Below are positions 1-64,000 of a stretch of 64,000 bases of DNA, in pieces. The notes below the pieces were generated by a model. It was not told the origin of the DNA and searched no databases. It was given only the letters and a program-made list of their open reading frames with translations. How positions within the stretch are numbered: the stretch's first letter is position 1; each line of letters starts with the position of its first letter. Source of the stretch: Nocardioides daedukensis (lineage in GTDB: Bacteria; Actinomycetota; Actinomycetes; Propionibacteriales; Nocardioidaceae); contig NZ_JACCAA010000001.1 in NCBI RefSeq assembly GCF_013408415.1, positions 1,240,001 to 1,304,000 on the forward strand, written 5' to 3'. The translations under genes and the position numbers were made by a program.

Positions 1-100
1 ACACGATGCGCTCTCGCAGGAGGCGCTGGTAGATGTGGTCATCGAGCCCATAGGACCCACCGCCGCCGTTGGACTCGACGGAGCGCCGGGGCTCATTCAT
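1..100 (-). CDS. clpP: ATP-dependent Clp protease proteolytic subunit, 5' end only
   Basis: Partial gene running off the left edge. The minus strand reads an ATG at 100 followed by about 33 codons ending ...GLDDHIYQRLLRERIV. This matches the N-terminus of actinobacterial ClpP, where a variable leader precedes Y-x-R-L-L-x-E-R-I-(I/V)-F-L-G. ClpP is the serine peptidase of ClpXP/ClpCP; the catalytic residues lie outside the window. An in-frame GTG at 121 is an alternative start. Finding clpP just downstream of a trigger factor locus is the usual bacterial arrangement, although three other genes intervene here. Confidence 0.85.
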   Translation of the reverse strand, partial: MNEPRRSVESNGGGGSYGLDDHIYQRLLRERIV

Positions 101-205
101 CTCGCTCTGATTGGGGTTCACGAGAGCGACATTAGCCCGAGGAACCGACGGTTCCACGCGTTCGGGCCCCCTGTTCGCCCACAGCGGATTCGACCGGGAG
201 GTCGC

Positions 206-670
206 TCAGGCCTCGACCGCGGCCTTCAACCGGGCAAGCGTCTGCGCCATACCCGCCTCGAGCTCGTCCGCGTGTTGCTCGCTGCCGCCGAGGGCCAGCG
301 GCGCGAAGGCACGGCTGAGCAGGCTCAGCTTCCCCGACGGGACCGGTCGGCGGTGTACGACGCGGGTCACCCCGTCCGCGCCGGTGAGCTCGAAGATCCA
401 GCGCGCACCGCTCGACTTGGTGTCCCAGGCCAGGACCCTGCCGGGTTCCACGGCGGCCACGACACTGCGCGTCGGCCACACCGCATACTTGCGGCGGTTG
501 ATGCCGAGATACCACTGGGAGACCCGCAGCCCTCCGCGCTTGAGCGGGACCATGCGCACGGTCTCCGGACTGAACTCGCTCATCCGGTCCAGGTCGGCGA
601 GCACGGCCCAGACACCCTCGGGTGTCGCGTCGATCGTGGTCTCGGCCCTCAGCTCGCGCTGTGCACTCAT
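206..670 (-). CDS. SRPBCC-fold (polyketide cyclase/dehydrase-like) protein
   Basis: About 154 residues with the START/SRPBCC pattern: an N-terminal strand (ELRAETTIDATPEGVWAVL), then the D-L-x-R-M-x-E-F-S-P-E turn seen in polyketide-cyclase-like proteins, and a long C-terminal helix. The family binds hydrophobic ligands and the ligand here is unknown. I chose the ATG at 670 because it overlaps the upstream lipase stop as ATGA (667-670), a translational-coupling arrangement; an in-frame ATG at 679 is also possible. Cotranscription with the lipase suggests a lipid-related role (inference). Confidence 0.8.
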   Translation of the reverse strand: MSAQRELRAETTIDATPEGVWAVLADLDRMSEFSPETVRMVPLKRGGLRVSQWYLGINRRKYAVWPTRSVVAAVEPGRVLAWDTKSSGARWIFELTGADGVTRVVHRRPVPSGKLSLLSRAFAPLALGGSEQHADELEAGMAQTLARLKAAVEA

Positions 671-1851
671 TGCAGCCATTCCTTCAGTTGCCGATGGATG
701 TCGGGGTGGTTGAGCAGTCCGAAGTGGTCGGTCCCGGGCACGTGCAGGACATCTGCGTCCGGGAACAGGTCCGGCCGTGACCGCGACCGTCCGTGGGCAG
801 AGGGCACCTGGACGAGCAGGTCGCCCACGATGCGGCCGACCGGGTGCTCAGGCGAGGTCGAGAGCGTGGCGGCGACCAGGCGGTAGCGGACGCCGGGCAT
901 CGCCGGGACGTCCTCCCCCAGGCCCTCCACGAGGTCCTCGATCCCCACCGAGCGGTGGTCCAGGATCTTGCCGAAGCCGGAGGTCTCGGGCAGGTGGGCC
1001 AGCAGCCGGCTGCCGTGGCCGAGCGCGACCGCGATCGGAGCCCCCGCATGGGGACTTCCGAGGGTGACCACGTCGCTGATCAGGCTCGTCCAGGGATCTT
1101 CCTCGTCGGTGACCACGGCACAACCTGCGCGCGCGATCAGCCCACCCATCGAGTGACCGATCAAGGCGATCTGCTCCACGCCTCCGGGCCACTGGGCGGC
1201 AAGTGTGCGCAGGAGCGCGGCGAGCTCCACACCATTGTCGCGCAGCGACCGCCCGGTGTTGGCCCGAAGCATCACCGGCGTCCACCCGAGCCCCGCCAGC
1301 GTCTCGGCGTACGTCGTACCCAGCTCGTCCTTGTGCAGGTTCCAGTAGCTCTCGTTCTCGGAGAGGCCGTGGATGAAGACGGCGATGCGCGGGGTGGCAT
1401 CGGGGAAGGCGGTCGAGAGCCGGTCCCGGTGCAGCGGCACGTCAGCGCCACCAACGCGCACGCCCATGTCGATCGCCATGGACGACCCCTCGGACACGAA
1501 CCGGTCCCCGATCAAACCGTTCACGGCGGCCCGGACGAACCGGCCCCGCGGAGAGTCGTCCAGGCGCGGTCCCATGCCGAGGCGTCCCGCGGTCTTGAGC
1601 GCCATACCGGTGGTGGCGAGGCCGAACGAGATCGAGCCGTACACGCCAGCGGAGATGCCGTCATGGACCACCTGCACGCCTCGGGTGCGGTCCTTGGAGG
1701 CCCGGTTCAGGGCGCCGTGGACCCGACCGGCCCACGCCTTGTGGGTGTCGCGGACGGTGGCCAGCACGATCTCGTTGCCGACGATCGTGGGAAGAAGGCC
1801 CAGTGCGTCGACGACGCCCGGGGTGCCCCTGGGGGCGGTCGTAACGCTCAC
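667..1851 (-). CDS. Alpha/beta hydrolase, PGAP1/lipase-like (active copy)
   Basis: About 394 residues. The C-terminal two thirds is an alpha/beta hydrolase: oxyanion-hole strand VFIHGLSE, nucleophile elbow GHSMGG, a likely acidic residue in RIVGDLL, and catalytic His in GTDHFGLLNHP. The motif set resembles PGAP1-like or triacylglycerol lipases. The first ~110 residues are an Ala/Gly-rich extension of unknown role. GTG at 1851 is preferred because GGAG lies 7 nt upstream; an in-frame start at 1902 lacks this. The substrate is unknown, probably a lipid ester. It is a paralogue of the next gene, which has lost the catalytic residues. Confidence 0.85.
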   Translation of the reverse strand: MSVTTAPRGTPGVVDALGLLPTIVGNEIVLATVRDTHKAWAGRVHGALNRASKDRTRGVQVVHDGISAGVYGSISFGLATTGMALKTAGRLGMGPRLDDSPRGRFVRAAVNGLIGDRFVSEGSSMAIDMGVRVGGADVPLHRDRLSTAFPDATPRIAVFIHGLSENESYWNLHKDELGTTYAETLAGLGWTPVMLRANTGRSLRDNGVELAALLRTLAAQWPGGVEQIALIGHSMGGLIARAGCAVVTDEEDPWTSLISDVVTLGSPHAGAPIAVALGHGSRLLAHLPETSGFGKILDHRSVGIEDLVEGLGEDVPAMPGVRYRLVAATLSTSPEHPVGRIVGDLLVQVPSAHGRSRSRPDLFPDADVLHVPGTDHFGLLNHPDIHRQLKEWLQ

Positions 1852-1938
1852 TGCACAACTCCGAGTCTCGGGGGACCAGCCACTGAGTGTACATCTGTTC
1901 ACTGATTGGCGAGCGTGATCCCGGGCACGAGCCGACCC

Positions 1939-2820
1939 TCAAGCGAGCCAGCCCAGCATGGCCTGGTGGACGTCAGGGTGATTGCGCAAGGAGAGCTGCC
2001 CCGTCTCCACGTGGTGCAGCGAAGCCGTGGGAAAGAGCTCGCGGGCCTTGCGCGGGCGGGTCGGCAGCCGACGGCGCCACCAGAGCAGGTCGCCCACCAG
2101 TCCCCCGAGGCGACTCTCGCTCATCCGGTGCTTGCCGGTCACCACGGCATAGCGGACCCCGGCCAACGCAGGCAGGTGCGGATCGGCGAGGTCCTCGGTG
2201 GTGATGCCTGCACACTCCTCCTCGACCCGGCGGGACAGGTTCGTCCCGGAAGCGGGCACGGCCAGGTGAGGGGTGCCGAGCAGGACCACGTCGCTGACCA
2301 GGTCCAGCCACGACTCACCGCCGAAGGCCTCGACCGCGACCGCGGCACGGAGCACCAGCCCACCCGAACCGTGGCCGACGAGAGCGATGCGTCGGACATC
2401 GACCGGCCAGGCACTGACCAGCGCCTGCACCGAGGAGACCACGTCCACTGCCAGCTCGGCGGGTCGCAGCCCGGGGTCGGCGAGCATGTGGACCGGCGTC
2501 CAGTCCAGCAACGACGCCAACCGGGAGGGATAGGTGCCACCGATCTGGTCGAGGTGCTCGGCCCAGCAGCTCTCGTCGTCGGCGCCGTCGGGGACGAAGA
2601 GGACCAAGCGGTCGGTGGCGTGCGGGAAGGCCTGCTCCACGCTGTCCGGATCGAGTACGACGTCATGGCCCGCGCTACGGAACGTCACCGGGGCGCTCGA
2701 AGGAGCCGGTCGCGTCAACGGCGCGGTCAGCGCTCGCGGCGCGCGCTCGAGGCCCAGCAGGCGGAACGGCAGGTCCACGAGGTCACGGAAGATCCCGATG
2801 GCCGGCGACGTGGTGGACAT
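1939..2820 (-). CDS. Alpha/beta hydrolase paralogue, predicted pseudo-enzyme
   Basis: About 293 residues, alignable by eye along its length with the hydrolase at 667-1851 (shared D-L-V-S-D-V-V-x-L-G-(S/T)-P-H, G-(I/D)-L-x-D-H/P blocks, N-H-P-D-(I/V)-H). The elbow reads GHGSGG where the partner has GHSMGG, so Gly occupies the nucleophile position. The catalytic His in TDHFGLL is replaced by Gln (TGQLSLR), and the oxyanion HG is replaced by PD. The fold looks intact, so it may bind or regulate rather than hydrolyse (inference). The ATG at 2820 has GGAG about 9 nt upstream. Confidence 0.8.
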   Translation of the reverse strand: MSTTSPAIGIFRDLVDLPFRLLGLERAPRALTAPLTRPAPSSAPVTFRSAGHDVVLDPDSVEQAFPHATDRLVLFVPDGADDESCWAEHLDQIGGTYPSRLASLLDWTPVHMLADPGLRPAELAVDVVSSVQALVSAWPVDVRRIALVGHGSGGLVLRAAVAVEAFGGESWLDLVSDVVLLGTPHLAVPASGTNLSRRVEEECAGITTEDLADPHLPALAGVRYAVVTGKHRMSESRLGGLVGDLLWWRRRLPTRPRKARELFPTASLHHVETGQLSLRNHPDVHQAMLGWLA

Positions 2821-2906
2821 GGGAAGAGTCTCCGTTCCGGCGGGCCTGCACTCAACCAACCACGCCGTCACGACGAGCAGGTGGTGCCCCCACGGGCTCG
2901 CAGGGC

Positions 2907-2963
2907 GTCAATTCGCGACGGCTCGGCGAGGGTCGGAGTGTGAATTCGCGACGGGTGGGCGAA
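2907..2963. repeat. Direct-repeat box pair (locus A)
   Basis: Two copies of a 12-bp core, AATTCGCGACGG, at about 2910 and 2943, 33 bp apart. Each is followed by a GC-rich tail (CTCGGCGAG and GTGGGCGAA). They lie in the gap between tig and the hydrolase gene, just beyond the tig terminator. The layout matches the box arrays at 18.35, 24.48 and 59.37 kb, though no inverted copy is seen here. Confidence 0.6.
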
Positions 2964-2972
2964 ATGCAGAAG

Positions 2973-3000
2973 ACGCCCGGCGGCCGGAGCCGCTGGGCGT
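2973..3000 (-). terminator. Intrinsic terminator of tig
   Basis: A 12-bp stem (ACGCCCGGCGGC against GCCGCTGGGCGT, one G-T pair) with a 4-nt loop, 40 nt past the tig stop. On the minus strand it is followed by a moderately T-rich stretch. Confidence 0.7.
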
Positions 3001-3039
3001 GTTCTTCGTGCGTGTTCGTGCGTGGTGTGACGGGGTGGG

Positions 3040-4473
3040 TCAGGCCTTGTCGGCCGCAACCTCGTCGGTGCCAGCCTCGTCAGCGTCAACCTCATCGGCT
3101 GCTGCCTCGTCAGCGTCGGCCTCGGCGGCCTCGGCCTCGGGGTCACCGATGGTGCCGTCGGGACGCAGGTTCTTCAGCTCGACCACGTTGCCGCTGGCGT
3201 CCTTGACGGTCGCCGACTCGACGATCACCGAGAGCGCCTTGCCGCGCAGGATCTCCTGGACGAGCTCGGGGATGTGGTTGTGCTCGAACATGTGGTTCGC
3301 GAATTCCTGCGGGTCCTGGCCGGACTGCTGGGCGCGGCGCACGAGGTGCTCGGAGAGCTCCTGCTGGTCAACGCCGAACTCCTCCTTCTTGGCCACCTCG
3401 TCGAGGATGAACTGCGCGGTGATCGCGTCACGGACCCGGCGGTCCAGGTCGGACTCGAACTCCTCGACGGTCTGCTTCTCGTCCTCGAGGTACTTCTCCA
3501 TCGTGAGGCCAGCCATCATCAGCTGCTGCTCGATGTTCTCGCGGCGCGAGTTGAGCTCCTCGGTGACCAGGGTCTCGGGAAGCGGGATGGTGACCTTGTC
3601 GAGGAGGACCTCCAGGACGGCGTCACGAGCGGCGGCAGCCTGCTCGAGGCGCTTGCCCCGGCCGAGACGCTCGCGCACGTCGGCGGTGAACTCCTCGGCG
3701 GTGTCGAACTCGGAGGCGAGCTGGGCGAACTCGTCGTCGAACTCCGGAAGCTCCTGCTCCTGGACCTGCGACACGGTGACCTCGACCTCGACGGCCTGGC
3801 CGACCAGGTCGCCACCGACCAGCTCGGAGGAGAAGGTGGTGGACTCGCCTGCGGAGAGGCCGAGCAGCGCCTCGTCGAGGCCGTCGAGCATGCCGCCGCG
3901 ACCGACCTGGTAGGACATCCCGGCTGCCTCGGCGCCGTCGACGACCTCGCCGTCCTGGCTCGCCTTGAGGTCGATGGTGACGTAGTCACCGTCGGCCGCC
4001 GCGCGCTCAACCGTGTTCAGGGTGCCGAAGCGCTCGCGGAGGGCCTTGATCTGCTCCTCGAGGTCCTCGTCGGTGACCTCGGTGTCCTCGACCTCGGCCT
4101 CGAGGCCGTCGTAGTCGGGGAGCTCGAACTCGGGCTTGATGTCGACCTCGGCGGTGAACTCCAGCACCTCGTTGTCCTCGAGGCGGGTCACCTCGATCTC
4201 GGGCTGGGCCAGCGGCTCGAGGTTGTTCTCCTGGAGCGCCTCGATGTACTTCTTCGGAAGGGTCTCGTTGATCGCCTCGTCGAGGACCACGCCACGGCCG
4301 ACCTGGCGGTCGATCACCATCGCGGGCACCTTGCCACGGCGGAAGCCGGGGACGTTGATCTGCTGGGCGATCTTCTTGTACGCCGCGTCGAGGCTCGGCT
4401 TGAGCTCCTCGAAGGGCACCTCGACGGTCAGCTTGGCCCGGGTCGGGCTCAAGGTCTCGACGGCGCTCTTCAC
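3040..4473 (-). CDS. tig: Trigger factor, ribosome-associated chaperone and prolyl isomerase
   Basis: About 477 residues. The N-terminal ribosome-binding domain carries the trigger factor signature GFRRGKVPAMVI near residue 45. A FKBP-type PPIase domain (GDYVTIDLKAS ... GLDEALLGLSAGE) covers roughly 150-235, followed by the helical chaperone domain. The last ~35 residues are an Ala/Asp/Glu-rich acidic tail, typical of actinobacterial copies and absent from E. coli. The GTG at 4473 has GAGGAG 7 nt upstream, so the longer reading frame to 4515 is rejected. It binds nascent chains at the ribosome exit tunnel. Two tRNA genes lie directly upstream on the same strand. Confidence 0.97.
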   Translation of the reverse strand: MKSAVETLSPTRAKLTVEVPFEELKPSLDAAYKKIAQQINVPGFRRGKVPAMVIDRQVGRGVVLDEAINETLPKKYIEALQENNLEPLAQPEIEVTRLEDNEVLEFTAEVDIKPEFELPDYDGLEAEVEDTEVTDEDLEEQIKALRERFGTLNTVERAAADGDYVTIDLKASQDGEVVDGAEAAGMSYQVGRGGMLDGLDEALLGLSAGESTTFSSELVGGDLVGQAVEVEVTVSQVQEQELPEFDDEFAQLASEFDTAEEFTADVRERLGRGKRLEQAAAARDAVLEVLLDKVTIPLPETLVTEELNSRRENIEQQLMMAGLTMEKYLEDEKQTVEEFESDLDRRVRDAITAQFILDEVAKKEEFGVDQQELSEHLVRRAQQSGQDPQEFANHMFEHNHIPELVQEILRGKALSVIVESATVKDASGNVVELKNLRPDGTIGDPEAEAAEADADEAAADEVDADEAGTDEVAADKA

Positions 4474-4539
4474 AGGTTTTCTCCTCAGTGTCAGTGGATG
4501 GTGCAAGCGGTCCAACCAGTCGCGTGACCGCTCGGACAG

Positions 4540-4612
4540 TCGGGGCGACAGGACTCGAACCTGCGGTCTCCTGCTCCCAAAGCAGGCGCGCTAGCCACTA
4601 CGCTACGCCCCG
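4540..4612 (-). tRNA. tRNA-Pro (anticodon TGG)
   Basis: Complete cloverleaf on the minus strand: acceptor CGGGGCG/CGCCCCG, anticodon stem CCTGC/GCAGG with loop TTTGGGA, T-arm GCAGG-TTCGAGT-CCTGT, discriminator A. CCA is not encoded. Confidence 0.95.
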
Positions 4613-4650
4613 CCAAGATGCCCGCAGAACGTGCGTTTGTGGACACTTGG

Positions 4651-4721
4651 AGCGGATGACGGGAATCGAACCCGCGTAATCAGTTTGGAAGACTGAGGCT
4701 CTACCATTGAGCTACATCCGC
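4651..4721 (-). tRNA. tRNA-Gly (anticodon TCC)
   Basis: Complete cloverleaf: acceptor GCGGATG/CATCCGC, anticodon stem TCAGT/ACTGA with loop CTTCCAA, T-loop TTCGATT, discriminator T. No CCA is encoded. It lies 38 bp upstream of tRNA-Pro on the same strand, so the two are probably cotranscribed. Confidence 0.95.
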
Positions 4722-4822
4722 GCGCACCTATTCGTGCCGTGACATGGTGCCACACACCGTGGGACGGCTCCCAATCAGGCCAGTTTCCCGCACCGCTCCA
4801 GCACGACTCGCAACCGACGCGT

Positions 4823-5911
4823 TCAGCGCCTGTGCAGCAGCAGGAGGGCCCGGTCGTCGTCGGCGGATCCGAGCGCATCGATCAGCCGGTCCGTGTAGTG
4901 CTGGAAGCCACCCAGGATCTCTCGCTCCGCTTGGCCCTGGAGCCTGTCGATGCCGAGGCTGATGTCGCGGGTCGGGGTCTCCACCAGGCCGTCGGTGTAG
5001 AGGAGCACAGCGTCGCCCGGGCGGATCACGGAGTGCACCGGGATGAACTCGACCCCTGGCATCAGCCCCAGGATCGGGCCCTCGGACTCGTGCACGATCC
5101 ACTTGCCCGAACCGGACCGGAGCTGGACGGCCGGCGGGTGACCTGCCGAGCGGATCACCACCTCGCCCGTGGCCAGGTCGGCCGAGAGGTGTACGGCGGT
5201 CGCGAAGCCCTCGACCCAGTTCTGCCGGAGCAGGTAGTCGTTGGCCGCAGGCAGGAAGTCCGCCGGGGCCAGCGCACCCAGCAGTCCCCCGAACGCACCG
5301 GAGAGCAGGAGCGCGCGGGTGCCGGCGTCCTCGCCCTTGCCCGACACGTCGACGACGACCAGGTCGAGTCGGCCCTCGGGCTCGTTGATCGAGGTCACCA
5401 TGAAGTCACCGGCGAACGGGGTGCCACCAGCCGAACGCAGCGCCGACTCGGCGTACCACTCGGACGGCAGCTCGGGCAGGGTGCCCTGGCGCAGGATCCG
5501 GTCGCGCAGGTCGACCAGCATCGACTCCCCCTGCGCACCGGCGACGCCGAGCCGGGACCGTCGGAAGGAGGTGACCAGGATCAGGAAGCCCAGCATGAAG
5601 AGCACCAGGACGCCCACGACGATGCGAGGTGTGACGCTCTGCTGGGTGACGGCGAAGGCCAGCACCGCGAGCACGAAGATCACGAACCAGGGCAGCTGTC
5701 GCGGTCCGAGGAAGACACTGCCCAGGACCAACGGCAGCACGACGATGGTGAGCGGCCAGAATTCTGGCCAGAGCCAGAAGAGCAGGCACAGCCCCGCGGT
5801 CAGCACGGAGAGTGCGATCAGCGCCAGGTTCTCGGTGGCCACTGCCCGTCGCCGCCAGTGCTGATAGGTGCGGCGCACCCGGCGTCTCAAGGTGGGCCGC
5901 GATTGCGTCAC
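4823..5911 (-). CDS. Membrane-anchored SpoIIE/PP2C-family serine phosphatase
   Basis: About 362 residues. Three to four hydrophobic segments cover roughly residues 27-115, followed by a PPM/SpoIIE catalytic domain. Metal-binding acidic residues are visible in AGGTPFAGDFM, VVVDVSGKGEDAG and LYTDGLVE. Such phosphatases usually dephosphorylate anti-sigma-factor antagonists (STAS proteins) in partner-switching pathways. No STAS or anti-sigma gene is adjacent, so the partner is unknown. The start is GTG at 5911 with a GAGGGGG Shine-Dalgarno. Confidence 0.9.
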   Translation of the reverse strand: MTQSRPTLRRRVRRTYQHWRRRAVATENLALIALSVLTAGLCLLFWLWPEFWPLTIVVLPLVLGSVFLGPRQLPWFVIFVLAVLAFAVTQQSVTPRIVVGVLVLFMLGFLILVTSFRRSRLGVAGAQGESMLVDLRDRILRQGTLPELPSEWYAESALRSAGGTPFAGDFMVTSINEPEGRLDLVVVDVSGKGEDAGTRALLLSGAFGGLLGALAPADFLPAANDYLLRQNWVEGFATAVHLSADLATGEVVIRSAGHPPAVQLRSGSGKWIVHESEGPILGLMPGVEFIPVHSVIRPGDAVLLYTDGLVETPTRDISLGIDRLQGQAEREILGGFQHYTDRLIDALGSADDDRALLLLHRR

Positions 5912-5947
5912 CGCGCCCCCTCGTCTCGATTGAACATGCCGACGCGC

Positions 5948-6799
5948 CTACTTTAGGGCTCGGGAGCGGAACGTGGGTTGACAACGCGGACACCAGAAGG
6001 AATTGCGTCCCGCGAGCGCCTCGGTGCGCACTCCGGTCCCGCACACCAGGCACGGCTGGCCGGTCCGTCGATAGACATAGACCTCACCCCCGTGGTCGTC
6101 CTTGCGCGGCTCGCGTCCCATCGCCTCGGGCGTGTGCTCCTCGCGCACGGTGTCGATGCGACCGCTGATCACTCCCTCGGCCATCAGCGTCACGAGGTCT
6201 GCCCAGATCGCGTCGAACTGGCTGCGGCGCAGGGTCTTGCCGGGCCGCAGCGGGTGCATCCGGTGCCGGAACAGGACCTCGGCGCGATAGACGTTGCCGA
6301 CACCGGCGATCACCGTCTGGTCCATCAGCAGCTCGCCGATCGGGCGCTGGCTCCGGCTGATCCGCTGCCATGCCCGGTTCGGGTCGGCGTCCGCACGGAG
6401 CGGGTCCGAGCCCAGGTCGGCGATCACGTCGGCACGTCGGGTGCTGCCGATCAGGTCGCACCGGGTGGCACCGCGCAGGTCGGCGTACGCCGTGGGTCGG
6501 CCGTCACCTGCTGCGAAGAGGCGCAGGCGCACCTGTCCCACCGGCAACGGGATCTCCTCGACCCCCTCGGTGACGTCGAACTTGCCGATCAGCCCCAGGT
6601 GGACGTGGATGAACCGGTCCCCCTCGAACTCGAGGAAGAGGTGCTTGCCGGCGGAATCGGCCTCCACGAGCACCGAGCCGTCGATGGCGGCGGCGTCGGC
6701 CGCGAACCGACCCGTCGGGCTCTGCACCCGCACCCGCCTGCCGGCGAACGCCGTACCCAGGTCGTTGGCCAGCTTGCGGAGGGTGTGTCCCTCAGGCAT
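5948..6799 (-). CDS. nei: DNA glycosylase/AP lyase, endonuclease VIII (Fpg/Nei family)
   Basis: About 283 residues. The start is fixed by chemistry: the ATG at 6799 gives MPEGHT, whose second-position Pro is the catalytic nucleophile and Glu3 a catalytic acid. Further landmarks are the H2TH region GVGNVYRAEVLFR and a C-terminal zinc finger C-x2-C-x16-C-x2-C (CLVCG ... WCPRC). The family excises oxidised bases; MPEGHT is typical of actinobacterial Nei. The gene overlaps the 3' end of rpiB by 8 bp, so the two are coupled. Confidence 0.93.
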   Translation of the reverse strand: MPEGHTLRKLANDLGTAFAGRRVRVQSPTGRFAADAAAIDGSVLVEADSAGKHLFLEFEGDRFIHVHLGLIGKFDVTEGVEEIPLPVGQVRLRLFAAGDGRPTAYADLRGATRCDLIGSTRRADVIADLGSDPLRADADPNRAWQRISRSQRPIGELLMDQTVIAGVGNVYRAEVLFRHRMHPLRPGKTLRRSQFDAIWADLVTLMAEGVISGRIDTVREEHTPEAMGREPRKDDHGGEVYVYRRTGQPCLVCGTGVRTEALAGRNSFWCPRCQPTFRSRALK

Positions 6800-7325
6800 C
6801 CGTCTCATCGGCCGCGTCGGCCGGTACGGCGCCCCGGAGCGCGGACTCGGGCAGCGGCGGCAGCTCGCCGGTCGCGTCGTAGGTCGACAGCTGCCCGATG
6901 CGGCGCACGTGGCGCTCGTCGCCCGGGAACGGGGTCGACAGGAAGACCTCGACGAACCGGGTCATCTCTTCGAGCGAGTGCATCCGGCCCCCGACGGAGA
7001 GGACGTTGGCGTTGTTGTGCTCGCGAGCCAGGACCGCGGTCTCCTCCGACCATGCCAGGGCCGAGCGGACACCGGTGACCTTGTTGGCCGCGATCTGCTC
7101 CCCGTTGCCGGAGCCACCGATCACCACACCGAGGCTGTCGAGGCCCTCGGCCTGCTCGGCGGCCACGCCCTCGGCGGCACGCAGACAGAAGACCGGGTAG
7201 TCGTCGAGTGCGTCGTAGACGAACGGGCCGTGGTCGACGACCTCGTAGTCGTGCTCGACGAGCCAGTTGATCAGGTGATCCTTGAGTTCGAGGCCGGCGT
7301 GGTCGGATCCGAGGTGAACGCGCAT
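6792..7325 (-). CDS. rpiB: Ribose-5-phosphate isomerase B
   Basis: About 177 residues starting MRVHLGSDHAGLELK, the RpiB/LacAB signature. GGSGNGEQIAANKV and NNANVLSVGGR form the phosphate- and sugar-binding site. It interconverts ribose-5-phosphate and ribulose-5-phosphate in the pentose phosphate pathway. The C-terminal ~25 residues are an Ala/Asp-rich tail. It overlaps nei by 8 bp downstream. Confidence 0.95.
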   Translation of the reverse strand: MRVHLGSDHAGLELKDHLINWLVEHDYEVVDHGPFVYDALDDYPVFCLRAAEGVAAEQAEGLDSLGVVIGGSGNGEQIAANKVTGVRSALAWSEETAVLAREHNNANVLSVGGRMHSLEEMTRFVEVFLSTPFPGDERHVRRIGQLSTYDATGELPPLPESALRGAVPADAADETDA

Positions 7326-7337
7326 GGGTAGATCTTG

Positions 7338-8213
7338 TCAGGGTCGCTGGCTGCGCAGATAGCCGGCCACCTGCCACAGCAGCGGCTCTGCGGCGTCGAA
7401 CGTGTCCGGGTGCCGCCAGAAGCCGTGCACCTGGCCGAGGTAGCGGGTGGCCACGACGCTGACCCCGGCATCGGCCAGCCGGTGGGCCAGGTGCTCACCC
7501 TCGTCGCGCAACGGGTCGTGCTCCGCGGTGACCACCAACGTCGGCGGCAGGGTCCCCAGCCGGTCGGAGAGCAGCGGCGCGAGGTCGGGGTCGACCAGGT
7601 CGTCCGGCGTGGCCGCATAGCTCTGCCAGTACCACTCGGCCTCGGCGCGTTCGAACCCCTGGCCGGGCTCGTCGTGGCTCGGGAAGCCGCCGGTCGGGTC
7701 CAGGAACGGATAGATCAGCACCACCGCGCGGAACCGGCCCGGGTGCCGCAGTGCGGCCACCAGCGCCAGGTTTCCGCCGGCACTGTCGCCGTGCACGTAC
7801 GTCGGACCCGCCAGGTCGCTGTCCTCCAGCCAGGACATCACCGCGTCGATGTCCTGGACCGCGGCCGGGAACTTGTCCTCCGGCGGACGTCGATAGTCGA
7901 CACTGAGCACCGCCATCCGAGCACGGTTGGCGAAGGCGCGGCACACCGCGTCGTGCACGTCGACGTCGTTGAAGACGAAGCCGCCACCGTGGAAGTGGAT
8001 GATCAGGCCGGGGTCTGCCTCGCGGGGTCGATAGAGCCGGACCGGCACCCCACCCGCATCGAGGTCGACGACCTCGGCCACTTCCTCGCGTGGCGCGCGC
8101 AAGGCCACGGCTCGGGCCTGGGCCCGCGCCGCGGCGATGTCGTGGGCCGGATCAGTGACCGACAGCTCGCCGGCCGCAGCTTGCAGGGCCTGGATCGCCT
8201 GGGGAAAGAGCAC
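7338..8213 (-). CDS. Alpha/beta hydrolase, hormone-sensitive-lipase type
   Basis: About 291 residues. HSL-family motifs are clear: oxyanion-hole HGGGFV near residue 74, nucleophile elbow GDSAGG near 143, catalytic Asp in EHDPLRDE and catalytic His in GQVHGFW. The family hydrolyses short-chain esters and acyl substrates; the substrate here is unknown. The GTG start at 8213 is supported by a TAGCCT hexamer 6 nt upstream (leaderless pattern). It ends 12 nt before rpiB and is probably cotranscribed with rpiB-nei. Confidence 0.9.
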   Translation of the reverse strand: MLFPQAIQALQAAAGELSVTDPAHDIAAARAQARAVALRAPREEVAEVVDLDAGGVPVRLYRPREADPGLIIHFHGGGFVFNDVDVHDAVCRAFANRARMAVLSVDYRRPPEDKFPAAVQDIDAVMSWLEDSDLAGPTYVHGDSAGGNLALVAALRHPGRFRAVVLIYPFLDPTGGFPSHDEPGQGFERAEAEWYWQSYAATPDDLVDPDLAPLLSDRLGTLPPTLVVTAEHDPLRDEGEHLAHRLADAGVSVVATRYLGQVHGFWRHPDTFDAAEPLLWQVAGYLRSQRP

Positions 8214-8219
8214 GCCGCA

Positions 8220-8225
8220 AGGCTA
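8220..8225 (-). promoter_or_regulatory. Putative -10 (TAGCCT), leaderless start of the HSL-type hydrolase
   Basis: The hexamer ends 6 nt before the GTG at 8213, placing the expected transcription start on the start codon. Confidence 0.4.
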
Positions 8226-8231
8226 GCTTCG

Positions 8232-8801
8232 TCAGCGAGCCATCAGGGCGTCGAGGCCGACAGCCATTGCGGCAGCGACTCGGAAGTCCACCCGCTGGTC
8301 TTGGACGGTGACGGTGTACTTGTCGCGCAGCGATCCCTGACGCTCACTCGACATCACGACGTTGCCGGCCTGGTCGGTGAAGTCGAAGTGGAAGCGCAGG
8401 AAGGGGACGTCGGTGAAGCGACGCAGCAAGGCGACGAGCTGGCTGCGCTCCTGGCCGGTGGCGGAGAAACCCGGTCCCTCCATGTGGAAGGTCGAGCGCA
8501 TCAGGCTGGCGCCGAAGTCCTTGCGGAAGAAGCCGATCGGCTGCCCGCTCTCGTCGGTGACGTCATAGCCGGCGTTGAGGTCGATCTTCTTGCGGGCCTT
8601 GAACCCGAAGACCGGTCGGGTCTTGGTGGCGTCGGCGAAGAAGGTAACCTGCTCCTTGAACGCGAACTTCTTCTGCTCGGCGAAGGCCATCAACTGCCCT
8701 TCGCTCCCGTCAGGGTTCGCGGCGATGACGTCGTAGCGGTTGGTCATCATGGTGATCTTCTGGCGGACGAAGAACTGGGGGACGTGCATCGGGGTTGTCA
8801 T
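8232..8801 (-). CDS. LURP-one-related / Tubby-like (scramblase-family) protein
   Basis: About 189 residues from the ATG at 8801 (MTTPMHVPQFFVRQK). The repeated beta pattern (QFFVRQKITMMTNRYDV, GFFRKDFGASLMRSTFHM, RDKYTV near the C-terminus) is that of LURP-one/phospholipid-scramblase-like proteins, a 12-stranded barrel around a hydrophobic helix. The C-terminal helix AAAMAVGLDALMAR fits that buried helix. The biochemical function of bacterial members is not established. A reading frame extending to 8858 is rejected because the extra residues are not family-like. Confidence 0.75.
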   Translation of the reverse strand: MTTPMHVPQFFVRQKITMMTNRYDVIAANPDGSEGQLMAFAEQKKFAFKEQVTFFADATKTRPVFGFKARKKIDLNAGYDVTDESGQPIGFFRKDFGASLMRSTFHMEGPGFSATGQERSQLVALLRRFTDVPFLRFHFDFTDQAGNVVMSSERQGSLRDKYTVTVQDQRVDFRVAAAMAVGLDALMAR

Positions 8802-8878
8802 GGTCCGAAGCCTTCCACGCAGGGCCGGGCGCAAACTCCCTCGCGGGAGTCGATTCACGCCGATCCCCCAGCGATGCC

Positions 8879-8884
8879 TACTCT
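8879..8884 (+). promoter_or_regulatory. Putative -10 (TACTCT), leaderless MFS start
   Basis: Ends 6 nt before the GTG at 8891 and decides that start among several upstream in-frame candidates. Confidence 0.45.
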
Positions 8885-8890
8885 CGGGAC

Positions 8891-10084
8891 GTGACCGAGC
8901 AGTCCCCCTCCCCCGCAGGTCGACGGCTCGCCCTGTTCGCCCTGGTCGTGCTGGCCCTCAACATGCGTCCCGCCGCGGTGTCGGTGGGCCCGGTCCTGGC
9001 AGAGGTCCGCGACGGCCTGGACATGTCGACCACCGTGGCCGGTGTGCTCACCTCCCTGCCGGTGGTCCTCTTCGCCCTCGTCGGCGCGGTCGCCCCGTGG
9101 CTCTCGCGCACGGTCGGGATCCATCGCACGATCCTGGCCTCGTTGCTGGCCGTGACCGCAGGCCTGGCCCTGCGCTCCATGGTCGACTCCCCCGGTCCGT
9201 TCCTGGTTCTCTCCGCCGTGGCGCTGGCGGGGATGGCCACGGCCAACGTGCTGCTGCCCTCGCTGGTCAAGCTGCACTTCCCGGACCGGGTCGGCACGGT
9301 GACCGCGCTCTACACCACCGCGATGGCGATCGGGCTGACCTGCTCGTTGCTGCTCACGGTTCCCGTCGCCGAGCAGTTCGGTGGATGGCGGGTCGGCCTC
9401 GGCGTCTGGGCCGCACTGGCCCTGCTCTCCGCGCTGCCGTGGCTGTTGATGGCTGCCCACGACCGCCACGTCGGTCCCGCCGGGAGCACGATCCGGCTCG
9501 GCGCCGTCGCCCGCACCCCGCTGGGCATCGCGATGGCCCTGTTCTTCGGCCTCCAGTCGACGGCGGCCTACACGATCTTCGGATGGTTCGCGCAGCTGTG
9601 GCGCGACAGCGGCTATTCGCCTGCCCAGGCCGGCGCGCTGGTCGGCCTGGTGGCCGGGGTGAGCATCCCGCTGTCGTTGTGGATCCCGCGGGCCGCGGCG
9701 GCACGAGAGGACCAGCGCGTGGTCCTGCTGGCGGTGATGGCGTGCTATCCGGTGGGCTACGTCGGGCTGATGGTGGCGCCCTACTCCGGGGCGATCGCGT
9801 GGGCCGTGCTGATCGGCGTCGGGGCCTGCACGTTCCCGCTGATCCTCAGCCTGATCCCGATGCGGGCGCGCACAGCCGAGGGCACCGCGGCCCTGTCCGG
9901 CTGGACGCAGTCGGCCGGCTACCTGATCGCCGCCATCGGACCGCTCGCCGTGGGTGCGACGTACGACGCGACCGGCGGTTGGACGCTGCCGCTGGGGCTG
10001 CTCCTGGTGCTGGCCGTGCCGCAGCTCCTGCTCGGTCTCTACTGCTCGCGACCCGGCTACATCGAGGACCAGCTGGCCCGCTGA
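8891..10084 (+). CDS. MFS permease, CynX/NimT (cyanate-transporter-like) family
   Basis: About 397 residues with twelve hydrophobic segments. The N-terminus LALNMRPAAVSVGPVLAEV is diagnostic for the CynX/NimT branch of the major facilitator superfamily; the A-like motif between helices 2 and 3 (GAVAPWLSRTVGIHR) is also present. Members move cyanate, 2-nitroimidazole or other small molecules; no substrate gene (e.g. cyanase) is adjacent. The frame is open to 8795, but family N-termini and the upstream hexamer support GTG at 8891. Confidence 0.9.
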   Translation: MTEQSPSPAGRRLALFALVVLALNMRPAAVSVGPVLAEVRDGLDMSTTVAGVLTSLPVVLFALVGAVAPWLSRTVGIHRTILASLLAVTAGLALRSMVDSPGPFLVLSAVALAGMATANVLLPSLVKLHFPDRVGTVTALYTTAMAIGLTCSLLLTVPVAEQFGGWRVGLGVWAALALLSALPWLLMAAHDRHVGPAGSTIRLGAVARTPLGIAMALFFGLQSTAAYTIFGWFAQLWRDSGYSPAQAGALVGLVAGVSIPLSLWIPRAAAAREDQRVVLLAVMACYPVGYVGLMVAPYSGAIAWAVLIGVGACTFPLILSLIPMRARTAEGTAALSGWTQSAGYLIAAIGPLAVGATYDATGGWTLPLGLLLVLAVPQLLLGLYCSRPGYIEDQLAR

Positions 10085-10121
10085 GGCGTGGCCCCGGCGA
10101 GCAACACGCCCGATCAGTCGT

Positions 10122-11915
10122 TCAGTCGGCCAGACGGGACAGTTCCTCGTCCACCACGGCGGTGTCGAGCTTGACGAAGACCGGGCTCGGCTTGGCGATC
10201 GGGGTGCCCACCGTGACCGGGTGACGCGCCCAGCTGCGGGCGGTGGTGTAGTCACCGGTGATGATCGGATAGCCCGCGCCACCGTCGAGGTCGTCAGCCT
10301 CGCGGATCTCTGGCATCGGCTGCACGTCCCCGGCACCGCCGTAGACCACGTCGACCGCATTGGCCGAGAACGGCAGGAACGGCGAGAGGATCAGGTTCAG
10401 GTCCGTGACGCACTGGGCCAGCACGTGCAGGACGGTGCCGAGCCGCTCGCGCTGCTCGTCACCCTTGAGGGTCCAGGGCGCGGTGTCGGTGATGTACTTG
10501 TTGACGTCGGCCACGGCTCGCATCGCCTCGCCGATCGCCTGCTTCTGCCGGTGTGCACCGATCAGGTCACCGACCACGTCGAAGGTCTTCTCCACCCGCT
10601 CGAGCAGGACGATGTCCTCCGGTGCCAGCTCGGCCGCTTGGGGGATCTCACCGAAGTTCTTGTTGATCAGGGTCGCGGTGCGGTTGACCAGGTTGCCCCA
10701 GCCGGCAACGAGCTCGTCGTTGGTACGCCGTACGAACTCGGCCCAGGTGAAGTCCGAGTCCTGGTTCTCCGGACCGGCCGAGGCGACGAAGTAGCGGAAC
10801 GCATCGGGCTGGTAGCGGCTCAGCAGGTCACGCACGTAGATCACCACGCGCTTGGAGGAGGAGAACTTCTTGCCCTCCATCGTCAGGAACTCGCTGGAGA
10901 CCACCTCGGTCGGCAGGTTCAGCACGCCGTAGTCACCCGGGTTGCCTGCCTTGTCCCCCTTGCCGGAGTAGGCGAGCAGCTCTGCCGGCCAGATCTGGGA
11001 GTGGAAGGTGATGTTGTCCTTGCCCATGAAGTAGTAGGACAGGGCCTCCGGGTCGTTCCACCAGGCGCGCCAGGCGTCCGCGTCCCCGGTCCGTCGGGCC
11101 CACTCGATGCTCGCGGAGAGATAGCCGATGACCGCGTCGAACCAGACGTAGAGTTTCTTGGTCGGGTTGTCGACCCAGCCCTCGAGCGGGATCGCGATGC
11201 CCCAGTCGATGTCGCGGGTCATCGCCCGCGGCTTGATCTCCTTGAGGATGTTCTGGCTGAACCGGATCACGTTCGGGCGCCAGGTGCCCGAGGCCTCACG
11301 CTCGTCGAGCCACTCGCCCAGCGCCTCGGCCAGCGCGGGCAGGTCGAGGAAGAAGTGCTGGGTCTCGATGAACTCCGGGGTCTCTCCGTTGATCTTCGAA
11401 CGGGGGTTCTTCAGCTCGTGCGGGTCGAGCTGGTTGCCACAGTTGTCGCACTGGTCACCGCGGGCACCCTCGGCGCCACAGATCGGGCAGGTGCCCTCGA
11501 TGTAGCGGTCCGGCAGGGTGCGGCCCGTGGACGGCGAGATGGCGCCGTACGTCGTCTGCTCGACGAAGTAGCCGTTGTCGTGGACGCCCTTGAACATCTC
11601 CTGGACCACCGAGTGGTGGTTGCGCGTGGTGGTGCGGGTGTAGAGGTCGTAGGAGATGCCGAGTGCCGTGAGGTCCTCCGCGATCATCCGGTGGTTCTGG
11701 TCGGCGAGCTGCTGCGGGGTCAGGCCGGCCTCGTCGGCTGCGATCAGGATCGGCGTGCCGTGCTCGTCCGTCCCGGAGACCATGAGCACGTCGTGTCCGG
11801 ACATCCGCATGTATCGACTGAAGACGTCGGAGGGCACGCCGAAACCGGCAACGTGGCCGATGTGGCGGGGACCGTTGGCATAGGGCCAGGCGACGGCAGA
11901 CAGGATGTGGCTCAT
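10122..11915 (-). CDS. metG: Methionyl-tRNA synthetase
   Basis: About 597 residues, class Ia synthetase. The HIGH motif reads PRHIGH (residues 16-21). A zinc knuckle CPICG ... CDNCG is inserted at about 143-160, and the KMSKS loop reads KFSSSK near residue 350. The anticodon-binding helical domain follows; there is no C-terminal EMAP/Arc1-like dimerisation domain. The ATG at 11915 lies 6 nt after TAGGAT, suggesting a leaderless mRNA. Convergent with the MFS gene. Confidence 0.97.
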
Positions 11916-11921
11916 GCCTTG

Positions 11922-11927
11922 ATCCTA
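11922..11927 (-). promoter_or_regulatory. Putative -10 (TAGGAT), leaderless metG start
   Basis: Separated from the metG ATG by exactly 6 nt. Confidence 0.5.
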
Positions 11928-11999
11928 GGAGTACGCCGAGTCCCCGCGCGCATCGGTTTCCTGCGATGGTCCCTGGCGGAAGCGACATCGGCTGCGCGC

Positions 12000-12005
12000 T
12001 ACGGT
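12000..12005 (+). promoter_or_regulatory. Putative -10 (TACGGT) for the GOLPH3-like gene
   Basis: Seven nt before the ATG at 12013; it overlaps the alternative GTG at 12004, arguing against that start. Confidence 0.4.
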
Positions 12006-12012
12006 GCAGGAC

Positions 12013-12696
12013 ATGGTGACCCTGCTCGCAGAAGACCTCCTGCTGCTCCTCACCGATGACGAGACCGGCAAGCGCGCGGACAGTTATCTGGACGTCCTGC
12101 TGGGTGGATCGATGCTGATCGAGCTGGCCGGCGACGGATTGCTCGAGGTCCGCAGGACGGGCCGCTGGTCGCAGGCCAAGGTGCACGTGCTCACCGATCC
12201 CGCGCCGCCCGCTGACCCACTGCTGGCCGAGGCGTTGGCGACCGTGCGGGAGAAGGAGCGGACCGCGCAGGACCTGGTCGGTCGGCTCGGCAAGGGCCTT
12301 CGGGACAAGCTCTTCGCGCGGCTGGTCGACAAGGGCATCCTGCGGCTCGAGGAGGGCAAGATCCTCGGCCTGTTCCCGACCCAGCGGTGGCCCGCGGTGG
12401 ACTCCTCCCACGAGAACGAGGTACGCCGCCAGCTGTCGGCGACCCTGCTGCACGGCGTCAGCGCCGACCAGCGCACTGGAGCACTGATCTCGTTGCTGCA
12501 CTCAGCGGACAAGGCGCACAAGGTGCTCGACAACCAGGGTCGGCCGGCCAAGGAGATCAAGGCCCGTGCCAAGGCGGTCGCCGAGGGTGACTGGGCCGCC
12601 GACGCGGTCAAGGACGCGATCGCCGCCGCTCAGGCCGCGACGATGACCGCGGTCATGGTCGCCACCACTGTCACCACAGGTGCGGGCGGCAGCTGA
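12013..12696 (+). CDS. GOLPH3/VPS74-family (GPP34) protein
   Basis: About 227 residues. The N-terminus LLAEDLLLLLTDDETGK followed by a conserved hydrophobic helix (LDVLLGGSMLIEL) is the GPP34 signature. Eukaryotic GOLPH3 binds PI4P and Golgi glycosyltransferases; bacterial homologues are widespread in actinobacteria without an assigned function. A segment with a positively charged start (RGRPAKEIKARAKAVAEGDW) precedes an Ala-rich C-terminus. ATG 12013 is preferred over GTG 12004 on family start and promoter spacing. Convergent with the amidase. Confidence 0.88.
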   Translation: MVTLLAEDLLLLLTDDETGKRADSYLDVLLGGSMLIELAGDGLLEVRRTGRWSQAKVHVLTDPAPPADPLLAEALATVREKERTAQDLVGRLGKGLRDKLFARLVDKGILRLEEGKILGLFPTQRWPAVDSSHENEVRRQLSATLLHGVSADQRTGALISLLHSADKAHKVLDNQGRPAKEIKARAKAVAEGDWAADAVKDAIAAAQAATMTAVMVATTVTTGAGGS

Positions 12697-12702
12697 ACCT
12701 GC

Positions 12703-13866
12703 TCAGCTGTACATCCGGTGGTAGATCATGTTGCGCAGCTTGGGCAGCTCGGCATAGAGGTAGCGGCCCGGGCACGAGGTGTCGTTGGTGTTGCGGTGTC
12801 CGTCGACCTTGTAGAGGTAGACGCTCTTGCCCTTGGGGAACTTGTCGCTGCCGGTCGACGTCATCCAGATCTTGCCGACCGGATAACGGTTGCCCCGGTC
12901 GAACTTCCACGCCGAGATGTCGGCCAGGGCGCGCAGGACCGTCCTGGAGGCGGTGCGGGTCTCGTAGTTGCCGATCACGGCGACACCGACGCTGTTGTGG
13001 TTGAACCCGAGCGTGTGTGCGCCCTGCACCAGGTTGCCGACCCCACCGGACCTGCCCTCCCAAATCCGGCCGAACCGGTCGACCAGGAAGTTGTAGCCGA
13101 TGTCGAACCAGCCCAGGGTCTTGGTGTGATAGCGATAGATGCCGCGCAGGATGCCGGCCGTCTGCCAGGACCTGTAGTCGTTGGCGTTCACGGTGTGGTG
13201 GACGTGGACCTGCTTCATCATGTCGGTGTAGCGCGGCGAGCCGTTCTTCCACGACTCATCGGCGCCCCACTGCTTGCGACTGTAGATGGTCGGTCGCGGG
13301 ACCGTCCTTCGGGTCGCGGACGTGGTCACCGTGGGCGTCTGGTCAGTGGTCTCCGGGGACTCGACGCCCGGGCTCTCGGGTGCCGGTGCCGGGGGCACCG
13401 GATCGTCATCGGCGGCCGCGACTCCCGGGTTGATCAGGACCATCTCGAGGTCGTCAGCCGTGCGCTCGGTGCGCACCTGCAACCTGTCGGAGTCCCCGAC
13501 CCAGATCAGGTCCGAGGCCCCGTCCGGGGCCTCGTTGCCCTCACCTGAGGACGGACCGTCGGCCAGGCTCTCCAGCTCGACCCAGCCGGTCCAGCGGCCC
13601 TCGGTGCGGGTCCTGACCTCGACGCCGGGGTCCTCACCTGCCCACGTCGCAGCCACCATCGTGAACCGGTCGGTGGTCACCGTGCGGCGGGTGGGAAGCT
13701 TGACCTCGGCCGAGGACAGGGGTGTGCCGGCCTCCCGCTTGAGCTCGACCTGCGGTCGTTCGGCAGCGGCTTGGGGAAGTCCCCCAACCAGCAGCGGAGC
13801 AACGAGGATGCTGGCGGCGAGGGTGAGCACGGACAGGTGGGCGCGAGACATCCGAGAAACAGTCAT
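12703..13866 (-). CDS. Secreted N-acetylmuramoyl-L-alanine amidase (PGRP/Amidase_2)
   Basis: About 387 residues. A signal peptide (SVLTLAASILVAPLLVGG) is followed by a beta-rich region and a Pro/Thr linker, then a PGRP amidase domain over the last ~190 residues. Zinc ligands are visible as the second His of VHVHHT, and His and Cys in VDGHRNTNDTSCPG; the family Tyr is in GIYRYH. It is predicted to cleave the MurNAc-L-Ala bond of peptidoglycan outside the membrane. The ATG at 13866 has GGTGGG about 8 nt upstream; ATGs at 13881 and 13851 are alternatives. Confidence 0.92.
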   Translation of the reverse strand: MTVSRMSRAHLSVLTLAASILVAPLLVGGLPQAAAERPQVELKREAGTPLSSAEVKLPTRRTVTTDRFTMVAATWAGEDPGVEVRTRTEGRWTGWVELESLADGPSSGEGNEAPDGASDLIWVGDSDRLQVRTERTADDLEMVLINPGVAAADDDPVPPAPAPESPGVESPETTDQTPTVTTSATRRTVPRPTIYSRKQWGADESWKNGSPRYTDMMKQVHVHHTVNANDYRSWQTAGILRGIYRYHTKTLGWFDIGYNFLVDRFGRIWEGRSGGVGNLVQGAHTLGFNHNSVGVAVIGNYETRTASRTVLRALADISAWKFDRGNRYPVGKIWMTSTGSDKFPKGKSVYLYKVDGHRNTNDTSCPGRYLYAELPKLRNMIYHRMYS

Positions 13867-13896
13867 GGCCCGACCCACCATGCCTCACGATCGGGC

Positions 13897-14511
13897 TCAG
13901 GTGAAGTCCAGGTCTGCCGTCCTGCTCCGCTTCAGCTCGAAGAAATAGGGGTAGGCGGCGAGCCCGACCGCGGCGTCCCAGAGCTTGCCGGCCTCCTCGC
14001 CACGCGGCGTCTTGGTGATCACCGGGCCGAAGAAGGCAGTGCCCTCGATGGAGATCACCGGCGTTCCCACCTCTTCGCCGACCTGGTCCATCCCGGAGTG
14101 GTGGGAGACCTTCAACGCCTCGTCGAACTCGGTCGATTCCATGGCGTCGGCCAGCTCGGCCGACAGCCCGGCCTCCTCGAGCGCCTTGAGCACCATGTCG
14201 CGGTCGAGGTCCTTCTTGGCGAGGTGGATCTGGTTGCCCATCGCGGTGTAGAGGGGCAGCAGCACCTCGTTGCCGTGAGCCTGCTCGGCTGCGATGCAGA
14301 CCCGGACCGGGCCCCAGGCCGGCTTCAGCATCTCGCGGTAGTCGTCAGGGATGTCCTTGTCCTGGTTGAGGTAGGCAAGGCTCATCACGTGCCACGTCAC
14401 GTCGATGTCGCGCACCTTCTCGACCTCGAGAACCCATCGCGAGGTGAGCCACGCGAACGGGCACAGCGGGTCGAACCAGAAGTCGGCAGTGGTCTTTGTG
14501 GGGTCGGTCAT
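13897..14511 (-). CDS. DsbA-like mycothiol-dependent nitroreductase (Rv2466c family)
   Basis: About 204 residues. The N-terminus DFWFDPLCPFAWLTSRW and the MSLAYLN motif match the Rv2466c family, a thioredoxin-fold enzyme with helical insertion that uses mycothiol. Mycobacterial Rv2466c has CPWC, whereas this protein has CPFA, so the second (resolving) Cys is missing. A monothiol mechanism with mycothiol is plausible (inference). A TTG at 14523 directly after GAGGAG is an alternative start. It follows chrA by about 20 bp and is probably cotranscribed with it and the amidase. Confidence 0.88.
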   Translation of the reverse strand: MTDPTKTTADFWFDPLCPFAWLTSRWVLEVEKVRDIDVTWHVMSLAYLNQDKDIPDDYREMLKPAWGPVRVCIAAEQAHGNEVLLPLYTAMGNQIHLAKKDLDRDMVLKALEEAGLSAELADAMESTEFDEALKVSHHSGMDQVGEEVGTPVISIEGTAFFGPVITKTPRGEEAGKLWDAAVGLAAYPYFFELKRSRTADLDFT

Positions 14512-14530
14512 GAAACCAGTCAAGCACTCC

Positions 14531-15646
14531 TCACCACAGGAGGAGGCCGAGAGCCGCTCCCCCGGCGATCAGCCACGCGCTGTTCAGCCTCGTGGTCAGC
14601 AGCAGGGCGAGCGAGGCGACTGCGATCGCCACCGTCGCCACGTCCACCAGGGCCGTGCGGCCGAGTTGCCAGGTCACCCCCGCCATCAGGGCCAGAGCGG
14701 TGACGTTGAGCCCGTCGAGCATCACCGCACTCCATCGTGCCGACCTGATCCGGTCGGTGATCCTGGTGAGCAGCCCGACGAAGACGAACGAGGGCAGGAA
14801 GATCGCCATGGTCGCCAGGAACGCGCCCCACCACCCGGCGACCAGGTAGCCGATGAAGGTCGCCGTGGTGAACACCGGCCCGGGCGTCACCTGGCCGATC
14901 GAGACGGCATCCAGGAGCTGTTGCTGGCTGATCCAGCCGAGCCGGTCCACGAAGTCGCCCTCGAGGAAGGCCAGCAGGACGTAGCCGCTGCCGTAGAGCA
15001 CGGCTCCGATCTTCAGCATCGTGGTGAACAGCTCGGTCAGGGTGGCGGTGTCGGTGCCGACCAGGAGCGGCGCCACCAAGAAGGAGGCGCCCCGCTCGCC
15101 CGAATGACCCGGGTGGCGCAGACGGCGTACGCCGTGAGCCAGCCCCGCCAGAGCCGCGCCGCCGAAGAGCACGACGAGCTCGTTGACCCCCAGTAAGTAT
15201 GCCGTGAGCGCGATCACCGCGAGCGCGATCAGCCACGGGGTCTTGAGTACCGTCCTGGACAGTCCCACCAACGCGTGCGCGATGATTCCGATGACCGCAG
15301 GGACGACGCCGCGCAGGACGGCCTCGAACTGCGGGGTCCCGCCCTTCTCGACATGGAGCCAGGCCAGGCCCGTCACCATCAGCGCGGCGGGGACGATGAA
15401 GCAGACCCCGGCCAGGACCAACCCCTTCCACTTCGCCCGCTCGTGGCCCAGGTGGATCGCCAGCTCTGTCGAGTTGGGGCCGGGGATCAGGTTGGTGGCC
15501 CCCATCAGGTCGACGAACCGCTCGTCGGTGACCCATCCGCGGCGCCGGACGAGCTCGTCGCGCATCATCGCGGTGTGGGCCACCGGGCCTCCGAAGGCGA
15601 ACGTGCCCAGGCGCAGGAAGACGACGGCGACCTCACGCAGCTGCAT
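14531..15646 (-). CDS. chrA: Chromate transporter, ChrA (CHR) family, two-domain form
   Basis: About 371 residues with roughly ten membrane segments. The two CHR domains carry the repeated signatures FGGPVAHTAMM ... NLIPGPNSTELAI (N half) and YGSGYVLLAFLE ... SIGQVTPGPVFTT (C half). The family exports chromate, or acts in anion transport of unknown substrate. The start is uncertain: ATG 15646 opens MQLREVAVVFLRLGTFAFGG as in relatives, with a GCGGGA element upstream; GTG 15667 is possible. Divergent from pepN. Confidence 0.9.
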   Translation of the reverse strand: MQLREVAVVFLRLGTFAFGGPVAHTAMMRDELVRRRGWVTDERFVDLMGATNLIPGPNSTELAIHLGHERAKWKGLVLAGVCFIVPAALMVTGLAWLHVEKGGTPQFEAVLRGVVPAVIGIIAHALVGLSRTVLKTPWLIALAVIALTAYLLGVNELVVLFGGAALAGLAHGVRRLRHPGHSGERGASFLVAPLLVGTDTATLTELFTTMLKIGAVLYGSGYVLLAFLEGDFVDRLGWISQQQLLDAVSIGQVTPGPVFTTATFIGYLVAGWWGAFLATMAIFLPSFVFVGLLTRITDRIRSARWSAVMLDGLNVTALALMAGVTWQLGRTALVDVATVAIAVASLALLLTTRLNSAWLIAGGAALGLLLW

Positions 15647-15773
15647 TCCCGCATCCCACCACGTGACGGTGAACGGCAGGTGGCGGCAGTTGCTCCGGGT
15701 CGGCACCGGGTGGGCAGGCGGCGGACCTCGGGGGGCACCCGGTAACGGTTGGATCAACGTGTGACGCCAGTGA

Positions 15774-15779
15774 CATGAT
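15774..15779 (+). promoter_or_regulatory. Putative -10 (CATGAT), leaderless pepN start
   Basis: Seven nt before the ATG at 15787; weaker match than most others because the first base is C. Confidence 0.3.
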
Positions 15780-15786
15780 GCGGCAC

Positions 15787-18339
15787 ATGCCTGGAACCAA
15801 TCTCACCCGTGACGAGGCGCAGACCCGTGCCTCCCTCATCAGTGTCGAGTCCTACACCGTGGACCTCGACCTCTCCGCTCCCATCGATGCGGGCGACACC
15901 TTCGCCTCCACAACGACCCTGAGGTTCTCGTGCACCGATCCGGGGGCAACGACCTTTGCCGACCTCGTCGACGCCACCGTTCACGAGATCACCCTGAACG
16001 GCACCCCCCTCGACCCTGCCACGGCGTACGCCGACAGCCGGATCACGCTGTCCGGCCTTGCGGCCGAGAACGAGCTCGTCGTGAAGGCGGACTGCACCTA
16101 CTCGCACTCGGGTGAGGGCCTGCACCGCTTCGTGGACCCGGTCGACGACCGTGTCTACCTCTACTCCCAGTTCGAGGTGCCCGACGCGCGTCGCGTCTTC
16201 ACCACCTTCGAGCAGCCCGACCTCAAGTCGGTCTTCACCTTCAACGTCACCGCCCCCTCGAGCTGGGTCGTCGTCTCGAACGCACCGACTCCGCAGCCCG
16301 AGGACCTCGGGAACGGGAATTCGGTGTGGAACTTCCCCGAGACCAAGAGGATGTCGACCTACATCACCGCCATCGTCGCGGGTGAGTACCACGCTGTCTT
16401 CGACACCTACGAGGGCAAGTTCGGCACCATCCCGCTGGGCCACTACTGCCGCCAGTCGCTGGTGGAGTTCCTGGACCGTGACGAGCTGGTGAAGCTGACC
16501 CGACAGAGCTTCGAGTTCTTCGAGGAGCAGTTCGACTTCCCTTACCCGTTCGAGAAGTACGACCAGCTCTACGTCCCCGAATACAACATGGGCGCCATGG
16601 AGAACGCCGGCTGCGTGACGCTGCGCGACGAATACCTCCCGCGCTCGCGCCAGCCGCGCTCGTTCTACGAGTTCCGCACCTCGGTGATCACCCACGAGAT
16701 GGCCCACATGTGGTTCGGCGACCTGGTCACCATGAAGTGGTGGGACGACCTGTGGCTCAACGAGTCGTTCGCCGAGTGGGCCTGCTACTGGTGCGAGGCC
16801 GAGGCCACCGACTTCACCGACGCCTGGACCGGCTTCGCCAACGCCCGCAAGCAGACCGGCTACCGCGCCGACCAGCTGCCGTCCACGCACCCGATCGCCG
16901 CCGACAACCACGACCTCGAGGCCGTCGAGGTCAACTTCGACATGATCACCTACGCCAAGGGCGCCTCGGTGCTCAAGCAGCTGGTGGCCTGGGTCGGTCT
17001 CGAGCCCTTCGTGGCCGGCATCCGCCAGTACTTCAAGGACCACGCCTACGGGAACTCTGAGTTCTCCGACCTGCTCTCCGCACTGGAGAAGTCGTCGGGT
17101 CGCGAGCTGAAGACCTGGGCCACCGAGTGGCTCCAGACCGCCGGTGTGAACACGCTCGCTCCGTCCTTCGAGCTCGACGCCGACGGCGCCTTCACCTCCC
17201 TGCAGGTCAAGCAGACCGCCCACCCGGACTGGCCGACCCTGCGCCGGCACCGCCTCGGCATCGGCTTCTACAACAAGGTCGACGGCAAGCTGGTCCGCGA
17301 GGACTACCTCGAGGTCGATGTCGAGGGCGAGTCCACCGACATCACCCAGGCCGTGGGCCGTCGCCAGCCCGACCTGCTGCTGCTCAACGACCAGGACCTC
17401 GCCTACGCGAAGATCCGCCTCGACGAGCGGTCGCTGGCCACCGTCACCGACGGCCTCTCCTCGCTCGAGGACTCCCTGGCCCGTGCCCTGTGCTGGGGCG
17501 CCGCCTGGGACATGACCCGCGACGCCGAGATGGCTGCCAGCGACTTCGTGCGGCTGGTGCTGGCCAACATCGGCACCGAGACCGACGCGTGGGGCGTGAG
17601 CCGGATCCCGACGTACGCCGCACAGTCGGTCAACAGCCTCTCCGCCCCCGCCAACCGGGCCGCGCTGTCCGACCAGTGGGAGGAGGGCCTGCGCTCGCTC
17701 CTGGCCTCCGCCGAGCCCGCCAGCGACCACCAGCTGACGTTCGCCCGGAGCTATGCCGCGGCGGCGCACAACACGTCGGCGCTGGACGACCTGGAGGCGT
17801 TGTTGGACGGTTCGCTCACCTTCGACGGCCTCGCCGTCGACCAGGACCTGCGCTGGGTCCTGATCGGAGCCCTGGCTCGCGCCGGCCGCTTCGACGAGGA
17901 GCAGATCGCCGCCGAGCTCGCCCAGGACAACACCATCTCGGGCCAGGAGAACGCCGCCGCAGCCCGCGCCGCGCGCCCCGACGCCGACGCCAAGGCAGCG
18001 GCCTTCAAGGCGGCGATGCTGGACGGCTCGACCCCGAACGAGACCCAGCGCAGCATCGCCCTCGCCTTCGGCCAGCACGGCCAGGACGCGATCCTGCTCC
18101 CGTTCGTCGAGCAGTACCTCACTGCCGCGGAGTCGGCATGGAGCACGCTCGGTGCACACAAGGCCTCGGTGGCGATGGAGGCGATGTTCCCGCGCGAGCT
18201 CGCCTCTGCGGAGCTCGTCGAGCGGATGGACGCCTGGTTGGAGTCGAGCGACGCGAACCCCGGTGCCAAGCGCTACGTGCTCGAGGGCCGGGCGGACGTC
18301 GAGCGCTACCTGGCCGCCCAGGAGCGCGACGCCCGCTGA
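15787..18339 (+). CDS. pepN: Aminopeptidase N (M1 zinc metallopeptidase)
   Basis: About 850 residues, the usual length for actinobacterial PepN. The exopeptidase motif GAMEN lies in YNMGAMENAGCVTLRDEYL. The zinc motif is HEMAHMWFGD with the third ligand in NESFAEW 18 residues on. A catalytic Tyr is expected in ITYAKGASVL, and the ERAP1-like C-terminal helical domain follows. It is cytosolic and removes N-terminal residues from peptides. ATG at 15787 (MPGTNLTRDEA) matches relatives better than 15775. An 874-codon antisense frame here is a codon-bias shadow. Confidence 0.97.
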   Translation: MPGTNLTRDEAQTRASLISVESYTVDLDLSAPIDAGDTFASTTTLRFSCTDPGATTFADLVDATVHEITLNGTPLDPATAYADSRITLSGLAAENELVVKADCTYSHSGEGLHRFVDPVDDRVYLYSQFEVPDARRVFTTFEQPDLKSVFTFNVTAPSSWVVVSNAPTPQPEDLGNGNSVWNFPETKRMSTYITAIVAGEYHAVFDTYEGKFGTIPLGHYCRQSLVEFLDRDELVKLTRQSFEFFEEQFDFPYPFEKYDQLYVPEYNMGAMENAGCVTLRDEYLPRSRQPRSFYEFRTSVITHEMAHMWFGDLVTMKWWDDLWLNESFAEWACYWCEAEATDFTDAWTGFANARKQTGYRADQLPSTHPIAADNHDLEAVEVNFDMITYAKGASVLKQLVAWVGLEPFVAGIRQYFKDHAYGNSEFSDLLSALEKSSGRELKTWATEWLQTAGVNTLAPSFELDADGAFTSLQVKQTAHPDWPTLRRHRLGIGFYNKVDGKLVREDYLEVDVEGESTDITQAVGRRQPDLLLLNDQDLAYAKIRLDERSLATVTDGLSSLEDSLARALCWGAAWDMTRDAEMAASDFVRLVLANIGTETDAWGVSRIPTYAAQSVNSLSAPANRAALSDQWEEGLRSLLASAEPASDHQLTFARSYAAAAHNTSALDDLEALLDGSLTFDGLAVDQDLRWVLIGALARAGRFDEEQIAAELAQDNTISGQENAAAARAARPDADAKAAAFKAAMLDGSTPNETQRSIALAFGQHGQDAILLPFVEQYLTAAESAWSTLGAHKASVAMEAMFPRELASAELVERMDAWLESSDANPGAKRYVLEGRADVERYLAAQERDAR

Positions 18340-18347
18340 CACAGCGC

Positions 18348-18463
18348 CGACCCGGCGGTTGTTGACGCCCGTGAACACCTCGAGCCGGCAGTTGTTGACG
18401 TAGCTACGTCAACAACTGCCGGCTCGTTGGGTTCTGAAGCGTCAACAACTGCCGGGTCGGCGA
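18348..18463. repeat. Nested palindromic box array (locus B) with a 46-bp perfect palindrome
   Basis: Four copies of a 20-bp box (CGTCAACAACTGCCGG followed by C/GTCG) lie in the convergent gap between pepN and the DUF5130 gene. Two are inverted (18348-18367, 18381-18400) and two direct (18407-18426, 18440-18459). The inner pair forms a loopless perfect 46-bp palindrome at 18381-18426, and the outer pair differs at one position. Copies of the same orientation are exactly 33 bp apart. It could act as a bidirectional terminator, but the length and four-fold repetition exceed a normal one. Confidence 0.85.
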
Positions 18464-18467
18464 AAGA

Positions 18468-18836
18468 TCAGGCCTGGGTGTGGGCGTGCTCGGCGATGCG
18501 CTCGATGCCCTGCTTGACGCCCTCGGCCAGCTGGCCCTCGGCGAACTGCGACTGCATCGCAGCGACCGTCAGCTCGATCTCGGAGTCGGTGACCTTGCGG
18601 CGCACCTGGGCGCCGGTGACCACCTCGAGGATCCGCGCGGTCGGGTCGACCAGGATCAGGATGCTGCGGGCCGGGGCCACCAGCGTGTTGTGCAGGCGCG
18701 TCGCGAACGGACGCGAGGCACCGTTGATGTCACCGACATAGACGGAGAACTCGAAGCGGCACAGCTGCTCGGACCTGCGGATCGTGGTGTCGATCGCGAG
18801 GCGCTCGGCGTTGCTGAAGAAGTCACCACTTGCCAC
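18468..18836 (-). CDS. DUF5130 (TPM-like domain) protein
   Basis: About 122 residues. The core FFSNAERLAIDTTIRRSEQ ... FEFSVYVGDING ... HNTLVAPARSILILVDPTA resembles actinobacterial DUF5130 proteins, related to the TPM fold. The longer open frame to 18953 is Pro/Arg-rich and looks like overlap shadow. GTG 18836 keeps the family N-terminus and overlaps the end of the upstream membrane-protein gene (stop 18823-18825), implying coupling. Function is unknown; cytosolic by absence of a signal. Confidence 0.75.
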   Translation of the reverse strand: MASGDFFSNAERLAIDTTIRRSEQLCRFEFSVYVGDINGASRPFATRLHNTLVAPARSILILVDPTARILEVVTGAQVRRKVTDSEIELTVAAMQSQFAEGQLAEGVKQGIERIAEHAHTQA

Positions 18837-19203
18837 TTGCGCCACCCGCCTGCGAGGCCTCGGTGTCGGGCGCGGCGAGCTCGTCGGTGGTCTTTCGCGG
18901 ACCGCCGAACCATTCGCTGTCCCTGCCGTCCGTGCCGCCCAGCTTCTCGCCACGCGCCAGCGCGGGGAGGAAGACGGCCAGGGCGATCAGCAGGAACAGG
19001 CCCAGCGGTGCGCCGACATAGACGAGCAGTGCGGTCAGGGTGTCGACAGGCTTGGGGTTGCTCCAGTCCTCGGGAACGTTCGCCGAGGCGGGAGACGCGA
19101 GGACCACTCCGGAGACGGTGCAGGCCACGATCGTGGAGAAGGCAGCAGCCCGGGCTGCGCGACGTACAACGCGAGACTTCGAAGAGGTGATCACGGCCGA
19201 CAT
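18823..19203 (-). CDS. Small membrane protein with signal peptide, function unknown
   Basis: About 126 residues. An N-terminal signal-like segment (ARAAAFSTIVACTVSGVVLA, then ASPASA) is followed by one strong membrane helix (TALLVYVGAPLGLFLLIALA) and a hydrophilic tail ending EWFGGPRKTTDELAAPDTE. Topology: short outside loop, one helix, cytosolic tail. GGAG lies about 8 nt before the ATG. It precedes and overlaps the DUF5130 gene, so the two likely act together. I do not recognise a family. Confidence 0.7.
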   Translation of the reverse strand: MSAVITSSKSRVVRRAARAAAFSTIVACTVSGVVLASPASANVPEDWSNPKPVDTLTALLVYVGAPLGLFLLIALAVFLPALARGEKLGGTDGRDSEWFGGPRKTTDELAAPDTEASQAGGASGKW

Positions 19204-19242
19204 CGTATCCGCTCCTGTTTTGTCCCGTTACCGAGGCCGCCG

Positions 19243-19248
19243 TACCCT
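19243..19248 (+). promoter_or_regulatory. Putative -10 (TACCCT), leaderless mscS-type start
   Basis: Seven nt before the ATG at 19256; supports that start over upstream in-frame ATG 19040, which would overlap the divergent gene. Confidence 0.45.
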
Positions 19249-19255
19249 CCGTCAC

Positions 19256-20302
19256 ATGTCCCTCGTGGTCAACGCAGTCAAGGAATATGAAGAGTGCAGC
19301 CCGGACCAGGCGGTCTCCTGTCGGGTGGTCTGGAAGCTCACCGGCAACGAGACCGCGGCCGACGTCGCCGAGTGGGTGATCGGCAAGCCGACGGCGATCC
19401 TGGTCCTGATCATCATCGGCCTGGTCGCGCGCTGGATCGTGCATCGCCTGATTGACCGGATGGTCAAGCACGCCGAGGAGCCCGTCGCCGGCAAGGTCGG
19501 TGGACGCTTCGGTCTGGGCAGCACCCCCCTGGGCAGCGCCCTGAAGCGTGCCGATCACACGCACAGCCGGCGGCTGCAACGCACCCGCACCCTCGGATCC
19601 CTGCTCAAGAGCATCAGCACCGGCGTCATCTTCACGATCGTGGTGATGATGACCATCGCCGAGCTCGGCTACAACGTCGGTCCCCTGCTGGCCAGCGCCG
19701 GGATCCTCGGTGTCGCCCTCGGCTTCGGCGCCCAGGCACTGGTGCGCGACTTCCTGTCCGGCATCTTCATGATCTTCGAGGACCAGTACGGCGTCGGCGA
19801 CTTCGTCGACGTCGGTGAGGCCAGCGGCACCGTGGAGGCCGTCGGCCTGCGGGTGACCCGACTCCGCGACACCGAGGGAACGGTCTGGTACGTGCGCAAC
19901 GGCGAGATCCTGCGCGTCGGGAACATGAGCCAGAACTGGGCCCGGACCGTGCTCGACGTCGCCGTCGCCTACACCGAGGACCTGGTGAAGGTACGCCGTG
20001 TGCTCGCCGAGGTCGCCCACGAGATGTGGGAGAGCCCGGACTTCGAGGACCGGATGATCGAGGAGCCCGAGGTCTGGGGCGTGCAGTCGATCAGTGCCGA
20101 CGGAGTGTTGATCCGGGTCGCGGTGAAGACCGCACCGCAGGAACAGTGGGCCATCGGCCGCGAGCTGCGGCAGCGGATCAAGGCCCGTTTCGACGCCGAG
20201 GACATCGAGGTCCCCTACCCCGAGTGGGTGGTGCGGACCGGTGCCGGCGGGCCCGGGATGAACCCGGTGCCGACACAGGACGACGGCCCGGGCGAGGCCT
20301 GA
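19256..20302 (+). CDS. Small-conductance mechanosensitive ion channel (MscS family)
   Basis: About 348 residues. There are three membrane helices: near 47-67, near 120-140, and the pore helix TM3 (LLASAGILGVALGFGAQALV). The MscS beta domain begins at MIFEDQYGVGDFVDVG and continues through ATGTVE-like SGTVEAVGLRVTRLRDTEG. It gates on membrane tension to release solutes during hypo-osmotic shock. The frame is open to 19040, but family N-terminus and promoter support 19256. Confidence 0.93.
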   Translation: MSLVVNAVKEYEECSPDQAVSCRVVWKLTGNETAADVAEWVIGKPTAILVLIIIGLVARWIVHRLIDRMVKHAEEPVAGKVGGRFGLGSTPLGSALKRADHTHSRRLQRTRTLGSLLKSISTGVIFTIVVMMTIAELGYNVGPLLASAGILGVALGFGAQALVRDFLSGIFMIFEDQYGVGDFVDVGEASGTVEAVGLRVTRLRDTEGTVWYVRNGEILRVGNMSQNWARTVLDVAVAYTEDLVKVRRVLAEVAHEMWESPDFEDRMIEEPEVWGVQSISADGVLIRVAVKTAPQEQWAIGRELRQRIKARFDAEDIEVPYPEWVVRTGAGGPGMNPVPTQDDGPGEA

Positions 20303-20370
20303 GCGTCGACCTCGCGAGAGCCGACGCCGGGCTCGGTGAGGGCTGCCCGAACCCATCACCGGCCGCCGGG

Positions 20371-20376
20371 CACAAT
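20371..20376 (+). promoter_or_regulatory. Putative -10 (CACAAT), leaderless globin start
   Basis: Six nt before the ATG at 20383; matches TANNNT except for the first base. Confidence 0.35.
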
Positions 20377-20382
20377 GGCCCC

Positions 20383-20769
20383 ATGAGCACCGAGGCAGTC
20401 ACCTTCTACGACGAGATCGGCGGGTTCGAGACGATCCGCCGGATCGTCGACACGTTCTACCAGGGTGTTGCCACCGACCCGCTGTTGCGACCGATGTATC
20501 CCGAGGAGGACCTCGGGCCGGCGGCCGAGCGGTTCACCCTCTTCCTCGTCCAGTACTGGGGCGGCCCCACGACGTACTCCGACACTCGCGGGCACCCGCG
20601 GCTGCGGATGCGCCACGCGCCGTTCGAGGTCACCCCTGCCGCGGCCCAGCGGTGGTTGGTCCACTTCCGGGCAGGCTTGGACGAGGTCGCCCTGAGCGAG
20701 GAGCAGGACGCCCGCTTCTGGGACTACGTCACCCACGCGGCGCAGTTCATGGTGAACACGCCGGAGTGA
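20383..20769 (+). CDS. glbO: Truncated haemoglobin, group II (GlbO/trHbO)
   Basis: About 128 residues, the normal length for a 2-on-2 globin. Landmarks are FYDEIGGFETIRRIVDTFY at the N-terminus, PMYPEEDLGPA, LFLVQYWGGP with the group-II Trp/Gly, and the proximal His in RMRHAPF (residue about 78). Group II globins bind O2 tightly and are linked to peroxide or NO handling in mycobacteria. ATG at 20383 is the family start. Convergent with the thioesterase. Confidence 0.94.
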   Translation: MSTEAVTFYDEIGGFETIRRIVDTFYQGVATDPLLRPMYPEEDLGPAAERFTLFLVQYWGGPTTYSDTRGHPRLRMRHAPFEVTPAAAQRWLVHFRAGLDEVALSEEQDARFWDYVTHAAQFMVNTPE

Positions 20770-20773
20770 TGGC

Positions 20774-21634
20774 TCAGGCCTCGAGTTCGCGCAGGAGGAC
20801 CTGACGTGCGATCTCGGGGGCCGGCGCCGCCTTCTGGGTGGTGGGGTCGAAGGTCACCATGACCACGCGGGCCCGGCTGAGCACCTCGTCGCCGTCGAGG
20901 ATCTCGGACTCGACCACGAACGACGAACGGCCGACCTTCGAGACCCACGAGTGCACGTCGTAGGGCTGGGAGCGGAACATGATCGGGCGGACGTACTCCA
21001 CGTCCATCTGGGCCAGCACGACCGAGACCTGCGGATAGTCCTCGCCGCCGCCCCAGAGGTTGGCCATGTAGCCGATCCGGCCCTCTTGGAAGTATTCGAA
21101 GTACTTCACGTTGTTGACGTGGCCATAGGCGTCGACGTCGGAGAAGCGCACACGCAACGGGTAGTGGCCGCCGCTCACGCGACGGGCGGGCGTCCGCTCG
21201 GGCGTCACCTGCAGCGGGTCCTCGCCCAGGAAGCGGGTGAGCACCTCGCGCTCGTCCGCAGAGATCCGGCGCGGCCGCTCCTCGGCGAAGACGAAGGGGG
21301 TCAGCACCGACTTGGCACGCAGGTAGACGACGCGGCCCTCGGGAGTCTCGTCATAGACCTCGTAGGCCAGCGTGAAGGTCGCGGCCTTGACCTCGGTCAC
21401 CCAGGTGTCGACCTTCACCGGGTGGGAGCGGAAGGTGAGCGGGACGAGGAACTGCACGTCGTGGGCGACCACGACCACGCCCTCGGCCAGGTCGTTCGCC
21501 CGCGAGTCCGGAGCATGCGTGAGCAGCATGTCGATCCGGGCTTCCTGCAGGTAGTCGATGTAGATCACGTTGTTCACGTGACCGAGGAGATCGAGGTCGG
21601 CCCAACGCACGGGGCACTCGTAGACATGGCGCAC
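20774..21634 (-). CDS. Acyl-CoA thioesterase, tandem 4HBT hot-dog domains
   Basis: About 286 residues forming two hot-dog domains. The first (residues 1-135) has RWADLDLLGHVNNVIYIDYLQEARI and the second (about 150-286) has RFSDVDAYGHVNNVKYFEYFQEGRI, each carrying the 4HBT catalytic Asp and the H-V-N-N motif. It likely hydrolyses acyl-CoAs. The GTG at 21634 follows GGGAG at normal spacing and aligns domain 1 with domain 2; the open frame to 22426 is antisense to tetR. Confidence 0.93.
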   Translation of the reverse strand: MRHVYECPVRWADLDLLGHVNNVIYIDYLQEARIDMLLTHAPDSRANDLAEGVVVVAHDVQFLVPLTFRSHPVKVDTWVTEVKAATFTLAYEVYDETPEGRVVYLRAKSVLTPFVFAEERPRRISADEREVLTRFLGEDPLQVTPERTPARRVSGGHYPLRVRFSDVDAYGHVNNVKYFEYFQEGRIGYMANLWGGGEDYPQVSVVLAQMDVEYVRPIMFRSQPYDVHSWVSKVGRSSFVVESEILDGDEVLSRARVVMVTFDPTTQKAAPAPEIARQVLLRELEA

Positions 21635-21668
21635 CGCGTCAGTCTCCCAGAGCGCCCTGGTCGTCCGA

Positions 21669-21851
21669 TCAGTGGCTGAAGGCAAGGGCTCCGTAGTAGG
21701 CGGGGATCGACTGCTGACGCCCGACCCGGACCCTGCGGTTGGCGAGCAGGGCGGTGGCTGCACTGGTGATCGCGAGGAGGGTTGCGAGGACGGCAAGGAC
21801 CAGATAGCCGATGACCCAGGGCTGGATGCCCGGGAGGAGTTCGAAGGACAT
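21669..21851 (-). CDS. 60-residue single-pass membrane protein under TetR-type operators
   Basis: A 60-residue protein with one long membrane helix (VIGYLVLAVLATLLAITSAA) and a basic segment ANRRVRVGRQ. It does not match a family I know. It begins 12 bp downstream of the operator cluster at 21864-21909 and is divergent from the TetR gene, so it is probably the regulator's main target. AAAGG lies about 8 nt before the ATG. A single-helix protein cannot itself be a pump; membrane-stress peptide, toxin or transporter accessory are possibilities (inference). Confidence 0.65.
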   Translation of the reverse strand: MSFELLPGIQPWVIGYLVLAVLATLLAITSAATALLANRRVRVGRQQSIPAYYGALAFSH

Positions 21852-21863
21852 GGGAACAACCTT

Positions 21864-21909
21864 TCTACAGATGTAGAATCTCTACATATGTAGAAACTAC
21901 ATCCGTAGT
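21864..21909. promoter_or_regulatory. Three tandem palindromic operators, consensus wCTAC-N4-GTAGw
   Basis: Three 14-bp palindromes: TCTACAGATGTAGA (21864-21877), TCTACATATGTAGA (21881-21894) and ACTACATCCGTAGT (21896-21909), 15-17 bp apart. They fill the gap between the divergent mini-membrane-protein and TetR genes and are AT-rich against the GC-rich background. This is most simply the TetR protein's own binding array controlling both directions. Confidence 0.8.
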
Positions 21910-21960
21910 AACCTGCGGGCAAGCCACCGCGACCGTGCTCGTGACCACACCAGGAGATCC

Positions 21961-22557
21961 GTGCCCAGGCCAGAGCTAACACCCCGCCGCCAGCAACTGC
22001 TCCTCGCGGCGATGGAGGTGGTCGCCGAGAACGGACTGCGCGGCCTGACCCATCGAGCCGTCGACCGCAAGGCAGGTCTGCCCGAGGGCTCGTGCTCGGG
22101 CTACCTGCGCACCCGCAGCGCCCTGCAAGGCGCGCTCGCGTCCTTCGTGGCCGCCCGGCTCGAGGACGATGTACGTCGCCTCGCCGACGAGATCGCCCAC
22201 CATGGTGAGGACCTGGCCAAGGCTCAGGCAATGACCCAGTCGCTGTTCCAGCAGTGGCTGGGCGCACCCGCCCTGCTGGTGACCAAGCTCGAGCTGGCGA
22301 TGGAGGGCTCGCGTGACCAGGAGCTGGCATCGATCTTCGCCACCTCGCGCCGTGAACTCGTCGAGGTTGTCGAGGAGACCATGGCCCTGGCCGGCCGTGA
22401 GCACAGTGATGAGCGGGCGGAGGCACTGGTCGCCGCGCTCGACGGCGTACTGCTCGGCGCCCTGCAACGCCCCGCTGAGGACCAGTCGGCCTATCTCGCG
22501 GACTGCCTGACCCATCTCATGGGACAGCTTCTCGCTGACAGGCGAGGGGCGCACTAG
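21961..22557 (+). CDS. TetR-family transcriptional regulator
   Basis: About 198 residues. The N-terminal HTH is visible in RQQLLLAAMEVVAENGLRGL through THRAVDRKAGLPEGSCSGYL, with a large helical ligand domain after it. The tail ECL-like YLADCLTHLMGQLL fits TetR_C. The GTG at 21961 has AGGAG close upstream. The gene is divergent from the small membrane protein and probably autoregulated through the three operators; the ligand is unknown. Confidence 0.9.
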   Translation: MPRPELTPRRQQLLLAAMEVVAENGLRGLTHRAVDRKAGLPEGSCSGYLRTRSALQGALASFVAARLEDDVRRLADEIAHHGEDLAKAQAMTQSLFQQWLGAPALLVTKLELAMEGSRDQELASIFATSRRELVEVVEETMALAGREHSDERAEALVAALDGVLLGALQRPAEDQSAYLADCLTHLMGQLLADRRGAH

Positions 22558-22605
22558 GCTGGACGGAGTTTCGCGTCAACCCTGCACCCCTCTGATCGGA
22601 GAAAA

Positions 22606-23832
22606 ATGCCCGAGGCAGTCATCGTTTCCGTTGCCCGCTCCCCCATCGGTCGCGCCAACAAGGGGTCCCTGAAGGACTTCCGTCCCGACGACCTGGCAGC
22701 GCTCATCGTCAAGACCGCCCTGGACAAGATCCCCGCCCTGGACCGCAACACGGTCGATGACCTCTACCTTGGCTGTGGTCTTCCCGGTGGCGAGATGGGC
22801 AACAACATGGGCCGGATCATCAACGTGATCAACGACATGGACCAGGTCCCCGGCGCGACGATCACCCGTTACTGCGCCTCGTCGGTGCAGACCACGCGGA
22901 TGGCCTTCCACGCGATCAAGGCCGGCGAGGGCGACGTCTTCATCTCGGCAGGCGTCGAGACCGTCTCCCGGTTCAAGAACGGCACCTCCGACCACATCCC
23001 GAACACTCGCAACCCCATCTTCGACGACGCCATCGCGCGCACCGACGCCCAGGCCAAGGGTGACGGCACCACGACCGCCGACTGGCACGACCCGCGCGAG
23101 GACGGCCTGCTCCCCGACGCCTACATCGCGATGGGCCAGACCGCCGAGAACGTGGCCCGCATGCGTGGCCTGAGCCGCCAAGAGCTCGACGAGTTCGGCG
23201 TCCGCTCGCAGAACCTTGCCGAGAAGGCGATCAACGACGGCTTCTGGGCCCGCGAGATCACCTCGGTCACCGCCCCCGACGGCACCGTCGTCTCGGCCGA
23301 CGACGGCCCGCGCGCGGGCGTGACCTATGAGGCCGCCTCCCAGCTCAAGCCGGTCTTCCGCCCCGACGGCGTCGTCACGGCGGCCAACTGCTGCCCGCTC
23401 AACGACGGCGCGGCTGCCGTCGTGATCATGTCCGACACCAAGGCGGCCGAGCTGGGCCTCAAGCCGCTGGCCCGGATCGTGTCCACCGGCGTCTCCGGGC
23501 TCTCCCCCGAGATCATGGGCCTCGGCCCGGTCGAGGCGTCCAAGCGCGCCCTTGCCAACGCCGGGATGAGCATCGGTGACATCGACCTCGTCGAGATCAA
23601 CGAGGCCTTCGCTGCGCAGGTCGTGCCGTCCTACCAGGACCTCGGCATCGACATCGACCGCCTCAACGTCAACGGCGGCGCCATCGCTGTCGGACACCCG
23701 TTCGGCATGACCGGTGCCCGCCTGCAGAACACGATGATCAACTCGCTGGACTGGCACGACAAGTCCACCGGCCTGATCACGATGTGCGTCGGCGGCGGCC
23801 AGGGCATGGCCCTGATCCTCGAGCGCATCTGA
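22606..23832 (+). CDS. Thiolase (acetyl-CoA acyltransferase)
   Basis: About 408 residues. All thiolase landmarks are present: acylated Cys in TRYCASSVQTT (residue about 91), catalytic His in VGHPFGMTGAR and the second Cys in MCVGGGQG near the C-terminus; NEAFAAQ is also intact. It cleaves 3-ketoacyl-CoA (beta-oxidation) or condenses acetyl-CoA. The ATG has GGAG 5 nt upstream, and a TAGGCT hexamer at 22556 may be its -10. No other fad genes adjoin. A strong terminator follows. Confidence 0.95.
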   Translation: MPEAVIVSVARSPIGRANKGSLKDFRPDDLAALIVKTALDKIPALDRNTVDDLYLGCGLPGGEMGNNMGRIINVINDMDQVPGATITRYCASSVQTTRMAFHAIKAGEGDVFISAGVETVSRFKNGTSDHIPNTRNPIFDDAIARTDAQAKGDGTTTADWHDPREDGLLPDAYIAMGQTAENVARMRGLSRQELDEFGVRSQNLAEKAINDGFWAREITSVTAPDGTVVSADDGPRAGVTYEAASQLKPVFRPDGVVTAANCCPLNDGAAAVVIMSDTKAAELGLKPLARIVSTGVSGLSPEIMGLGPVEASKRALANAGMSIGDIDLVEINEAFAAQVVPSYQDLGIDIDRLNVNGGAIAVGHPFGMTGARLQNTMINSLDWHDKSTGLITMCVGGGQGMALILERI

Positions 23833-23847
23833 GCGACCGCAACGATC

Positions 23848-23905
23848 CGGACCACGCAGTGGTCCGCTCACAGACCCCGGGCACACGCCGTGCCCGGGGT
23901 CTGTG
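23848..23905 (+). terminator. Tandem hairpins terminating the thiolase transcript
   Basis: First hairpin: 8-bp stem at 23848-23855/23859-23866 with a GCA loop. Second: a perfect 16-bp stem (CACAGACCCCGGGCAC and its complement, 23869-23884/23890-23905) with a 5-nt loop. There is only a weak T-run after it, as is common in high-GC bacteria. Confidence 0.8.
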
Positions 23906-23934
23906 CGTTGTGCAAACGAGCGGTCCGTTGCGTC

Positions 23935-23940
23935 TAGACT
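23935..23940 (+). promoter_or_regulatory. Putative -10 (TAGACT), leaderless MarR start
   Basis: Seven nt before the ATG at 23948, immediately after the thiolase terminator. Confidence 0.5.
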
Positions 23941-23947
23941 CCTCGCC

Positions 23948-24466
23948 ATGAGTGACGCCGCCTCGCACGCAACCGTGACCGGGACGCGTTGGCTCGACCC
24001 CGATCAACAGCGCGCCTGGCGCGCCTACATGGTCGGCACCATCCTGCTCACCGATCGTCTCGACGACGAGCTCCGTGGCAGTTTCGGCATCGGGCTCAAC
24101 GAGTACGAGGTGCTCGTCCGCCTCTCCGAGCGGGAGGATCACTCTCTTCGGATGTCGGCGCTGGCCGACGCGATGCGGTTCAGCCGAAGCCGGGTCACCC
24201 ACACCATCAAGCGGATGGAGACCGCTGGCCTCGTACGGCGCAGCGAGGCCAAGGACGACGGCCGCGGGATCTTCGCGCACCTCACCACCAAGGGCCACGA
24301 GCTCCTGGTCAAGGCCGCGCCCACTCACGTGGACGGCGTCAGGTCCCACCTGCTCGACCTCGCCTCGGACGACGACTTCGCAGCCCTCGGCCGGGTGATG
24401 AACGCAGTGGTCGACAAGCTCGCGCAACAGCACCCGGAGGCAGACCTCCGCACTCCGGGCAGCTGA
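23948..24466 (+). CDS. MarR-family transcriptional regulator
   Basis: About 172 residues. The winged helix is clear: LNEYEVLVRLSEREDHSLRM, recognition helix SALADAMRFSRSRVTHTIKR and wing GLVRRSEAKDDGRGIFAHLT. MarR proteins respond to phenolics, antibiotics or oxidants; the target is unknown. ATG 23948 replaces the longer frame (23903) on promoter spacing. The gene is convergent with ettA and followed by box array D. Confidence 0.9.
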   Translation: MSDAASHATVTGTRWLDPDQQRAWRAYMVGTILLTDRLDDELRGSFGIGLNEYEVLVRLSEREDHSLRMSALADAMRFSRSRVTHTIKRMETAGLVRRSEAKDDGRGIFAHLTTKGHELLVKAAPTHVDGVRSHLLDLASDDDFAALGRVMNAVVDKLAQQHPEADLRTPGS

Positions 24467-24474
24467 ATCGGCCG

Positions 24475-24545
24475 CTCACTCGCGACCGACCCCTTTCGGG
24501 ATCAGTCGCGAGTGGCACGATGTCGCGGGATCAGTCGCGGGTGAG
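24475..24545. repeat. Box array (locus D) overlapping the 3' end of ettA
   Basis: One inverted copy (24475-24493) and two direct copies (24498-24516, 24527-24545) of a 19-bp box of the form GGGATCAGTCGCGRGTGRG, between convergent marR and ettA. The inverted and first direct copy pair through a perfect 10-bp stem (24477-24486 with 24505-24514). The last copy contains the ettA stop codon and final codons, so the other copies are duplicates of a gene end. Direct copies are 29 bp apart. Confidence 0.7.
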
Positions 24546-26213
24546 GCGACGGTGCGTGACCCGGTGCGGGCGCGCGGCCTCGACGCCGAGGCGCTCGACC
24601 TTGTTCTCCTCGTAGGCTGCGAAGTTCCCCTCGAACCAGAACCACTTGGCCGGGTCCTCGTCGTCGCCCTCCCAGGCGAGGATGTGGGTGGCGACGCGGT
24701 CGAGGAACCACCGGTCGTGGGAAGTGACCACGGCGCAGCCGGGGAAGTCAAGGATCGCGTCCTCGAGGGAGGAGAGGGTCTCGACATCAAGGTCGTTGGT
24801 GGGCTCGTCGAGGAGCAGCAGGTTGCCGCCCATCTTCAGGGTCAGCGCCAGGTTGAGACGGTTGCGCTCACCTCCGGAGAGCACGCCGGCCTTCTTCTGC
24901 TGGTCGGGTCCCTTGAACCCGAACGACGCCACGTAGGCGCGTGAGTTCATCTCGAAGTTGGCGACCTTGATGAAGTCCAGTCCGTCGGAGACGACCTCCC
25001 AGACGTTCTTGTTCGGGTCGATTCCGCCGCGGCTCTGGTCGACGTATGACAACTTCACGGTCTGCCCGACCTTGAGCTCGCCCTCGTCGGGCTGCTCGCC
25101 ACCAGTGATCATGCGGAACAGCGTGGTCTTGCCGACGCCGTTGGGGCCGATGACGCCGACGATTCCCGCGCGAGGCAGCGTGAACGACAGGTCGTGGAAC
25201 AGAGTGCGGTCATCGAAGCCCTTGGTCAGGTTGTGGGTCTCGAGGACGATGTCACCCAGTCGCGGCCCGGCCGGGATGTTGATCTCGGAGGTGTCGATCT
25301 TGCGCATCCGGTCGGCCTCGGCAGCCATCTCCTCGTAGCGCGCGAGACGGGACCGGCTCTTGGTCTGCCGGGCCTTGGCGTTGGAGCGGACCCACTCGAG
25401 TTCCTTCTCGAGCATCTTGGCGCGCTTGGCATCCTTCTGACCCTCGATCTTGAGGCGCGACTGCTTCGTCTCGAGGTAGGTCGTGTAGTTGCCCTCGTAG
25501 GGGTGCGCCTGACCGCGGTCCAGCTCGAGGATCCAGGTGGCGACGTTGTCCAGGAAGTAGCGGTCGTGGGTGACTGCCAGGACTGCGCCGGGGTAGTCCT
25601 TGAGGTGGCCCTCGAGCCACTGCACGGACTCGGCATCGAGGTGGTTGGTGGGCTCGTCGAGGAGCAGTAGGTCGGGCTGCTGGAGCAACAGCTTGCACAG
25701 GGCGACCCGGCGCCGCTCGCCACCGGAGAGGTTGTCGACGATGGCGTCCGCCGGCGGGCAGCGCAGAGCGTCCATCGCCTGCTCCAGGCGGCTGTCGAGA
25801 TCCCACACGTTCGCGGCGTCGAGCTCACTCTGCAGGTTGCCGGCCTCCTCGTTGATCTTGTCCAGATCAGCGTCGGGGTCGCCCATCGCCATGTAGAGGG
25901 CGTCGAGACGCGCCATCTTGGCCTTGGTCTCGGCCACGGCCTCCTCGACGTTCTCGAGGACAGTCTTGCCCTCGGACAGCGGCGGCTCCTGCTGGAGCAT
26001 GCCGACGGTCGCGCCGGGGGTCAGCAACGCGTCACCATTGTTGGCCTTGTCGAGCCCAGCCATGATCTTGAGCAGGGACGACTTACCGGTTCCGTTGGGT
26101 CCGACGACGCCGATCTTCGCGTCAGGAAGGAAGGAGAGGGTGACGTTGTCGAGGACAACCTTGTCACCGTGCGCCTTGCGGACGTTGCGCAGTGTGAAGA
26201 CATACTCAGCCAT
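24531..26213 (-). CDS. ettA: Energy-dependent translational throttle protein EttA (ABC-F)
   Basis: About 560 residues with two ABC domains and no membrane segments. First domain: Walker A GPNGTGKSS, signature LSGGERRRVAL, Walker B LLLLDEPTNHLD. Second: GPNGVGKTT, LSGGERNRLNL, LLLLDEPTNDLD. The linker RLKIEGQKDAKRAKMLEKEL and the arm insertion in domain 1 identify the EttA subgroup, which gates translation elongation at the ribosomal E site according to ADP/ATP. ATG 26213 (MAEYVFTLRNVRK) is the family start, 7 nt after TAGGCT. Confidence 0.95.
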   Translation of the reverse strand: MAEYVFTLRNVRKAHGDKVVLDNVTLSFLPDAKIGVVGPNGTGKSSLLKIMAGLDKANNGDALLTPGATVGMLQQEPPLSEGKTVLENVEEAVAETKAKMARLDALYMAMGDPDADLDKINEEAGNLQSELDAANVWDLDSRLEQAMDALRCPPADAIVDNLSGGERRRVALCKLLLQQPDLLLLDEPTNHLDAESVQWLEGHLKDYPGAVLAVTHDRYFLDNVATWILELDRGQAHPYEGNYTTYLETKQSRLKIEGQKDAKRAKMLEKELEWVRSNAKARQTKSRSRLARYEEMAAEADRMRKIDTSEINIPAGPRLGDIVLETHNLTKGFDDRTLFHDLSFTLPRAGIVGVIGPNGVGKTTLFRMITGGEQPDEGELKVGQTVKLSYVDQSRGGIDPNKNVWEVVSDGLDFIKVANFEMNSRAYVASFGFKGPDQQKKAGVLSGGERNRLNLALTLKMGGNLLLLDEPTNDLDVETLSSLEDAILDFPGCAVVTSHDRWFLDRVATHILAWEGDDEDPAKWFWFEGNFAAYEENKVERLGVEAARPHRVTHRRLTRD

Positions 26214-26220
26214 GGGCGCG

Positions 26221-26226
26221 AGCCTA
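26221..26226 (-). promoter_or_regulatory. Putative -10 (TAGGCT), leaderless ettA start
   Basis: Seven nt before the ettA ATG at 26213. Confidence 0.45.
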
Positions 26227-26262
26227 CGGTGCCGGGGGCGCCTGACTCCAACCGGATGAGGG

Positions 26263-27099
26263 TTACTGGTCTGGGCACTGCTCTCGGACATGCCCGGGTT
26301 GCCCCGCCGGGACCAGGTCACGATCGCGCAAGATGGTCAACGGGGCCCGCTCTCGGCTCCGGCACAGATCGGCGAAGGAACGCGGCAAGTTGTCTGCATA
26401 TTCGATCTGCAGGACGTGCGCGTCATAGGCATCGCGGAAGCCTGCGCACTCGTCGTAGGCCCCGCACTCCTCGACGACGGCGAAGTCGAATCCGATCTCG
26501 GGTCCGGTGGCCGCCAGCTCGAGGGTGTTCTTCTGGGCGATCGCCAGTCCGTGTCGGTGTGCCAGGTCCGCATAGTCGCGAGCGAGCTGCACCGCGTCCG
26601 CCTTGGAGATCACTCCGGTCTCCGCGTCGGCGAACCGAGTCCAGGTGTCCAAGTTGTCGATCTCGACGCCATCGAAGCCGGCTGCGGCACAGTCGGCGAT
26701 GGTGGGCCCGATGATGTCCAGGATCGCTGCACGCTGTGAGGCTGACGACGGGTCGAGGACATATTCGTCGGGCCAGTCGGGATCGACTGCGAGCCTTCCC
26801 GCGCCGTCGTGGAGCAGCAGCTCGGCATGGTCCGCGGCCCAGGTCGCGGATTGCTCGGGCTGGGTCTGGAAGCCGTTCACGTAGCAGACGTTGTAGGCCC
26901 CTGGCACGGGTCGGGAGCTGGCGTCACGGACCACCACCGCCAGGTCGGTCTCGTCGTCGGCACCGCCCAACTGGTAGTCGAACTGCCCGGTGACGGGCGG
27001 CAGCAGCACGCGACTCGGGTCCTGGCGCGGAGCCGAGTCTGCGGCACATCCCGACAGGGTCAGGACCATCGCCACCGCTGCCGCCCATCCGCCTCGCAT
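26263..27099 (-). CDS. GH114 endo-alpha-1,4-polygalactosaminidase-like lipoprotein
   Basis: About 278 residues. An N-terminal signal ends in the lipobox LSGC, so it is probably a lipoprotein. The GH114 barrel starts at LPPVTGQFDYQLGG and contains the acidic motif GFDGVEIDNLDTW expected at the active site, then NTLELA and VVEECGAYDEC. The family cleaves galactosaminogalactan-type polymers. Four to five further Cys (CAAAG, EECGAYDEC, DLCRS, REQC) could form disulfides. ATG 27099 has AGGA 7 nt upstream; GTG 27105 also fits. Confidence 0.88.
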   Translation of the reverse strand: MRGGWAAAVAMVLTLSGCAADSAPRQDPSRVLLPPVTGQFDYQLGGADDETDLAVVVRDASSRPVPGAYNVCYVNGFQTQPEQSATWAADHAELLLHDGAGRLAVDPDWPDEYVLDPSSASQRAAILDIIGPTIADCAAAGFDGVEIDNLDTWTRFADAETGVISKADAVQLARDYADLAHRHGLAIAQKNTLELAATGPEIGFDFAVVEECGAYDECAGFRDAYDAHVLQIEYADNLPRSFADLCRSRERAPLTILRDRDLVPAGQPGHVREQCPDQ

Positions 27100-27154
27100 G
27101 GACACATCCTGCCCGGGTTCCCCATCCGGGAGTGCCCGGGGATGCGCCCGTGGG

Positions 27155-27658
27155 TCAGGCGGCGCTCTCCTCGCGGATCTCCCCCGTCTCGGTGTTGACC
27201 ACCATGTCCTCGATCAGCTCTCCGTCGCTGCTCACCTGCGGCCCGTCGACCCCGAAGTCGGCATTCATCGTGCGCACTGACTCGTTGGTGTCGGCGTTGC
27301 GGCTGGTCTTGGTGAACTCGCACGTCCCCCGGTTCAGGTCCGGACCGACGGCCAGTGCCTCGATCACCACCGACTGCACCCCGCGACCGTTCGAGTCGGT
27401 GTAGGAGTTGGTGGTCTGCTTGCCGATGACCACCACCGGGTCGCCCTTCTGCAGGGACTTGGCGACATTGATGCCCAGGGCGCGCCAGGCGTTCACGGTG
27501 AACCAGTTGGTCTCGAGGTCGTGCCACTGGTTCGAGTCCTTGTGGAAGCGCCGCGGGGTCGAGGCGACCCGGAAGCTGACCACCGGCGCAGTCCCGGCGA
27601 GGCGCTCCTCGACGTCGGTGCCGATCCAGCCCTGGATGGTGACGATGGTGTCGTACAT
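27155..27658 (-). CDS. ssb: Single-stranded DNA-binding protein paralogue (SsbB-like)
   Basis: About 167 residues. The OB-fold is visible from MYDTIVTIQGWIGTDVEE through SFRVASTPRRF, NWFTVNAWRALG and KGDPVVVIGKQ. The C-terminus ends EIREESAA and lacks the acidic DDDIPF-type tip that recruits partners in the main SSB. Tail-less SSB paralogues in Streptomyces (SsbB) act in chromosome segregation during sporulation and, from memory, lie beside dynamin-like genes, as here. ATG 27658 follows AAGGA at 8 nt; the longer frame to 27733 is rejected. Confidence 0.9.
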   Translation of the reverse strand: MYDTIVTIQGWIGTDVEERLAGTAPVVSFRVASTPRRFHKDSNQWHDLETNWFTVNAWRALGINVAKSLQKGDPVVVIGKQTTNSYTDSNGRGVQSVVIEALAVGPDLNRGTCEFTKTSRNADTNESVRTMNADFGVDGPQVSSDGELIEDMVVNTETGEIREESAA

Positions 27659-27797
27659 GTCGGTGTCCTTGTCTGTGTGTGGAATGAACACGACAAGACT
27701 GCAGGGGGGCGCGGACCGAGTACGTCGTCGCACGGGAGCCCTGTGGACAACGGTCGGAACGACGACCCCTGTGGAGGGAAAGTGGGCTGGAGCCGGC

Positions 27798-29453
27798 CTA
27801 CTTCAGCGCGACCGCGAGGCCCTCGCGGACCCGCTCATAGGCGTCCAGCTCGCGCTCGATCGGCTGGATCACCAGGTCTTGGGTGGTCTGGCGGATCCCC
27901 GAGCGCAGCTCACGATCGGCCGCACGGGCGCGCGCCTTCGCAGTGAGCGAGACCAGCACTCGGCAGATCAGCGCGAGCACGATCCCCAACGCCACGCCGC
28001 CCAACAGCATCAACGTCGGCAGCGGGAAGCCACCGACATCCGGTGCCGTCGGCTCGGGCATCTTCAGGTAGCCCATCACCGCGTAGGCCGCCAACCACAG
28101 ACCACCGGCGAGCGCGGTCAGGATCAGAATCCACTGCAGCACGCGGACGACTGAGGCCCACCAGGGCAGCTTCGTCGTGCCCAGGTCGGCCGTGGCCAGG
28201 GAGACATCGAGCTGGTCGGAGATCTCCGCGGACCGCGACACCGAGGCCTGGCGGATCGACGCCTGCCACGGGGTGGCCAAGTTCTTGGAGATGCCGTCGG
28301 CAACGCCACGCACCGCGGCGTCCACACGCGCCCGCTGCACCTTGGTGGCCGGCGGGACCGAGGTCCGCGACGCCTTGGTGAGCGCCCGACCCTCCGCCCC
28401 GAGGTTGAGGTGCAGTCGCTTGAGCGGGTCGGGCTTCAGTTTCGAGAACCAGGAGGTCACCGGCCAGCCGGTGGCCCGGCGGGCACGGATCTGGGTGGAC
28501 TCGCGCACTGCGTCGACCACGATCGGCACGCCTGCCGCGTCGGCGAACGCGTCCTCGAGCTCGGCAATGACCGCCTTGTCCGGGGACTGCGACTTCACCG
28601 AACCGCTGGCGTGCGCGAACCGCTCCGCGGTGGCGCGTACGTCGGCCTCGATGCGGGCCTTGGTGGCCTTCTTCGAGGCGACCCGCTTGGCCATCTCGTC
28701 CTTCAACGCATCGATGCCGATGCCCTGGCGCGCACTGACGGCGAGCACCGGGACCTCGCTCAGGCCGTCCTCGACGAGCAGGCGGCGTACGTCCTCCACC
28801 ATCGAGGCGCGCCGGTCTTCCGGCACCGTGTCGATGTGGTTCAGCACGACCACCATCACGCCCTGGTGGGTGGTGAGCTTCTTGAGGTAGCGGTCGTGGA
28901 TCGCGGCGTCGGCATACTTCTGCGGGTCGAGCACCCACACGAGCAGGTCGGCCAGCTTCACCAGGCGATCCACCTCGAGGTGGTGGGAGACCTCGGTCGA
29001 GTCGTGGTCGGGCAGGTCGAGCAGCACGGTGCCGTTGAGGCGGTTGTCCTCGCGGCCGGTGTCGAGCATCGAGTCACGCGTGGTCTGGTGGCGCGCAGGG
29101 ATGCCGAGCCACTCCAGCAGCTCGTCGGCACCTTCTCGCCCCCATACGCAGGCGCTCGCCCACGACGTGGTGGGACGGCGTACGCCGACCGCGGAGAGCT
29201 CGATCCCGGTCAGGGCGTTGAAGGTCGACGACTTGCCCGAGCCGGTCGCACCCGCGATCGCGATCACGGTGTGCTCGGCGGAGAGCTTCAGCCGGCTGGA
29301 CGCGCGGTCGACGATCTCCTGTCCGTCGTCGACGAGACCGTCTTCGAGCCGGCCGCGCGCGTGTGAGACCGCGGCCTCGAGACCACTGACACGGGCTCCG
29401 AGATCGGAGCCCCTGGAGACCAGTTTCTTGGCCCCCTCGATCAAGGACGTCAT
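27798..29453 (-). CDS. Dynamin-like GTPase, downstream member of pair
   Basis: About 551 residues. G1 is GATGSGKSST near residue 69, G3 DLPDHDS, G4 NHID. A helical region follows, and two C-terminal membrane helices (VLQWILILTALAGGLWLAAY and LPTLMLLGGVALGIVLALIC). This is the layout of bacterial membrane-associated dynamin-like proteins such as Streptomyces DynA/DynB, which stabilise FtsZ rings. It lies 39 bp after the other GTPase and upstream of ssb; the set is one transcription unit by orientation and spacing. Confidence 0.88.
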   Translation of the reverse strand: MTSLIEGAKKLVSRGSDLGARVSGLEAAVSHARGRLEDGLVDDGQEIVDRASSRLKLSAEHTVIAIAGATGSGKSSTFNALTGIELSAVGVRRPTTSWASACVWGREGADELLEWLGIPARHQTTRDSMLDTGREDNRLNGTVLLDLPDHDSTEVSHHLEVDRLVKLADLLVWVLDPQKYADAAIHDRYLKKLTTHQGVMVVVLNHIDTVPEDRRASMVEDVRRLLVEDGLSEVPVLAVSARQGIGIDALKDEMAKRVASKKATKARIEADVRATAERFAHASGSVKSQSPDKAVIAELEDAFADAAGVPIVVDAVRESTQIRARRATGWPVTSWFSKLKPDPLKRLHLNLGAEGRALTKASRTSVPPATKVQRARVDAAVRGVADGISKNLATPWQASIRQASVSRSAEISDQLDVSLATADLGTTKLPWWASVVRVLQWILILTALAGGLWLAAYAVMGYLKMPEPTAPDVGGFPLPTLMLLGGVALGIVLALICRVLVSLTAKARARAADRELRSGIRQTTQDLVIQPIERELDAYERVREGLAVALK

Positions 29454-29492
29454 CTTCTCCCTCGGAGAGGTCTTCGGTGTGTTGGCGTCACT

Positions 29493-31241
29493 CTATGCGG
29501 AGTGGTCGCCGTGGACTCCACGGCCTTGCGTCGCGAAACGCTCGTCCGTGACCCGGCGTGCAGCGCTGCGGACCCGCTCGGGGGACCCGGTGTCGACGCC
29601 GAGCGCATCGACCAGGCCGGTGAAGCGCGCCTGCTCGCGCTGGAGCAGGACCTGGACCCGCTGGTCGAGGTCCTTGCGAGCCCGCTCGGCGAGTCGACGG
29701 ACGGCCTGGTCGCCGAAGACGGCCTCGAGCAGCTTCTGACCGACCACGGCGCTGCCGCCGGCGATGCCGACCTCGGCTCCGGTGACTCCTGCGGTCGAGG
29801 CGAACACGATCACCATCAGGGCGACGGAGAGACCGTTGACGCCGAAGGCCAGGAACCGCGCGGTGCCGCGCTTGTCCTGTCCCTCGCTGCGCACCATGTC
29901 GAGGACGCCCTGCTGCCACTCGCGCACCATCCGCTCCGCCTCCCGGCGGAACTCGCGCGATGCCCGGCCGAGGTCACCGGACCCCTCGGCGAGCAGAGCC
30001 TTGCCCTGGGCGGTCGAGCCCCACGAGGCAGCCGCCTGCTCGGCCGCAGTCTCGGCGTGCTCGAGCAGCAGCGTCTCCAGTCCGGACTCGACCGCGACGG
30101 TGACGCGCTCGGCCTGACGCGGCTTGCCCTTGACTGCGTTGACGATGCGGTCGCGCACGCGGCCGACGTTGGACTCCAGGCTCTTCAGCAGCTGGCCGGT
30201 GCCGACGAACTCCTGCCAGCGGGCCAGCACCTCGCCGCGCAGGAGCGTGCCGTCTGCACTGGCCTTGTGGATCGACTCCGCGGCCTGTGCATAGGCGCGC
30301 TCGGCGTCCTCGCGCAACCAGGTGGTCGCCTTGACCTGCTCGTCGACCGCGTCGGCCACGGCGTACGCCCGGCTGGAGACGCTGCGGATCGCGCCCTCGA
30401 GGGTCTGCTTGACCACCGCGGCACGTGCATCGGCGTCAGCCGCCAGCGACGCCAGCCAGCCGCGGATGTCCTTGACGGCTGCGGCCGGAAGTAGTCCGTC
30501 GGCGTCGACGGTGCCCTCGGTGACGATGAAGAGCGGTGAGTCCTTCAGCCCCCGGCTGGCCAGCATCCGGGCCAGGTGGGCGGCGACGGTGTCGATGGCC
30601 TCGGGCGGGGTCCGGTCGAGCACGATCGCGACAGCGGTGCTCCGGTCGGCGGCCTGCTTGAGGAAGTCCCACGGCACCTGGTCGGCATAGCGCGCGGCCG
30701 AGGTGACGAAGAGCCAGAGGTCGGCCGCCGCGAGCAGCTGGGCTGCCAACGTGCGGTTACGTTCCTCGACGGAGTCGATGTCGGGGGCGTCGAGGACGGC
30801 CAGCCCGGCGGGGATGGTGGTCGCGGGCACCAGCTGGAGCGCCGACGGGTCGCCGGTGGCGCGTTCGGTGCGCTCGAGGTCGGGCAGGATCCGGTCCTGG
30901 CCGAACCACCCGGCATCTGCCGGGTTGTGCACCAGGACGGGAGAGCGTGTGGTCGGTCGGAGCACGCCGGGCTCGGTGACGCGACGCCCGACCAGTGAGT
31001 TGACCAGGGTCGACTTCCCGGCGCCGGTCGATCCACCCACGACGGTCAGCAGGGGTGCATCGATCGTCATCAGTCGCGGGATGACGTAGTCCTCGAGCTG
31101 GTCGACCATCTCGGCGCGGGCCGCTCGCTGGTCCTCGACGCCGGGCACATCGAGCGGGAGCGAGATCTCCTGCAGTGCGCTGCGCAACCGCACGAGGGCG
31201 GTCAGCATCTTCGTCGACTCTTTGGACGGTTCCGTGCTCAT
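29493..31241 (-). CDS. Dynamin-like GTPase, upstream member of pair
   Basis: About 582 residues. G1 is GGSTGAGKSTL near residue 70, G3 DAPDID, with a probable specificity motif in IVLDRTPP rather than NKxD. Long Ala/Glu/Arg-rich coiled-coil stretches surround a hydrophobic hairpin (FGVNGLSVALMVIVFASTAG). It is divergent in sequence from its neighbour, consistent with a heterologous pair. The ATG overlaps the prsW stop as ATGA (31238-31241), so translation of the protease and GTPase is coupled. Confidence 0.87.
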   Translation of the reverse strand: MSTEPSKESTKMLTALVRLRSALQEISLPLDVPGVEDQRAARAEMVDQLEDYVIPRLMTIDAPLLTVVGGSTGAGKSTLVNSLVGRRVTEPGVLRPTTRSPVLVHNPADAGWFGQDRILPDLERTERATGDPSALQLVPATTIPAGLAVLDAPDIDSVEERNRTLAAQLLAAADLWLFVTSAARYADQVPWDFLKQAADRSTAVAIVLDRTPPEAIDTVAAHLARMLASRGLKDSPLFIVTEGTVDADGLLPAAAVKDIRGWLASLAADADARAAVVKQTLEGAIRSVSSRAYAVADAVDEQVKATTWLREDAERAYAQAAESIHKASADGTLLRGEVLARWQEFVGTGQLLKSLESNVGRVRDRIVNAVKGKPRQAERVTVAVESGLETLLLEHAETAAEQAAASWGSTAQGKALLAEGSGDLGRASREFRREAERMVREWQQGVLDMVRSEGQDKRGTARFLAFGVNGLSVALMVIVFASTAGVTGAEVGIAGGSAVVGQKLLEAVFGDQAVRRLAERARKDLDQRVQVLLQREQARFTGLVDALGVDTGSPERVRSAARRVTDERFATQGRGVHGDHSA

Positions 31242-32371
31242 CGGTGTCGGCCTCCTGCAACCATCGGCACCGGAAAGGCTATCCGGGGACGGATCGCGTG
31301 CATCCGCTCCACGAACATCTGCCCTCGCTCTTCATAGTTTTTCGGCGCCGTGCCACGGAGCACCCGGTGGTGAAGGTATCCCAGTTCCACGGCAGCCTGC
31401 TGATAATCACGCATAGTGTCCGCGGCGACCCTGCCGCCGTGCCGGTGCGCGAACGCACGGGCCTGGCGTCGGGCACGCAGATCGACCACATGTCGTACGT
31501 CGTCGCGCGCGATCAGTCCGCGCAGCGCAGCGTCGTCGAGGGCTCGGGTCAGGATGGTCCGCTCCTTGCTGCGCACCCAGATCGCGATGATCACCATGCT
31601 GACGAAGGTCGGCACCATGACCAGGGCATAGCCGACCAGGAAGCCCACCCCGTCCGCGACGAGGGTCGAGCCGTTCCAGGCTGCGTGCAGTCCGACCGCG
31701 AGCAGGTAGCCCACGACCGGTGAGAGCACCCTGACCAGGGTGGAGCGGCTGCTGAGCGCCAGGCCCAGGCCGATGCCGATGAACGCAGTGAACAGGGGGT
31801 GCGCGAACGGGCTCGCCAGGCAGCGGACCACGAACAGCACCCCGAGCCCGGCCAGGCCGCCGGGCGCGGAGCCGTCGGTCCCGTTGTAGGCGGCGCTGAG
31901 ATAGAGGATGTTCTCGGTGAACGCGAAGCCGATGCCGACGAAGCCGGCATAGACGATTCCGTCGAGGACGCCGTCGAACTCCTGTCGCTTCCAGATCACG
32001 AGAAGCACCAGGAACAGGCCCTTGGTCGCCTCCTCCGTGATCGGCGCGACGATCGCCAGGGACTGCTCGTCGGTCAAGTCCGCAAACCACCCGCCCAGGC
32101 CCTGGACCAGGATCGCCAGCATGGTGGCCACGAACGCGCCCCATGCCAGGGCGGTGACGAGCAGCGACCTGGGCTCCGGCTCATAGCGGTCGAGCCACAG
32201 GTAGCAGGCCACCAACGGTCCGACCGGAAGCAGCGCGAAGAGTGAGGCGATGACCACCGAGGGGCCCTCCCCCGCGAGCAGCATCAGGATCGCGAACGGG
32301 ACGGCCGCCAGGGCCGCGATTGAAGAGACCACGACCGTGAAGACAAGGCTGTCGTGGCGTCGCGAAGGCAT
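31238..32371 (-). CDS. PrsW-family intramembrane metalloprotease
   Basis: About 377 residues with around nine membrane helices. PrsW/CPBP-type motifs are all visible: APITEEATKG (double Glu), GIVYAGFVGIGFAFTENI, SPFAHPLFTAFIGIGLG and HAAWNGS. B. subtilis PrsW starts cleavage of the anti-sigma factor RsiW; the target here is unknown. A ~110-residue cytosolic tail rich in Arg/His follows the last helix. ATG 32371 lies 7 nt after TAGGCT. It heads the GTPase operon. Confidence 0.9.
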   Translation of the reverse strand: MPSRRHDSLVFTVVVSSIAALAAVPFAILMLLAGEGPSVVIASLFALLPVGPLVACYLWLDRYEPEPRSLLVTALAWGAFVATMLAILVQGLGGWFADLTDEQSLAIVAPITEEATKGLFLVLLVIWKRQEFDGVLDGIVYAGFVGIGFAFTENILYLSAAYNGTDGSAPGGLAGLGVLFVVRCLASPFAHPLFTAFIGIGLGLALSSRSTLVRVLSPVVGYLLAVGLHAAWNGSTLVADGVGFLVGYALVMVPTFVSMVIIAIWVRSKERTILTRALDDAALRGLIARDDVRHVVDLRARRQARAFAHRHGGRVAADTMRDYQQAAVELGYLHHRVLRGTAPKNYEERGQMFVERMHAIRPRIAFPVPMVAGGRHR

Positions 32372-32378
32372 GGATACG

Positions 32379-32384
32379 AGCCTA
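32379..32384 (-). promoter_or_regulatory. Putative -10 (TAGGCT), leaderless prsW start
   Basis: Seven nt before the ATG at 32371, in a 48-bp gap that also holds the divergent pepP promoter. Confidence 0.45.
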
Positions 32385-32407
32385 TCGGCTCGGGGTCGGC
32401 ATCGACG

Positions 32408-32413
32408 TATGGT
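32408..32413 (+). promoter_or_regulatory. Putative -10 (TATGGT), leaderless pepP start
   Basis: Six nt before the GTG at 32420. The GGAGGG between them is too close to act as a Shine-Dalgarno, so a leaderless start explains the site better. Confidence 0.5.
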
Positions 32414-32419
32414 GGAGGG

Positions 32420-33844
32420 GTGAGCGAGATCGAGAACACACAGCAGACCGAAGACCTCCAGACCGAGTCCCACGACCCGTCCGTGCCCGAGGCGTGGTCG
32501 GCGTTCATGCGCCGGGGGTGGGGCGACCGCGAGCTCGACCTGCCCGCGCACCCGGTGTCGTCGTACGCCGCGGCTCGTCGTGAGCGTCTGGCCGAAGCGT
32601 TCCCCGGCGACCGCCTGGTGATCCCGGCCGGCAACTACAAGGTGCGTTCCAACGACACCGACTACCGGTTCCGGCCCGACACCGCCCACACCTACTTCTC
32701 CGGCAACCAGACCTCCGACGCGGTGCTGGTGATCGAGGGCGGCGAGGCGACCCTGTTCGCCCGTCCCCGCTCGAGCCGCCAGAGCGACGAGTTCTTCCGT
32801 GACCGTCAGTATGGCGAGCTGTGGGCCGGTCGCCGTCCCTCCCTCGCCGAGATCTCGGACTCGCTCGGCCTGCCGACCCGCCACATCGACGACCTCGAGG
32901 AGCACCTGGGCGGCACCGGCAAGACGCGCGTGCTGCGCGGCGTGGATGCCCGCGTCGACTCACTCGTCCCAGGTGACGCCGAGCACGACCGGGACTTCGC
33001 CCGCGTCGCCTCCGAGATGCGCCTGCTCAAGGACGAGTGGGAGCTCGGCGAGCTGGCCCAGGCCTGTGACATCACCGCGCTCGGCTTCGAGGATGCCGTC
33101 CGCGACTGGGACAACGTCCTGAAGTATGGCGAGCGCTGGATCGAGGGCACCTTCTTCCGCCGCGCTCGCGCGATGGGCAACGACATCGGCTATGACTCGA
33201 TCGTCGGCAGCGGCAAGCACGCCACCACGTTGCACTGGATCGAGAACTCCGGCCCGGTCACGCCCGGCGAGCTGCTGCTGCTCGACATGGGCGTGGAGGG
33301 CACCAACCTCTACACCGCCGACGTCACTCGCACGATCCCCGTCGACGGCCGGTTCACGCCGCTGCAGCGCGAGCTCTACGACCTCGTCCACGCCGCCCAG
33401 GAGGCCGGCATCCAAGCCGTGCGTCCGGGCGTCCCCTTCCAATCAGTCCACCAGGCGTCGATGGAGGTGCTCGCCCACGGCCTGGGCGACATGGGCCTGC
33501 TGCCGGTCTCCGTCGAGGAGGCGTTGGACCCGGAGTCGAAGGTCTATTCGCGCTGGACGCTGCACGGCACCAGCCACATGCTCGGCCTCGACGTGCACGA
33601 CTGCGGCCAGGCCTCCACCGAGGCCTACCCCAAGGGTGATCTGGCGGAGTCGATGGTGCTCACCGTGGAGCCGGGCCTCTATTTCCAGGAGGACGACCTG
33701 CTGGTCCCCGAGGAGCTGCGCGGCATCGGCATCCGGATCGAGGACGACATCGTGGTGACCGCCGACGGCTCACGCAATCTCTCGGCATCGCTGCCCCGCA
33801 CGGCCGAGGACGTCGAGGCTTGGATGTCCTCGCTGCAGCGCTGA
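32420..33844 (+). CDS. pepP: Xaa-Pro aminopeptidase (aminopeptidase P, M24B)
   Basis: About 474 residues. An AMP_N domain (RFRPDTAHTYFSGNQ, DEFFRDRQYGELWAGRR) precedes the pita-bread M24 domain. Dinuclear metal ligands are visible as Asp in LLLDMGVE and YTADVTRT, His in HGTSHMLGLDVHD, Glu in LTVEPGLY and Glu in GIRIEDD. It releases an N-terminal residue next to proline. GTG 32420 gives the actinobacterial N-terminus SHDPSVPEAWSAFM. Confidence 0.94.
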   Translation: MSEIENTQQTEDLQTESHDPSVPEAWSAFMRRGWGDRELDLPAHPVSSYAAARRERLAEAFPGDRLVIPAGNYKVRSNDTDYRFRPDTAHTYFSGNQTSDAVLVIEGGEATLFARPRSSRQSDEFFRDRQYGELWAGRRPSLAEISDSLGLPTRHIDDLEEHLGGTGKTRVLRGVDARVDSLVPGDAEHDRDFARVASEMRLLKDEWELGELAQACDITALGFEDAVRDWDNVLKYGERWIEGTFFRRARAMGNDIGYDSIVGSGKHATTLHWIENSGPVTPGELLLLDMGVEGTNLYTADVTRTIPVDGRFTPLQRELYDLVHAAQEAGIQAVRPGVPFQSVHQASMEVLAHGLGDMGLLPVSVEEALDPESKVYSRWTLHGTSHMLGLDVHDCGQASTEAYPKGDLAESMVLTVEPGLYFQEDDLLVPEELRGIGIRIEDDIVVTADGSRNLSASLPRTAEDVEAWMSSLQR

Positions 33845-33955
33845 GAAAGTCGGGGAGAATTGTAGGTTTGAAAGCCTGCGAGGTGGGTCATGGTGTGTCG
33901 TGGGCATGGCAGTATCTGTGCCTGACACCAACGACTACCCCTTGGGAGCCACTCC

Positions 33956-34333
33956 ATGTCGAATGACAACCCGCCCCCCGGCTATGGCGAGAACCCGGAC
34001 CCGAACTACGGCGGTCAGCCGAACTACGGTGGCCAGCCCAACTACGGCGGCGCCCCGCAGCCCAACTACGGCGCAGGCCCGGGCGGCGCGAAGCCCGACT
34101 CGAACCTCGTCTGGGGCATCCTGGTCACGCTGCTGTGCTGCCTGCCGCTCGGCATCGTGTCGATCATCAAGGCCACCAAGGTGGACAGCCTCTGGAACCA
34201 GGGCGACTACGCCGGTGCGCAGCAGGCTTCCGAAGACGCCAAGAAGTGGGCGATCTACGGCATCATCGGCGGCGTCATCGTGATGGTTCTCTACATCATC
34301 TTCTTCGTGGTCGTCGGCGCATCGAGCATGTGA
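33956..34333 (+). CDS. CD225/dispanin-family membrane protein with NYGG repeats
   Basis: About 125 residues. The cytosolic N-terminus has four NYGG units in imperfect 18-bp repeats, followed by the CD225 core NLVWGILVTLLCCLPLGIVS, the amphipathic SIIKATKVDSLWNQGDYAGA segment and a C-terminal membrane helix. Eukaryotic relatives (IFITMs) alter membrane fusion; bacterial roles are unknown. GGGAG lies 8 nt before the ATG. Its stop overlaps the next gene as GTGA. Confidence 0.88.
   Translation: MSNDNPPPGYGENPDPNYGGQPNYGGQPNYGGAPQPNYGAGPGGAKPDSNLVWGILVTLLCCLPLGIVSIIKATKVDSLWNQGDYAGAQQASEDAKKWAIYGIIGGVIVMVLYIIFFVVVGASSM
34003..34077 (+). repeat. 18-bp tandem repeats coding NYGGQP units
   Basis: Three near-identical hexapeptide units plus one partial, with most changes at third codon positions. 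Confidence 0.7.
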
Positions 34334-34746
34334 TCGGTTTCGACCTCTCGACGCGCACCCGGTCCTCGGACCGGGTGCGCGTCACCATTTTGGGGCTGGG
34401 CGCTGCGGCAGCCGGCGCGGCGCTGGTCCTCAGGGACCCCCACGCCGAGGGCTCGTTCGCGGTCTGCCCCTCGACCCTGCTCGGGTTCTACTGCCCCGGC
34501 TGCGGCAGCCTGCGCGGCACCCACGACCTGCTCACCGGTCACCCCCTCGAGGCGATCGGGCACAACCTGCTGCTCCTCCCCGCGCTTGCCTGGCTCACGT
34601 GGTGGCTGGTCTCGCAGGCGGCCTCCAGCTGGGGCAGGCGCATCACCGGTCCTCCGGACTCGTCGCGCTTCGCGATCGGGCTGCTCGTGGTGATCGCGGT
34701 CTTCGTGGTGCTGCGCAATGTTCCGGGCTCGCCGCTCGCACCCTGA
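34330..34746 (+). CDS. DUF2752 membrane protein
   Basis: About 138 residues with three hydrophobic helices. The signature CPSTLLGFYCPGCGSLRG with three Cys, then HDLLTGHPLEAIGHN, is the DUF2752 motif. The CPGCG pair may bind metal or be redox-active (inference). The GTG at 34330 overlaps the dispanin stop as GTGA, so the two are coupled; this pairing recurs in actinobacteria as far as I recall. Confidence 0.87.
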   Translation: MIGFDLSTRTRSSDRVRVTILGLGAAAAGAALVLRDPHAEGSFAVCPSTLLGFYCPGCGSLRGTHDLLTGHPLEAIGHNLLLLPALAWLTWWLVSQAASSWGRRITGPPDSSRFAIGLLVVIAVFVVLRNVPGSPLAP

Positions 34747-34888
34747 ACGGCGCATCCTCTGCCGCTGTTCGGAGCGACGGCGTCGAACTGACTGCCGGTC
34801 GCGATGAGTCGGGAAAGTCGCCCGTGGGTCCACCCCGGCATGGTGCATAATCCTCCGCGGGCGACGGCTATGCAGCTAGGCACACAAC

Positions 34889-34915
34889 TCGGGGCGTTGC
34901 CCCGATGTTTGTCCC
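34889..34915 (+). terminator. Possible terminator before tRNA-Arg
   Basis: A 7-bp stem TCGGGGC/GCCCCGA with a GTT loop followed by TGTTTGT. It is 140 nt after DUF2752. The 188-bp gap holds nothing else clear beyond a CATAAT at 34846, which could be the tRNA-Arg -10. Confidence 0.35.
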
Positions 34916-34934
34916 GACTGCAATCTCGCCCCAC

Positions 34935-35008
34935 GCCCCCGTAGCTCAGCTGGATAGAGCACCGGACTTCTAATCCGATGGCCGCAGGTTCGAGTCCTGC
35001 CGGGGGCG
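34935..35008 (+). tRNA. tRNA-Arg (anticodon TCT)
   Basis: Acceptor GCCCCCG/CGGGGGC, D-arm AGCTCAGCTGGATAGAGC, anticodon loop CTTCTAA, T-arm GCAGG-TTCGAGT-CCTGC, discriminator G. The first anticodon-stem pair is C-A mismatched. No CCA encoded. Confidence 0.94.
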
Positions 35009-35051
35009 CTCAAGTTCGATCCGCACTCGCGTGGGCGCCGAACAGACCGGC

Positions 35052-36080
35052 TCAGAGGGTTGCGTGCTTCGCGATCTCCTTGATGAGCTCGACCTTGACC
35101 AGGTCCGGCGCGAAGGACGCATCGACGGCGGCTCGGGCCAGGTCGACCACGCCTGATTTGTCGAGCTCGAGCAGGTCGGCTGCGATCTCATATTCGCGGT
35201 TCAGCGTCGTGCCGAACATCGGCGGATCGTCGGAGTTGATCGAGAACTTCACGCCGGCGTCGCGGAACGCCCGCAGCGGGTGCACGGCGAGCGATTCCAC
35301 TGCGCGGGTGGCGATGTTGGAGGACGGGCAGACCTCGAGGGAGATCCCGGTCTCGGCGAGATGGGCGAGCAGCTCGGGGTCCTGGACGGACGACGTACCG
35401 TGCCCGATCCTCTCGGCACCGAGAAGCCGGACGGCGTCCCAGACGGTCTCGGGCCCGGTGGTCTCCCCCGCGTGCGGCACGCTGCGCAGGCCTGCGGCAC
35501 GCGCCTTGTCGAAGTGCGGCTTGAACTGCGGACGGGGTACGCCGATCTCCGGCCCGCCGAGTCCGAAGCCGACCAGTGCGTCGGTTCGGTGCTCCAGCGC
35601 ATAGCCGATTGTTGCGTCCGCTGCAGGGATCCCGCTCTCCCCGGGGATGTCATAGATCCAGCGCAGCACGATCCCGAAGTCGCGCTCCGCCCGACGCCGG
35701 GCCTCCTCCAGCGCCTCGGTGTAGGCCTCGATCGGAATGCCGCGGATCACGGAGGTGTAGGGCGTGCAGGTGAGCTCCGCATAGTGCACGTTCTGGCCCG
35801 TGGACATTTCGCGGGCGATCTCGTAGGTCAGCAGCTCGATGTCCTCGGGCGTACGCACCAGGTCCACGACGGTGAGATAGACCTCGATGAAGTGCGCGAA
35901 GTCGCGGAAGGCGAAGAAGTCCTTCAGCTCCTCGGGGTCGCTGGGCACGGTCCCGGGGTGTCTCTCGGCCAGCGTGCTCACGATCCGTGGCGAGGCGGAG
36001 CCGACGTGGTGCACGTGCAGCTCGGCCTTGGGCAGGCCAGCGATGAAGGCGGACAGGTCACGAGGGGTCTGTGCGGTCAC
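35052..36080 (-). CDS. add: Adenosine deaminase
   Basis: About 342 residues, metal-dependent TIM barrel. Zinc ligands and catalytic residues are visible: HVHH (ELHVHHVGS), HAGET with catalytic Glu, GHGTS, and the Asp pair in SINSDDPPMFG. The enzyme deaminates adenosine to inosine in purine salvage. ATG is absent at the N-terminus; GTG 36080 is supported by a CACACT hexamer 6 nt upstream. The open frame to 36368 is antisense to the next operon. Confidence 0.93.
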   Translation of the reverse strand: MTAQTPRDLSAFIAGLPKAELHVHHVGSASPRIVSTLAERHPGTVPSDPEELKDFFAFRDFAHFIEVYLTVVDLVRTPEDIELLTYEIAREMSTGQNVHYAELTCTPYTSVIRGIPIEAYTEALEEARRRAERDFGIVLRWIYDIPGESGIPAADATIGYALEHRTDALVGFGLGGPEIGVPRPQFKPHFDKARAAGLRSVPHAGETTGPETVWDAVRLLGAERIGHGTSSVQDPELLAHLAETGISLEVCPSSNIATRAVESLAVHPLRAFRDAGVKFSINSDDPPMFGTTLNREYEIAADLLELDKSGVVDLARAAVDASFAPDLVKVELIKEIAKHATL

Positions 36081-36086
36081 TCTCGC

Positions 36087-36092
36087 AGTGTG
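36087..36092 (-). promoter_or_regulatory. Putative -10 (CACACT), leaderless add start
   Basis: Six nt before the GTG at 36080; first base deviates from TANNNT. Confidence 0.3.
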
Positions 36093-36120
36093 CCAGCGCC
36101 CCGGCGCCCAACCCAAGACC

Positions 36121-37029
36121 TCAGCGGTCGACGTCTGCGAGCGCGGCACGTCCCCGCGCGCACGCCTCGACGACCTCGCGACTCCTGTCCGCCGCGTCGC
36201 GGCCGTCCGCGAGCCGGGTCGCAGTGTCATAGGCGTCGAGCACCCGGTGCCATGCCTGGAGATCGTCATCACCCCGCATCGGGTGCGCGTCGATGGCCGC
36301 ACCCAGACCGAGCAGATCGGACTGTGCCTGCTCGGCGAGGTTCCTGCTCGCCGCCACGTCCGCGGCACTCGTCAACACCTCGGTCCGCCGGCGGCGACGC
36401 CACCAACCGAGCACCGCCAGACCCCGAAGCATCAGAAACCAGACCACAAGGCCGCCTGCGAGAGCGATGGCCGCGAACTGGACCCCACGCACGGTCCGGC
36501 TGGGTTCCACGATGCGTTGCGGCGCGACGTCCTCACCAGCCCGGTCGGCCCGATCCGCGCGGGACTTCTCGATCGCCGCCTGGACGCCGGCGTCGCCGCT
36601 GTCGTTGAGCACCATGTCGACCAGGGCCACGAACTCGTCCGCGGCAGGATCGTCAGTGAAGTCCGTGGCTTGCAGCGCCGAGCTCGTGTTCGTCGAGCCG
36701 TCAAAGCCTTGCCTGGTCGCCACCCCGAACGCGGGGAGTGAGTCCGCGCCATACACGAGGACGACCTTGACCCCGGGGGATGCCTCGGCCAGCATCTGCG
36801 AGGCGAGCAGGTGCGGTGAACGCCTGGCCTCGCGCGGCAGGCTCTCCAGCGCGACGACGGTCGCGGAGACGTCGGCCTCCTCGACCAGCTCCCTGATCTC
36901 GGTCTCCCGCTCGGCACCCAGACCGGCTCCACTCTCGATGCGAACCTCCGTGTCCGCGTGAGCCGAGACCGCCAGCACCACCGGGACCAGGACGCCCAGA
37001 ATGCCGAAGACGATCGTGTGCCCCCTCAT
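36121..37029 (-). CDS. TPM-like envelope protein, third gene of coupled trio
   Basis: About 302 residues. Signal peptide (TIVFGILGVLVPVVLAVSA), an extracytoplasmic alpha/beta region (TEVRIESG ... REIRELVEEADVSATVVAL-type pattern), one membrane helix (FAAIALAGGLVVWFLMLRGL) and a cytosolic helical domain of about 85 residues. The layout mirrors the first gene of the operon. The ATG at 37029 overlaps the preceding stop as ATGA, so the longer frame to 37098 is rejected. No known family; function unknown. Confidence 0.72.
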   Translation of the reverse strand: MRGHTIVFGILGVLVPVVLAVSAHADTEVRIESGAGLGAERETEIRELVEEADVSATVVALESLPREARRSPHLLASQMLAEASPGVKVVLVYGADSLPAFGVATRQGFDGSTNTSSALQATDFTDDPAADEFVALVDMVLNDSGDAGVQAAIEKSRADRADRAGEDVAPQRIVEPSRTVRGVQFAAIALAGGLVVWFLMLRGLAVLGWWRRRRRTEVLTSAADVAASRNLAEQAQSDLLGLGAAIDAHPMRGDDDLQAWHRVLDAYDTATRLADGRDAADRSREVVEACARGRAALADVDR

Positions 37030-37685
37030 CGTTCGAACCCCGCCAGGTAGGACCTGTTGCGGCGCCGGGTCCAGCGCACGAACCTCACGGCGTTCCACAG
37101 CAGCACGGAGAGCAGGGCGCCGAGGAACAACCCGTTGAGGACGTCGAAGGCGAGGTCCTGCTCCTCGTCGTCCACGTGGTCCGCCGCATGTTCCACGGTG
37201 TCCAACATGGTCTCGGGAGTCTGGGTGCCGAACGTGCGATCGAGGATCACAGCGTCCGACTTGTGCACGTGGTCGGTGACGAGTCGGTTCTGGTCCAGGG
37301 CGAAGAAGACCGCTTGCTCATCCAGCTCGTCCGCGATCCTGGTCAGCAGCACTCGTGTCTGCCCCGCACCTCCCCGCAGATCGGGGATGACCAACAGGTA
37401 CGTCGTCAGCTCACTGTCCTCGACGGCCTCGCGCACCTGGGGAGTCACCAAGTCCTTGCCCACGGTGTCGGCGAGCAGCGGGTCGACGTACACCGGGTCC
37501 TCGCGCAGGTGATCGGCAAGCTCGGTCACATATGACGTGCGCACCGAGGTGTCAACGACCGGTCGGTTCTCCGTCGAGTAGTGCGGGGTGAAGAGCCCGA
37601 CCACCCAGCCCACGGCCACCAGGACGCACCCGACACTTGCGATCTCCTTCCAGCCAAAGCGTGCCTGGCCCTTCCCGGTGCTCAC
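37026..37685 (-). CDS. TPM-like membrane protein, second gene of coupled trio
   Basis: About 219 residues. An N-terminal helix (IASVGCVLVAVGWVVGLF) anchors an outside domain with the pattern EDPVYVDPLLADTVG ... SELTTYLLVIPDL, similar in kind to TPM proteins. A second helix near the C-terminus (VLNGLFLGALLSVLLWNAV) precedes a basic tail RWTRRRNRS. The GTG at 37685 overlaps the upstream stop as GTGA. Unknown function; its outside domain is the shared feature with the flanking genes. Confidence 0.7.
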   Translation of the reverse strand: MSTGKGQARFGWKEIASVGCVLVAVGWVVGLFTPHYSTENRPVVDTSVRTSYVTELADHLREDPVYVDPLLADTVGKDLVTPQVREAVEDSELTTYLLVIPDLRGGAGQTRVLLTRIADELDEQAVFFALDQNRLVTDHVHKSDAVILDRTFGTQTPETMLDTVEHAADHVDDEEQDLAFDVLNGLFLGALLSVLLWNAVRFVRWTRRRNRSYLAGFER

Positions 37686-38917
37686 CGGCGCTCCAGTGCG
37701 TCCAGGTGAACCCTGCGGGCCCAACGCTCGTCGACCGCGCCATAGCCGGTGGCGGTCCAGATGTCATCGGTCTCGTAGTAGGCGCGCACCCACCCGTCGG
37801 CATCGGGCAGCAGCAATGAGTCCGGACGGCCACCACTGCGCACTGCACTGGCACAGGCCGCGCAACACGGAAGCACGGACTGCTTGCGGCGCAGGGTGGT
37901 CGTGCCGCGGTGGGCGGGGTTGAAGAAGCAGCGGCTCTCCCGGCTCCATCCACCGAGTGCGCGAACACCGTCGGCAACCAGGAAGTGCACCCCGAGCAGG
38001 TCCCGCACGTCCTCGGAGCTGGCATGGGCGTTGGCCGCGTCGGCGAAGGCGAGCGCCTTGTCGTAGGCCGGGTCCCCCGGCACCCGGTCCGAAGTGGAGA
38101 TCGCCTCGGCGAGATCGGTCAGCTCCTCCTCGACCATGAGCGGAGTGAGCCTGGCAGCCAACGGGTCCACCTCGTCGGCTACTTCCTGTCTGCGAGCGGC
38201 AAGGTGGTCGGCACGGACCCGGCGCACGATCATCAGGCAAGTGCCGAGGACCACGAGGCCCATGGTCGCCACGCTGAGCGGGCGGAAGTCATTCGGCGAC
38301 CAGGAGTCGGGGCGCAACGCCGGATAGGCGGAGTCGACCAAGAGGCTGGTGTCCCCGGCGAGCTCGTCCACCAGGTCCTTGGGTTCCGGCGGGTCGGCGG
38401 AGGCGAGGCGGAGGTAGATCCATGCCTGGGCGACGGCACTCACCTGCGAGAACCGGTCGGGGTCGGGGCTGCGCTCCACGAGCGGCGCCACCACCGCACG
38501 GGCGCCCATCAGGACGGCGTCGATCAGAACCTTGCGTTTCCCCGACTGCAGGTGCAGGACCTCGAGCGATGCCCCCGAGGAGCCGATCAGGACACCATCC
38601 TCGGCCCCGACGGCGGTCAGGGTCTCGGCCGGGTCTGCGTACATCGACGGCGGGACATCTGCGATCTCGCTCCACAGTCCGACCTTGATCGGGACACCCA
38701 GGTCTGCCTCGGCCAACGCGGATTCCAGCCGCTCTCGCCACAGGTCGACCTCACCCGCTGCCGGCCCGGCTTCGAGATAGACCCCGGACTCGGCCAAATC
38801 GGCTCGCACCTGTGCGAGGCGCGGCCCGTCCCCGGTCGGGTCCGCCGACGCCGGTGCGACCCCGGCGAGCCCAAGCAGGCACATGCCGGCGAGCAGCAGT
38901 CGCACGCGGAGTCCCAT
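37682..38917 (-). CDS. TPM-like envelope protein with C-terminal Cys cluster, first gene of trio
   Basis: About 411 residues. Signal peptide (LLLAGMCLLGLAGVAPASA), outside alpha/beta domain (SGVYLEAGPAAGEVD ... EADLGVPIKVGLW ... DGVLIGSSG), membrane helix near 215-235, then a cytosolic helical region and a Cys-rich end: CFFNPAH followed by LPCCAACASAV. Cys/His spacing suggests a zinc site (inference). The domain order matches the third gene plus this extra module. ATG 38917 lies 6 nt after TAGATT. Unknown function. Confidence 0.72.
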   Translation of the reverse strand: MGLRVRLLLAGMCLLGLAGVAPASADPTGDGPRLAQVRADLAESGVYLEAGPAAGEVDLWRERLESALAEADLGVPIKVGLWSEIADVPPSMYADPAETLTAVGAEDGVLIGSSGASLEVLHLQSGKRKVLIDAVLMGARAVVAPLVERSPDPDRFSQVSAVAQAWIYLRLASADPPEPKDLVDELAGDTSLLVDSAYPALRPDSWSPNDFRPLSVATMGLVVLGTCLMIVRRVRADHLAARRQEVADEVDPLAARLTPLMVEEELTDLAEAISTSDRVPGDPAYDKALAFADAANAHASSEDVRDLLGVHFLVADGVRALGGWSRESRCFFNPAHRGTTTLRRKQSVLPCCAACASAVRSGGRPDSLLLPDADGWVRAYYETDDIWTATGYGAVDERWARRVHLDALERR

Positions 38918-38923
38918 GACCGG

Positions 38924-38929
38924 AATCTA
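38924..38929 (-). promoter_or_regulatory. Putative -10 (TAGATT) of the TPM-like trio
   Basis: Six nt before the ATG at 38917; the only promoter-like site for the three coupled genes. Confidence 0.5.
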
Positions 38930-38969
38930 GCCCCTCGCAGGCCGGCCCAAACTCCGCTGGCTTCCGGGC

Positions 38970-39668
38970 TCAGCCCGCGTTGATCCCCTTGAAGGTGTTT
39001 GCCGTCAGCTCGTCGATCGTCTGACCACCGACCGGCTTGCCGTTGATGAAGACGGTGGGGGTGCCGGTCACACCACGCTTCGAGGCGTCGTCGGTGGCGT
39101 TGACGACCCACTGCCGGAAGGAGAGATCCTCGATGCCCTTGCGGACGTCGGACTCGCTCGCGCCGGCCTGAACGGCCAGGGCGACGATCTCGTCGTCGGA
39201 GGGCACGGTGCCGCTGGGCTGGTTGGCGAACAGCAGGTCGTGCAGCTTGAGCGCGGCCTGACCGCCAGCCTCGTCGAGCACGACACCCAAGGCGTTCATG
39301 GCGCGCACCGACCACTCGTTGAGGAAAGCCATCGGCCGATAGACGACGTACGCCGACCCGTCCTGCGCAGCGGCGAGCAGCTCATCGTTGGCAACCTTCT
39401 TGAAGTCGGCACAGTGCCCACACTGGAAGTCCTCGAAGATCTCCACCTTGACCGGCGCCTCAGGATCGCCGACGCCGAGCCCATAATCGCCCTCGGCAGC
39501 GACCTTCACGTCGATCGCAACCGTCTCGGACGAGTTGTCGCCCGGCCGGTCCCCCGCCTCCCCGGAGGTGTCGCGATTCGACTGGATCGCCCAGCCGATG
39601 CCGACGATCACCACGAGTACGACGGCGATCACACCTGCGATCAGTGCGTTGCGCTGCTTCTGGGTCAT
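38970..39668 (-). CDS. Membrane-anchored DsbA-like thiol-disulfide oxidoreductase
   Basis: About 232 residues. One N-terminal helix (ALIAGVIAVVLVVIVGIGWA), an acidic linker, then a thioredoxin-fold domain with active site FQCGHCADF and cis-Pro loop GVTGTPTVFING. It acts outside the membrane, probably in disulfide formation in exported proteins. The ATG at 39668 has GGAAG upstream and overlaps the MauE-like stop as ATGA, so the two are coupled. Confidence 0.92.
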   Translation of the reverse strand: MTQKQRNALIAGVIAVVLVVIVGIGWAIQSNRDTSGEAGDRPGDNSSETVAIDVKVAAEGDYGLGVGDPEAPVKVEIFEDFQCGHCADFKKVANDELLAAAQDGSAYVVYRPMAFLNEWSVRAMNALGVVLDEAGGQAALKLHDLLFANQPSGTVPSDDEIVALAVQAGASESDVRKGIEDLSFRQWVVNATDDASKRGVTGTPTVFINGKPVGGQTIDELTANTFKGINAG

Positions 39669-40138
39669 GGACGTGCTTCCTCCGTGGGTGTGGGGAACAG
39701 GACGGGGTCGAGGGCCAGCCGGGTCCGCGGACGCCAGACCAGCAGTGCCGAGGCCACCAGGAGCGCGACGTCCCGGGCGATCTCGAGGGGATACTTCGAC
39801 GTCGCGTCGGCAATCTGGCCGCCGCCGCCGAAGCAGCCGCAGTCGATCTGGAGTCCGCGCTGCCAGGCGGAGGCGATGCCGATGATGAACACGACGAACA
39901 ACAGCCCGGACAAGACTGCGCTCCACCGCGTGAAGAGGCCGACGACGAGGCAGGCACCGATCACGATCTCAACCAGCGGCAGCACGTGGCCGACGGTGGG
40001 GACGATCGACTCGGGCAACAGGTCATAGGCGCGCACGGCGCGCACGCTTGCCGCCGGATCCGGCAGCTTGAGCGCGCCGGCCACGATCCACACGCCGCCG
40101 ACCACCAACCGGATGATCAACCCCGCCCAACCCCACAT
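39665..40138 (-). CDS. MauE/DoxX-family membrane protein
   Basis: About 157 residues with four membrane helices. The fold signature is GLIIRLVVGGVWIVAGALKL plus LPLVEIVIGACLVVGLFTRW. A loop with DCGCFGGGG supplies a Cys pair. MauE proteins support disulfide formation, and DoxX-like helices may bind quinone; together with the coupled DsbA-like gene this suggests an electron path for periplasmic thiol oxidation (inference). ATG 40138 lies 6 nt after TAGGAT. Confidence 0.88.
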   Translation of the reverse strand: MWGWAGLIIRLVVGGVWIVAGALKLPDPAASVRAVRAYDLLPESIVPTVGHVLPLVEIVIGACLVVGLFTRWSAVLSGLLFVVFIIGIASAWQRGLQIDCGCFGGGGQIADATSKYPLEIARDVALLVASALLVWRPRTRLALDPVLFPTPTEEARP

Positions 40139-40144
40139 ACCTCG

Positions 40145-40150
40145 ATCCTA
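40145..40150 (-). promoter_or_regulatory. Putative -10 (TAGGAT), leaderless MauE-dsbA operon
   Basis: Six nt before the ATG at 40138. Confidence 0.5.
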
Positions 40151-40209
40151 TGGGTCGATTCTGAGACGCTGCTGAGCCCTCCCACCACGTCGTTGTGGGC
40201 GCCATGCCC

Positions 40210-40215
40210 TAGTGT
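40210..40215 (+). promoter_or_regulatory. Putative -10 (TAGTGT), orn
   Basis: Eight nt before GTG 40224; it overlaps GTG 40212, which therefore is unlikely to be the start. Confidence 0.4.
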
Positions 40216-40223
40216 CGACAGAC

Positions 40224-40862
40224 GTGAGCGACAGACTGGTGTGGATCGACTGTGAGATGACCGGCCTCGACCTCGGCGCGGATGCGCTGATCGAGGTAGC
40301 GGCCCTGGTGACCGACTTCGAGCTGAACGTGCTCGGGGAGGGGGTCGACCTGATCATCAGGCCCCCGGCCGAGGCACTGGAGCAGATGACCGACTTCGTG
40401 CGCGAGATGCACGTGAAGTCGGGGCTGCTCGAGGAGCTGGCCGACGGAATCACGATGGCCGACGCCGAACAACAGGTGCTGGCCTACATCAAGCAGCACT
40501 GCCCCGATGGCTCGCGCCCGCCGCTGGCCGGCAACACCGTGGCGACCGACCGAGCCTTTCTGGCGCGCGACATGACCGAGCTCGAGTCGTTCCTCCACTA
40601 CCGCATCGTCGACGTCTCCTCGATCAAGGAGCTGTCGCGACGGTGGTTCCCGCGTGCCTACTACGCATCTCCCCCGAAGCTCGGCAACCACCGGGCCCTG
40701 GCCGACATTCAGGAGAGCATCGAGGAGCTCCGCTACTACCGCGAAGCCGTCTTCGTCGCCCCTCCCGGCCCCACTTCCGAGGTGGCCCGCGAGATCGCCT
40801 CGCGTCACGGCGGCTCGATCACCGGACTCGGGGCAGGCCCCGATTCGACTAGCACCCCCTGA
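40224..40862 (+). CDS. orn: Oligoribonuclease (DEDDh 3'-5' exoribonuclease)
   Basis: About 212 residues. DEDDh residues: DCEMTGLD (Asp, Glu), GNTVATDRAFL (Asp), and HRALADI (His, Asp) in LGNHRALADIQES. It degrades 2-5-nt RNAs to mononucleotides and closes RNA decay. The start VSDRLVWIDCEMTG matches family N-termini. The gene is followed by tRNA-His, as in mycobacteria. The C-terminal 30 residues are a Gly/Ser extension. Confidence 0.95.
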   Translation: MSDRLVWIDCEMTGLDLGADALIEVAALVTDFELNVLGEGVDLIIRPPAEALEQMTDFVREMHVKSGLLEELADGITMADAEQQVLAYIKQHCPDGSRPPLAGNTVATDRAFLARDMTELESFLHYRIVDVSSIKELSRRWFPRAYYASPPKLGNHRALADIQESIEELRYYREAVFVAPPGPTSEVAREIASRHGGSITGLGAGPDSTSTP

Positions 40863-40869
40863 GTAGGGC

Positions 40870-40875
40870 TAGAAT
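40870..40875 (+). promoter_or_regulatory. Putative -10 (TAGAAT) for tRNA-His
   Basis: A strong actinobacterial -10 hexamer 36 bp before the tRNA. A TTCGAC about 20 bp upstream may be a -35. Confidence 0.4.
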
Positions 40876-40910
40876 CCCGTTCGGTCATGGCGCCTCGGCG
40901 TCTGACGCAT

Positions 40911-40987
40911 GGTGGGTATAGCTCAGCTGGTAGAGCGCCGCCTTGTGGTGGCGGATGTCGCGGGTTCAAGTCCCGTTACTCACCCCA
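40911..40987 (+). tRNA. tRNA-His (anticodon GTG)
   Basis: Acceptor GTGGGTA/TACTCAC with extra G-1 at 40911 opposite C73, the tRNA-His identity pair. Anticodon stem CCGCC/GGCGG, loop TTGTGGT, T-arm GCGGG-TTCAAGT-CCCGT. CCA is encoded at the 3' end (40985-40987). Confidence 0.96.
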
Positions 40988-40990
40988 AGG

Positions 40991-41031
40991 GACTCCCGGA
41001 TCCGCAGGTCGGATCCGGGAGTCTTTCTTTT
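40991..41031 (+). terminator. Intrinsic terminator after tRNA-His
   Basis: A perfect 13-bp stem (GACTCCCGGATCC and its complement) with a 7-nt loop, followed by TTTCTTTT: the clearest rho-independent terminator in the window. Confidence 0.93.
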
Positions 41032-41052
41032 CCGGGGCACCCGCGCCTCGGC

Positions 41053-41058
41053 TAGCGT
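41053..41058 (+). promoter_or_regulatory. Putative -10 (TAGCGT), leaderless oxidoreductase start
   Basis: Seven nt before the ATG at 41066. Confidence 0.45.
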
Positions 41059-41065
41059 GACCAGC

Positions 41066-42649
41066 ATGGACTCCGCGCACGGCCCCGTCGGTCAACCCAG
41101 CCTGTCCACCTATGACGTCGTCATCGTCGGTGGTGGTCACAACGGCCTCACCGCGGCCGCCTACCTGGCCCGGTCGGGATTGTCGACGCTGGTGCTGGAA
41201 CGGCTCGACGTCACCGGTGGCGCAGCGGTCTCCAAGCAGGCATTCGAGGGGTACGACGCCCGGGTGTCGCGGTTCTCCTACCTGGTCTCGCTGATGCCCG
41301 AGCAGATCGCCACGGACCTGGGCCTGGACCTCGAGCTCCGCTCCCGTTCCACCGCGAGCTTCACCCCCTATGCGCGCGACGGCCAGGCCCTCGGCCTGCT
41401 CGTCGAGCGCCCCGAGGGCGGCGCCACTCGCTCCTCGTTCGAGACCCTGACCGGGTCCGCTGAGGAGTACGAGACGTGGCAGACCTTCTATGCCGACGTC
41501 GAGAAGATGGCGGGCGTCATCGCACCGACCCTCCTCGACCCGTTGCTCCCCGAGTCCGAGATCGCCGCGCAGATCGATCCCACCACCTGGCGCCAGGTGG
41601 TCAAGGACCCGCTCGGCGCCGCGATCGAGAGTCGGTTCGGCGACGACCTGGTCCGGGGCGTGGTCGGCACGGACGCCCTGATCGGCACCTTCGCCGATCT
41701 GAACGACCCCAGCCTGATCCAGAACCGTTGCTTCCTCTATCACCTGATCGGCAACGGGACCGGCGAGTGGCGGGTTCCCGTCGGCGGCATGGGGGCACTC
41801 ACCGATGCGCTGCGCAGGTCCGCGACCGAGGCCGGCGCCGAGGTGATCACCGGTGCCGGCGTCAGCGGCATCTCCAGCGACGGCTCGCACGCCGAGGTCA
41901 CCTGGCACGACGGGTCGACGTACCACTCGGTGGCCGCGGGCCACGTCCTGTCCAACGTGGCGCCGTGGGTGCTGCGGATCCTCCTGGGCGAGGACGCCGA
42001 ACCAGGGATCAAGCCGAGCGGCTCGCAGCTCAAGATCAACCTGCTCCTGGACCGTCTGCCGAAGCTGAAGTCCGGGGTGGACCCCGAGGTCGCCTTCGCC
42101 GGCACGCTGCACCTCTCGGAGGGCTACGAGCAACTGCGCAGGGCGTACGCCGAGGCCGCTGCCGGGCAGGTGCCCACCGAGATGCCGGGCGAGGTCTATT
42201 GTCACTCGCTCAGCGACCGCTCGATCCTCGGCTCGTTCCCGGGCCACACGCTGACCTACTTCGGGCTGCACACTCCGGAGGCACTCTTCGAGACCCCCGG
42301 GAACAAGGAGCTGGCCGTCGAGCGGGCCCTGGCCTCCCTGCAGCAGCACCTGGCCGAACCGCTCGAGGACTGCCTGGCCCGGGACCGCGCGGGCAACCCG
42401 TGCATCGAGGCCAAGGTCCCCCAGGACATCGAGGCGGAGCTCGCCATGCCCGGAGGCCACATCTTCCACGGCGATCTGGAGTGGCCATGGGCGAGCAACC
42501 GAGCCCTGCTCGACACTCCCGCGCAGCAGTGGGGCGTGGCCACGCACATCCCCAACGTGCTGCTGTGCGGCTCCGGAGCCCGCCGCGGTGGTGCGGTCTC
42601 CGGCCTCGGCGGCCACAACGCAGCACGGGCGGTCCTGGCGGTCCGCTGA
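41066..42649 (+). CDS. FAD-dependent oxidoreductase, phytoene-dehydrogenase/PYROXD2-like
   Basis: About 527 residues. The FAD dinucleotide motif is VVIVGGGHNGLTAAAYLA at residues about 15-32, followed by GGAAVSKQAFEGYDARVSRFSYL, the NAD(P)H/FAD-binding stretch of phytoene-desaturase relatives. A C-terminal FAD site (NVLLCGSGARRGGAVSGLGG) closes the fold. The closest functional class is PYROXD2-like; no carotenoid genes neighbour it, so the substrate is unknown. Tail to tail with sulP. Confidence 0.9.
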   Translation: MDSAHGPVGQPSLSTYDVVIVGGGHNGLTAAAYLARSGLSTLVLERLDVTGGAAVSKQAFEGYDARVSRFSYLVSLMPEQIATDLGLDLELRSRSTASFTPYARDGQALGLLVERPEGGATRSSFETLTGSAEEYETWQTFYADVEKMAGVIAPTLLDPLLPESEIAAQIDPTTWRQVVKDPLGAAIESRFGDDLVRGVVGTDALIGTFADLNDPSLIQNRCFLYHLIGNGTGEWRVPVGGMGALTDALRRSATEAGAEVITGAGVSGISSDGSHAEVTWHDGSTYHSVAAGHVLSNVAPWVLRILLGEDAEPGIKPSGSQLKINLLLDRLPKLKSGVDPEVAFAGTLHLSEGYEQLRRAYAEAAAGQVPTEMPGEVYCHSLSDRSILGSFPGHTLTYFGLHTPEALFETPGNKELAVERALASLQQHLAEPLEDCLARDRAGNPCIEAKVPQDIEAELAMPGGHIFHGDLEWPWASNRALLDTPAQQWGVATHIPNVLLCGSGARRGGAVSGLGGHNAARAVLAVR

Positions 42650-42674
42650 CCTCAGGCCTGGCGGGACATCACGG

Positions 42675-44231
42675 CTAGGGCAGCTCGCCGCTGAGGCGGC
42701 GGTGCCGCTCGGCACTGGACTCGTTGAGCCCGGTGATCTCCACCGTCTTGCCTTTGCGTTCATACTTCGTGGTGATGGCGTCCAGCGAGGCGACCGTGGA
42801 CGCGTCCCAGATGTGGGAACCACGCAGGTCGATGACGACCCGGTCGGGGTCGTGGGCATAGTCGAACTGGGTGTAGAGGTCGTTGCTCGAGGCGAAGAAC
42901 AGCTCTCCGGTGACCCGATAGACCGCAGTGGCGCCGTGCTCGTCCTCGACGATCTCGCGGTGGGTCTGGGTCAGGTGCGCCACCCGCCGCGCGAACAGGG
43001 TCATCGCGACCAGGACCCCGACAGCGACGCCGATGGCGAGGTTGTGCGTGGTCACGGTCACCACGACGGTGGAGAGCATCACGAGGGTCTCCGACCTGGG
43101 CATCCGTCGCAGCGTGCTCGACCGGATCGAGTGCCAGTCGAAGGTGCCGACCGAGACCATGATCATCACCGCAACCAGGGCTGCCATCGGGATGATCGCG
43201 ACGACGTCGCCGAACCCGACGACCAGGATCAGCAGGAAGACACCGGCCAGGAACGTGGACAGGCGGGTGCGGGCACCCGAGACCTTCACGTTGATCATCG
43301 TCTGGCCGATCATCGCGCAACCGCCCATGCCGCCGAAGAAGCCGGTGATCAGGTTGGCGCCGCCCTGGCCCCAGGCCTCGCGGGTCTTGTCCGAGTGCGT
43401 GTCGGTGATGTCGTCGACGAGCTTGGCCGTCAGCAGCGACTCCAGGAGGCCGACCAGGGCCATCGCGAGGGCAAAGGGAGCAATGATCTGCAGCGTCTCC
43501 AGGTTCCACGGCACATCGGGGAAGAACCAGGTGGGAAGGCTGTCGGGCAGCTCGCCCTCGTCCCCGACATCGGGTACGTCGAGTGCGGCCAGGACCGTGA
43601 AGGCGGTGAGTGCCACGATCGCGACCAGCGGGGCGGGGACGACCCTGCTGACCCGCGGGAGCCCGACGATGAGCGCGAGCCCGACCGCGATCATCGGATA
43701 GACGGCCCACGGTACGTCGACCATGTGGTCGATCTGGGCCTCGAATACGAGGATCGCCAACGCGTTGACGAAGCCGACCATGACCGAGCGCGGGATGAAC
43801 CGCATCAGCTTGGCCACGCCGGCCAACGCCAGCACGACCTGGATCACTCCACCGAGGAGCACAGTGGCAATCAGGTAGTCATAGCCGTGCTCGCGCATCA
43901 CCGGCGCGATCACCAGCGCCACGGCACCGGTGGCGGCCGAGATCATTGCCGGGCGCCCGCCGAGGAACGAGATCGCCACGGCCATCGTGAACGAGGCGAA
44001 CAGGCCGATGCGCGGATCGACACCGGCGATGATCGAGAACGAGATCGCCTCGGGGATCAGCGCGAGCGCCACGACCAGGCCACCGAGCACCTCGATGCGC
44101 AGCAGCCTCGGAGAGCGTAGGGCGGCGCGCACCGTGGGCTCCGACTCGCGGGACGACGTTGCGCTCAAGGGATCGGACTCCGTTCGTGGCAGGCGCTCGG
44201 GCAGCCACCGGCGCGCGGACTGGGCCGGCAC
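42675..44231 (-). CDS. SulP-family anion transporter with STAS domain
   Basis: About 518 residues. Some eleven to twelve membrane helices carry SulP motifs (ALIPEAISFSIIAGVDPRIG near residue 55, TGAVALV, GGMGGCAMIGQTMINVKVSG). A C-terminal STAS domain (YRVTGELFFASSNDL ... VIDLRGSHIWDASTV) ends the protein. Substrates of the family are sulfate, bicarbonate or dicarboxylates. The start is uncertain: GTG 44231 lies close to tRNA-Lys; a TTG at 44168 has GGAG 9 nt upstream. Confidence 0.92.
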   Translation of the reverse strand: MPAQSARRWLPERLPRTESDPLSATSSRESEPTVRAALRSPRLLRIEVLGGLVVALALIPEAISFSIIAGVDPRIGLFASFTMAVAISFLGGRPAMISAATGAVALVIAPVMREHGYDYLIATVLLGGVIQVVLALAGVAKLMRFIPRSVMVGFVNALAILVFEAQIDHMVDVPWAVYPMIAVGLALIVGLPRVSRVVPAPLVAIVALTAFTVLAALDVPDVGDEGELPDSLPTWFFPDVPWNLETLQIIAPFALAMALVGLLESLLTAKLVDDITDTHSDKTREAWGQGGANLITGFFGGMGGCAMIGQTMINVKVSGARTRLSTFLAGVFLLILVVGFGDVVAIIPMAALVAVMIMVSVGTFDWHSIRSSTLRRMPRSETLVMLSTVVVTVTTHNLAIGVAVGVLVAMTLFARRVAHLTQTHREIVEDEHGATAVYRVTGELFFASSNDLYTQFDYAHDPDRVVIDLRGSHIWDASTVASLDAITTKYERKGKTVEITGLNESSAERHRRLSGELP

Positions 44232-44294
44232 ACTCGACGACGGCCGAAATGCACCAGAGGCCGGCCCCGATCGGGACCGACCTCCGGTGGTCTG

Positions 44295-44367
<73 letters not shown>

Positions 44368-44430
44368 TTGAAGCGAGAGCAACATTAGCAGTCAGTGGCC
44401 GAACGCAAAAATCGGGGCGACCACGGGTGT

Positions 44431-46869
44431 TCATCCGCCCTTCACGACCCGCTTCGTCACCTGCTGGGCAGCGATCTCTCGAGCCGTGAACGGGAACCTG
44501 ACCCACTGCTCATTGGCGAACATCCGGGTCTGGTCCTGCGACCACTTCGACCGCGGGTTCTCCGACTGCGAGTAGGTCAGGATCGTCCTGGCGTCCACGC
44601 CGGTCGCGGTGAACGTGACGGCCTGGATGTGCGAAGAGCCATAGGTCACCGGCCGGTAGGCGTCGCTGTTCTGCTCCGGCGTCACCGAGCTCAGCGCGTT
44701 GGCGTTGCCGGCCGCATGCGACCCGCCACCGATGCCGATCGGTGAGGCACCACGGTCGGCGGCGACCTGGAGCGAGCCCCAGGTCGCGTCCATCGGCGTG
44801 CCGGACTTCTGCAGCGCCTCGATCGCCTGCGTCATGGCTCGCACGACCTTGGCGTTCTTCGGGTCGAGCCCACGCGGCGTGTTCAGCGCGTCGTCGGCGG
44901 AGAAGGGGACCTTCCAGATCCCGGTGGCGGGCAACCGCTCGACGAACTCCTCGAAGATGTGGGTGCCCACGGAGCCCTTGTCGCTGCGTCCGTCCCAGGC
45001 CCTCAGGACCCGGCACGCCTCTCCCCCGCCGGCAGCCTGGCAGGTGGCGTCCAGGGCACCATCGGCGCGCGTCACCTCGGCCGTACGGGCGCGGTTCTCG
45101 TACTGGAACGCCGCGAACTTGGTGAACGAGAGCTTGCGGCCACCGGCGAGAGCCTCCTGCGGATAGGCGTTGACCATCTGGGTCCGGAAGCTGCGCACGC
45201 ACCGCTCGCAGCCGATGATCTTGGAGAACCCCTCGAGGCGCTGCTGGGGGTTGGGCAGCCAGTAGGAGTCGTTGGCGTTGATCACCCAGTCCCGCCGATA
45301 GGCGTCGGGGAGGTTCTCGGGCCCCATCGCCCCGGGACGGACCCCCGGCGTGTTCGCCCAGGCGCACTGCTTGCCGGCCAGGGCACCGTTCAACCCCGGC
45401 AGGCCCGCCACCAGGAGCAGCAGGCTGCCGACCGGGGTGACGCAGCGGTTGATCATCGCGTTGGACACGTTCGGGACGACCGAGTGGTCGGCATAGACCA
45501 CCGCGCCCTTGCGGTCGGCGGCGATCGTGTTCACCCACGGCATCCCGCCCTGCTTGTCCTGGCGCCGGATCAGGTCGCGCACGCTCGTGGCGCTGCCCAT
45601 GTCCAAGAAGGTGTCGAGGGTCCGCAGCTGTTCGGCGTTGGCGTCACGGATCGCCCACAGGGTGGCCGCGCCCCAAGGCATCAACATGTCGGGGGCGTCG
45701 ATGACATAGCCCTCCGTGGTGCGGAAGAGGTCTTCGCGCACCGTCGTGATCGAGCCGTCCGGCGCTCGCACCTTGACGTCCACGACCCGGCGCTCGAGCG
45801 GCTTGAGCCCCTTGCTGCCGAGATACATCTGGGTGCCCGGGATGGTGACATATTCGTATGGCGTGAACCGGTAGGCCGTCGAGACCGTGTGGCTCCATGC
45901 CACGTTCTTGTTGAAGCCGATGTTCACCGCGGGCGATCCCACCAGCGATGCACCCGCGACGTCGTACTCGCCGGGGATGGTCAGGTGCTGCTGGGTGAAC
46001 CGGAAGCGGCCACGCCACGGGAAGTGCGGGTTGCCCAGCAGCATGCCGCGCCCGGTGCTGGACTTGTCGCCCCCGACGGCCGTGGCGTTGGAGCCGAAGG
46101 TGTGGGCCGGATCCTTGCCCAGCGCCGCGAGCACGGCGTCCTGGTCCACCCCACGGGCGGCCGCGGCGAGATCGGCCGGGGTCGGCAGCTTGGGCAGTCC
46201 CGGGACCTCCGGCAGGCCGGGATCGAGGATCGACGCCGGAGCGGCCGAGACGATCTGGTGGGTGAAGTGGCCGGTGGAGGCCATGATGTTGGCCAGGTAG
46301 AGGCCGTACCAGAGGTCGACCGGCGAGGCCTTGATGTCGAGGTACCGGGCGCCTCTGCACTCCGGGTCCGTGACCCCGTTGCGGCCACGCTCGGCGATCC
46401 AGGTGTTCAGGCCCGCGGTGTAGCCCTCGACCATCCGCTTCATCCGGGCACTGGGACCGCGCACCGGGTCGGTCAGGAGCTTCTCGACGACCTTGCGGTT
46501 GCGCATGTCGCCGACCAGCGTGTCGACCTCGAGGTTGCTGGCCGAGATCGCGACCTGGTCGTCGTAGTCGCCCGCGCCGAACCACAGCGAGCGCTCACCG
46601 CGCCCGGTGACCAAGGTGTCGGCGAGCGTGCAGATCGACGCCGAGGCGGCGGCGTACCCGCTTCCGAAGCCCAGCGATCCCCAGTCCTTGGCGACGATGT
46701 GCGGGATGCCGTGCTCGGTGGTGGTGATCGTGGCGGTGTACGCCGGACCGGCGGCCTCGGCGCCCGACGGTGGGAGGGTGCCCAGCAGGGGCACGACCAG
46801 GGCGATGGCCACGCCCGTGAACAGGGTCCTGCGCGAACCCGGGCGAACCTGCCAACGACGAATCTGCAT
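44431..46869 (-). CDS. Secreted penicillin-acylase-family (Ntn) amidohydrolase
   Basis: About 812 residues. A Tat-like signal (PGSRRTLFTGVAIALVVPLL) precedes an Ntn-hydrolase precursor: alpha chain, spacer, then the autocleavage point in HTFGSNATAVGG, where Ser becomes the N-terminal nucleophile of the beta chain. Other landmarks are HGIPHI, NPHFPWRGRF, NVAWSHTVS and WVINANDSYW. The family includes acyl-homoserine lactone acylases such as PvdQ and aculeacin A acylase. It is about half the window's largest secreted enzyme. The substrate is unknown; quorum quenching is possible (inference). Confidence 0.92.
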   Translation of the reverse strand: MQIRRWQVRPGSRRTLFTGVAIALVVPLLGTLPPSGAEAAGPAYTATITTTEHGIPHIVAKDWGSLGFGSGYAAASASICTLADTLVTGRGERSLWFGAGDYDDQVAISASNLEVDTLVGDMRNRKVVEKLLTDPVRGPSARMKRMVEGYTAGLNTWIAERGRNGVTDPECRGARYLDIKASPVDLWYGLYLANIMASTGHFTHQIVSAAPASILDPGLPEVPGLPKLPTPADLAAAARGVDQDAVLAALGKDPAHTFGSNATAVGGDKSSTGRGMLLGNPHFPWRGRFRFTQQHLTIPGEYDVAGASLVGSPAVNIGFNKNVAWSHTVSTAYRFTPYEYVTIPGTQMYLGSKGLKPLERRVVDVKVRAPDGSITTVREDLFRTTEGYVIDAPDMLMPWGAATLWAIRDANAEQLRTLDTFLDMGSATSVRDLIRRQDKQGGMPWVNTIAADRKGAVVYADHSVVPNVSNAMINRCVTPVGSLLLLVAGLPGLNGALAGKQCAWANTPGVRPGAMGPENLPDAYRRDWVINANDSYWLPNPQQRLEGFSKIIGCERCVRSFRTQMVNAYPQEALAGGRKLSFTKFAAFQYENRARTAEVTRADGALDATCQAAGGGEACRVLRAWDGRSDKGSVGTHIFEEFVERLPATGIWKVPFSADDALNTPRGLDPKNAKVVRAMTQAIEALQKSGTPMDATWGSLQVAADRGASPIGIGGGSHAAGNANALSSVTPEQNSDAYRPVTYGSSHIQAVTFTATGVDARTILTYSQSENPRSKWSQDQTRMFANEQWVRFPFTAREIAAQQVTKRVVKGG

Positions 46870-46908
46870 GCTGCAACAACGACGGCCTGGCGGCCGACGT
46901 TATGCAGG

Positions 46909-47232
46909 TCACAGATAGAGGCCGGCGCCCTCGTCGGCGAGCCGGTCCGCGGCGACGGCGTGGACGTCGCGCTCCCGCATCACCACATAGACCTCGCCGT
47001 TGACCTCGACCTCGGCCTTCTCGTCCGGGTCGAACAGGACCCGGTCGCCCTTCTCGACCGCACGCGCGTGCGGTCCGACACCGACGACCCTCGACCAGGC
47101 CAGCCTGCGGCCGCCCATGGCAGCCGTTGCCGGGATGACGATGCCGCCGGCCGAGCGGCGTTCCCCGGACTCCTGGTCGAGCTCGACCAGGATCCGGTCG
47201 TGAAGCATCTTGATGGGGGTCTTGTCACTCAC
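46909..47232 (-). CDS. GroES-like (Cpn10-family) protein, stand-alone
   Basis: About 107 residues. The Cpn10 fold is visible in IKMLHDRILVELDQE, SAGGIVIP, SRVVGVGP and KGDRVLFDP. There is no adjacent groEL, and the mobile loop (ERRSAGGIVIPATAAMGG) differs from canonical GroES. It may be a paralogue or partner of a GroEL elsewhere. It lies 2 bp after DUF3618 and is cotranscribed with it. Confidence 0.85.
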   Translation of the reverse strand: MSDKTPIKMLHDRILVELDQESGERRSAGGIVIPATAAMGGRRLAWSRVVGVGPHARAVEKGDRVLFDPDEKAEVEVNGEVYVVMRERDVHAVAADRLADEGAGLYL

Positions 47233-47234
47233 CG

Positions 47235-47483
47235 TCAGCGAGCGACCTTGCGCACGACCACGAACAGTGCGACCACACCGACCACACCGCCGACGACCTT
47301 CAGGATGTTGTCGGTGCGCGGCGCACCGGTCTGCGGGTCGACGAAGTGCGCCTTCACCGACGCGACCTCACGGCTGACGATGGTCTTGGGGCTCGCCCGG
47401 TGGACGAGCTGGTCGATCGTCTGAGCGAGGCGCTCGCGCGTCTCCTCGAGCTCGAGCTCGATCGCACTGATCTCCTTGGCCAC
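47235..47483 (-). CDS. DUF3618 single-pass membrane protein
   Basis: About 82 residues. The DUF3618 signature is IELELEETRERLAQTIDQLVHR, followed by one C-terminal helix (ILKVVGGVVGVVALFVVVR). The GTG at 47483 has CAGGAG 8 nt upstream, so the longer frame to 47531 is rejected. Function unknown; the N-terminal half is a cytosolic helix. Confidence 0.88.
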   Translation of the reverse strand: MAKEISAIELELEETRERLAQTIDQLVHRASPKTIVSREVASVKAHFVDPQTGAPRTDNILKVVGGVVGVVALFVVVRKVAR

Positions 47484-47511
47484 GGTCAAACTCCTGGTTC
47501 GGCGGGGTGGG

Positions 47512-48267
47512 TCATTGCGGAAGGTTACCAATGGTGCGGGGATCGAATCCGAACGGCAGCTCCAGCCGGTTGGCGCGCATCAGCGCGTCGTCGGTCAGGA
47601 CGTCGTACGTCGCCCCGTCGGCGACCACGACTCCCCCGTGCAGGATGACACTGCGCGAACACAGCTCCAGCGCATAGGGCAGGTCGTGGGTGACCATCAG
47701 CAAGGTCACCTCGAGCGAGCGCAGGATGTCGGCGAGCTCGCGGCGCGACGCGGGGTCGAGGTTGGAGGACGGCTCGTCGAGGACGAGGATCTCCGGCTCC
47801 ATCACCAGGACCGTCGCCACCGCGACCCTGCGACGCTGACCGAAGGACAGATGGTGCGGTGGCCGGTCGACGAAGTCGGCCATGCCGACCCGGTCGAGGG
47901 CCTCCATCACCCGGCGGTCGAGCTCGGCGCCCTTGATCCCCAGGTTCGAGGGACCGAAGGCGACGTCCTGGCGGACGGTCGGCATGAAGAGCTGGTCATC
48001 GGGATCCTGGAAGACGATGCCGACCCGGCGACGGATCTCCTGCAGGTTCCGCTTCTCGACCGCCATTCCGCTGACCTGCACCGAACCGGCGCCTGCCGTG
48101 AGGATCCCGTTGAGGTGGAGGACCAGGGTGGTCTTGCCCGCACCGTTCGGTCCCAGCAGGGCAACGCGTTCACCCCGATGCACGTGCAGGTCGACACCGA
48201 AGAGGGCCTGGTGGCCGTCGGGATAGGCATGGGCCAGGCCACGCACGTCGAGGACAGGCGTGCTCAC
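47512..48267 (-). CDS. cbiO: ECF-type metal transporter ATP-binding subunit CbiO/NikO
   Basis: About 251 residues. Walker A LLGPNGAGKTT, Q-loop VFQDPDDQLF, signature LSFGQRRRVAV and Walker B ILVLDEPSSNLD followed by the H-loop THDLPYA. It energises the membrane subunits CbiM/CbiQ. The last ~30 residues (ANRLELPFGFDPRTIGNLPQ) are a typical CbiO extension. The GTG overlaps the cbiQ stop as GTGA. Nickel rather than cobalt is likely because of the Nur box at the operon head. Confidence 0.93.
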   Translation of the reverse strand: MSTPVLDVRGLAHAYPDGHQALFGVDLHVHRGERVALLGPNGAGKTTLVLHLNGILTAGAGSVQVSGMAVEKRNLQEIRRRVGIVFQDPDDQLFMPTVRQDVAFGPSNLGIKGAELDRRVMEALDRVGMADFVDRPPHHLSFGQRRRVAVATVLVMEPEILVLDEPSSNLDPASRRELADILRSLEVTLLMVTHDLPYALELCSRSVILHGGVVVADGATYDVLTDDALMRANRLELPFGFDPRTIGNLPQ

Positions 48268-48953
48268 AGCTCCGGCATCCGTCCGGTGTAGCCACGCGAG
48301 AGCATCGCCAGGTGCATCCGCTCGCCGCGCTCGTAGGACCGGATGAACAAGGCGCCGAGGGTGCGGGCCAGGGTCGGCCAGTGCCGCGGCGACTTCGGGT
48401 CGCAGCCTCGTGAGCGCATGCCGACGACCATACGGCTCAGCTCGCCGGTGATGACGTCGAGGTAGCGGATCATGAAACCCATGATCGAGACCAGTTGCTC
48501 GGGCATGTGCAGTCGTCGCAGACCGCGCAGCAGGTCGACCGGGTCCGTGGTGGCGGCCAGGCTGAGCGAGGCCATCACGCCGAGGGTGGCCTTGACCAGG
48601 AAGGTGGCGCCTGCGACCAGGCCGGGCTGGGAGACGCTGACGCCCAGCACGTCGATGCGCTCACCGGTGGCGATGAACGGCATCAGCACGGCGAAGAGGA
48701 CGAACGGCACTTCGATCAGCATCCGGCTCAGCATCCACAGCGGACGGATCCGGGCGGTGGCGATCACGCCCAGGACCACGGCGAGCCACACGACGTACAG
48801 CGGCCACCACTGGTGTGGCGTCGCCACGACGACGAGCATGAACCCGACCAGCACCAGCACCTTCAGGTGCGCGGGGACGCGGTGCACCGGCGTCGAGTGG
48901 TGGTGTGCGTCAGGCCCGTTGCCCAGCAGCCGGCCGTCGTGTCCGGCCGCCAT
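48264..48953 (-). CDS. cbiQ: Cobalt/nickel transporter membrane subunit CbiQ/NikQ
   Basis: About 229 residues with six helices. The coupling motifs for the ATPase are RGLRRLHMPEQLVSIMGFM and SRMVVGMRSRGC, where the second carries the A-R-S/G-type coupling helix. It is the T subunit of the ECF-like uptake system and lies between cbiN and cbiO with overlaps or 2-bp gaps. Confidence 0.9.
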   Translation of the reverse strand: MAAGHDGRLLGNGPDAHHHSTPVHRVPAHLKVLVLVGFMLVVVATPHQWWPLYVVWLAVVLGVIATARIRPLWMLSRMLIEVPFVLFAVLMPFIATGERIDVLGVSVSQPGLVAGATFLVKATLGVMASLSLAATTDPVDLLRGLRRLHMPEQLVSIMGFMIRYLDVITGELSRMVVGMRSRGCDPKSPRHWPTLARTLGALFIRSYERGERMHLAMLSRGYTGRMPEL

Positions 48954-48955
48954 GC

Positions 48956-49321
48956 TCAGGCCCTGCTGTCGGCGGAGCGTACGTCGTCGCCCGGGGCGTC
49001 TGCGTCGGCCTCGGCGTCAGCGTCCTCATCGTTGCCTCTGCGGCGCAGCACCAAGAAGAGGCCACCGGCCAGGGCGAGGACGACCAGGCACCCGATCACT
49101 CCGGCCAGCCCGCCGCTGAGCCGTTCGTTGTCGACTCCCTCGACGCCGTAGTCGGCGAGCGGGCTGTCCGCGGTCGCGGAGTCCTCGCCGGAGTCGAGGA
49201 AGCCGGTCTTCTCGGCGACGTGTTCGAGGCCGTCGGGGTGGGAGCTGGCATAGAAGCTGGCGACGCCGGCCAGCAGCAGGGACACCACGAGGAGGGTGAC
49301 TAGGACGGAGCGGGACTTCAT
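48956..49321 (-). CDS. cbiN: PDGLE-domain (CbiN-like) transporter subunit
   Basis: About 121 residues. One N-terminal helix, then SSHPDGLEHVAEKTGF (the PDGLE signature) outside the membrane, a second helix (GLAGVIGCLVVLALAGGLFLV), and an acidic Asp/Ala tail. In the CbiMNQO family this small subunit assists metal delivery to CbiM. The stop and cbiM gene order match the family. Its ATG overlaps the cbiM stop as ATGA. Confidence 0.88.
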   Translation of the reverse strand: MKSRSVLVTLLVVSLLLAGVASFYASSHPDGLEHVAEKTGFLDSGEDSATADSPLADYGVEGVDNERLSGGLAGVIGCLVVLALAGGLFLVLRRRGNDEDADAEADADAPGDDVRSADSRA

Positions 49322-50007
49322 GCGGTGCTCGCCTTCCGGATCTCGAGGCTGCGCTCGGCCGTGACTCGTTTGGCACCGTGGACCAGGTCCGGTCGGGCCG
49401 CGGCAACCGCAGCCACCACGAGTCCGGTGATCACGGCCTCACCGATGCCGATGACCAGGTGCCAGGCGAGCATCGCGCCGAGCACCTTGTCGGTCTCCAC
49501 CGGGGCGGTCCCACCGATGGCGAACAGGATGGTGAACGCGAGGGCTGCGGCCGGAACGCTGACCAGCGCGCCGATCGCGGCAGCCGGGGCGATGCTGGAG
49601 ACCCGCTTGGGCAGCACTGCCCGGACGCCGGCGAAGACCAGCCACCCGGCGACGACACCGACCAGCGCCATCAGCGTGATGTTGGTGCCGAGCGCGGTGA
49701 TGCCACCGTCGGCCATCAACAGGGCCTGCACGAGCAGCACGACGCTGATGCACAGTACAGCGGTGTAGGGCCCGGCCAGGACCGCGGCGAGCACGCCTCC
49801 GAGCAGGTGGCCGCTGGTGCCGCCGGCGACCGGGAAGTTGATCATCTGCCCAGCGAAGACGAAGGTGGCGACGAGTCCTGCCAGCGGGGCGGTACGGTCA
49901 TCGAGTTCCCGACGCGCACCGCGCAGGGCCACCGCGACGCCGGCAACGGCTATCACTCCGGTGGCCACCGAGGTGGGTGCGTCGAGGAAGCCATCTGGAA
50001 CGTGCAT
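49318..50007 (-). CDS. cbiM: Cobalt/nickel transporter substrate-binding subunit CbiM/NikM
   Basis: About 229 residues. The start is fixed by function: ATG 50007 gives MHVPDGFLDA, whose N-terminal Met and His2 form the metal site of CbiM/NikM. Other landmarks are FAGQMINFPVAGGTSGHLLGG with further metal-binding His, and about seven helices. TAATGT sits 7 nt upstream with the Nur box just beyond, so Ni2+ uptake is the probable role. An earlier GTG at 50016 is not used. Confidence 0.93.
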   Translation of the reverse strand: MHVPDGFLDAPTSVATGVIAVAGVAVALRGARRELDDRTAPLAGLVATFVFAGQMINFPVAGGTSGHLLGGVLAAVLAGPYTAVLCISVVLLVQALLMADGGITALGTNITLMALVGVVAGWLVFAGVRAVLPKRVSSIAPAAAIGALVSVPAAALAFTILFAIGGTAPVETDKVLGAMLAWHLVIGIGEAVITGLVVAAVAAARPDLVHGAKRVTAERSLEIRKASTA

Positions 50008-50014
50008 GCTGAGC

Positions 50015-50020
50015 ACATTA
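50015..50020 (-). promoter_or_regulatory. Putative -10 (TAATGT), leaderless cbiM start
   Basis: Seven nt before the cbiM ATG; the Nur box begins 5 bp upstream of it, so bound repressor would cover the promoter. Confidence 0.5.
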
Positions 50021-50025
50021 CGTCA

Positions 50026-50042
50026 TTGCAAATCGTTTGCAA
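50026..50042. promoter_or_regulatory. Nur-type box TTGCAA-N5-TTGCAA between cbiM and bcp
   Basis: The plus strand reads TTGCAAATCGTTTGCAA, matching the Streptomyces Nur consensus (TTGCAA, 5-nt spacer, TTGCAA). Nur is a Fur-family Ni-responsive regulator. The box lies in the 47-bp gap between divergent cbiM and bcp. Confidence 0.8.
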
Positions 50043-50054
50043 CAAGGAGATCCC

Positions 50055-50525
50055 ATGACCGAGCGCCTCTCCCCCGGAGACACCGCCCCCGACTTCACCC
50101 TGACCTCCGACACGGGCGAGCAGGTGTCCCTCGCCGACTATCGCGGTCGCAAGGTCATCGTCTACTTCTACCCGTCGGCGATGACCCCTGGCTGCACCAA
50201 GCAGGCCTGCGACTTCACCGAGTCCCTCGACTCGCTGAAGGTGGCCGGCTATGACGTCATCGGCATCTCGCCGGACAAGCCCGAGAAGCTCGCCAAGTTC
50301 CGCCAGCGCGACTCGCTGACCATCACGCTCCTCTCGGACCCCGAGAAGTCCGTGCTCACGTCGTACGCCGCATTCGGCGAGAAGAAGCTCTACGGCAAGG
50401 TCGTCGAGGGAGTCATCCGTAGCACCTTCGCGATCGACGAGGAGGGCGTGATCACCCTCGCCCTCTACAACGTGCGTGCCACCGGCCACGTCGCCAAGCT
50501 GCACAAGGACCTGCACCTGGCCTGA
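50055..50525 (+). CDS. bcp: Thiol peroxidase Bcp (atypical 2-Cys peroxiredoxin)
   Basis: About 156 residues. The peroxiredoxin core has FYPSAMTPGCTKQACDF, with peroxidatic Cys in PGC and resolving Cys five residues on, as in the Bcp/PrxQ group with C-x4-C. It reduces peroxides with thioredoxin. AAGGAGA lies 5 nt before the ATG. It shares the divergent regulatory gap with nickel uptake; Nur control of both would echo Streptomyces, where Nur governs Fe-SOD (inference). Confidence 0.94.
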   Translation: MTERLSPGDTAPDFTLTSDTGEQVSLADYRGRKVIVYFYPSAMTPGCTKQACDFTESLDSLKVAGYDVIGISPDKPEKLAKFRQRDSLTITLLSDPEKSVLTSYAAFGEKKLYGKVVEGVIRSTFAIDEEGVITLALYNVRATGHVAKLHKDLHLA

Positions 50526-50597
50526 GGTTCACCGGGAGAGGGTTTCACTGGGCGCCGGGACGGGCAGATGCCTGTCAGCGCCTGCCTGCGCGCCAAC

Positions 50598-50603
50598 TAG
50601 GAT
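50598..50603 (+). promoter_or_regulatory. Putative -10 (TAGGAT) for tRNA-Leu
   Basis: Eleven bp before the tRNA. A TGTCAG 19 bp upstream is a weak -35. Confidence 0.35.
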
Positions 50604-50613
50604 GTCGCAGTGC

Positions 50614-50698
50614 GCCGGAGTGGTGGAATTGGCAGACACGCAGGTTTTAGGTACCTGTGCTCTAGGGCGTGGGGGTTCAAGTCCCCCCTCCGGCACCA
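50614..50698 (+). tRNA. tRNA-Leu (anticodon TAG)
   Basis: Acceptor GCCGGAG/CTCCGGC, anticodon stem CAGGT/ACCTG with loop TTTAGGT, long variable arm (class II), T-arm GGGGG-TTCAAGT-CCCCC. CCA is encoded at the 3' end. Confidence 0.96.
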
Positions 50699-50719
50699 GA
50701 ACCAAAACAGGAGTGAATC

Positions 50720-51403
50720 GTGAGTTATCAGCAGCCCCAGCCCAGCAAGACGAACACCGGCCTGATTGCCGCTCTCGTCGCCCTGGTCCTCGTCATCGCC
50801 GGGGTGGGCATCGCCCTGGTGGTCACCTTGTCGGGCAACGACAACGACGACAAGGGCTCTGACGACAACACGAGCAGTGAACCGTCGAGCGACTCGACGC
50901 CCTCGCCCAGCGAGTCCCCCTCGACCCCGAGTCCCACCCCGGACGGTCCGGCCGTGACCGGGCAGGACTATTCCTATGCACTTCCCGACGGCTGGTCCGA
51001 CGTCTCCGACGACCCGAAGGCCGCCGCCGCGCCCACCATCGACACCGTCTCGGCATGGGGTGAGTCCCTCACCGGCTCCCGCGCCAACGTGATCGTGGAG
51101 GCCGGGTCGGCGATGGGGGCCACCGATCCCGAGCAGGCTCGCGAGAAGTGGAAGGCGACCATGGAGGCAGCGGTCAGCTCCAAGGGCGTCGAGATCCCCG
51201 ACATCACGATCGCCGGGAAGAAGGCGATCGGCTATAAGTTCGAGACCACGAACGCCGGCGGAGTGGAGATCGTGCAATACGCCTACTACGCGATCAACGG
51301 TTCGATCGCCCACAGCATCGCCCTCTCGGCGCCTGAGAACGACGCCGACGCGGCGCGCTCAGCCTTCGACAAGATGCTCGCCTCCTGGACCTGGACCCAG
51401 TGA
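50720..51403 (+). CDS. Membrane-anchored extracytoplasmic protein (paralogue 1)
   Basis: About 227 residues. Cytosolic N-terminus of ~12 residues, one membrane helix (GLIAALVALVLVIAGVGIAL), acidic and Ser/Thr/Pro-rich linker, then an outside alpha/beta domain (QDYSYALPDGWSDVSDDP ... MLASWTWTQ) with the overall pattern of PsbP/LpqN-like domains. The GTG at 50720 has AGGAG 7 nt upstream. It is followed without gap by a second copy with the same layout (GTGA overlap). Function unknown. Confidence 0.72.
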   Translation: MSYQQPQPSKTNTGLIAALVALVLVIAGVGIALVVTLSGNDNDDKGSDDNTSSEPSSDSTPSPSESPSTPSPTPDGPAVTGQDYSYALPDGWSDVSDDPKAAAAPTIDTVSAWGESLTGSRANVIVEAGSAMGATDPEQAREKWKATMEAAVSSKGVEIPDITIAGKKAIGYKFETTNAGGVEIVQYAYYAINGSIAHSIALSAPENDADAARSAFDKMLASWTWTQ

Positions 51404-52362
51404 GCTCGAACCAGCCCCCTCCCGGTGGCGGATGGGGACATCCTCCCCAAGGCGGTCAGCCGGGTCAGCCGGCGTGGGGCTCCTCGAGCCAGCCGGGCCA
51501 GGGTCAACCCGGCCCGGGCCAGCCCGCGTGGGGACAGCCAACTCCTGGACAGTCATCGTGGGGTCAGCCAGCTTGGGGCCAACCCGGACAGCAGCCGCCG
51601 TACCCCGGTCCCTCTGGTCCCGGTGGCCCCGGTGGTCCCGCCCCGCGCGGGACCTCGAAGGTCGGCCTGGTCGTCGCCATCGTGGCCCTCGTGCTCGTCG
51701 TCGTCGCGGTGATGGTCGCCCTGGTGGTGACCCTGACCGGCGACGACAGCGACGACTCCGCCCGCGACCCCGGGCAGGACTCCAGCCAGACGCCGACCGA
51801 CCCAGACAGTGCGCCGGACGGTGCGTCAGACAACGCCTCCGACGGCGCGAGCCCGTCGCCCGCGCCGGAGTCGTCTGCACCCTCGGACGGGCCGACCTCG
51901 ACCAGCGCAGACGGCCGAATGACCGGCACCCTCTACAGCTATCAGATCCCGTCGGGTTGGAACGACATCACCAAGGACATGGCCGACCAGCCCACGGTCG
52001 ACACCGTCTCCGGCGATGGTGAGGGCCTCTACTCGTCCCAGGAGAGCCTGATCGTCGAGCTGGGCTCGACCTTCGGCAAGCCCAATGCCCAAGCGCTGAA
52101 GGACACCTGGAAGAAGACGCTTACCGGCGGCAACTCCACGGTCAAGGTCGTGGACACCAAGGACGCGACCATCGACGGCAAGCCCGCGGTCACCGTCCGA
52201 CTCGAGCACGAGAAGGTCGGTGACATGCAGACGGTCCAGTACGGCTGGCTGCTGATCGTGGACGGGAAGGCGGTCAGCATCGTGCTGACCACCACCGATC
52301 CGGACAAGTCCCAATCGATGCAGACCGGCCAGGACATCCTGAAGTCCTGGACGTGGAACTGA
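51400..52362 (+). CDS. Membrane-anchored extracytoplasmic protein (paralogue 2)
   Basis: About 320 residues. The cytosolic N-terminus (~80 residues) is Pro/Gln/Gly/Trp-rich with repeated QPAWGQP units, then one helix (VGLVVAIVALVLVVVAVMVALV), an acidic D/S/P linker and an outside domain beginning GTLYSYQIPSGWNDITKDM. The outside domain and helix-linker order match the preceding gene, ending SWTWN versus SWTWTQ. GTG start overlaps the previous stop. Unknown function; co-translated pair. Confidence 0.72.
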   Translation: MSSNQPPPGGGWGHPPQGGQPGQPAWGSSSQPGQGQPGPGQPAWGQPTPGQSSWGQPAWGQPGQQPPYPGPSGPGGPGGPAPRGTSKVGLVVAIVALVLVVVAVMVALVVTLTGDDSDDSARDPGQDSSQTPTDPDSAPDGASDNASDGASPSPAPESSAPSDGPTSTSADGRMTGTLYSYQIPSGWNDITKDMADQPTVDTVSGDGEGLYSSQESLIVELGSTFGKPNAQALKDTWKKTLTGGNSTVKVVDTKDATIDGKPAVTVRLEHEKVGDMQTVQYGWLLIVDGKAVSIVLTTTDPDKSQSMQTGQDILKSWTWN

Positions 52363-52401
52363 CAGATCTGCGAAGTTCGCCCGGCAGCGTCCGGATTGCC
52401 C

Positions 52402-52407
52402 TAGTGT
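52402..52407 (+). promoter_or_regulatory. Putative -10 (TAGTGT), leaderless BASS transporter start
   Basis: Six nt before the ATG at 52414. Confidence 0.5.
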
Positions 52408-52413
52408 CTGGCA

Positions 52414-53289
52414 ATGGACTCCGCGCTGACCACGATCGGCCTGCCCATCGCCCTCGGCATCATCATGCTCGGGCTGGGACTGGACCTCACCCTGGCCGAC
52501 TTCCGACGGGTCGCCCGTCACCCGCGGGCCGTCGCGGTGGCGCTGGGCTGCCAGATCCTGCTCCTGCCCGCGCTCTGCTTCGGCCTGGTCGTGCTGCTCG
52601 ACCTGCCGGCCCTGCTCGGCATCGGCATGCTGCTGCTCGCGGCCTCCCCCGGCGGCACCACGGCGAACCTGTTCAGCCATCTCTTCAAGGGCGACGTCGC
52701 GCTCAACATCACCCTGACCGCGCTCAACTCCGTGATCGCAGTGATCACCCTTCCGGTGATCACCGGCCTGGCGATCAACTACTACGACCGCGGTGACTCG
52801 GTCTCGATGCCGCTGATCGAGGTGGTGAAGGTCTTCGCCCTGATCCTCGTCCCGGTCGGGATCGGGATGCTGATCAAGGCCCGGCTCCCGGAGTTCGCAG
52901 CGTCCATGGACAGGCCTGTGCGGATCGGCTCGGCCGTGATCCTCGCAATCCTGATCGTCGGCATCCTGGCCGACCAGGCCGAGAACGTCGGTGACTACCT
53001 GGCCAAGGTCGGGCTGGCCGCCGGCCTCTTCTGTGCCCTGAGCCTGCTGATCGGGTACGCCGTACCTCGCGCGTTCGGGATCGTCGAAGGTCAGGCGATC
53101 GCCTCGTCGATGGAGATCGGCGTGCACAACGCCACCCTCGCCATCTTCGTTGCCGTCGAGGTGCTCGACGAGGTCGAGATCTCGATCCCTGCGGCGGTCT
53201 ACAGCCTGTTCATGTTCGCTTTCGCCACCCTGTGGGGGATGTTCATCAGCCGCCGCGTGGGCACCCGCAAGGACCCGGTCAGGGCCTGA
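52414..53289 (+). CDS. Bile acid:sodium symporter (BASS) family transporter
   Basis: About 291 residues with roughly nine helices. BASS motifs: IMLGLGLDLTLADFRRV at the N-terminus, LLLAASPGGTTANLFSHLFKGDVALNI with the family Pro-Gly-Gly, and MEIGVHNATLAIFVAVEV late in the protein. Bacterial members move bile acids, pantoate or other organic anions with Na+. The substrate is unknown. Convergent with rdgB. Confidence 0.92.
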   Translation: MDSALTTIGLPIALGIIMLGLGLDLTLADFRRVARHPRAVAVALGCQILLLPALCFGLVVLLDLPALLGIGMLLLAASPGGTTANLFSHLFKGDVALNITLTALNSVIAVITLPVITGLAINYYDRGDSVSMPLIEVVKVFALILVPVGIGMLIKARLPEFAASMDRPVRIGSAVILAILIVGILADQAENVGDYLAKVGLAAGLFCALSLLIGYAVPRAFGIVEGQAIASSMEIGVHNATLAIFVAVEVLDEVEISIPAAVYSLFMFAFATLWGMFISRRVGTRKDPVRA

Positions 53290-53294
53290 GCCGA

Positions 53295-53927
53295 TCAGGC
53301 CTGGAGCACCCGTGCCATCACCGGCGCGAGCTCGCGCATGGCCCTGCCCCGGTGCGAGATGGCGTCCTTCTCCTCGCGCGACAGCTCTGCCGTGGTGACG
53401 TCGTACCCCTCGGCGACGAAGAGCACGTCATAGCCGAAGCCACCCTCGCCGCGCACCTCGCGGATGATTCGGCCGTCCATCCGGCCCTCGACCACGTGCT
53501 CGCTCAGTGCCCCGTCGGCGCCCGGGACGCAGAACGCCACCGCACAGGTGAAGTGCGCTCCGCGACGCTCGTCGGGTACGTCGTACAGCTGCGCCAGCAG
53601 GAGCTCGTTGTTGCGCTGATCGCTCTTCGGGGGACCCGACCAACGCGCCGAGAGCACACCCGGCATGCCGTTGAGGGCATCCACGCAGAGCCCGGAGTCA
53701 TCCGCGACCGCAGGCAGGCCGGTGGCAGCCACTGCCGCGCGAGCCTTCAGCAGGGCGTTCCCGGCGAAGTCGGGCTGGTCCTCCACCGGCTCGTCATAGG
53801 TGTCGACGTCGTCGAGGCCGAGCACTCTGATCCCCGCAACGAGCGGGGACAGGATGCGCTCCATCTCGGCGAGCTTCTTGGCGTTGCGCGAGGCGAGGAA
53901 GACCTGCCGCTGACTGGCCTCAGCCAT
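53295..53927 (-). CDS. rdgB: Non-canonical purine NTP pyrophosphatase (RdgB/HAM1)
   Basis: About 210 residues. Landmarks: [13 protein letters not shown] for triphosphate binding, [23 protein letters not shown] with the metal Asp, and [11 protein letters not shown] near the C-terminus. It removes (d)ITP and XTP. The ATG at 53927 overlaps the rph 3' end; the ATG-like frame opening at 53933 is two codons earlier. rph-rdgB adjacency is conserved in mycobacteria. Confidence 0.95.
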
Positions 53928-54630
53928 TCGCAAGGGCCTCGGCCTGCAACCGGGTCAGGTCCGCGCATCCCTTCTCGCCGAGGCCGAGGAGTGCGTCGAG
54001 CTCGGCGCGATCGAACGGCGCCCCCTCGGCGGTGCCCTGGACCTCGATGAACGAGCCGGTGCCGGTCATCACGATGTTCATGTCGGTCTCGGCGCGCACG
54101 TCCTCCTCATAGGGCAGGTCGAGACGTGGGACGCCGTCGATGATGCCGACGCTGACCGCCGCGACCGAACCGGTCAGGGCGGCCTGGACACCGAGGTGGG
54201 CGCAGGCGTCAGCCAGTGCCACATAGGCGCCGGTGATCGCGGCCGTGCGGGTGCCGCCGTCTGCCTGGAGCACGTCGCAGTCCAGCTGGATGGTGTTCTC
54301 GCCGAGGGCCTCATAATCGATGACCGCGCGCAGTGAGCGGCCGATCAACCGGGAGATCTCGTGGGTGCGTCCACCGATCCGTCCCTTGACGGACTCGCGG
54401 TCGGAGCGGGTGTTCGTCGAGGCCGGGAGCATGGCATATTCCGCGGTCACCCAACCGAGGCCGGAACCCTTGCGCCAGCGCGGCACCCCGGTGGAGGCCG
54501 AGGCGGCACAGAGCACACGGGTGCGACCGAACTCGACCAGCACCGACCCGGCGGGGTGGTCCAGCCATTTCCGGGTGATCTTGATCGGGCGGAGCTCGTC
54601 GTCGGCGCGGCCGTCGGCACGTGTAGTCAT
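53920..54630 (-). CDS. rph: Ribonuclease PH
   Basis: About 236 residues. Signatures: [57 protein letters not shown]. It is a phosphorolytic 3'-5' exoribonuclease trimming tRNA ends. The ATG at 54630 is 7 nt after TAGTGT and starts [16 protein letters not shown] as relatives do; the frame to 54723 is rejected. Confidence 0.96.
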
Positions 54631-54637
54631 GCCGCGG

Positions 54638-54643
54638 ACACTA
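54638..54643 (-). promoter_or_regulatory. Putative -10 (TAGTGT), leaderless rph start
   Basis: Seven nt before the ATG at 54630. Confidence 0.45.
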
Positions 54644-54747
54644 CCGACCGCGTTGAGGTCGCAACCACCGGGCGTGGCTGCGGACGCGCGACGGCCGGTC
54701 CCCTCTGGTGGCGGACCGGCCATCGCCTCGTCGCTGTGACCCTCAGG

Positions 54748-55542
54748 TCACTTGATCTCCATACGGGTCACCCGGAACCAGCCGAGAGCCATCGGAAGTG
54801 CGATCCAGAGCAGGGCCCCGACACCGATCTGGGCCCAGTCCTTGCCGCTGACGCCGTTGGGATCGAAGAGCATGCTGGATGAGGTGCTGAGATCGAACCA
54901 CAGGAGCGCGTCCCTGGCGGAGGTCCAGATCGCCGTCACGATGCTCACGACGGTCGGCACGGCGAAGTAGGCAACGATCGCGAAGGCACTGTTCAGCAGC
55001 GCCACACCGAAGGCATAGCCCCACAGCCCACCGATGACCAGGGCCAGGATGACGCGAGCCATGTAGGGAAGCGTGACGTCCTGCCACGGGTCGTCGGCGC
55101 CGGCGATCGGGGTCAGCACCGCTGCCACGGCCACTGCGATCGCGAAGGCGGCCAGCACGAACAGGACCGCGGCGAGCAGCTTGGCGCCCAGCACCTTGCT
55201 CCGGTGCGGGACCTGGGCGAAGGTGACCAGGCCGGTGCGCTGTCCCCATTCCTGGGTGACCAGGAGGACGGCCAGCACCGGCAGCAGGATCCCCTGCGGC
55301 ATCGCGGAGAACTGCAGGAACGCCAGGAACGGCAGGTCATCGCGGTCCCCGAAGATCAGGAACAGCGTGTTGATCAGGACGGTGATCACGCCGATGGCGA
55401 TCAGCAGCCACAGCCCGGCTCGGGTGTCGGTCATCTTGCGGATCTCGACGCCGATCAGCGTCATCATCGACGGGCGTCGGCTCTGCGAGATGTCGATGTG
55501 GCCGGGCTCCAGCTCTGGTGTGGCAGTCGTCGCCGTGCTCAT
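54748..55542 (-). CDS. ABC-2-type transporter permease
   Basis: About 264 residues with six helices (LLIAIGVITVLINTLFLIFG, GILLPVLAVLLVTQEWG and others). The E-W-G-Q-R-T element after helix 2 is typical of ABC-2 permeases. It pairs with the ATPase encoded immediately upstream (ATGA overlap). Substrate unknown; drug, peptide or lipid export are possibilities. Confidence 0.87.
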   Translation of the reverse strand: MSTATTATPELEPGHIDISQSRRPSMMTLIGVEIRKMTDTRAGLWLLIAIGVITVLINTLFLIFGDRDDLPFLAFLQFSAMPQGILLPVLAVLLVTQEWGQRTGLVTFAQVPHRSKVLGAKLLAAVLFVLAAFAIAVAVAAVLTPIAGADDPWQDVTLPYMARVILALVIGGLWGYAFGVALLNSAFAIVAYFAVPTVVSIVTAIWTSARDALLWFDLSTSSSMLFDPNGVSGKDWAQIGVGALLWIALPMALGWFRVTRMEIK

Positions 55543-56444
55543 GCCTGGGCTCCTTCGGGGTAGGTCTCACGCTGGGTGTCCGCGGTCAGCTCGAGGAACA
55601 GATCCTCGAGGCCACCGTCGGCCAGCTTCAGCTCGACAAGGGTGATCTGGTGCTCGGCGGCGATCTTGCCGACCTGGACGCTCTCCGCCTCGACGCGGAA
55701 TCCGTCGGCGACCGGGGTCGGGTCGAAGCCCGCGGCCTGCAAGGCCTCCACCAGCCGATCGGCCTCGAGGGCCCGGACGAAGGTGCCGCTGTCCTGCAGC
55801 AGCTCCTGGGGCGTGCCCTGTGCGACGATCCGGCCGCGGCCGATCATCACCAGCTCATCGGCGATCATCTGCACCTCGTGGAGCAGGTGGCTGGAGAGCA
55901 GCACGGTGCCGCCGCGGTCGGCGTACCCCTTGAGCAGGCCACGCATCCACCGGATCCCGGCCGGGTCGAGCCCGTTGGCGGGCTCGTCCAGGATCAGCAC
56001 CTGCGGGTCGCCCATCAGGGCGTTGGCGATGCCGAGTCGCTGTCGCATGCCGAGGCTGTAGTTCTTGACCCGACGCTTTGACTCGACCTCGGTCAGGGAC
56101 ACGAGGGAGAGCATCTCGTCGACTCGCGTCGACGGCAGGCCCATCGTTGCGGCGCTCAACGCGAGCACCTCGCGACCCGTCCGGCCAGCGTGCTGGGCCG
56201 AGGCGTCCAGCAGGACGCCCACGTGTCGCGCGGGGTTGGGGATGTCCATGTAGTCGTGGCCGCCAATGGTCACGGAGCCGCGGTCCGCCTTGGTGAGCCC
56301 CACCATGATCCGCATGCTGGTGCTCTTGCCGGCACCGTTGGGACCGAGGAAGCCGGTGACGCGGCCGGGTTGGGCCACGAAGCTGATGTCGTCGACGGCG
56401 GTGAAGCCGCCGTACTTCTTGGTGAGATTCTCGACCTTGATCAT
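55539..56444 (-). CDS. ABC transporter ATP-binding protein
   Basis: About 301 residues. Walker A GPNGAGKST, signature YSLGMRQRLGI, Walker B VLILDEPANGLDP, H-loop SSHLLHE. The last ~90 residues are the extra C-terminal domain of DrrA/CcmA-type exporters. The ATG at 56444 (MIKVENLTKKYGG) is the family start, preceded by CAGGCT at 7 nt. Divergent from the histidine kinase, whose regulator likely controls it. Confidence 0.92.
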   Translation of the reverse strand: MIKVENLTKKYGGFTAVDDISFVAQPGRVTGFLGPNGAGKSTSMRIMVGLTKADRGSVTIGGHDYMDIPNPARHVGVLLDASAQHAGRTGREVLALSAATMGLPSTRVDEMLSLVSLTEVESKRRVKNYSLGMRQRLGIANALMGDPQVLILDEPANGLDPAGIRWMRGLLKGYADRGGTVLLSSHLLHEVQMIADELVMIGRGRIVAQGTPQELLQDSGTFVRALEADRLVEALQAAGFDPTPVADGFRVEAESVQVGKIAAEHQITLVELKLADGGLEDLFLELTADTQRETYPEGAQA

Positions 56445-56563
56445 GGCACCCAGCCTGTCGCAGATCGATGCCAAGGGCATCAGCCGCCGGGATGCACTCT
56501 GTTCGACCAAAGTAGGGGGCGTTGCGCGACTGCAGGAGCGGGCGTCGCCACACCGCCGCACCC

Positions 56564-56569
56564 TAGTCT
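56564..56569 (+). promoter_or_regulatory. Putative -10 (TAGTCT), leaderless kinase start
   Basis: Six nt before the GTG at 56576. Confidence 0.5.
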
Positions 56570-56575
56570 TGCCGG

Positions 56576-57736
56576 GTGCCCACCCCGTCCTCCTACCAGC
56601 CGGCGTTGACCCGATGGTCCAGCTTCTGGCGCTACCTGGGCGCGCTCGCGATCTCCGCGGTGGCGACGGCCACCTACGTCGAGGTCGACCTCGGCGACAC
56701 CCTCAAGTGGCGGCTGTGGGTCGATGCGTCCCTGGGCCTGGTCAGCCTGCTGCTGGTCCACCGGCGTCGGAAGAATCCACTGTTCGTCGGGGTCGTCACC
56801 GGCCTTCTTGCCTCGTTCTCGGCGTCGGCCGCGGGACCGGCCACCCTGGCGGCGGTCTCGGTGGCCACCTCGCGCCGGTGGACGCCGATAGTCGCGGTCG
56901 GCATGGCGAACCTGGTCGGGGCACACGTCTTCTTGTGGTACCTCTCCGTGCCGGATGAGATCCCGCTCTGGATCAACGGCGTCATCAACGTCGTCGCCAT
57001 CTCCGCGATCATGGGTTGGGGCATGTTCATCGGCTCCCGCCGCGAGCTGCTCTGGACGCTGAGGGACAGGGCCGAGCGTGCCGAGGCCGAGCGCGACCTG
57101 CGCTCAGACAAGGCCCGCGGGGACGAGCGGGCCCGGATCGCCCGGGAGATGCACGACGTCCTGGCCCACCGGATCTCGCAGGTCTCCATGCATGCAGGTG
57201 CGCTCGCCTTCCGCGAGGATCTCTCGGCCGCGCAGATGCGCTCCAGTGCAGGGGTGATCCAGGAGCAGGCCAACCTCGCACTGACCGACCTGCGCGCGGT
57301 GCTCGGCGTACTGCGCGATCCCGGCACCGGCGAGCTGCTCAGCAAGCCGCAGCCCGGCTTCGGCGACATCGAGGAGCTGATCGACGAGGCGCGTCTTGCC
57401 GGGATGAGCGTGGAGTACGCCGTCTCGTTGCCCGCCGAGGCGCAACTGCCCGAACGGGTGGGACGCACGCTCTATCGGATCGTCCAGGAGGGCCTGACCA
57501 ATGCCCGCAAGCACGCTGCGGGCACCACGGTGTTCGTGCAGATCAGTGCCGACCCGGAGCAGGGCATCGACTTCGTGATGCGCAACCCACTCGGTTTCGG
57601 GACCTCCCCCGCGCCGGGCTCGCGGCTGGGCCTGATCGGGCTGACCGAACGCACCGAGTTGATCGGCGGCGAGCTCGAGCACCGCAAGGACGGTTCCATG
57701 TTCGTACTGCACGGATGGATACCGTGGTCCACGTGA
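56576..57736 (+). CDS. Sensor histidine kinase (HisKA_3/NarX-DesK type)
   Basis: About 386 residues. Five or so hydrophobic segments cover the first ~155 residues, then a coiled coil (ELLWTLRDRAERAEAERDL), the HisKA_3 phosphorylation site ERARIAREMHDVLAHRI with the H box, and a HATPase domain with N box EGLTNARKHA. The GTG start is supported by TAGTCT 6 nt upstream. The stop overlaps the regulator start as GTGA. Confidence 0.94.
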   Translation: MPTPSSYQPALTRWSSFWRYLGALAISAVATATYVEVDLGDTLKWRLWVDASLGLVSLLLVHRRRKNPLFVGVVTGLLASFSASAAGPATLAAVSVATSRRWTPIVAVGMANLVGAHVFLWYLSVPDEIPLWINGVINVVAISAIMGWGMFIGSRRELLWTLRDRAERAEAERDLRSDKARGDERARIAREMHDVLAHRISQVSMHAGALAFREDLSAAQMRSSAGVIQEQANLALTDLRAVLGVLRDPGTGELLSKPQPGFGDIEELIDEARLAGMSVEYAVSLPAEAQLPERVGRTLYRIVQEGLTNARKHAAGTTVFVQISADPEQGIDFVMRNPLGFGTSPAPGSRLGLIGLTERTELIGGELEHRKDGSMFVLHGWIPWST

Positions 57737-58383
57737 TTCGAGTCCTGATCGTCGACGACGACCCGCTGGTCCGCTCCGCGCTGGGGCTGATGATCGGAGG
57801 GCAGGGCGACATCGAGATCATCGGCGAGGCGGCCGACGGTGCCGCGGGAGTCCGCTCCGCGCGCAGGCAGCGACCTGACGTGGTGCTGATGGACATCCGG
57901 ATGCCGACCCTCAACGGGCTCGAGGCGACCCGCCAGCTGCGTGACGAGAACGACCCACCCCACGTGATCGTGCTGACCACGTTCGACGCCGACGACTACG
58001 TCCTCGAGGCCATCGCCGCTGGTGCGGACGGGTTCATCCTCAAGGACACTCCCCCGGCGGAGATCGTCGCAGCGATCCGCAAGGTCGCTGCCGGGGAGCC
58101 GATGCTCTCACCGTCGGTGACGGCGACCCTGATCCGACAGGTCCGCAGCGAGTCCCCCGACCGCCGGTCCACCCACGCCCAGGTGCGTCTCGACAAGCTC
58201 ACCGAGCGCGAGCGCGAGGTCGCCGTGGCCGTCGGGCGTGGATTGAGCAACGCCGACATCGCTCGTGAGCTCTATCTGTCCGTCCCTACGGTCAAGGCGC
58301 ACGTCTCGCGGCTCTTCGACAAGCTGGAGGTCAGCAACCGGGTGCAGATCGCGATCTGTGTCCATGACGCCGGCCTGGGTTGA
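57733..58383 (+). CDS. NarL/LuxR-family response regulator
   Basis: About 216 residues. Receiver domain: VLIVDDDP acidic pocket, phospho-acceptor Asp in VVLMDIRMP, conserved Thr in VLTTFD, Lys in ILKDTPP. C-terminal GerE HTH: LTEREREVAVAVGRGLSNAD, IARELYLSVPTVKAHVSRLF. The start GTG overlaps the kinase stop (GTGA). It probably controls the divergent ABC exporter. Confidence 0.95.
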   Translation: MIRVLIVDDDPLVRSALGLMIGGQGDIEIIGEAADGAAGVRSARRQRPDVVLMDIRMPTLNGLEATRQLRDENDPPHVIVLTTFDADDYVLEAIAAGADGFILKDTPPAEIVAAIRKVAAGEPMLSPSVTATLIRQVRSESPDRRSTHAQVRLDKLTEREREVAVAVGRGLSNADIARELYLSVPTVKAHVSRLFDKLEVSNRVQIAICVHDAGLG

Positions 58384-58460
58384 GGACGCGGGCCGACTGG
58401 GTCCCGATGCGGCCCGAGTTCGCCGTACTTCCTGTCCCGAGTCCGCGACCGGCGAGTTGA

Positions 58461-58466
58461 TAGCGT
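58461..58466 (+). promoter_or_regulatory. Putative -10 (TAGCGT), leaderless nuclease start
   Basis: Six nt before the GTG at 58473. Confidence 0.5.
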
Positions 58467-58472
58467 TTCGGT

Positions 58473-59321
58473 GTGATCGATCCAGGACCCGTGCTGGTGG
58501 ACCACCGCGAGCGGAACAGCCCGATTCCAGAGGCCCTGAGCGCCGCGGGACTGGACGTCCGGCTGACCGATCTTCCGGTGGGCGACTATGTGTTCGGGCC
58601 CGGACTGGCCATTGAGCGCAAGGGTCCCCATGACTTGGGGGCATCGATCCGCGATGGGCGGATCTTCGATCAGGCAGTGCGGTTGCAGTCCGCCTTCTCC
58701 CAAGCCGTGCTGTTGCTGGAGGGTGAGCCGCGCGGCATCGCCGAGGACGCCTGGCGCGGTGCCGTGTGTCGACTGATCGAGGACGGGTTCACCGTCCTGC
58801 ACAGCCTGGACGCCGAGGACAGCGCGGCATGGCTCGTCCGCCTCGCGAAGCGTGCCCGCCGCGCCGGACCGACCATCCACACCGTGGGCCCGCGCCGCGC
58901 ACCTCGACACCCCTCGGCCCAGGCCGAGGCGATGCTCTCGGTGGTTCCCGGGATCAGCGCCGCCATGGCCCGCAGCCTGCTCGCCGCCCATGGCAGCCTT
59001 GCCTCGGTCGCTGCAGCCGCGCCCGAGGGCCTGCGGCATCATCCCGGCATCGGTCGGGTGCGTGCGACTCGCCTTGCCGAGGCCCTGCACGGTGAGTTCG
59101 TGGCGCCCGTTGATCGCGACCCGGAGCCCGCCCGGCCTTCGCGCACGGAGCGCGCGCCACGTCGCTGGATCCTCACCGGCCCGATTCCCGAGGCGGAGGT
59201 GCAGTCGTTCGACCGTCGCGCGATCGCCCTGCGCGCACTGGGCTCCAGCGTCGATGGCACCCAGCTGATCGACGGACTCACCGGCGAGGTGGTCGCCACC
59301 GCCGGCGAGGCGGCAGGCTAG
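58473..59321 (+). CDS. ERCC4 (XPF-type) nuclease with helix-hairpin-helix
   Basis: About 282 residues. The N-terminal half is an XPF/MUS81 nuclease: VLVDHRERN, LPVGDYVFG, and the catalytic IERKGPHDLGASIRDGR (ERK-x3-D). A HhH region follows (AMLSVVPGISAAMARSLLAAHGSLASVAAA, GLRHHPGIGRVRATRLAEALHG). The last ~60 residues form an Arg/Pro-rich extension I do not recognise. XPF nucleases cut branched DNA; helicase and partner are not encoded nearby. Confidence 0.88.
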   Translation: MIDPGPVLVDHRERNSPIPEALSAAGLDVRLTDLPVGDYVFGPGLAIERKGPHDLGASIRDGRIFDQAVRLQSAFSQAVLLLEGEPRGIAEDAWRGAVCRLIEDGFTVLHSLDAEDSAAWLVRLAKRARRAGPTIHTVGPRRAPRHPSAQAEAMLSVVPGISAAMARSLLAAHGSLASVAAAAPEGLRHHPGIGRVRATRLAEALHGEFVAPVDRDPEPARPSRTERAPRRWILTGPIPEAEVQSFDRRAIALRALGSSVDGTQLIDGLTGEVVATAGEAAG

Positions 59322-59364
59322 TCACAGCTCGGCCGAGCGCGGTTGGCGCACACTCTCCCCCCGT

Positions 59365-59456
59365 CGAGTCGGCAGTTGTTGACGCCCACGGTGGTCAACA
59401 ACTGCCGGGTCGACGGGTCGGGGTGTCAACAACTGCCGGGTCGACGGGTCGGGTCA
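59365..59456. repeat. Box array (locus C), inverted plus tandem copies
   Basis: One inverted box (59365-59384) and two direct boxes (59394-59412, 59425-59443) of GTCAACAACTGCCGGGTCG, the same core as locus B 41 kb away. The direct copies extend to a 31-bp tandem repeat with 29 of 30 matches. They sit between convergent nuclease and phosphodiesterase-like genes and end at the latter's stop codon. Confidence 0.85.
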
Positions 59457-60227
59457 GAGGTCGTACGTCGCACCCGTGCGGGCCATGTCGAGCGGACCGT
59501 CCCAGATGCTCTTCGCCTCGTCCAGCGCGATCTGCCGGTCGTGCCACGGCGGAATGTGGGTGAGCACGAGATGACCGGCGCCGGCACGCTGGGCGAGCTC
59601 GGCGACCTCGACCCCGGTCAGGTGCAGGTCCTCGGGGTTCTCGTCGCCGTCGCAGAACGCGGCTTCGGCGAGCAGGAGGTCTGCCCCGTCGGCGGCCCGG
59701 TCCAGTCCCTCGCACGGTCCGCAGTCGCCGGTGTAGACGAGCAGCTTCTCCTGCGCGGTCACGCGCAGCGAATAGGCAGGCACGGGGTGCACGACCTCGA
59801 CCGCCTCGACGGTGAACGGTCCGAACTCGAAGGTCCCGAGCGGATAGGTGCGGAAGTCGAACTCCTCGTGCATCCCCGGGCCCAGCGGCAGGTCGTAGGA
59901 GACCGCCAGCCGGTCGGCGGTGCCGGGTGGGCCCCAGACCGGGATCTGCGGCTGGGCGCCGGTCGGGTGATATTTCCGCATCACGTAGTAGCCGCAGAGG
60001 TCCATGAAGTGATCCGCGTGCAGGTGGCTGAGGAAGACCGCGTCGATGCTCAGCGGATCGACGTGGTTGTGCAGCTCGCCGAGTGCGCCGTTGCCCAGGT
60101 CGAGCAGGATCCGCCAGGTGCGCGTCTCCCCGTGCTCGTCGGTCCAGTCCTGCTCGACGAGATAGCAGCTGGCAGGAGAGTCCGGCCCGGGATAGGAACC
60201 GGAGCAACCGATGACCGTCAGCCTCAT
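59454..60227 (-). CDS. MBL-fold hydrolase, Rv1339-type class II phosphodiesterase-like
   Basis: About 257 residues. The metal motif is HLHADHFMD (HxHxDH), with [19 protein letters not shown] at the N-terminus, [20 protein letters not shown], and His in LTHIPPWHD. Mycobacterial Rv1339, an atypical class II cAMP phosphodiesterase, lies in the same place between murI and rph. The ATG overlaps the murI stop as ATGA. Confidence 0.9.
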
Positions 60228-61096
60228 GGGCGCACTCCTGCGAAAGGGGCGGTCCCGGCGATCTGGCCAGCCCCGGCGACCTGCCTCGGCCCGGCGAACG
60301 GTCCTGCCCCGGCGAACTGGCCGGCAGAGTGCAGCTCCGGACCGAGGAACCTCCGCCCGATGCTCTCGAACTCATCGGGCCGGCCCGTGGTCAGGAACTG
60401 GTGGCTGGGCTCGCCCGAGGCCGCGGCGAGATCGTTGCGCACCAGAAGCTTGTAGACGTCCTTCGCGCACTCCTCGGCACTACTCACCAACGTCACCTGG
60501 TCACCCATCACATAGGAGATGACACCAGTCAGCAGCGGATAATGGGTGCACCCCAGGATCAGCGTGTCGACGCCGTCGGAGATCAGCGGGTCGAGATAGT
60601 CGTGCGCGGCCTCGATCAGCTCGGGCCCGCCAGTGACCCCGCGCTCGACGAAGTCGACGAACAGCGGGCATGCCCGGGTGAGCAGCTCGACGTGCGGAGC
60701 CGCCGCGAACGCGTCCTCATAGGCCATCGACTCGGCGGTCGCAGTGGTACAGATGACGCCGATCCGACCGGTGCGGCTGGCCGCGACGGCGCGACGGGTG
60801 GCCGGCAGGATCACCTCGACCACGGGCACGTCATAGCGTTCCCGGGCGTCACGGAGCATCGCCGCGCTGGCACTGTTGCAGGCGATCACCAGTGCCTTGA
60901 CGCCCTGGTCGACGAGGTGGTCGAGGCATTCGAGCGCATATTCACGCACCTCGCCGATCCGCTTCGAGCCATAGGGCGCCCGCGCAGTGTCGCCGAGATA
61001 GAGGATCGACTCGTGCGGAAGCTGGTCGATGACTGACCGGGCGACGGTCAGTCCACCGAAGCCGGAGTCGAAGATGCCAATGGGTCGGTCAGCCAC
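60224..61096 (-). CDS. murI: Glutamate racemase with hexapeptide-repeat tail
   Basis: About 290 residues. The two catalytic Cys are in IACNSASA and LGCTHYPLL, and the N-terminus is [13 protein letters not shown]. It makes D-glutamate for peptidoglycan. The last ~33 residues are five AG-x4 units ([28 protein letters not shown]), absent from most racemases. GTG 61096 is supported by TAGATT 8 nt upstream. Confidence 0.95.
60227..60325 (-). repeat. 18-bp minisatellite coding AG-x4 units in murI
   Basis: Five degenerate copies of an 18-bp unit of the form GCCCCGGCGAACTGGCC (plus strand), in frame, at the 3' end of murI. Confidence 0.75.
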
Positions 61097-61104
61097 AGTC
61101 GACC

Positions 61105-61110
61105 AATCTA
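61105..61110 (-). promoter_or_regulatory. Putative -10 (TAGATT), murI
   Basis: Eight nt before the GTG at 61096, so murI can be transcribed independently of cysM. Confidence 0.4.
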
Positions 61111-61174
61111 GACGCTCACCCCAACGGACGCCGCACATGGCGATCCATGTCACTGTGGAGTGCCGCTTCAGGCC

Positions 61175-62421
<1,247 letters not shown>

Positions 62422-62434
62422 CAGTCAATGCTCC

Positions 62435-64000
<1,566 letters not shown>

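Follow-up and report, generated by a model that had tools for sequence, protein, structure and literature searches.

A coupled trio of TPM-like membrane proteins with a Cys/His domain in Nocardioides daedukensis, a candidate envelope complex

Results and discussion

We found that three coupled genes, A, B and C, in a window of 64,000 nucleotides (the whole stretch of Nocardioides daedukensis DNA that was analysed) encode TPM-like membrane proteins that may form a system. Membrane proteins with a TPM fold are a known kind; what is new is the operon of three paralogues with Cys domains, together with its fused form. Our tentative reading, held with confidence just short of even, is that A, B and C make up one heteromeric membrane complex serving as a scaffold or an assembly/quality-control factor for an envelope complex, and not as a phosphatase; the physical complex, its orientation, its zinc, its client and its role are what we infer from the comparisons below. 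The TPM fold occurs in photosystem repair, in respiratory supercomplexes and in membrane-stress loci, and its function is disputed; a compact operon of three TPM-like paralogues, with natural fusions and a strict Cys/His domain, offers a small and testable system for that question.

Gene organization

All features of the trio lie on the minus strand. Gene A (37682-38917) encodes 411 aa with a signal, a TPM-like outer domain (residues 31-183, 38369-38827, from predicted fold comparison), a transmembrane (TM) helix (residues 213-231, 38225-38281), a cytosolic helical part and a Cys/His domain, the motif of which is located at 37853-37930. Gene B (37026-37685), which starts with GTG, encodes 219 aa with one TM helix at either end of a TPM-like outer domain (residues 47-177, 37155-37547, likewise from predicted fold comparison), and gene C (36121-37029) encodes 302 aa with a signal, an outer domain, a TM helix and a cytosolic helical part, without the Cys domain. 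The 4-bp overlap of A and B (GTGA, 37682-37685) contains the end of A and the start of B, and that of B and C (ATGA, 37026-37029) contains the end of B and the start of C. The first-pass annotation had described three genes joined by 4-bp overlaps, and its coordinates, strand and both joints proved exact. It had also assigned to two of the proteins a shared order of signal, outer domain, TM helix and cytosolic helical part; these are A and C, which both begin with a hydrophobic signal and carry a TM helix further on; in B the order is TM, outer domain, TM. The signal order holds for A and C of the window but does not extend to many Nocardioides trios, in which A and C have no recognisable signal peptide. 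A promoter/terminator scan gave nothing beyond shuffles.

Paralogy of the three proteins

No Pfam or NCBIfam family passed its cut-off for A, B or C, a search of PDB sequences with A matched no chain, and the TPM_phosphatase model (PF04536) gave no match at E <= 1 for any of the three. The sole PF04536 match in the genome of this strain is an unrelated gene of the window (18489-18824, minus strand).

Profiles grown from the proteins themselves connect the three classes. Specifically, an iterated profile from A gathers C-type proteins, including C of the window (64 bits), and a profile from C gathers A-type proteins. A profile grown from B, covering 132 positions of the outer domain, recovers 75 of the 76 A/C-type frames in the set made up of the scan loci and the window, with A and C of the window themselves not reached. 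The A and C profiles, which mainly cover the second half of the proteins, found none of 42 B-type frames, and HHalign comparison of the outer domains of A/C with those of B gave a probability of 99.4%. By these profile comparisons the three proteins are paralogues, with B connected via the wider family and not directly through the window proteins. Weak matches were set aside as chance or repeat matches, among them EccE, which matched a TM stretch of a C relative (E 0.001), and designed 'Pizza' repeat proteins from a PDB search with the B alignment, for which no single stretch passes.

Predicted fold of the outer domains

Structure models were made for A and B, from 56 of 67 A/C candidates (alignment A4) and 33 of 41 B candidates (alignment A5), respectively. 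The A model had a mean pLDDT of 84.7 and a pTM of 0.47, and the B model 78.0 and 0.59. For residues 31-183 of A the top row was 2kpt (Z 8.1, rmsd 3.5, 114 aligned), with 2kw7 (Z 7.4), 4oa3 (7.2), 3pvh (7.2), 7tbr (7.1) and Psb32 (6.4) further down; the TPM-fold rows spanned Z 6.4-8.1, and the next row over the stretch reached only 3.9. For residues 47-177 of B the rows were 5anp (Z 9.7), 7tbr (9.0), 3ptj (8.1), 2kw7 and 2kpt (both 7.6) and Psb32 (7.3), the first other fold appearing at 5.6. In addition, 9h70 (LMTP1) was present in the lists of both proteins. The only matched entry with TPM in its title is 7tbr; BA41, BA42, PG_0361, cg2496, AtTLP18.3 and Psb32, also among the matched entries, are TPM proteins. 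The helical-Cys half of A, within the whole-A model, gave generic helical rows only.

The TPM-fold reading is tempered by three results: Foldseek gave no significant E-value (best 0.42 for A and 0.052 for B, the latter to RecJ), several Z values are below 8, and the HHalign probability to the TPM set stayed below 5 (0.7-4.7; the set was small, was made up of closely related sequences and contained at least one misframed row, L051). We consider it likely from the models that the outer domains of A and B have a TPM-type fold. The outer-domain similarity claimed in the first-pass annotation agrees with this, and its refuting condition of unrelated folds did not arise, in that A and B are predicted to share the fold and the C class is homologous to A by profile; the TPM-like label itself is upheld by the predicted fold of A and B, but the Pfam and NCBIfam models and HHalign give it no support.

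The Pfam name TPM_phosphatase would suggest a phosphatase or other enzyme, and the fold predicted for the outer domains is compatible with such an activity. However, the A/C set has no invariant acidic column in its outer domain, where the highest acidic share is 86% (counted by alignment column), and the available part of a 2025 survey doubts the phosphatase claim for TPM (PMC12419801); an enzymatic role therefore appears highly improbable.

The fold rows also raise the question of a fixed subunit of a respiratory complex, comparable to the TPM-fold subunit of the mycobacterial bcc:aa3 supercomplex, since the supercomplex chains 6adq_J, 6hwh_O, 8ovc_V and 8hcr_J belong to the top fold matches of A (Z 6.7-6.9), with supercomplex chains at Z 5.9-6.7 for B. 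In the accessible part of one source, the supercomplex protein Msmeg_4692 and C. jejuni CcoZ are described as having a TPM fold (PMC8267372); further papers on the supercomplex are PMC8523172 and PMC11189923. The trio is patchy, however, being present at trio level in 16 of 98 genus genomes, and no respiratory genes were seen beside the annotated loci, which makes this reading distinctly unlikely. Msmeg_4692 and CcoZ have in common with A and B the TPM fold that is predicted for the outer domains of the latter, but are not a coupled trio, and the same part of PMC8267372 reports no Cys domain for them.

Relation to known protein families

The trio resembles proteins with the TPM domain (PF04536; AtTLP18.3, Psb32, BA41/BA42 and 7tbr of R. 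marinus) in the predicted outer fold of A and B and in its membrane/envelope setting, but differs from them in having no Pfam match, three coupled paralogues and a cytosolic Cys/His domain. The Rv1476 membrane protein family (PF20381) shares with A and C an outer-type domain followed by a TM helix and basic residues; its members, in contrast, are single proteins that lack the helical-Cys half and measure about 185-200 aa in the loci seen. When further members of our family were scanned with Pfam and NCBIfam, none passed a cut-off save one C-type protein of the genus, which matched PF20381 partially (52 positions only). A related singleton matched that model below cut-off over positions 11-152 of 156, A, B and C of the window gave no match to it at E <= 1, and HHalign to Rv1476 gave 11-35%. 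A distant relation between the trio and Rv1476 is plausible, and the sequence models do not place the trio within that family.

YdjH-type TPM proteins encoded beside PspA are likewise membrane TPM proteins, and the available part of PMC11237479 reads them as chaperone-like assembly partners. For the present family, however, a PspA-linked system was rejected: PspA is present in all 22 genomes compared and lies beside a listed family locus in none of them (places compared by eye). Searches of published TPM-domain work (actinobacteria, Rv1476, supercomplex, thylakoid lumen and operons) returned no title on such a trio among the matches listed.

The Cys/His domain and membrane topology

The pattern C-x3-P-x-H...C-x2-C is invariant in all 56 aligned A/C proteins (C330, P334, H336, C352 and C355 of A), as are W387, G391 and G393. 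C330, H336, C352 and C355 fit a zinc-ribbon-like pattern of four Cys/His ligands in two knuckles, a likeness of pattern only, and the Cys-His-Cys-Cys domain probably binds zinc, to judge from its sequence. In several glycine-tailed singletons, C-x2-D replaces the last C-x2-C.

The Cys cluster (CFFNPAH...CCAAC) had been taken as something added to the first protein of the trio. It is indeed confined to A in the window; the wider set indicates that it is not an addition of A, but a domain of the A/C class that C has lost here. In the set used for the tree, the Cys pattern is present in 41/41 A and 37/41 C proteins (a count that leaves out a fourth family gene of L102, 12631-13881, without the searched pattern), and the four exceptions are the window-type C proteins of the window locus and three relatives. 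Since C of the window has no Cys domain, two such domains are not always needed.

In 77 of 82 A and C proteins, whether or not a signal is recognisable, Lys and Arg are more numerous after the main TM helix than before it, suggesting that the Cys side is inside; A and C would then be oriented with their outer domains outside. A hydrophobic N-terminus was seen in 19/41 A and 9/41 C proteins, rough numbers given that starts were picked by rule. An alternative for the lineages without a signal is that the TPM-like domain of about 170 residues is cytosolic instead of outside. No signal is recognisable in A and C at L032:4963-6150, at L034:5900-9128 and in further Nocardioides trios, where the TPM-like domain is followed by a TM helix and then by basic residues; Rv1476 proteins have the same order as these signal-less A and C proteins.

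An envelope sensor would also have an outer domain, a TM helix and an inner Cys/His set that does not vary, as A and most C proteins do; in such a sensor the TPM-like domains would read the state of the envelope and the cytosolic Cys domain would relay it as a zinc/thiol switch; the DsbA-like and MauE-like genes adjoining the window copy would suit such a switch. Yet no regulator, kinase or sigma factor is a constant neighbour in the loci inspected, DsbA and MauE occupy that site without the trio in other genomes, and window-type C has no Cys domain, so that we regard a sensor as rather unlikely.

Conservation and distribution of the trio

The query P0001 matched 25 of 96 relatives, chiefly via the Cys part. 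A genome scan yielded 40 loci from Nocardioides, Mumia, Jiangella, Phytoactinopolyspora, Desertihabitans and metagenome bins, and the check on operon conservation proposed in the first-pass annotation came out in its favour: 38 of these loci hold the trio (at least two A/C-type frames and one B-type frame together), and the matches of the two misses, L109 and L113, lie less than 400 bases from a contig end. A few of the 38 contain a frame that seems to be broken (L108, L127) or truncated (L130). Where family frames adjoin, a 4-bp overlap is possible at 92 of the 112 joints and a 1-bp overlap at 2, while the other 18 permit neither (counted in 52 of 55 loci, three having no joint; four loci fetched twice were left out). 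The order is C-A-B in some Nocardioides, and some genomes carry more than one set. For example, trio-level A/C genes occur at three places in G028, as two tandem trios in L098 (G018) and as four genes in a row in G343.

A tree was made from the A and C proteins of 41 trios (82 in all). Of these trios, 33 came from the 40 scan loci (those with exactly one B and clear neighbours); starts were set by rule, and of proteins longer than 480 aa the C-terminal 430 residues were used. Three changes, the minimum possible, account for the labels A, C, window-type A and window-type C on this tree, in which window-type A belongs to the A side and window-type C to the C side. The A proteins of L041, L045 and L049, from another family of the order, were placed at the base of the C side (split support 93/89). 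Over the 41 trios, the correlations between the distances of A, B and C were 0.79, 0.86 and 0.84; permutation gave at most 0.24, 0.41 and 0.34. These sequence comparisons fit an old duplication after which A, B and C were inherited jointly, with species history contributing to the mirrored trees.

The A1 profile matched 39/98 genomes in the class sample, 79/98 in the genus sample and, for the phylum, 14/100, of which 11 lie outside the class; several of these hits are close to the threshold or run through stop codons. Many of the A1 matches are not trios but single proteins with a signal, an outer domain, a TM helix, helical and Cys parts and a glycine-rich tail, and others are short proteins with only a TM helix, a helical part, a Cys part and a tail. 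At E <= 1e-50, the level of trio A/C proteins, 16/98 genus genomes were matched (counted on A/C hits), and the trio is accessory. Short relatives without an outer domain were seen in the genome of this strain (L032:2283-3164) and at L175:4768-5730, L178:4789-5718, L183:4817-5629 and L184:4819-5658, and most genus genomes without a trio-level hit match a short relative of this TM/helical/Cys/glycine-tail kind. Near the trio in Phytoactinopolyspora, L110:12779-14089 and L131:14180-15496 encode proteins of about 437 aa in which no TM helix or searched Cys pattern was found, the former also having no Pfam match.

Fused form and proposed complex

In three genomes of two families (G181, G164 and G132), a fusion protein of 653-747 aa contains two outer domains, each with an independent E of 5e-8 or better; one TM helix or more separates the two, others follow the second, and the protein has one Cys set. 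The fusion gene is followed by a C-type gene with an 11-bp overlap, so that three outer domains and two Cys domains are kept in two genes. The arrangement of these sequences supports the parts working jointly and sharing one topology.

We therefore propose, with the reserve stated at the outset, that the old paralogues A, B and C are made together and would form one complex in the cytoplasmic membrane, with three TPM-like domains on its outer face and one (here) or two (elsewhere) small Cys-His-Cys-Cys domains, probably zinc-binding, on its inner face; the complex would act as a scaffold or an assembly/quality-control factor for an envelope complex. Arguing for one complex are the trio in 38/40 loci, the 92/112 4-bp joints, the tree labels and distance correlations, the fusions in three genomes, the TPM-fold rows for A and B, the invariant Cys/His set and the placement of charges; the scaffold or assembly role is suggested by published TPM proteins described as assembly partners (available parts of PMC11237479, PMC12419801 and PMC8267372). 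Arguing against it are the patchiness of the trio (16/98 genus genomes), neighbours that name no client, mirrored trees that partly reflect shared species history, and a window C without a Cys domain. Stated more broadly, and again slightly less probable than its converse, the trio may represent an actinobacterial envelope machine, a hetero-oligomer of three different TPM-like proteins that would connect the outside of the membrane with cytosolic zinc domains, settle as a unit at new sites and exist in three-gene and fused two-gene forms.

Genomic site of the window trio

Genes beside different trios include those for biotin carboxylase, pyruvate carboxylase, acyl-CoA dehydrogenase, class I tRNA synthetase and DUF4097. 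A pathway drawn from neighbour genes was rejected because the neighbours differ between lineages, and no client was named by them in the loci inspected.

In the window, an adenosine deaminase gene (35052-36083) flanks the C side and a DsbA-like gene (38970-39668, if the start overlapping MauE by 4 bp is used) the A side, with a MauE-like gene (39665-40138) on the DsbA-like side. Near full-length relatives of C, about 35% identical, were found in 3 other genomes of 215 of the genus (any match, 13/215). These three have the order orn, MauE, DsbA, A, B, C, with the deaminase next in two and absent from the stretch of the third. In each of the four window-type genomes, C stops short of the Cys domain and the two overlaps measure 4 bp. 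At the DsbA loci of 29 of 57 other genomes no A, B or C match was found; in 27 of the 29 the deaminase lies on the expected side of DsbA with spacing that leaves no room for a trio, and two have no deaminase in the locus. Since the DsbA/deaminase site is free of the trio in 27/29 relatives, the simplest reading is that the trio arrived as a unit. A functional link to DsbA and MauE was considered and rejected in favour of a landing site, as those genes occur together without the trio elsewhere.

The genome of this strain contains a second, canonical trio (L032), and two of the three genomes with C relatives, G326 and G366, apparently also hold one (L126 and L105). The window trio might be a decaying spare copy with no function of its own, a view in keeping with this second trio, with the domain lost from C and with the small number of genomes having near full-length C relatives. 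However, in the three relatives every reading frame is kept, both 4-bp overlaps are present and C ends in the same way. Codon positions also count against decay: the third is the most divergent in all pairs of A and of C and, for B, in the pairs within the three relatives, though not in two of the three comparisons that involve window B. Decay is a very unlikely explanation. At L207:13835-15232, where the deaminase is missing beside the trio, an integrase-like gene (recognised by eye) adjoins orn.
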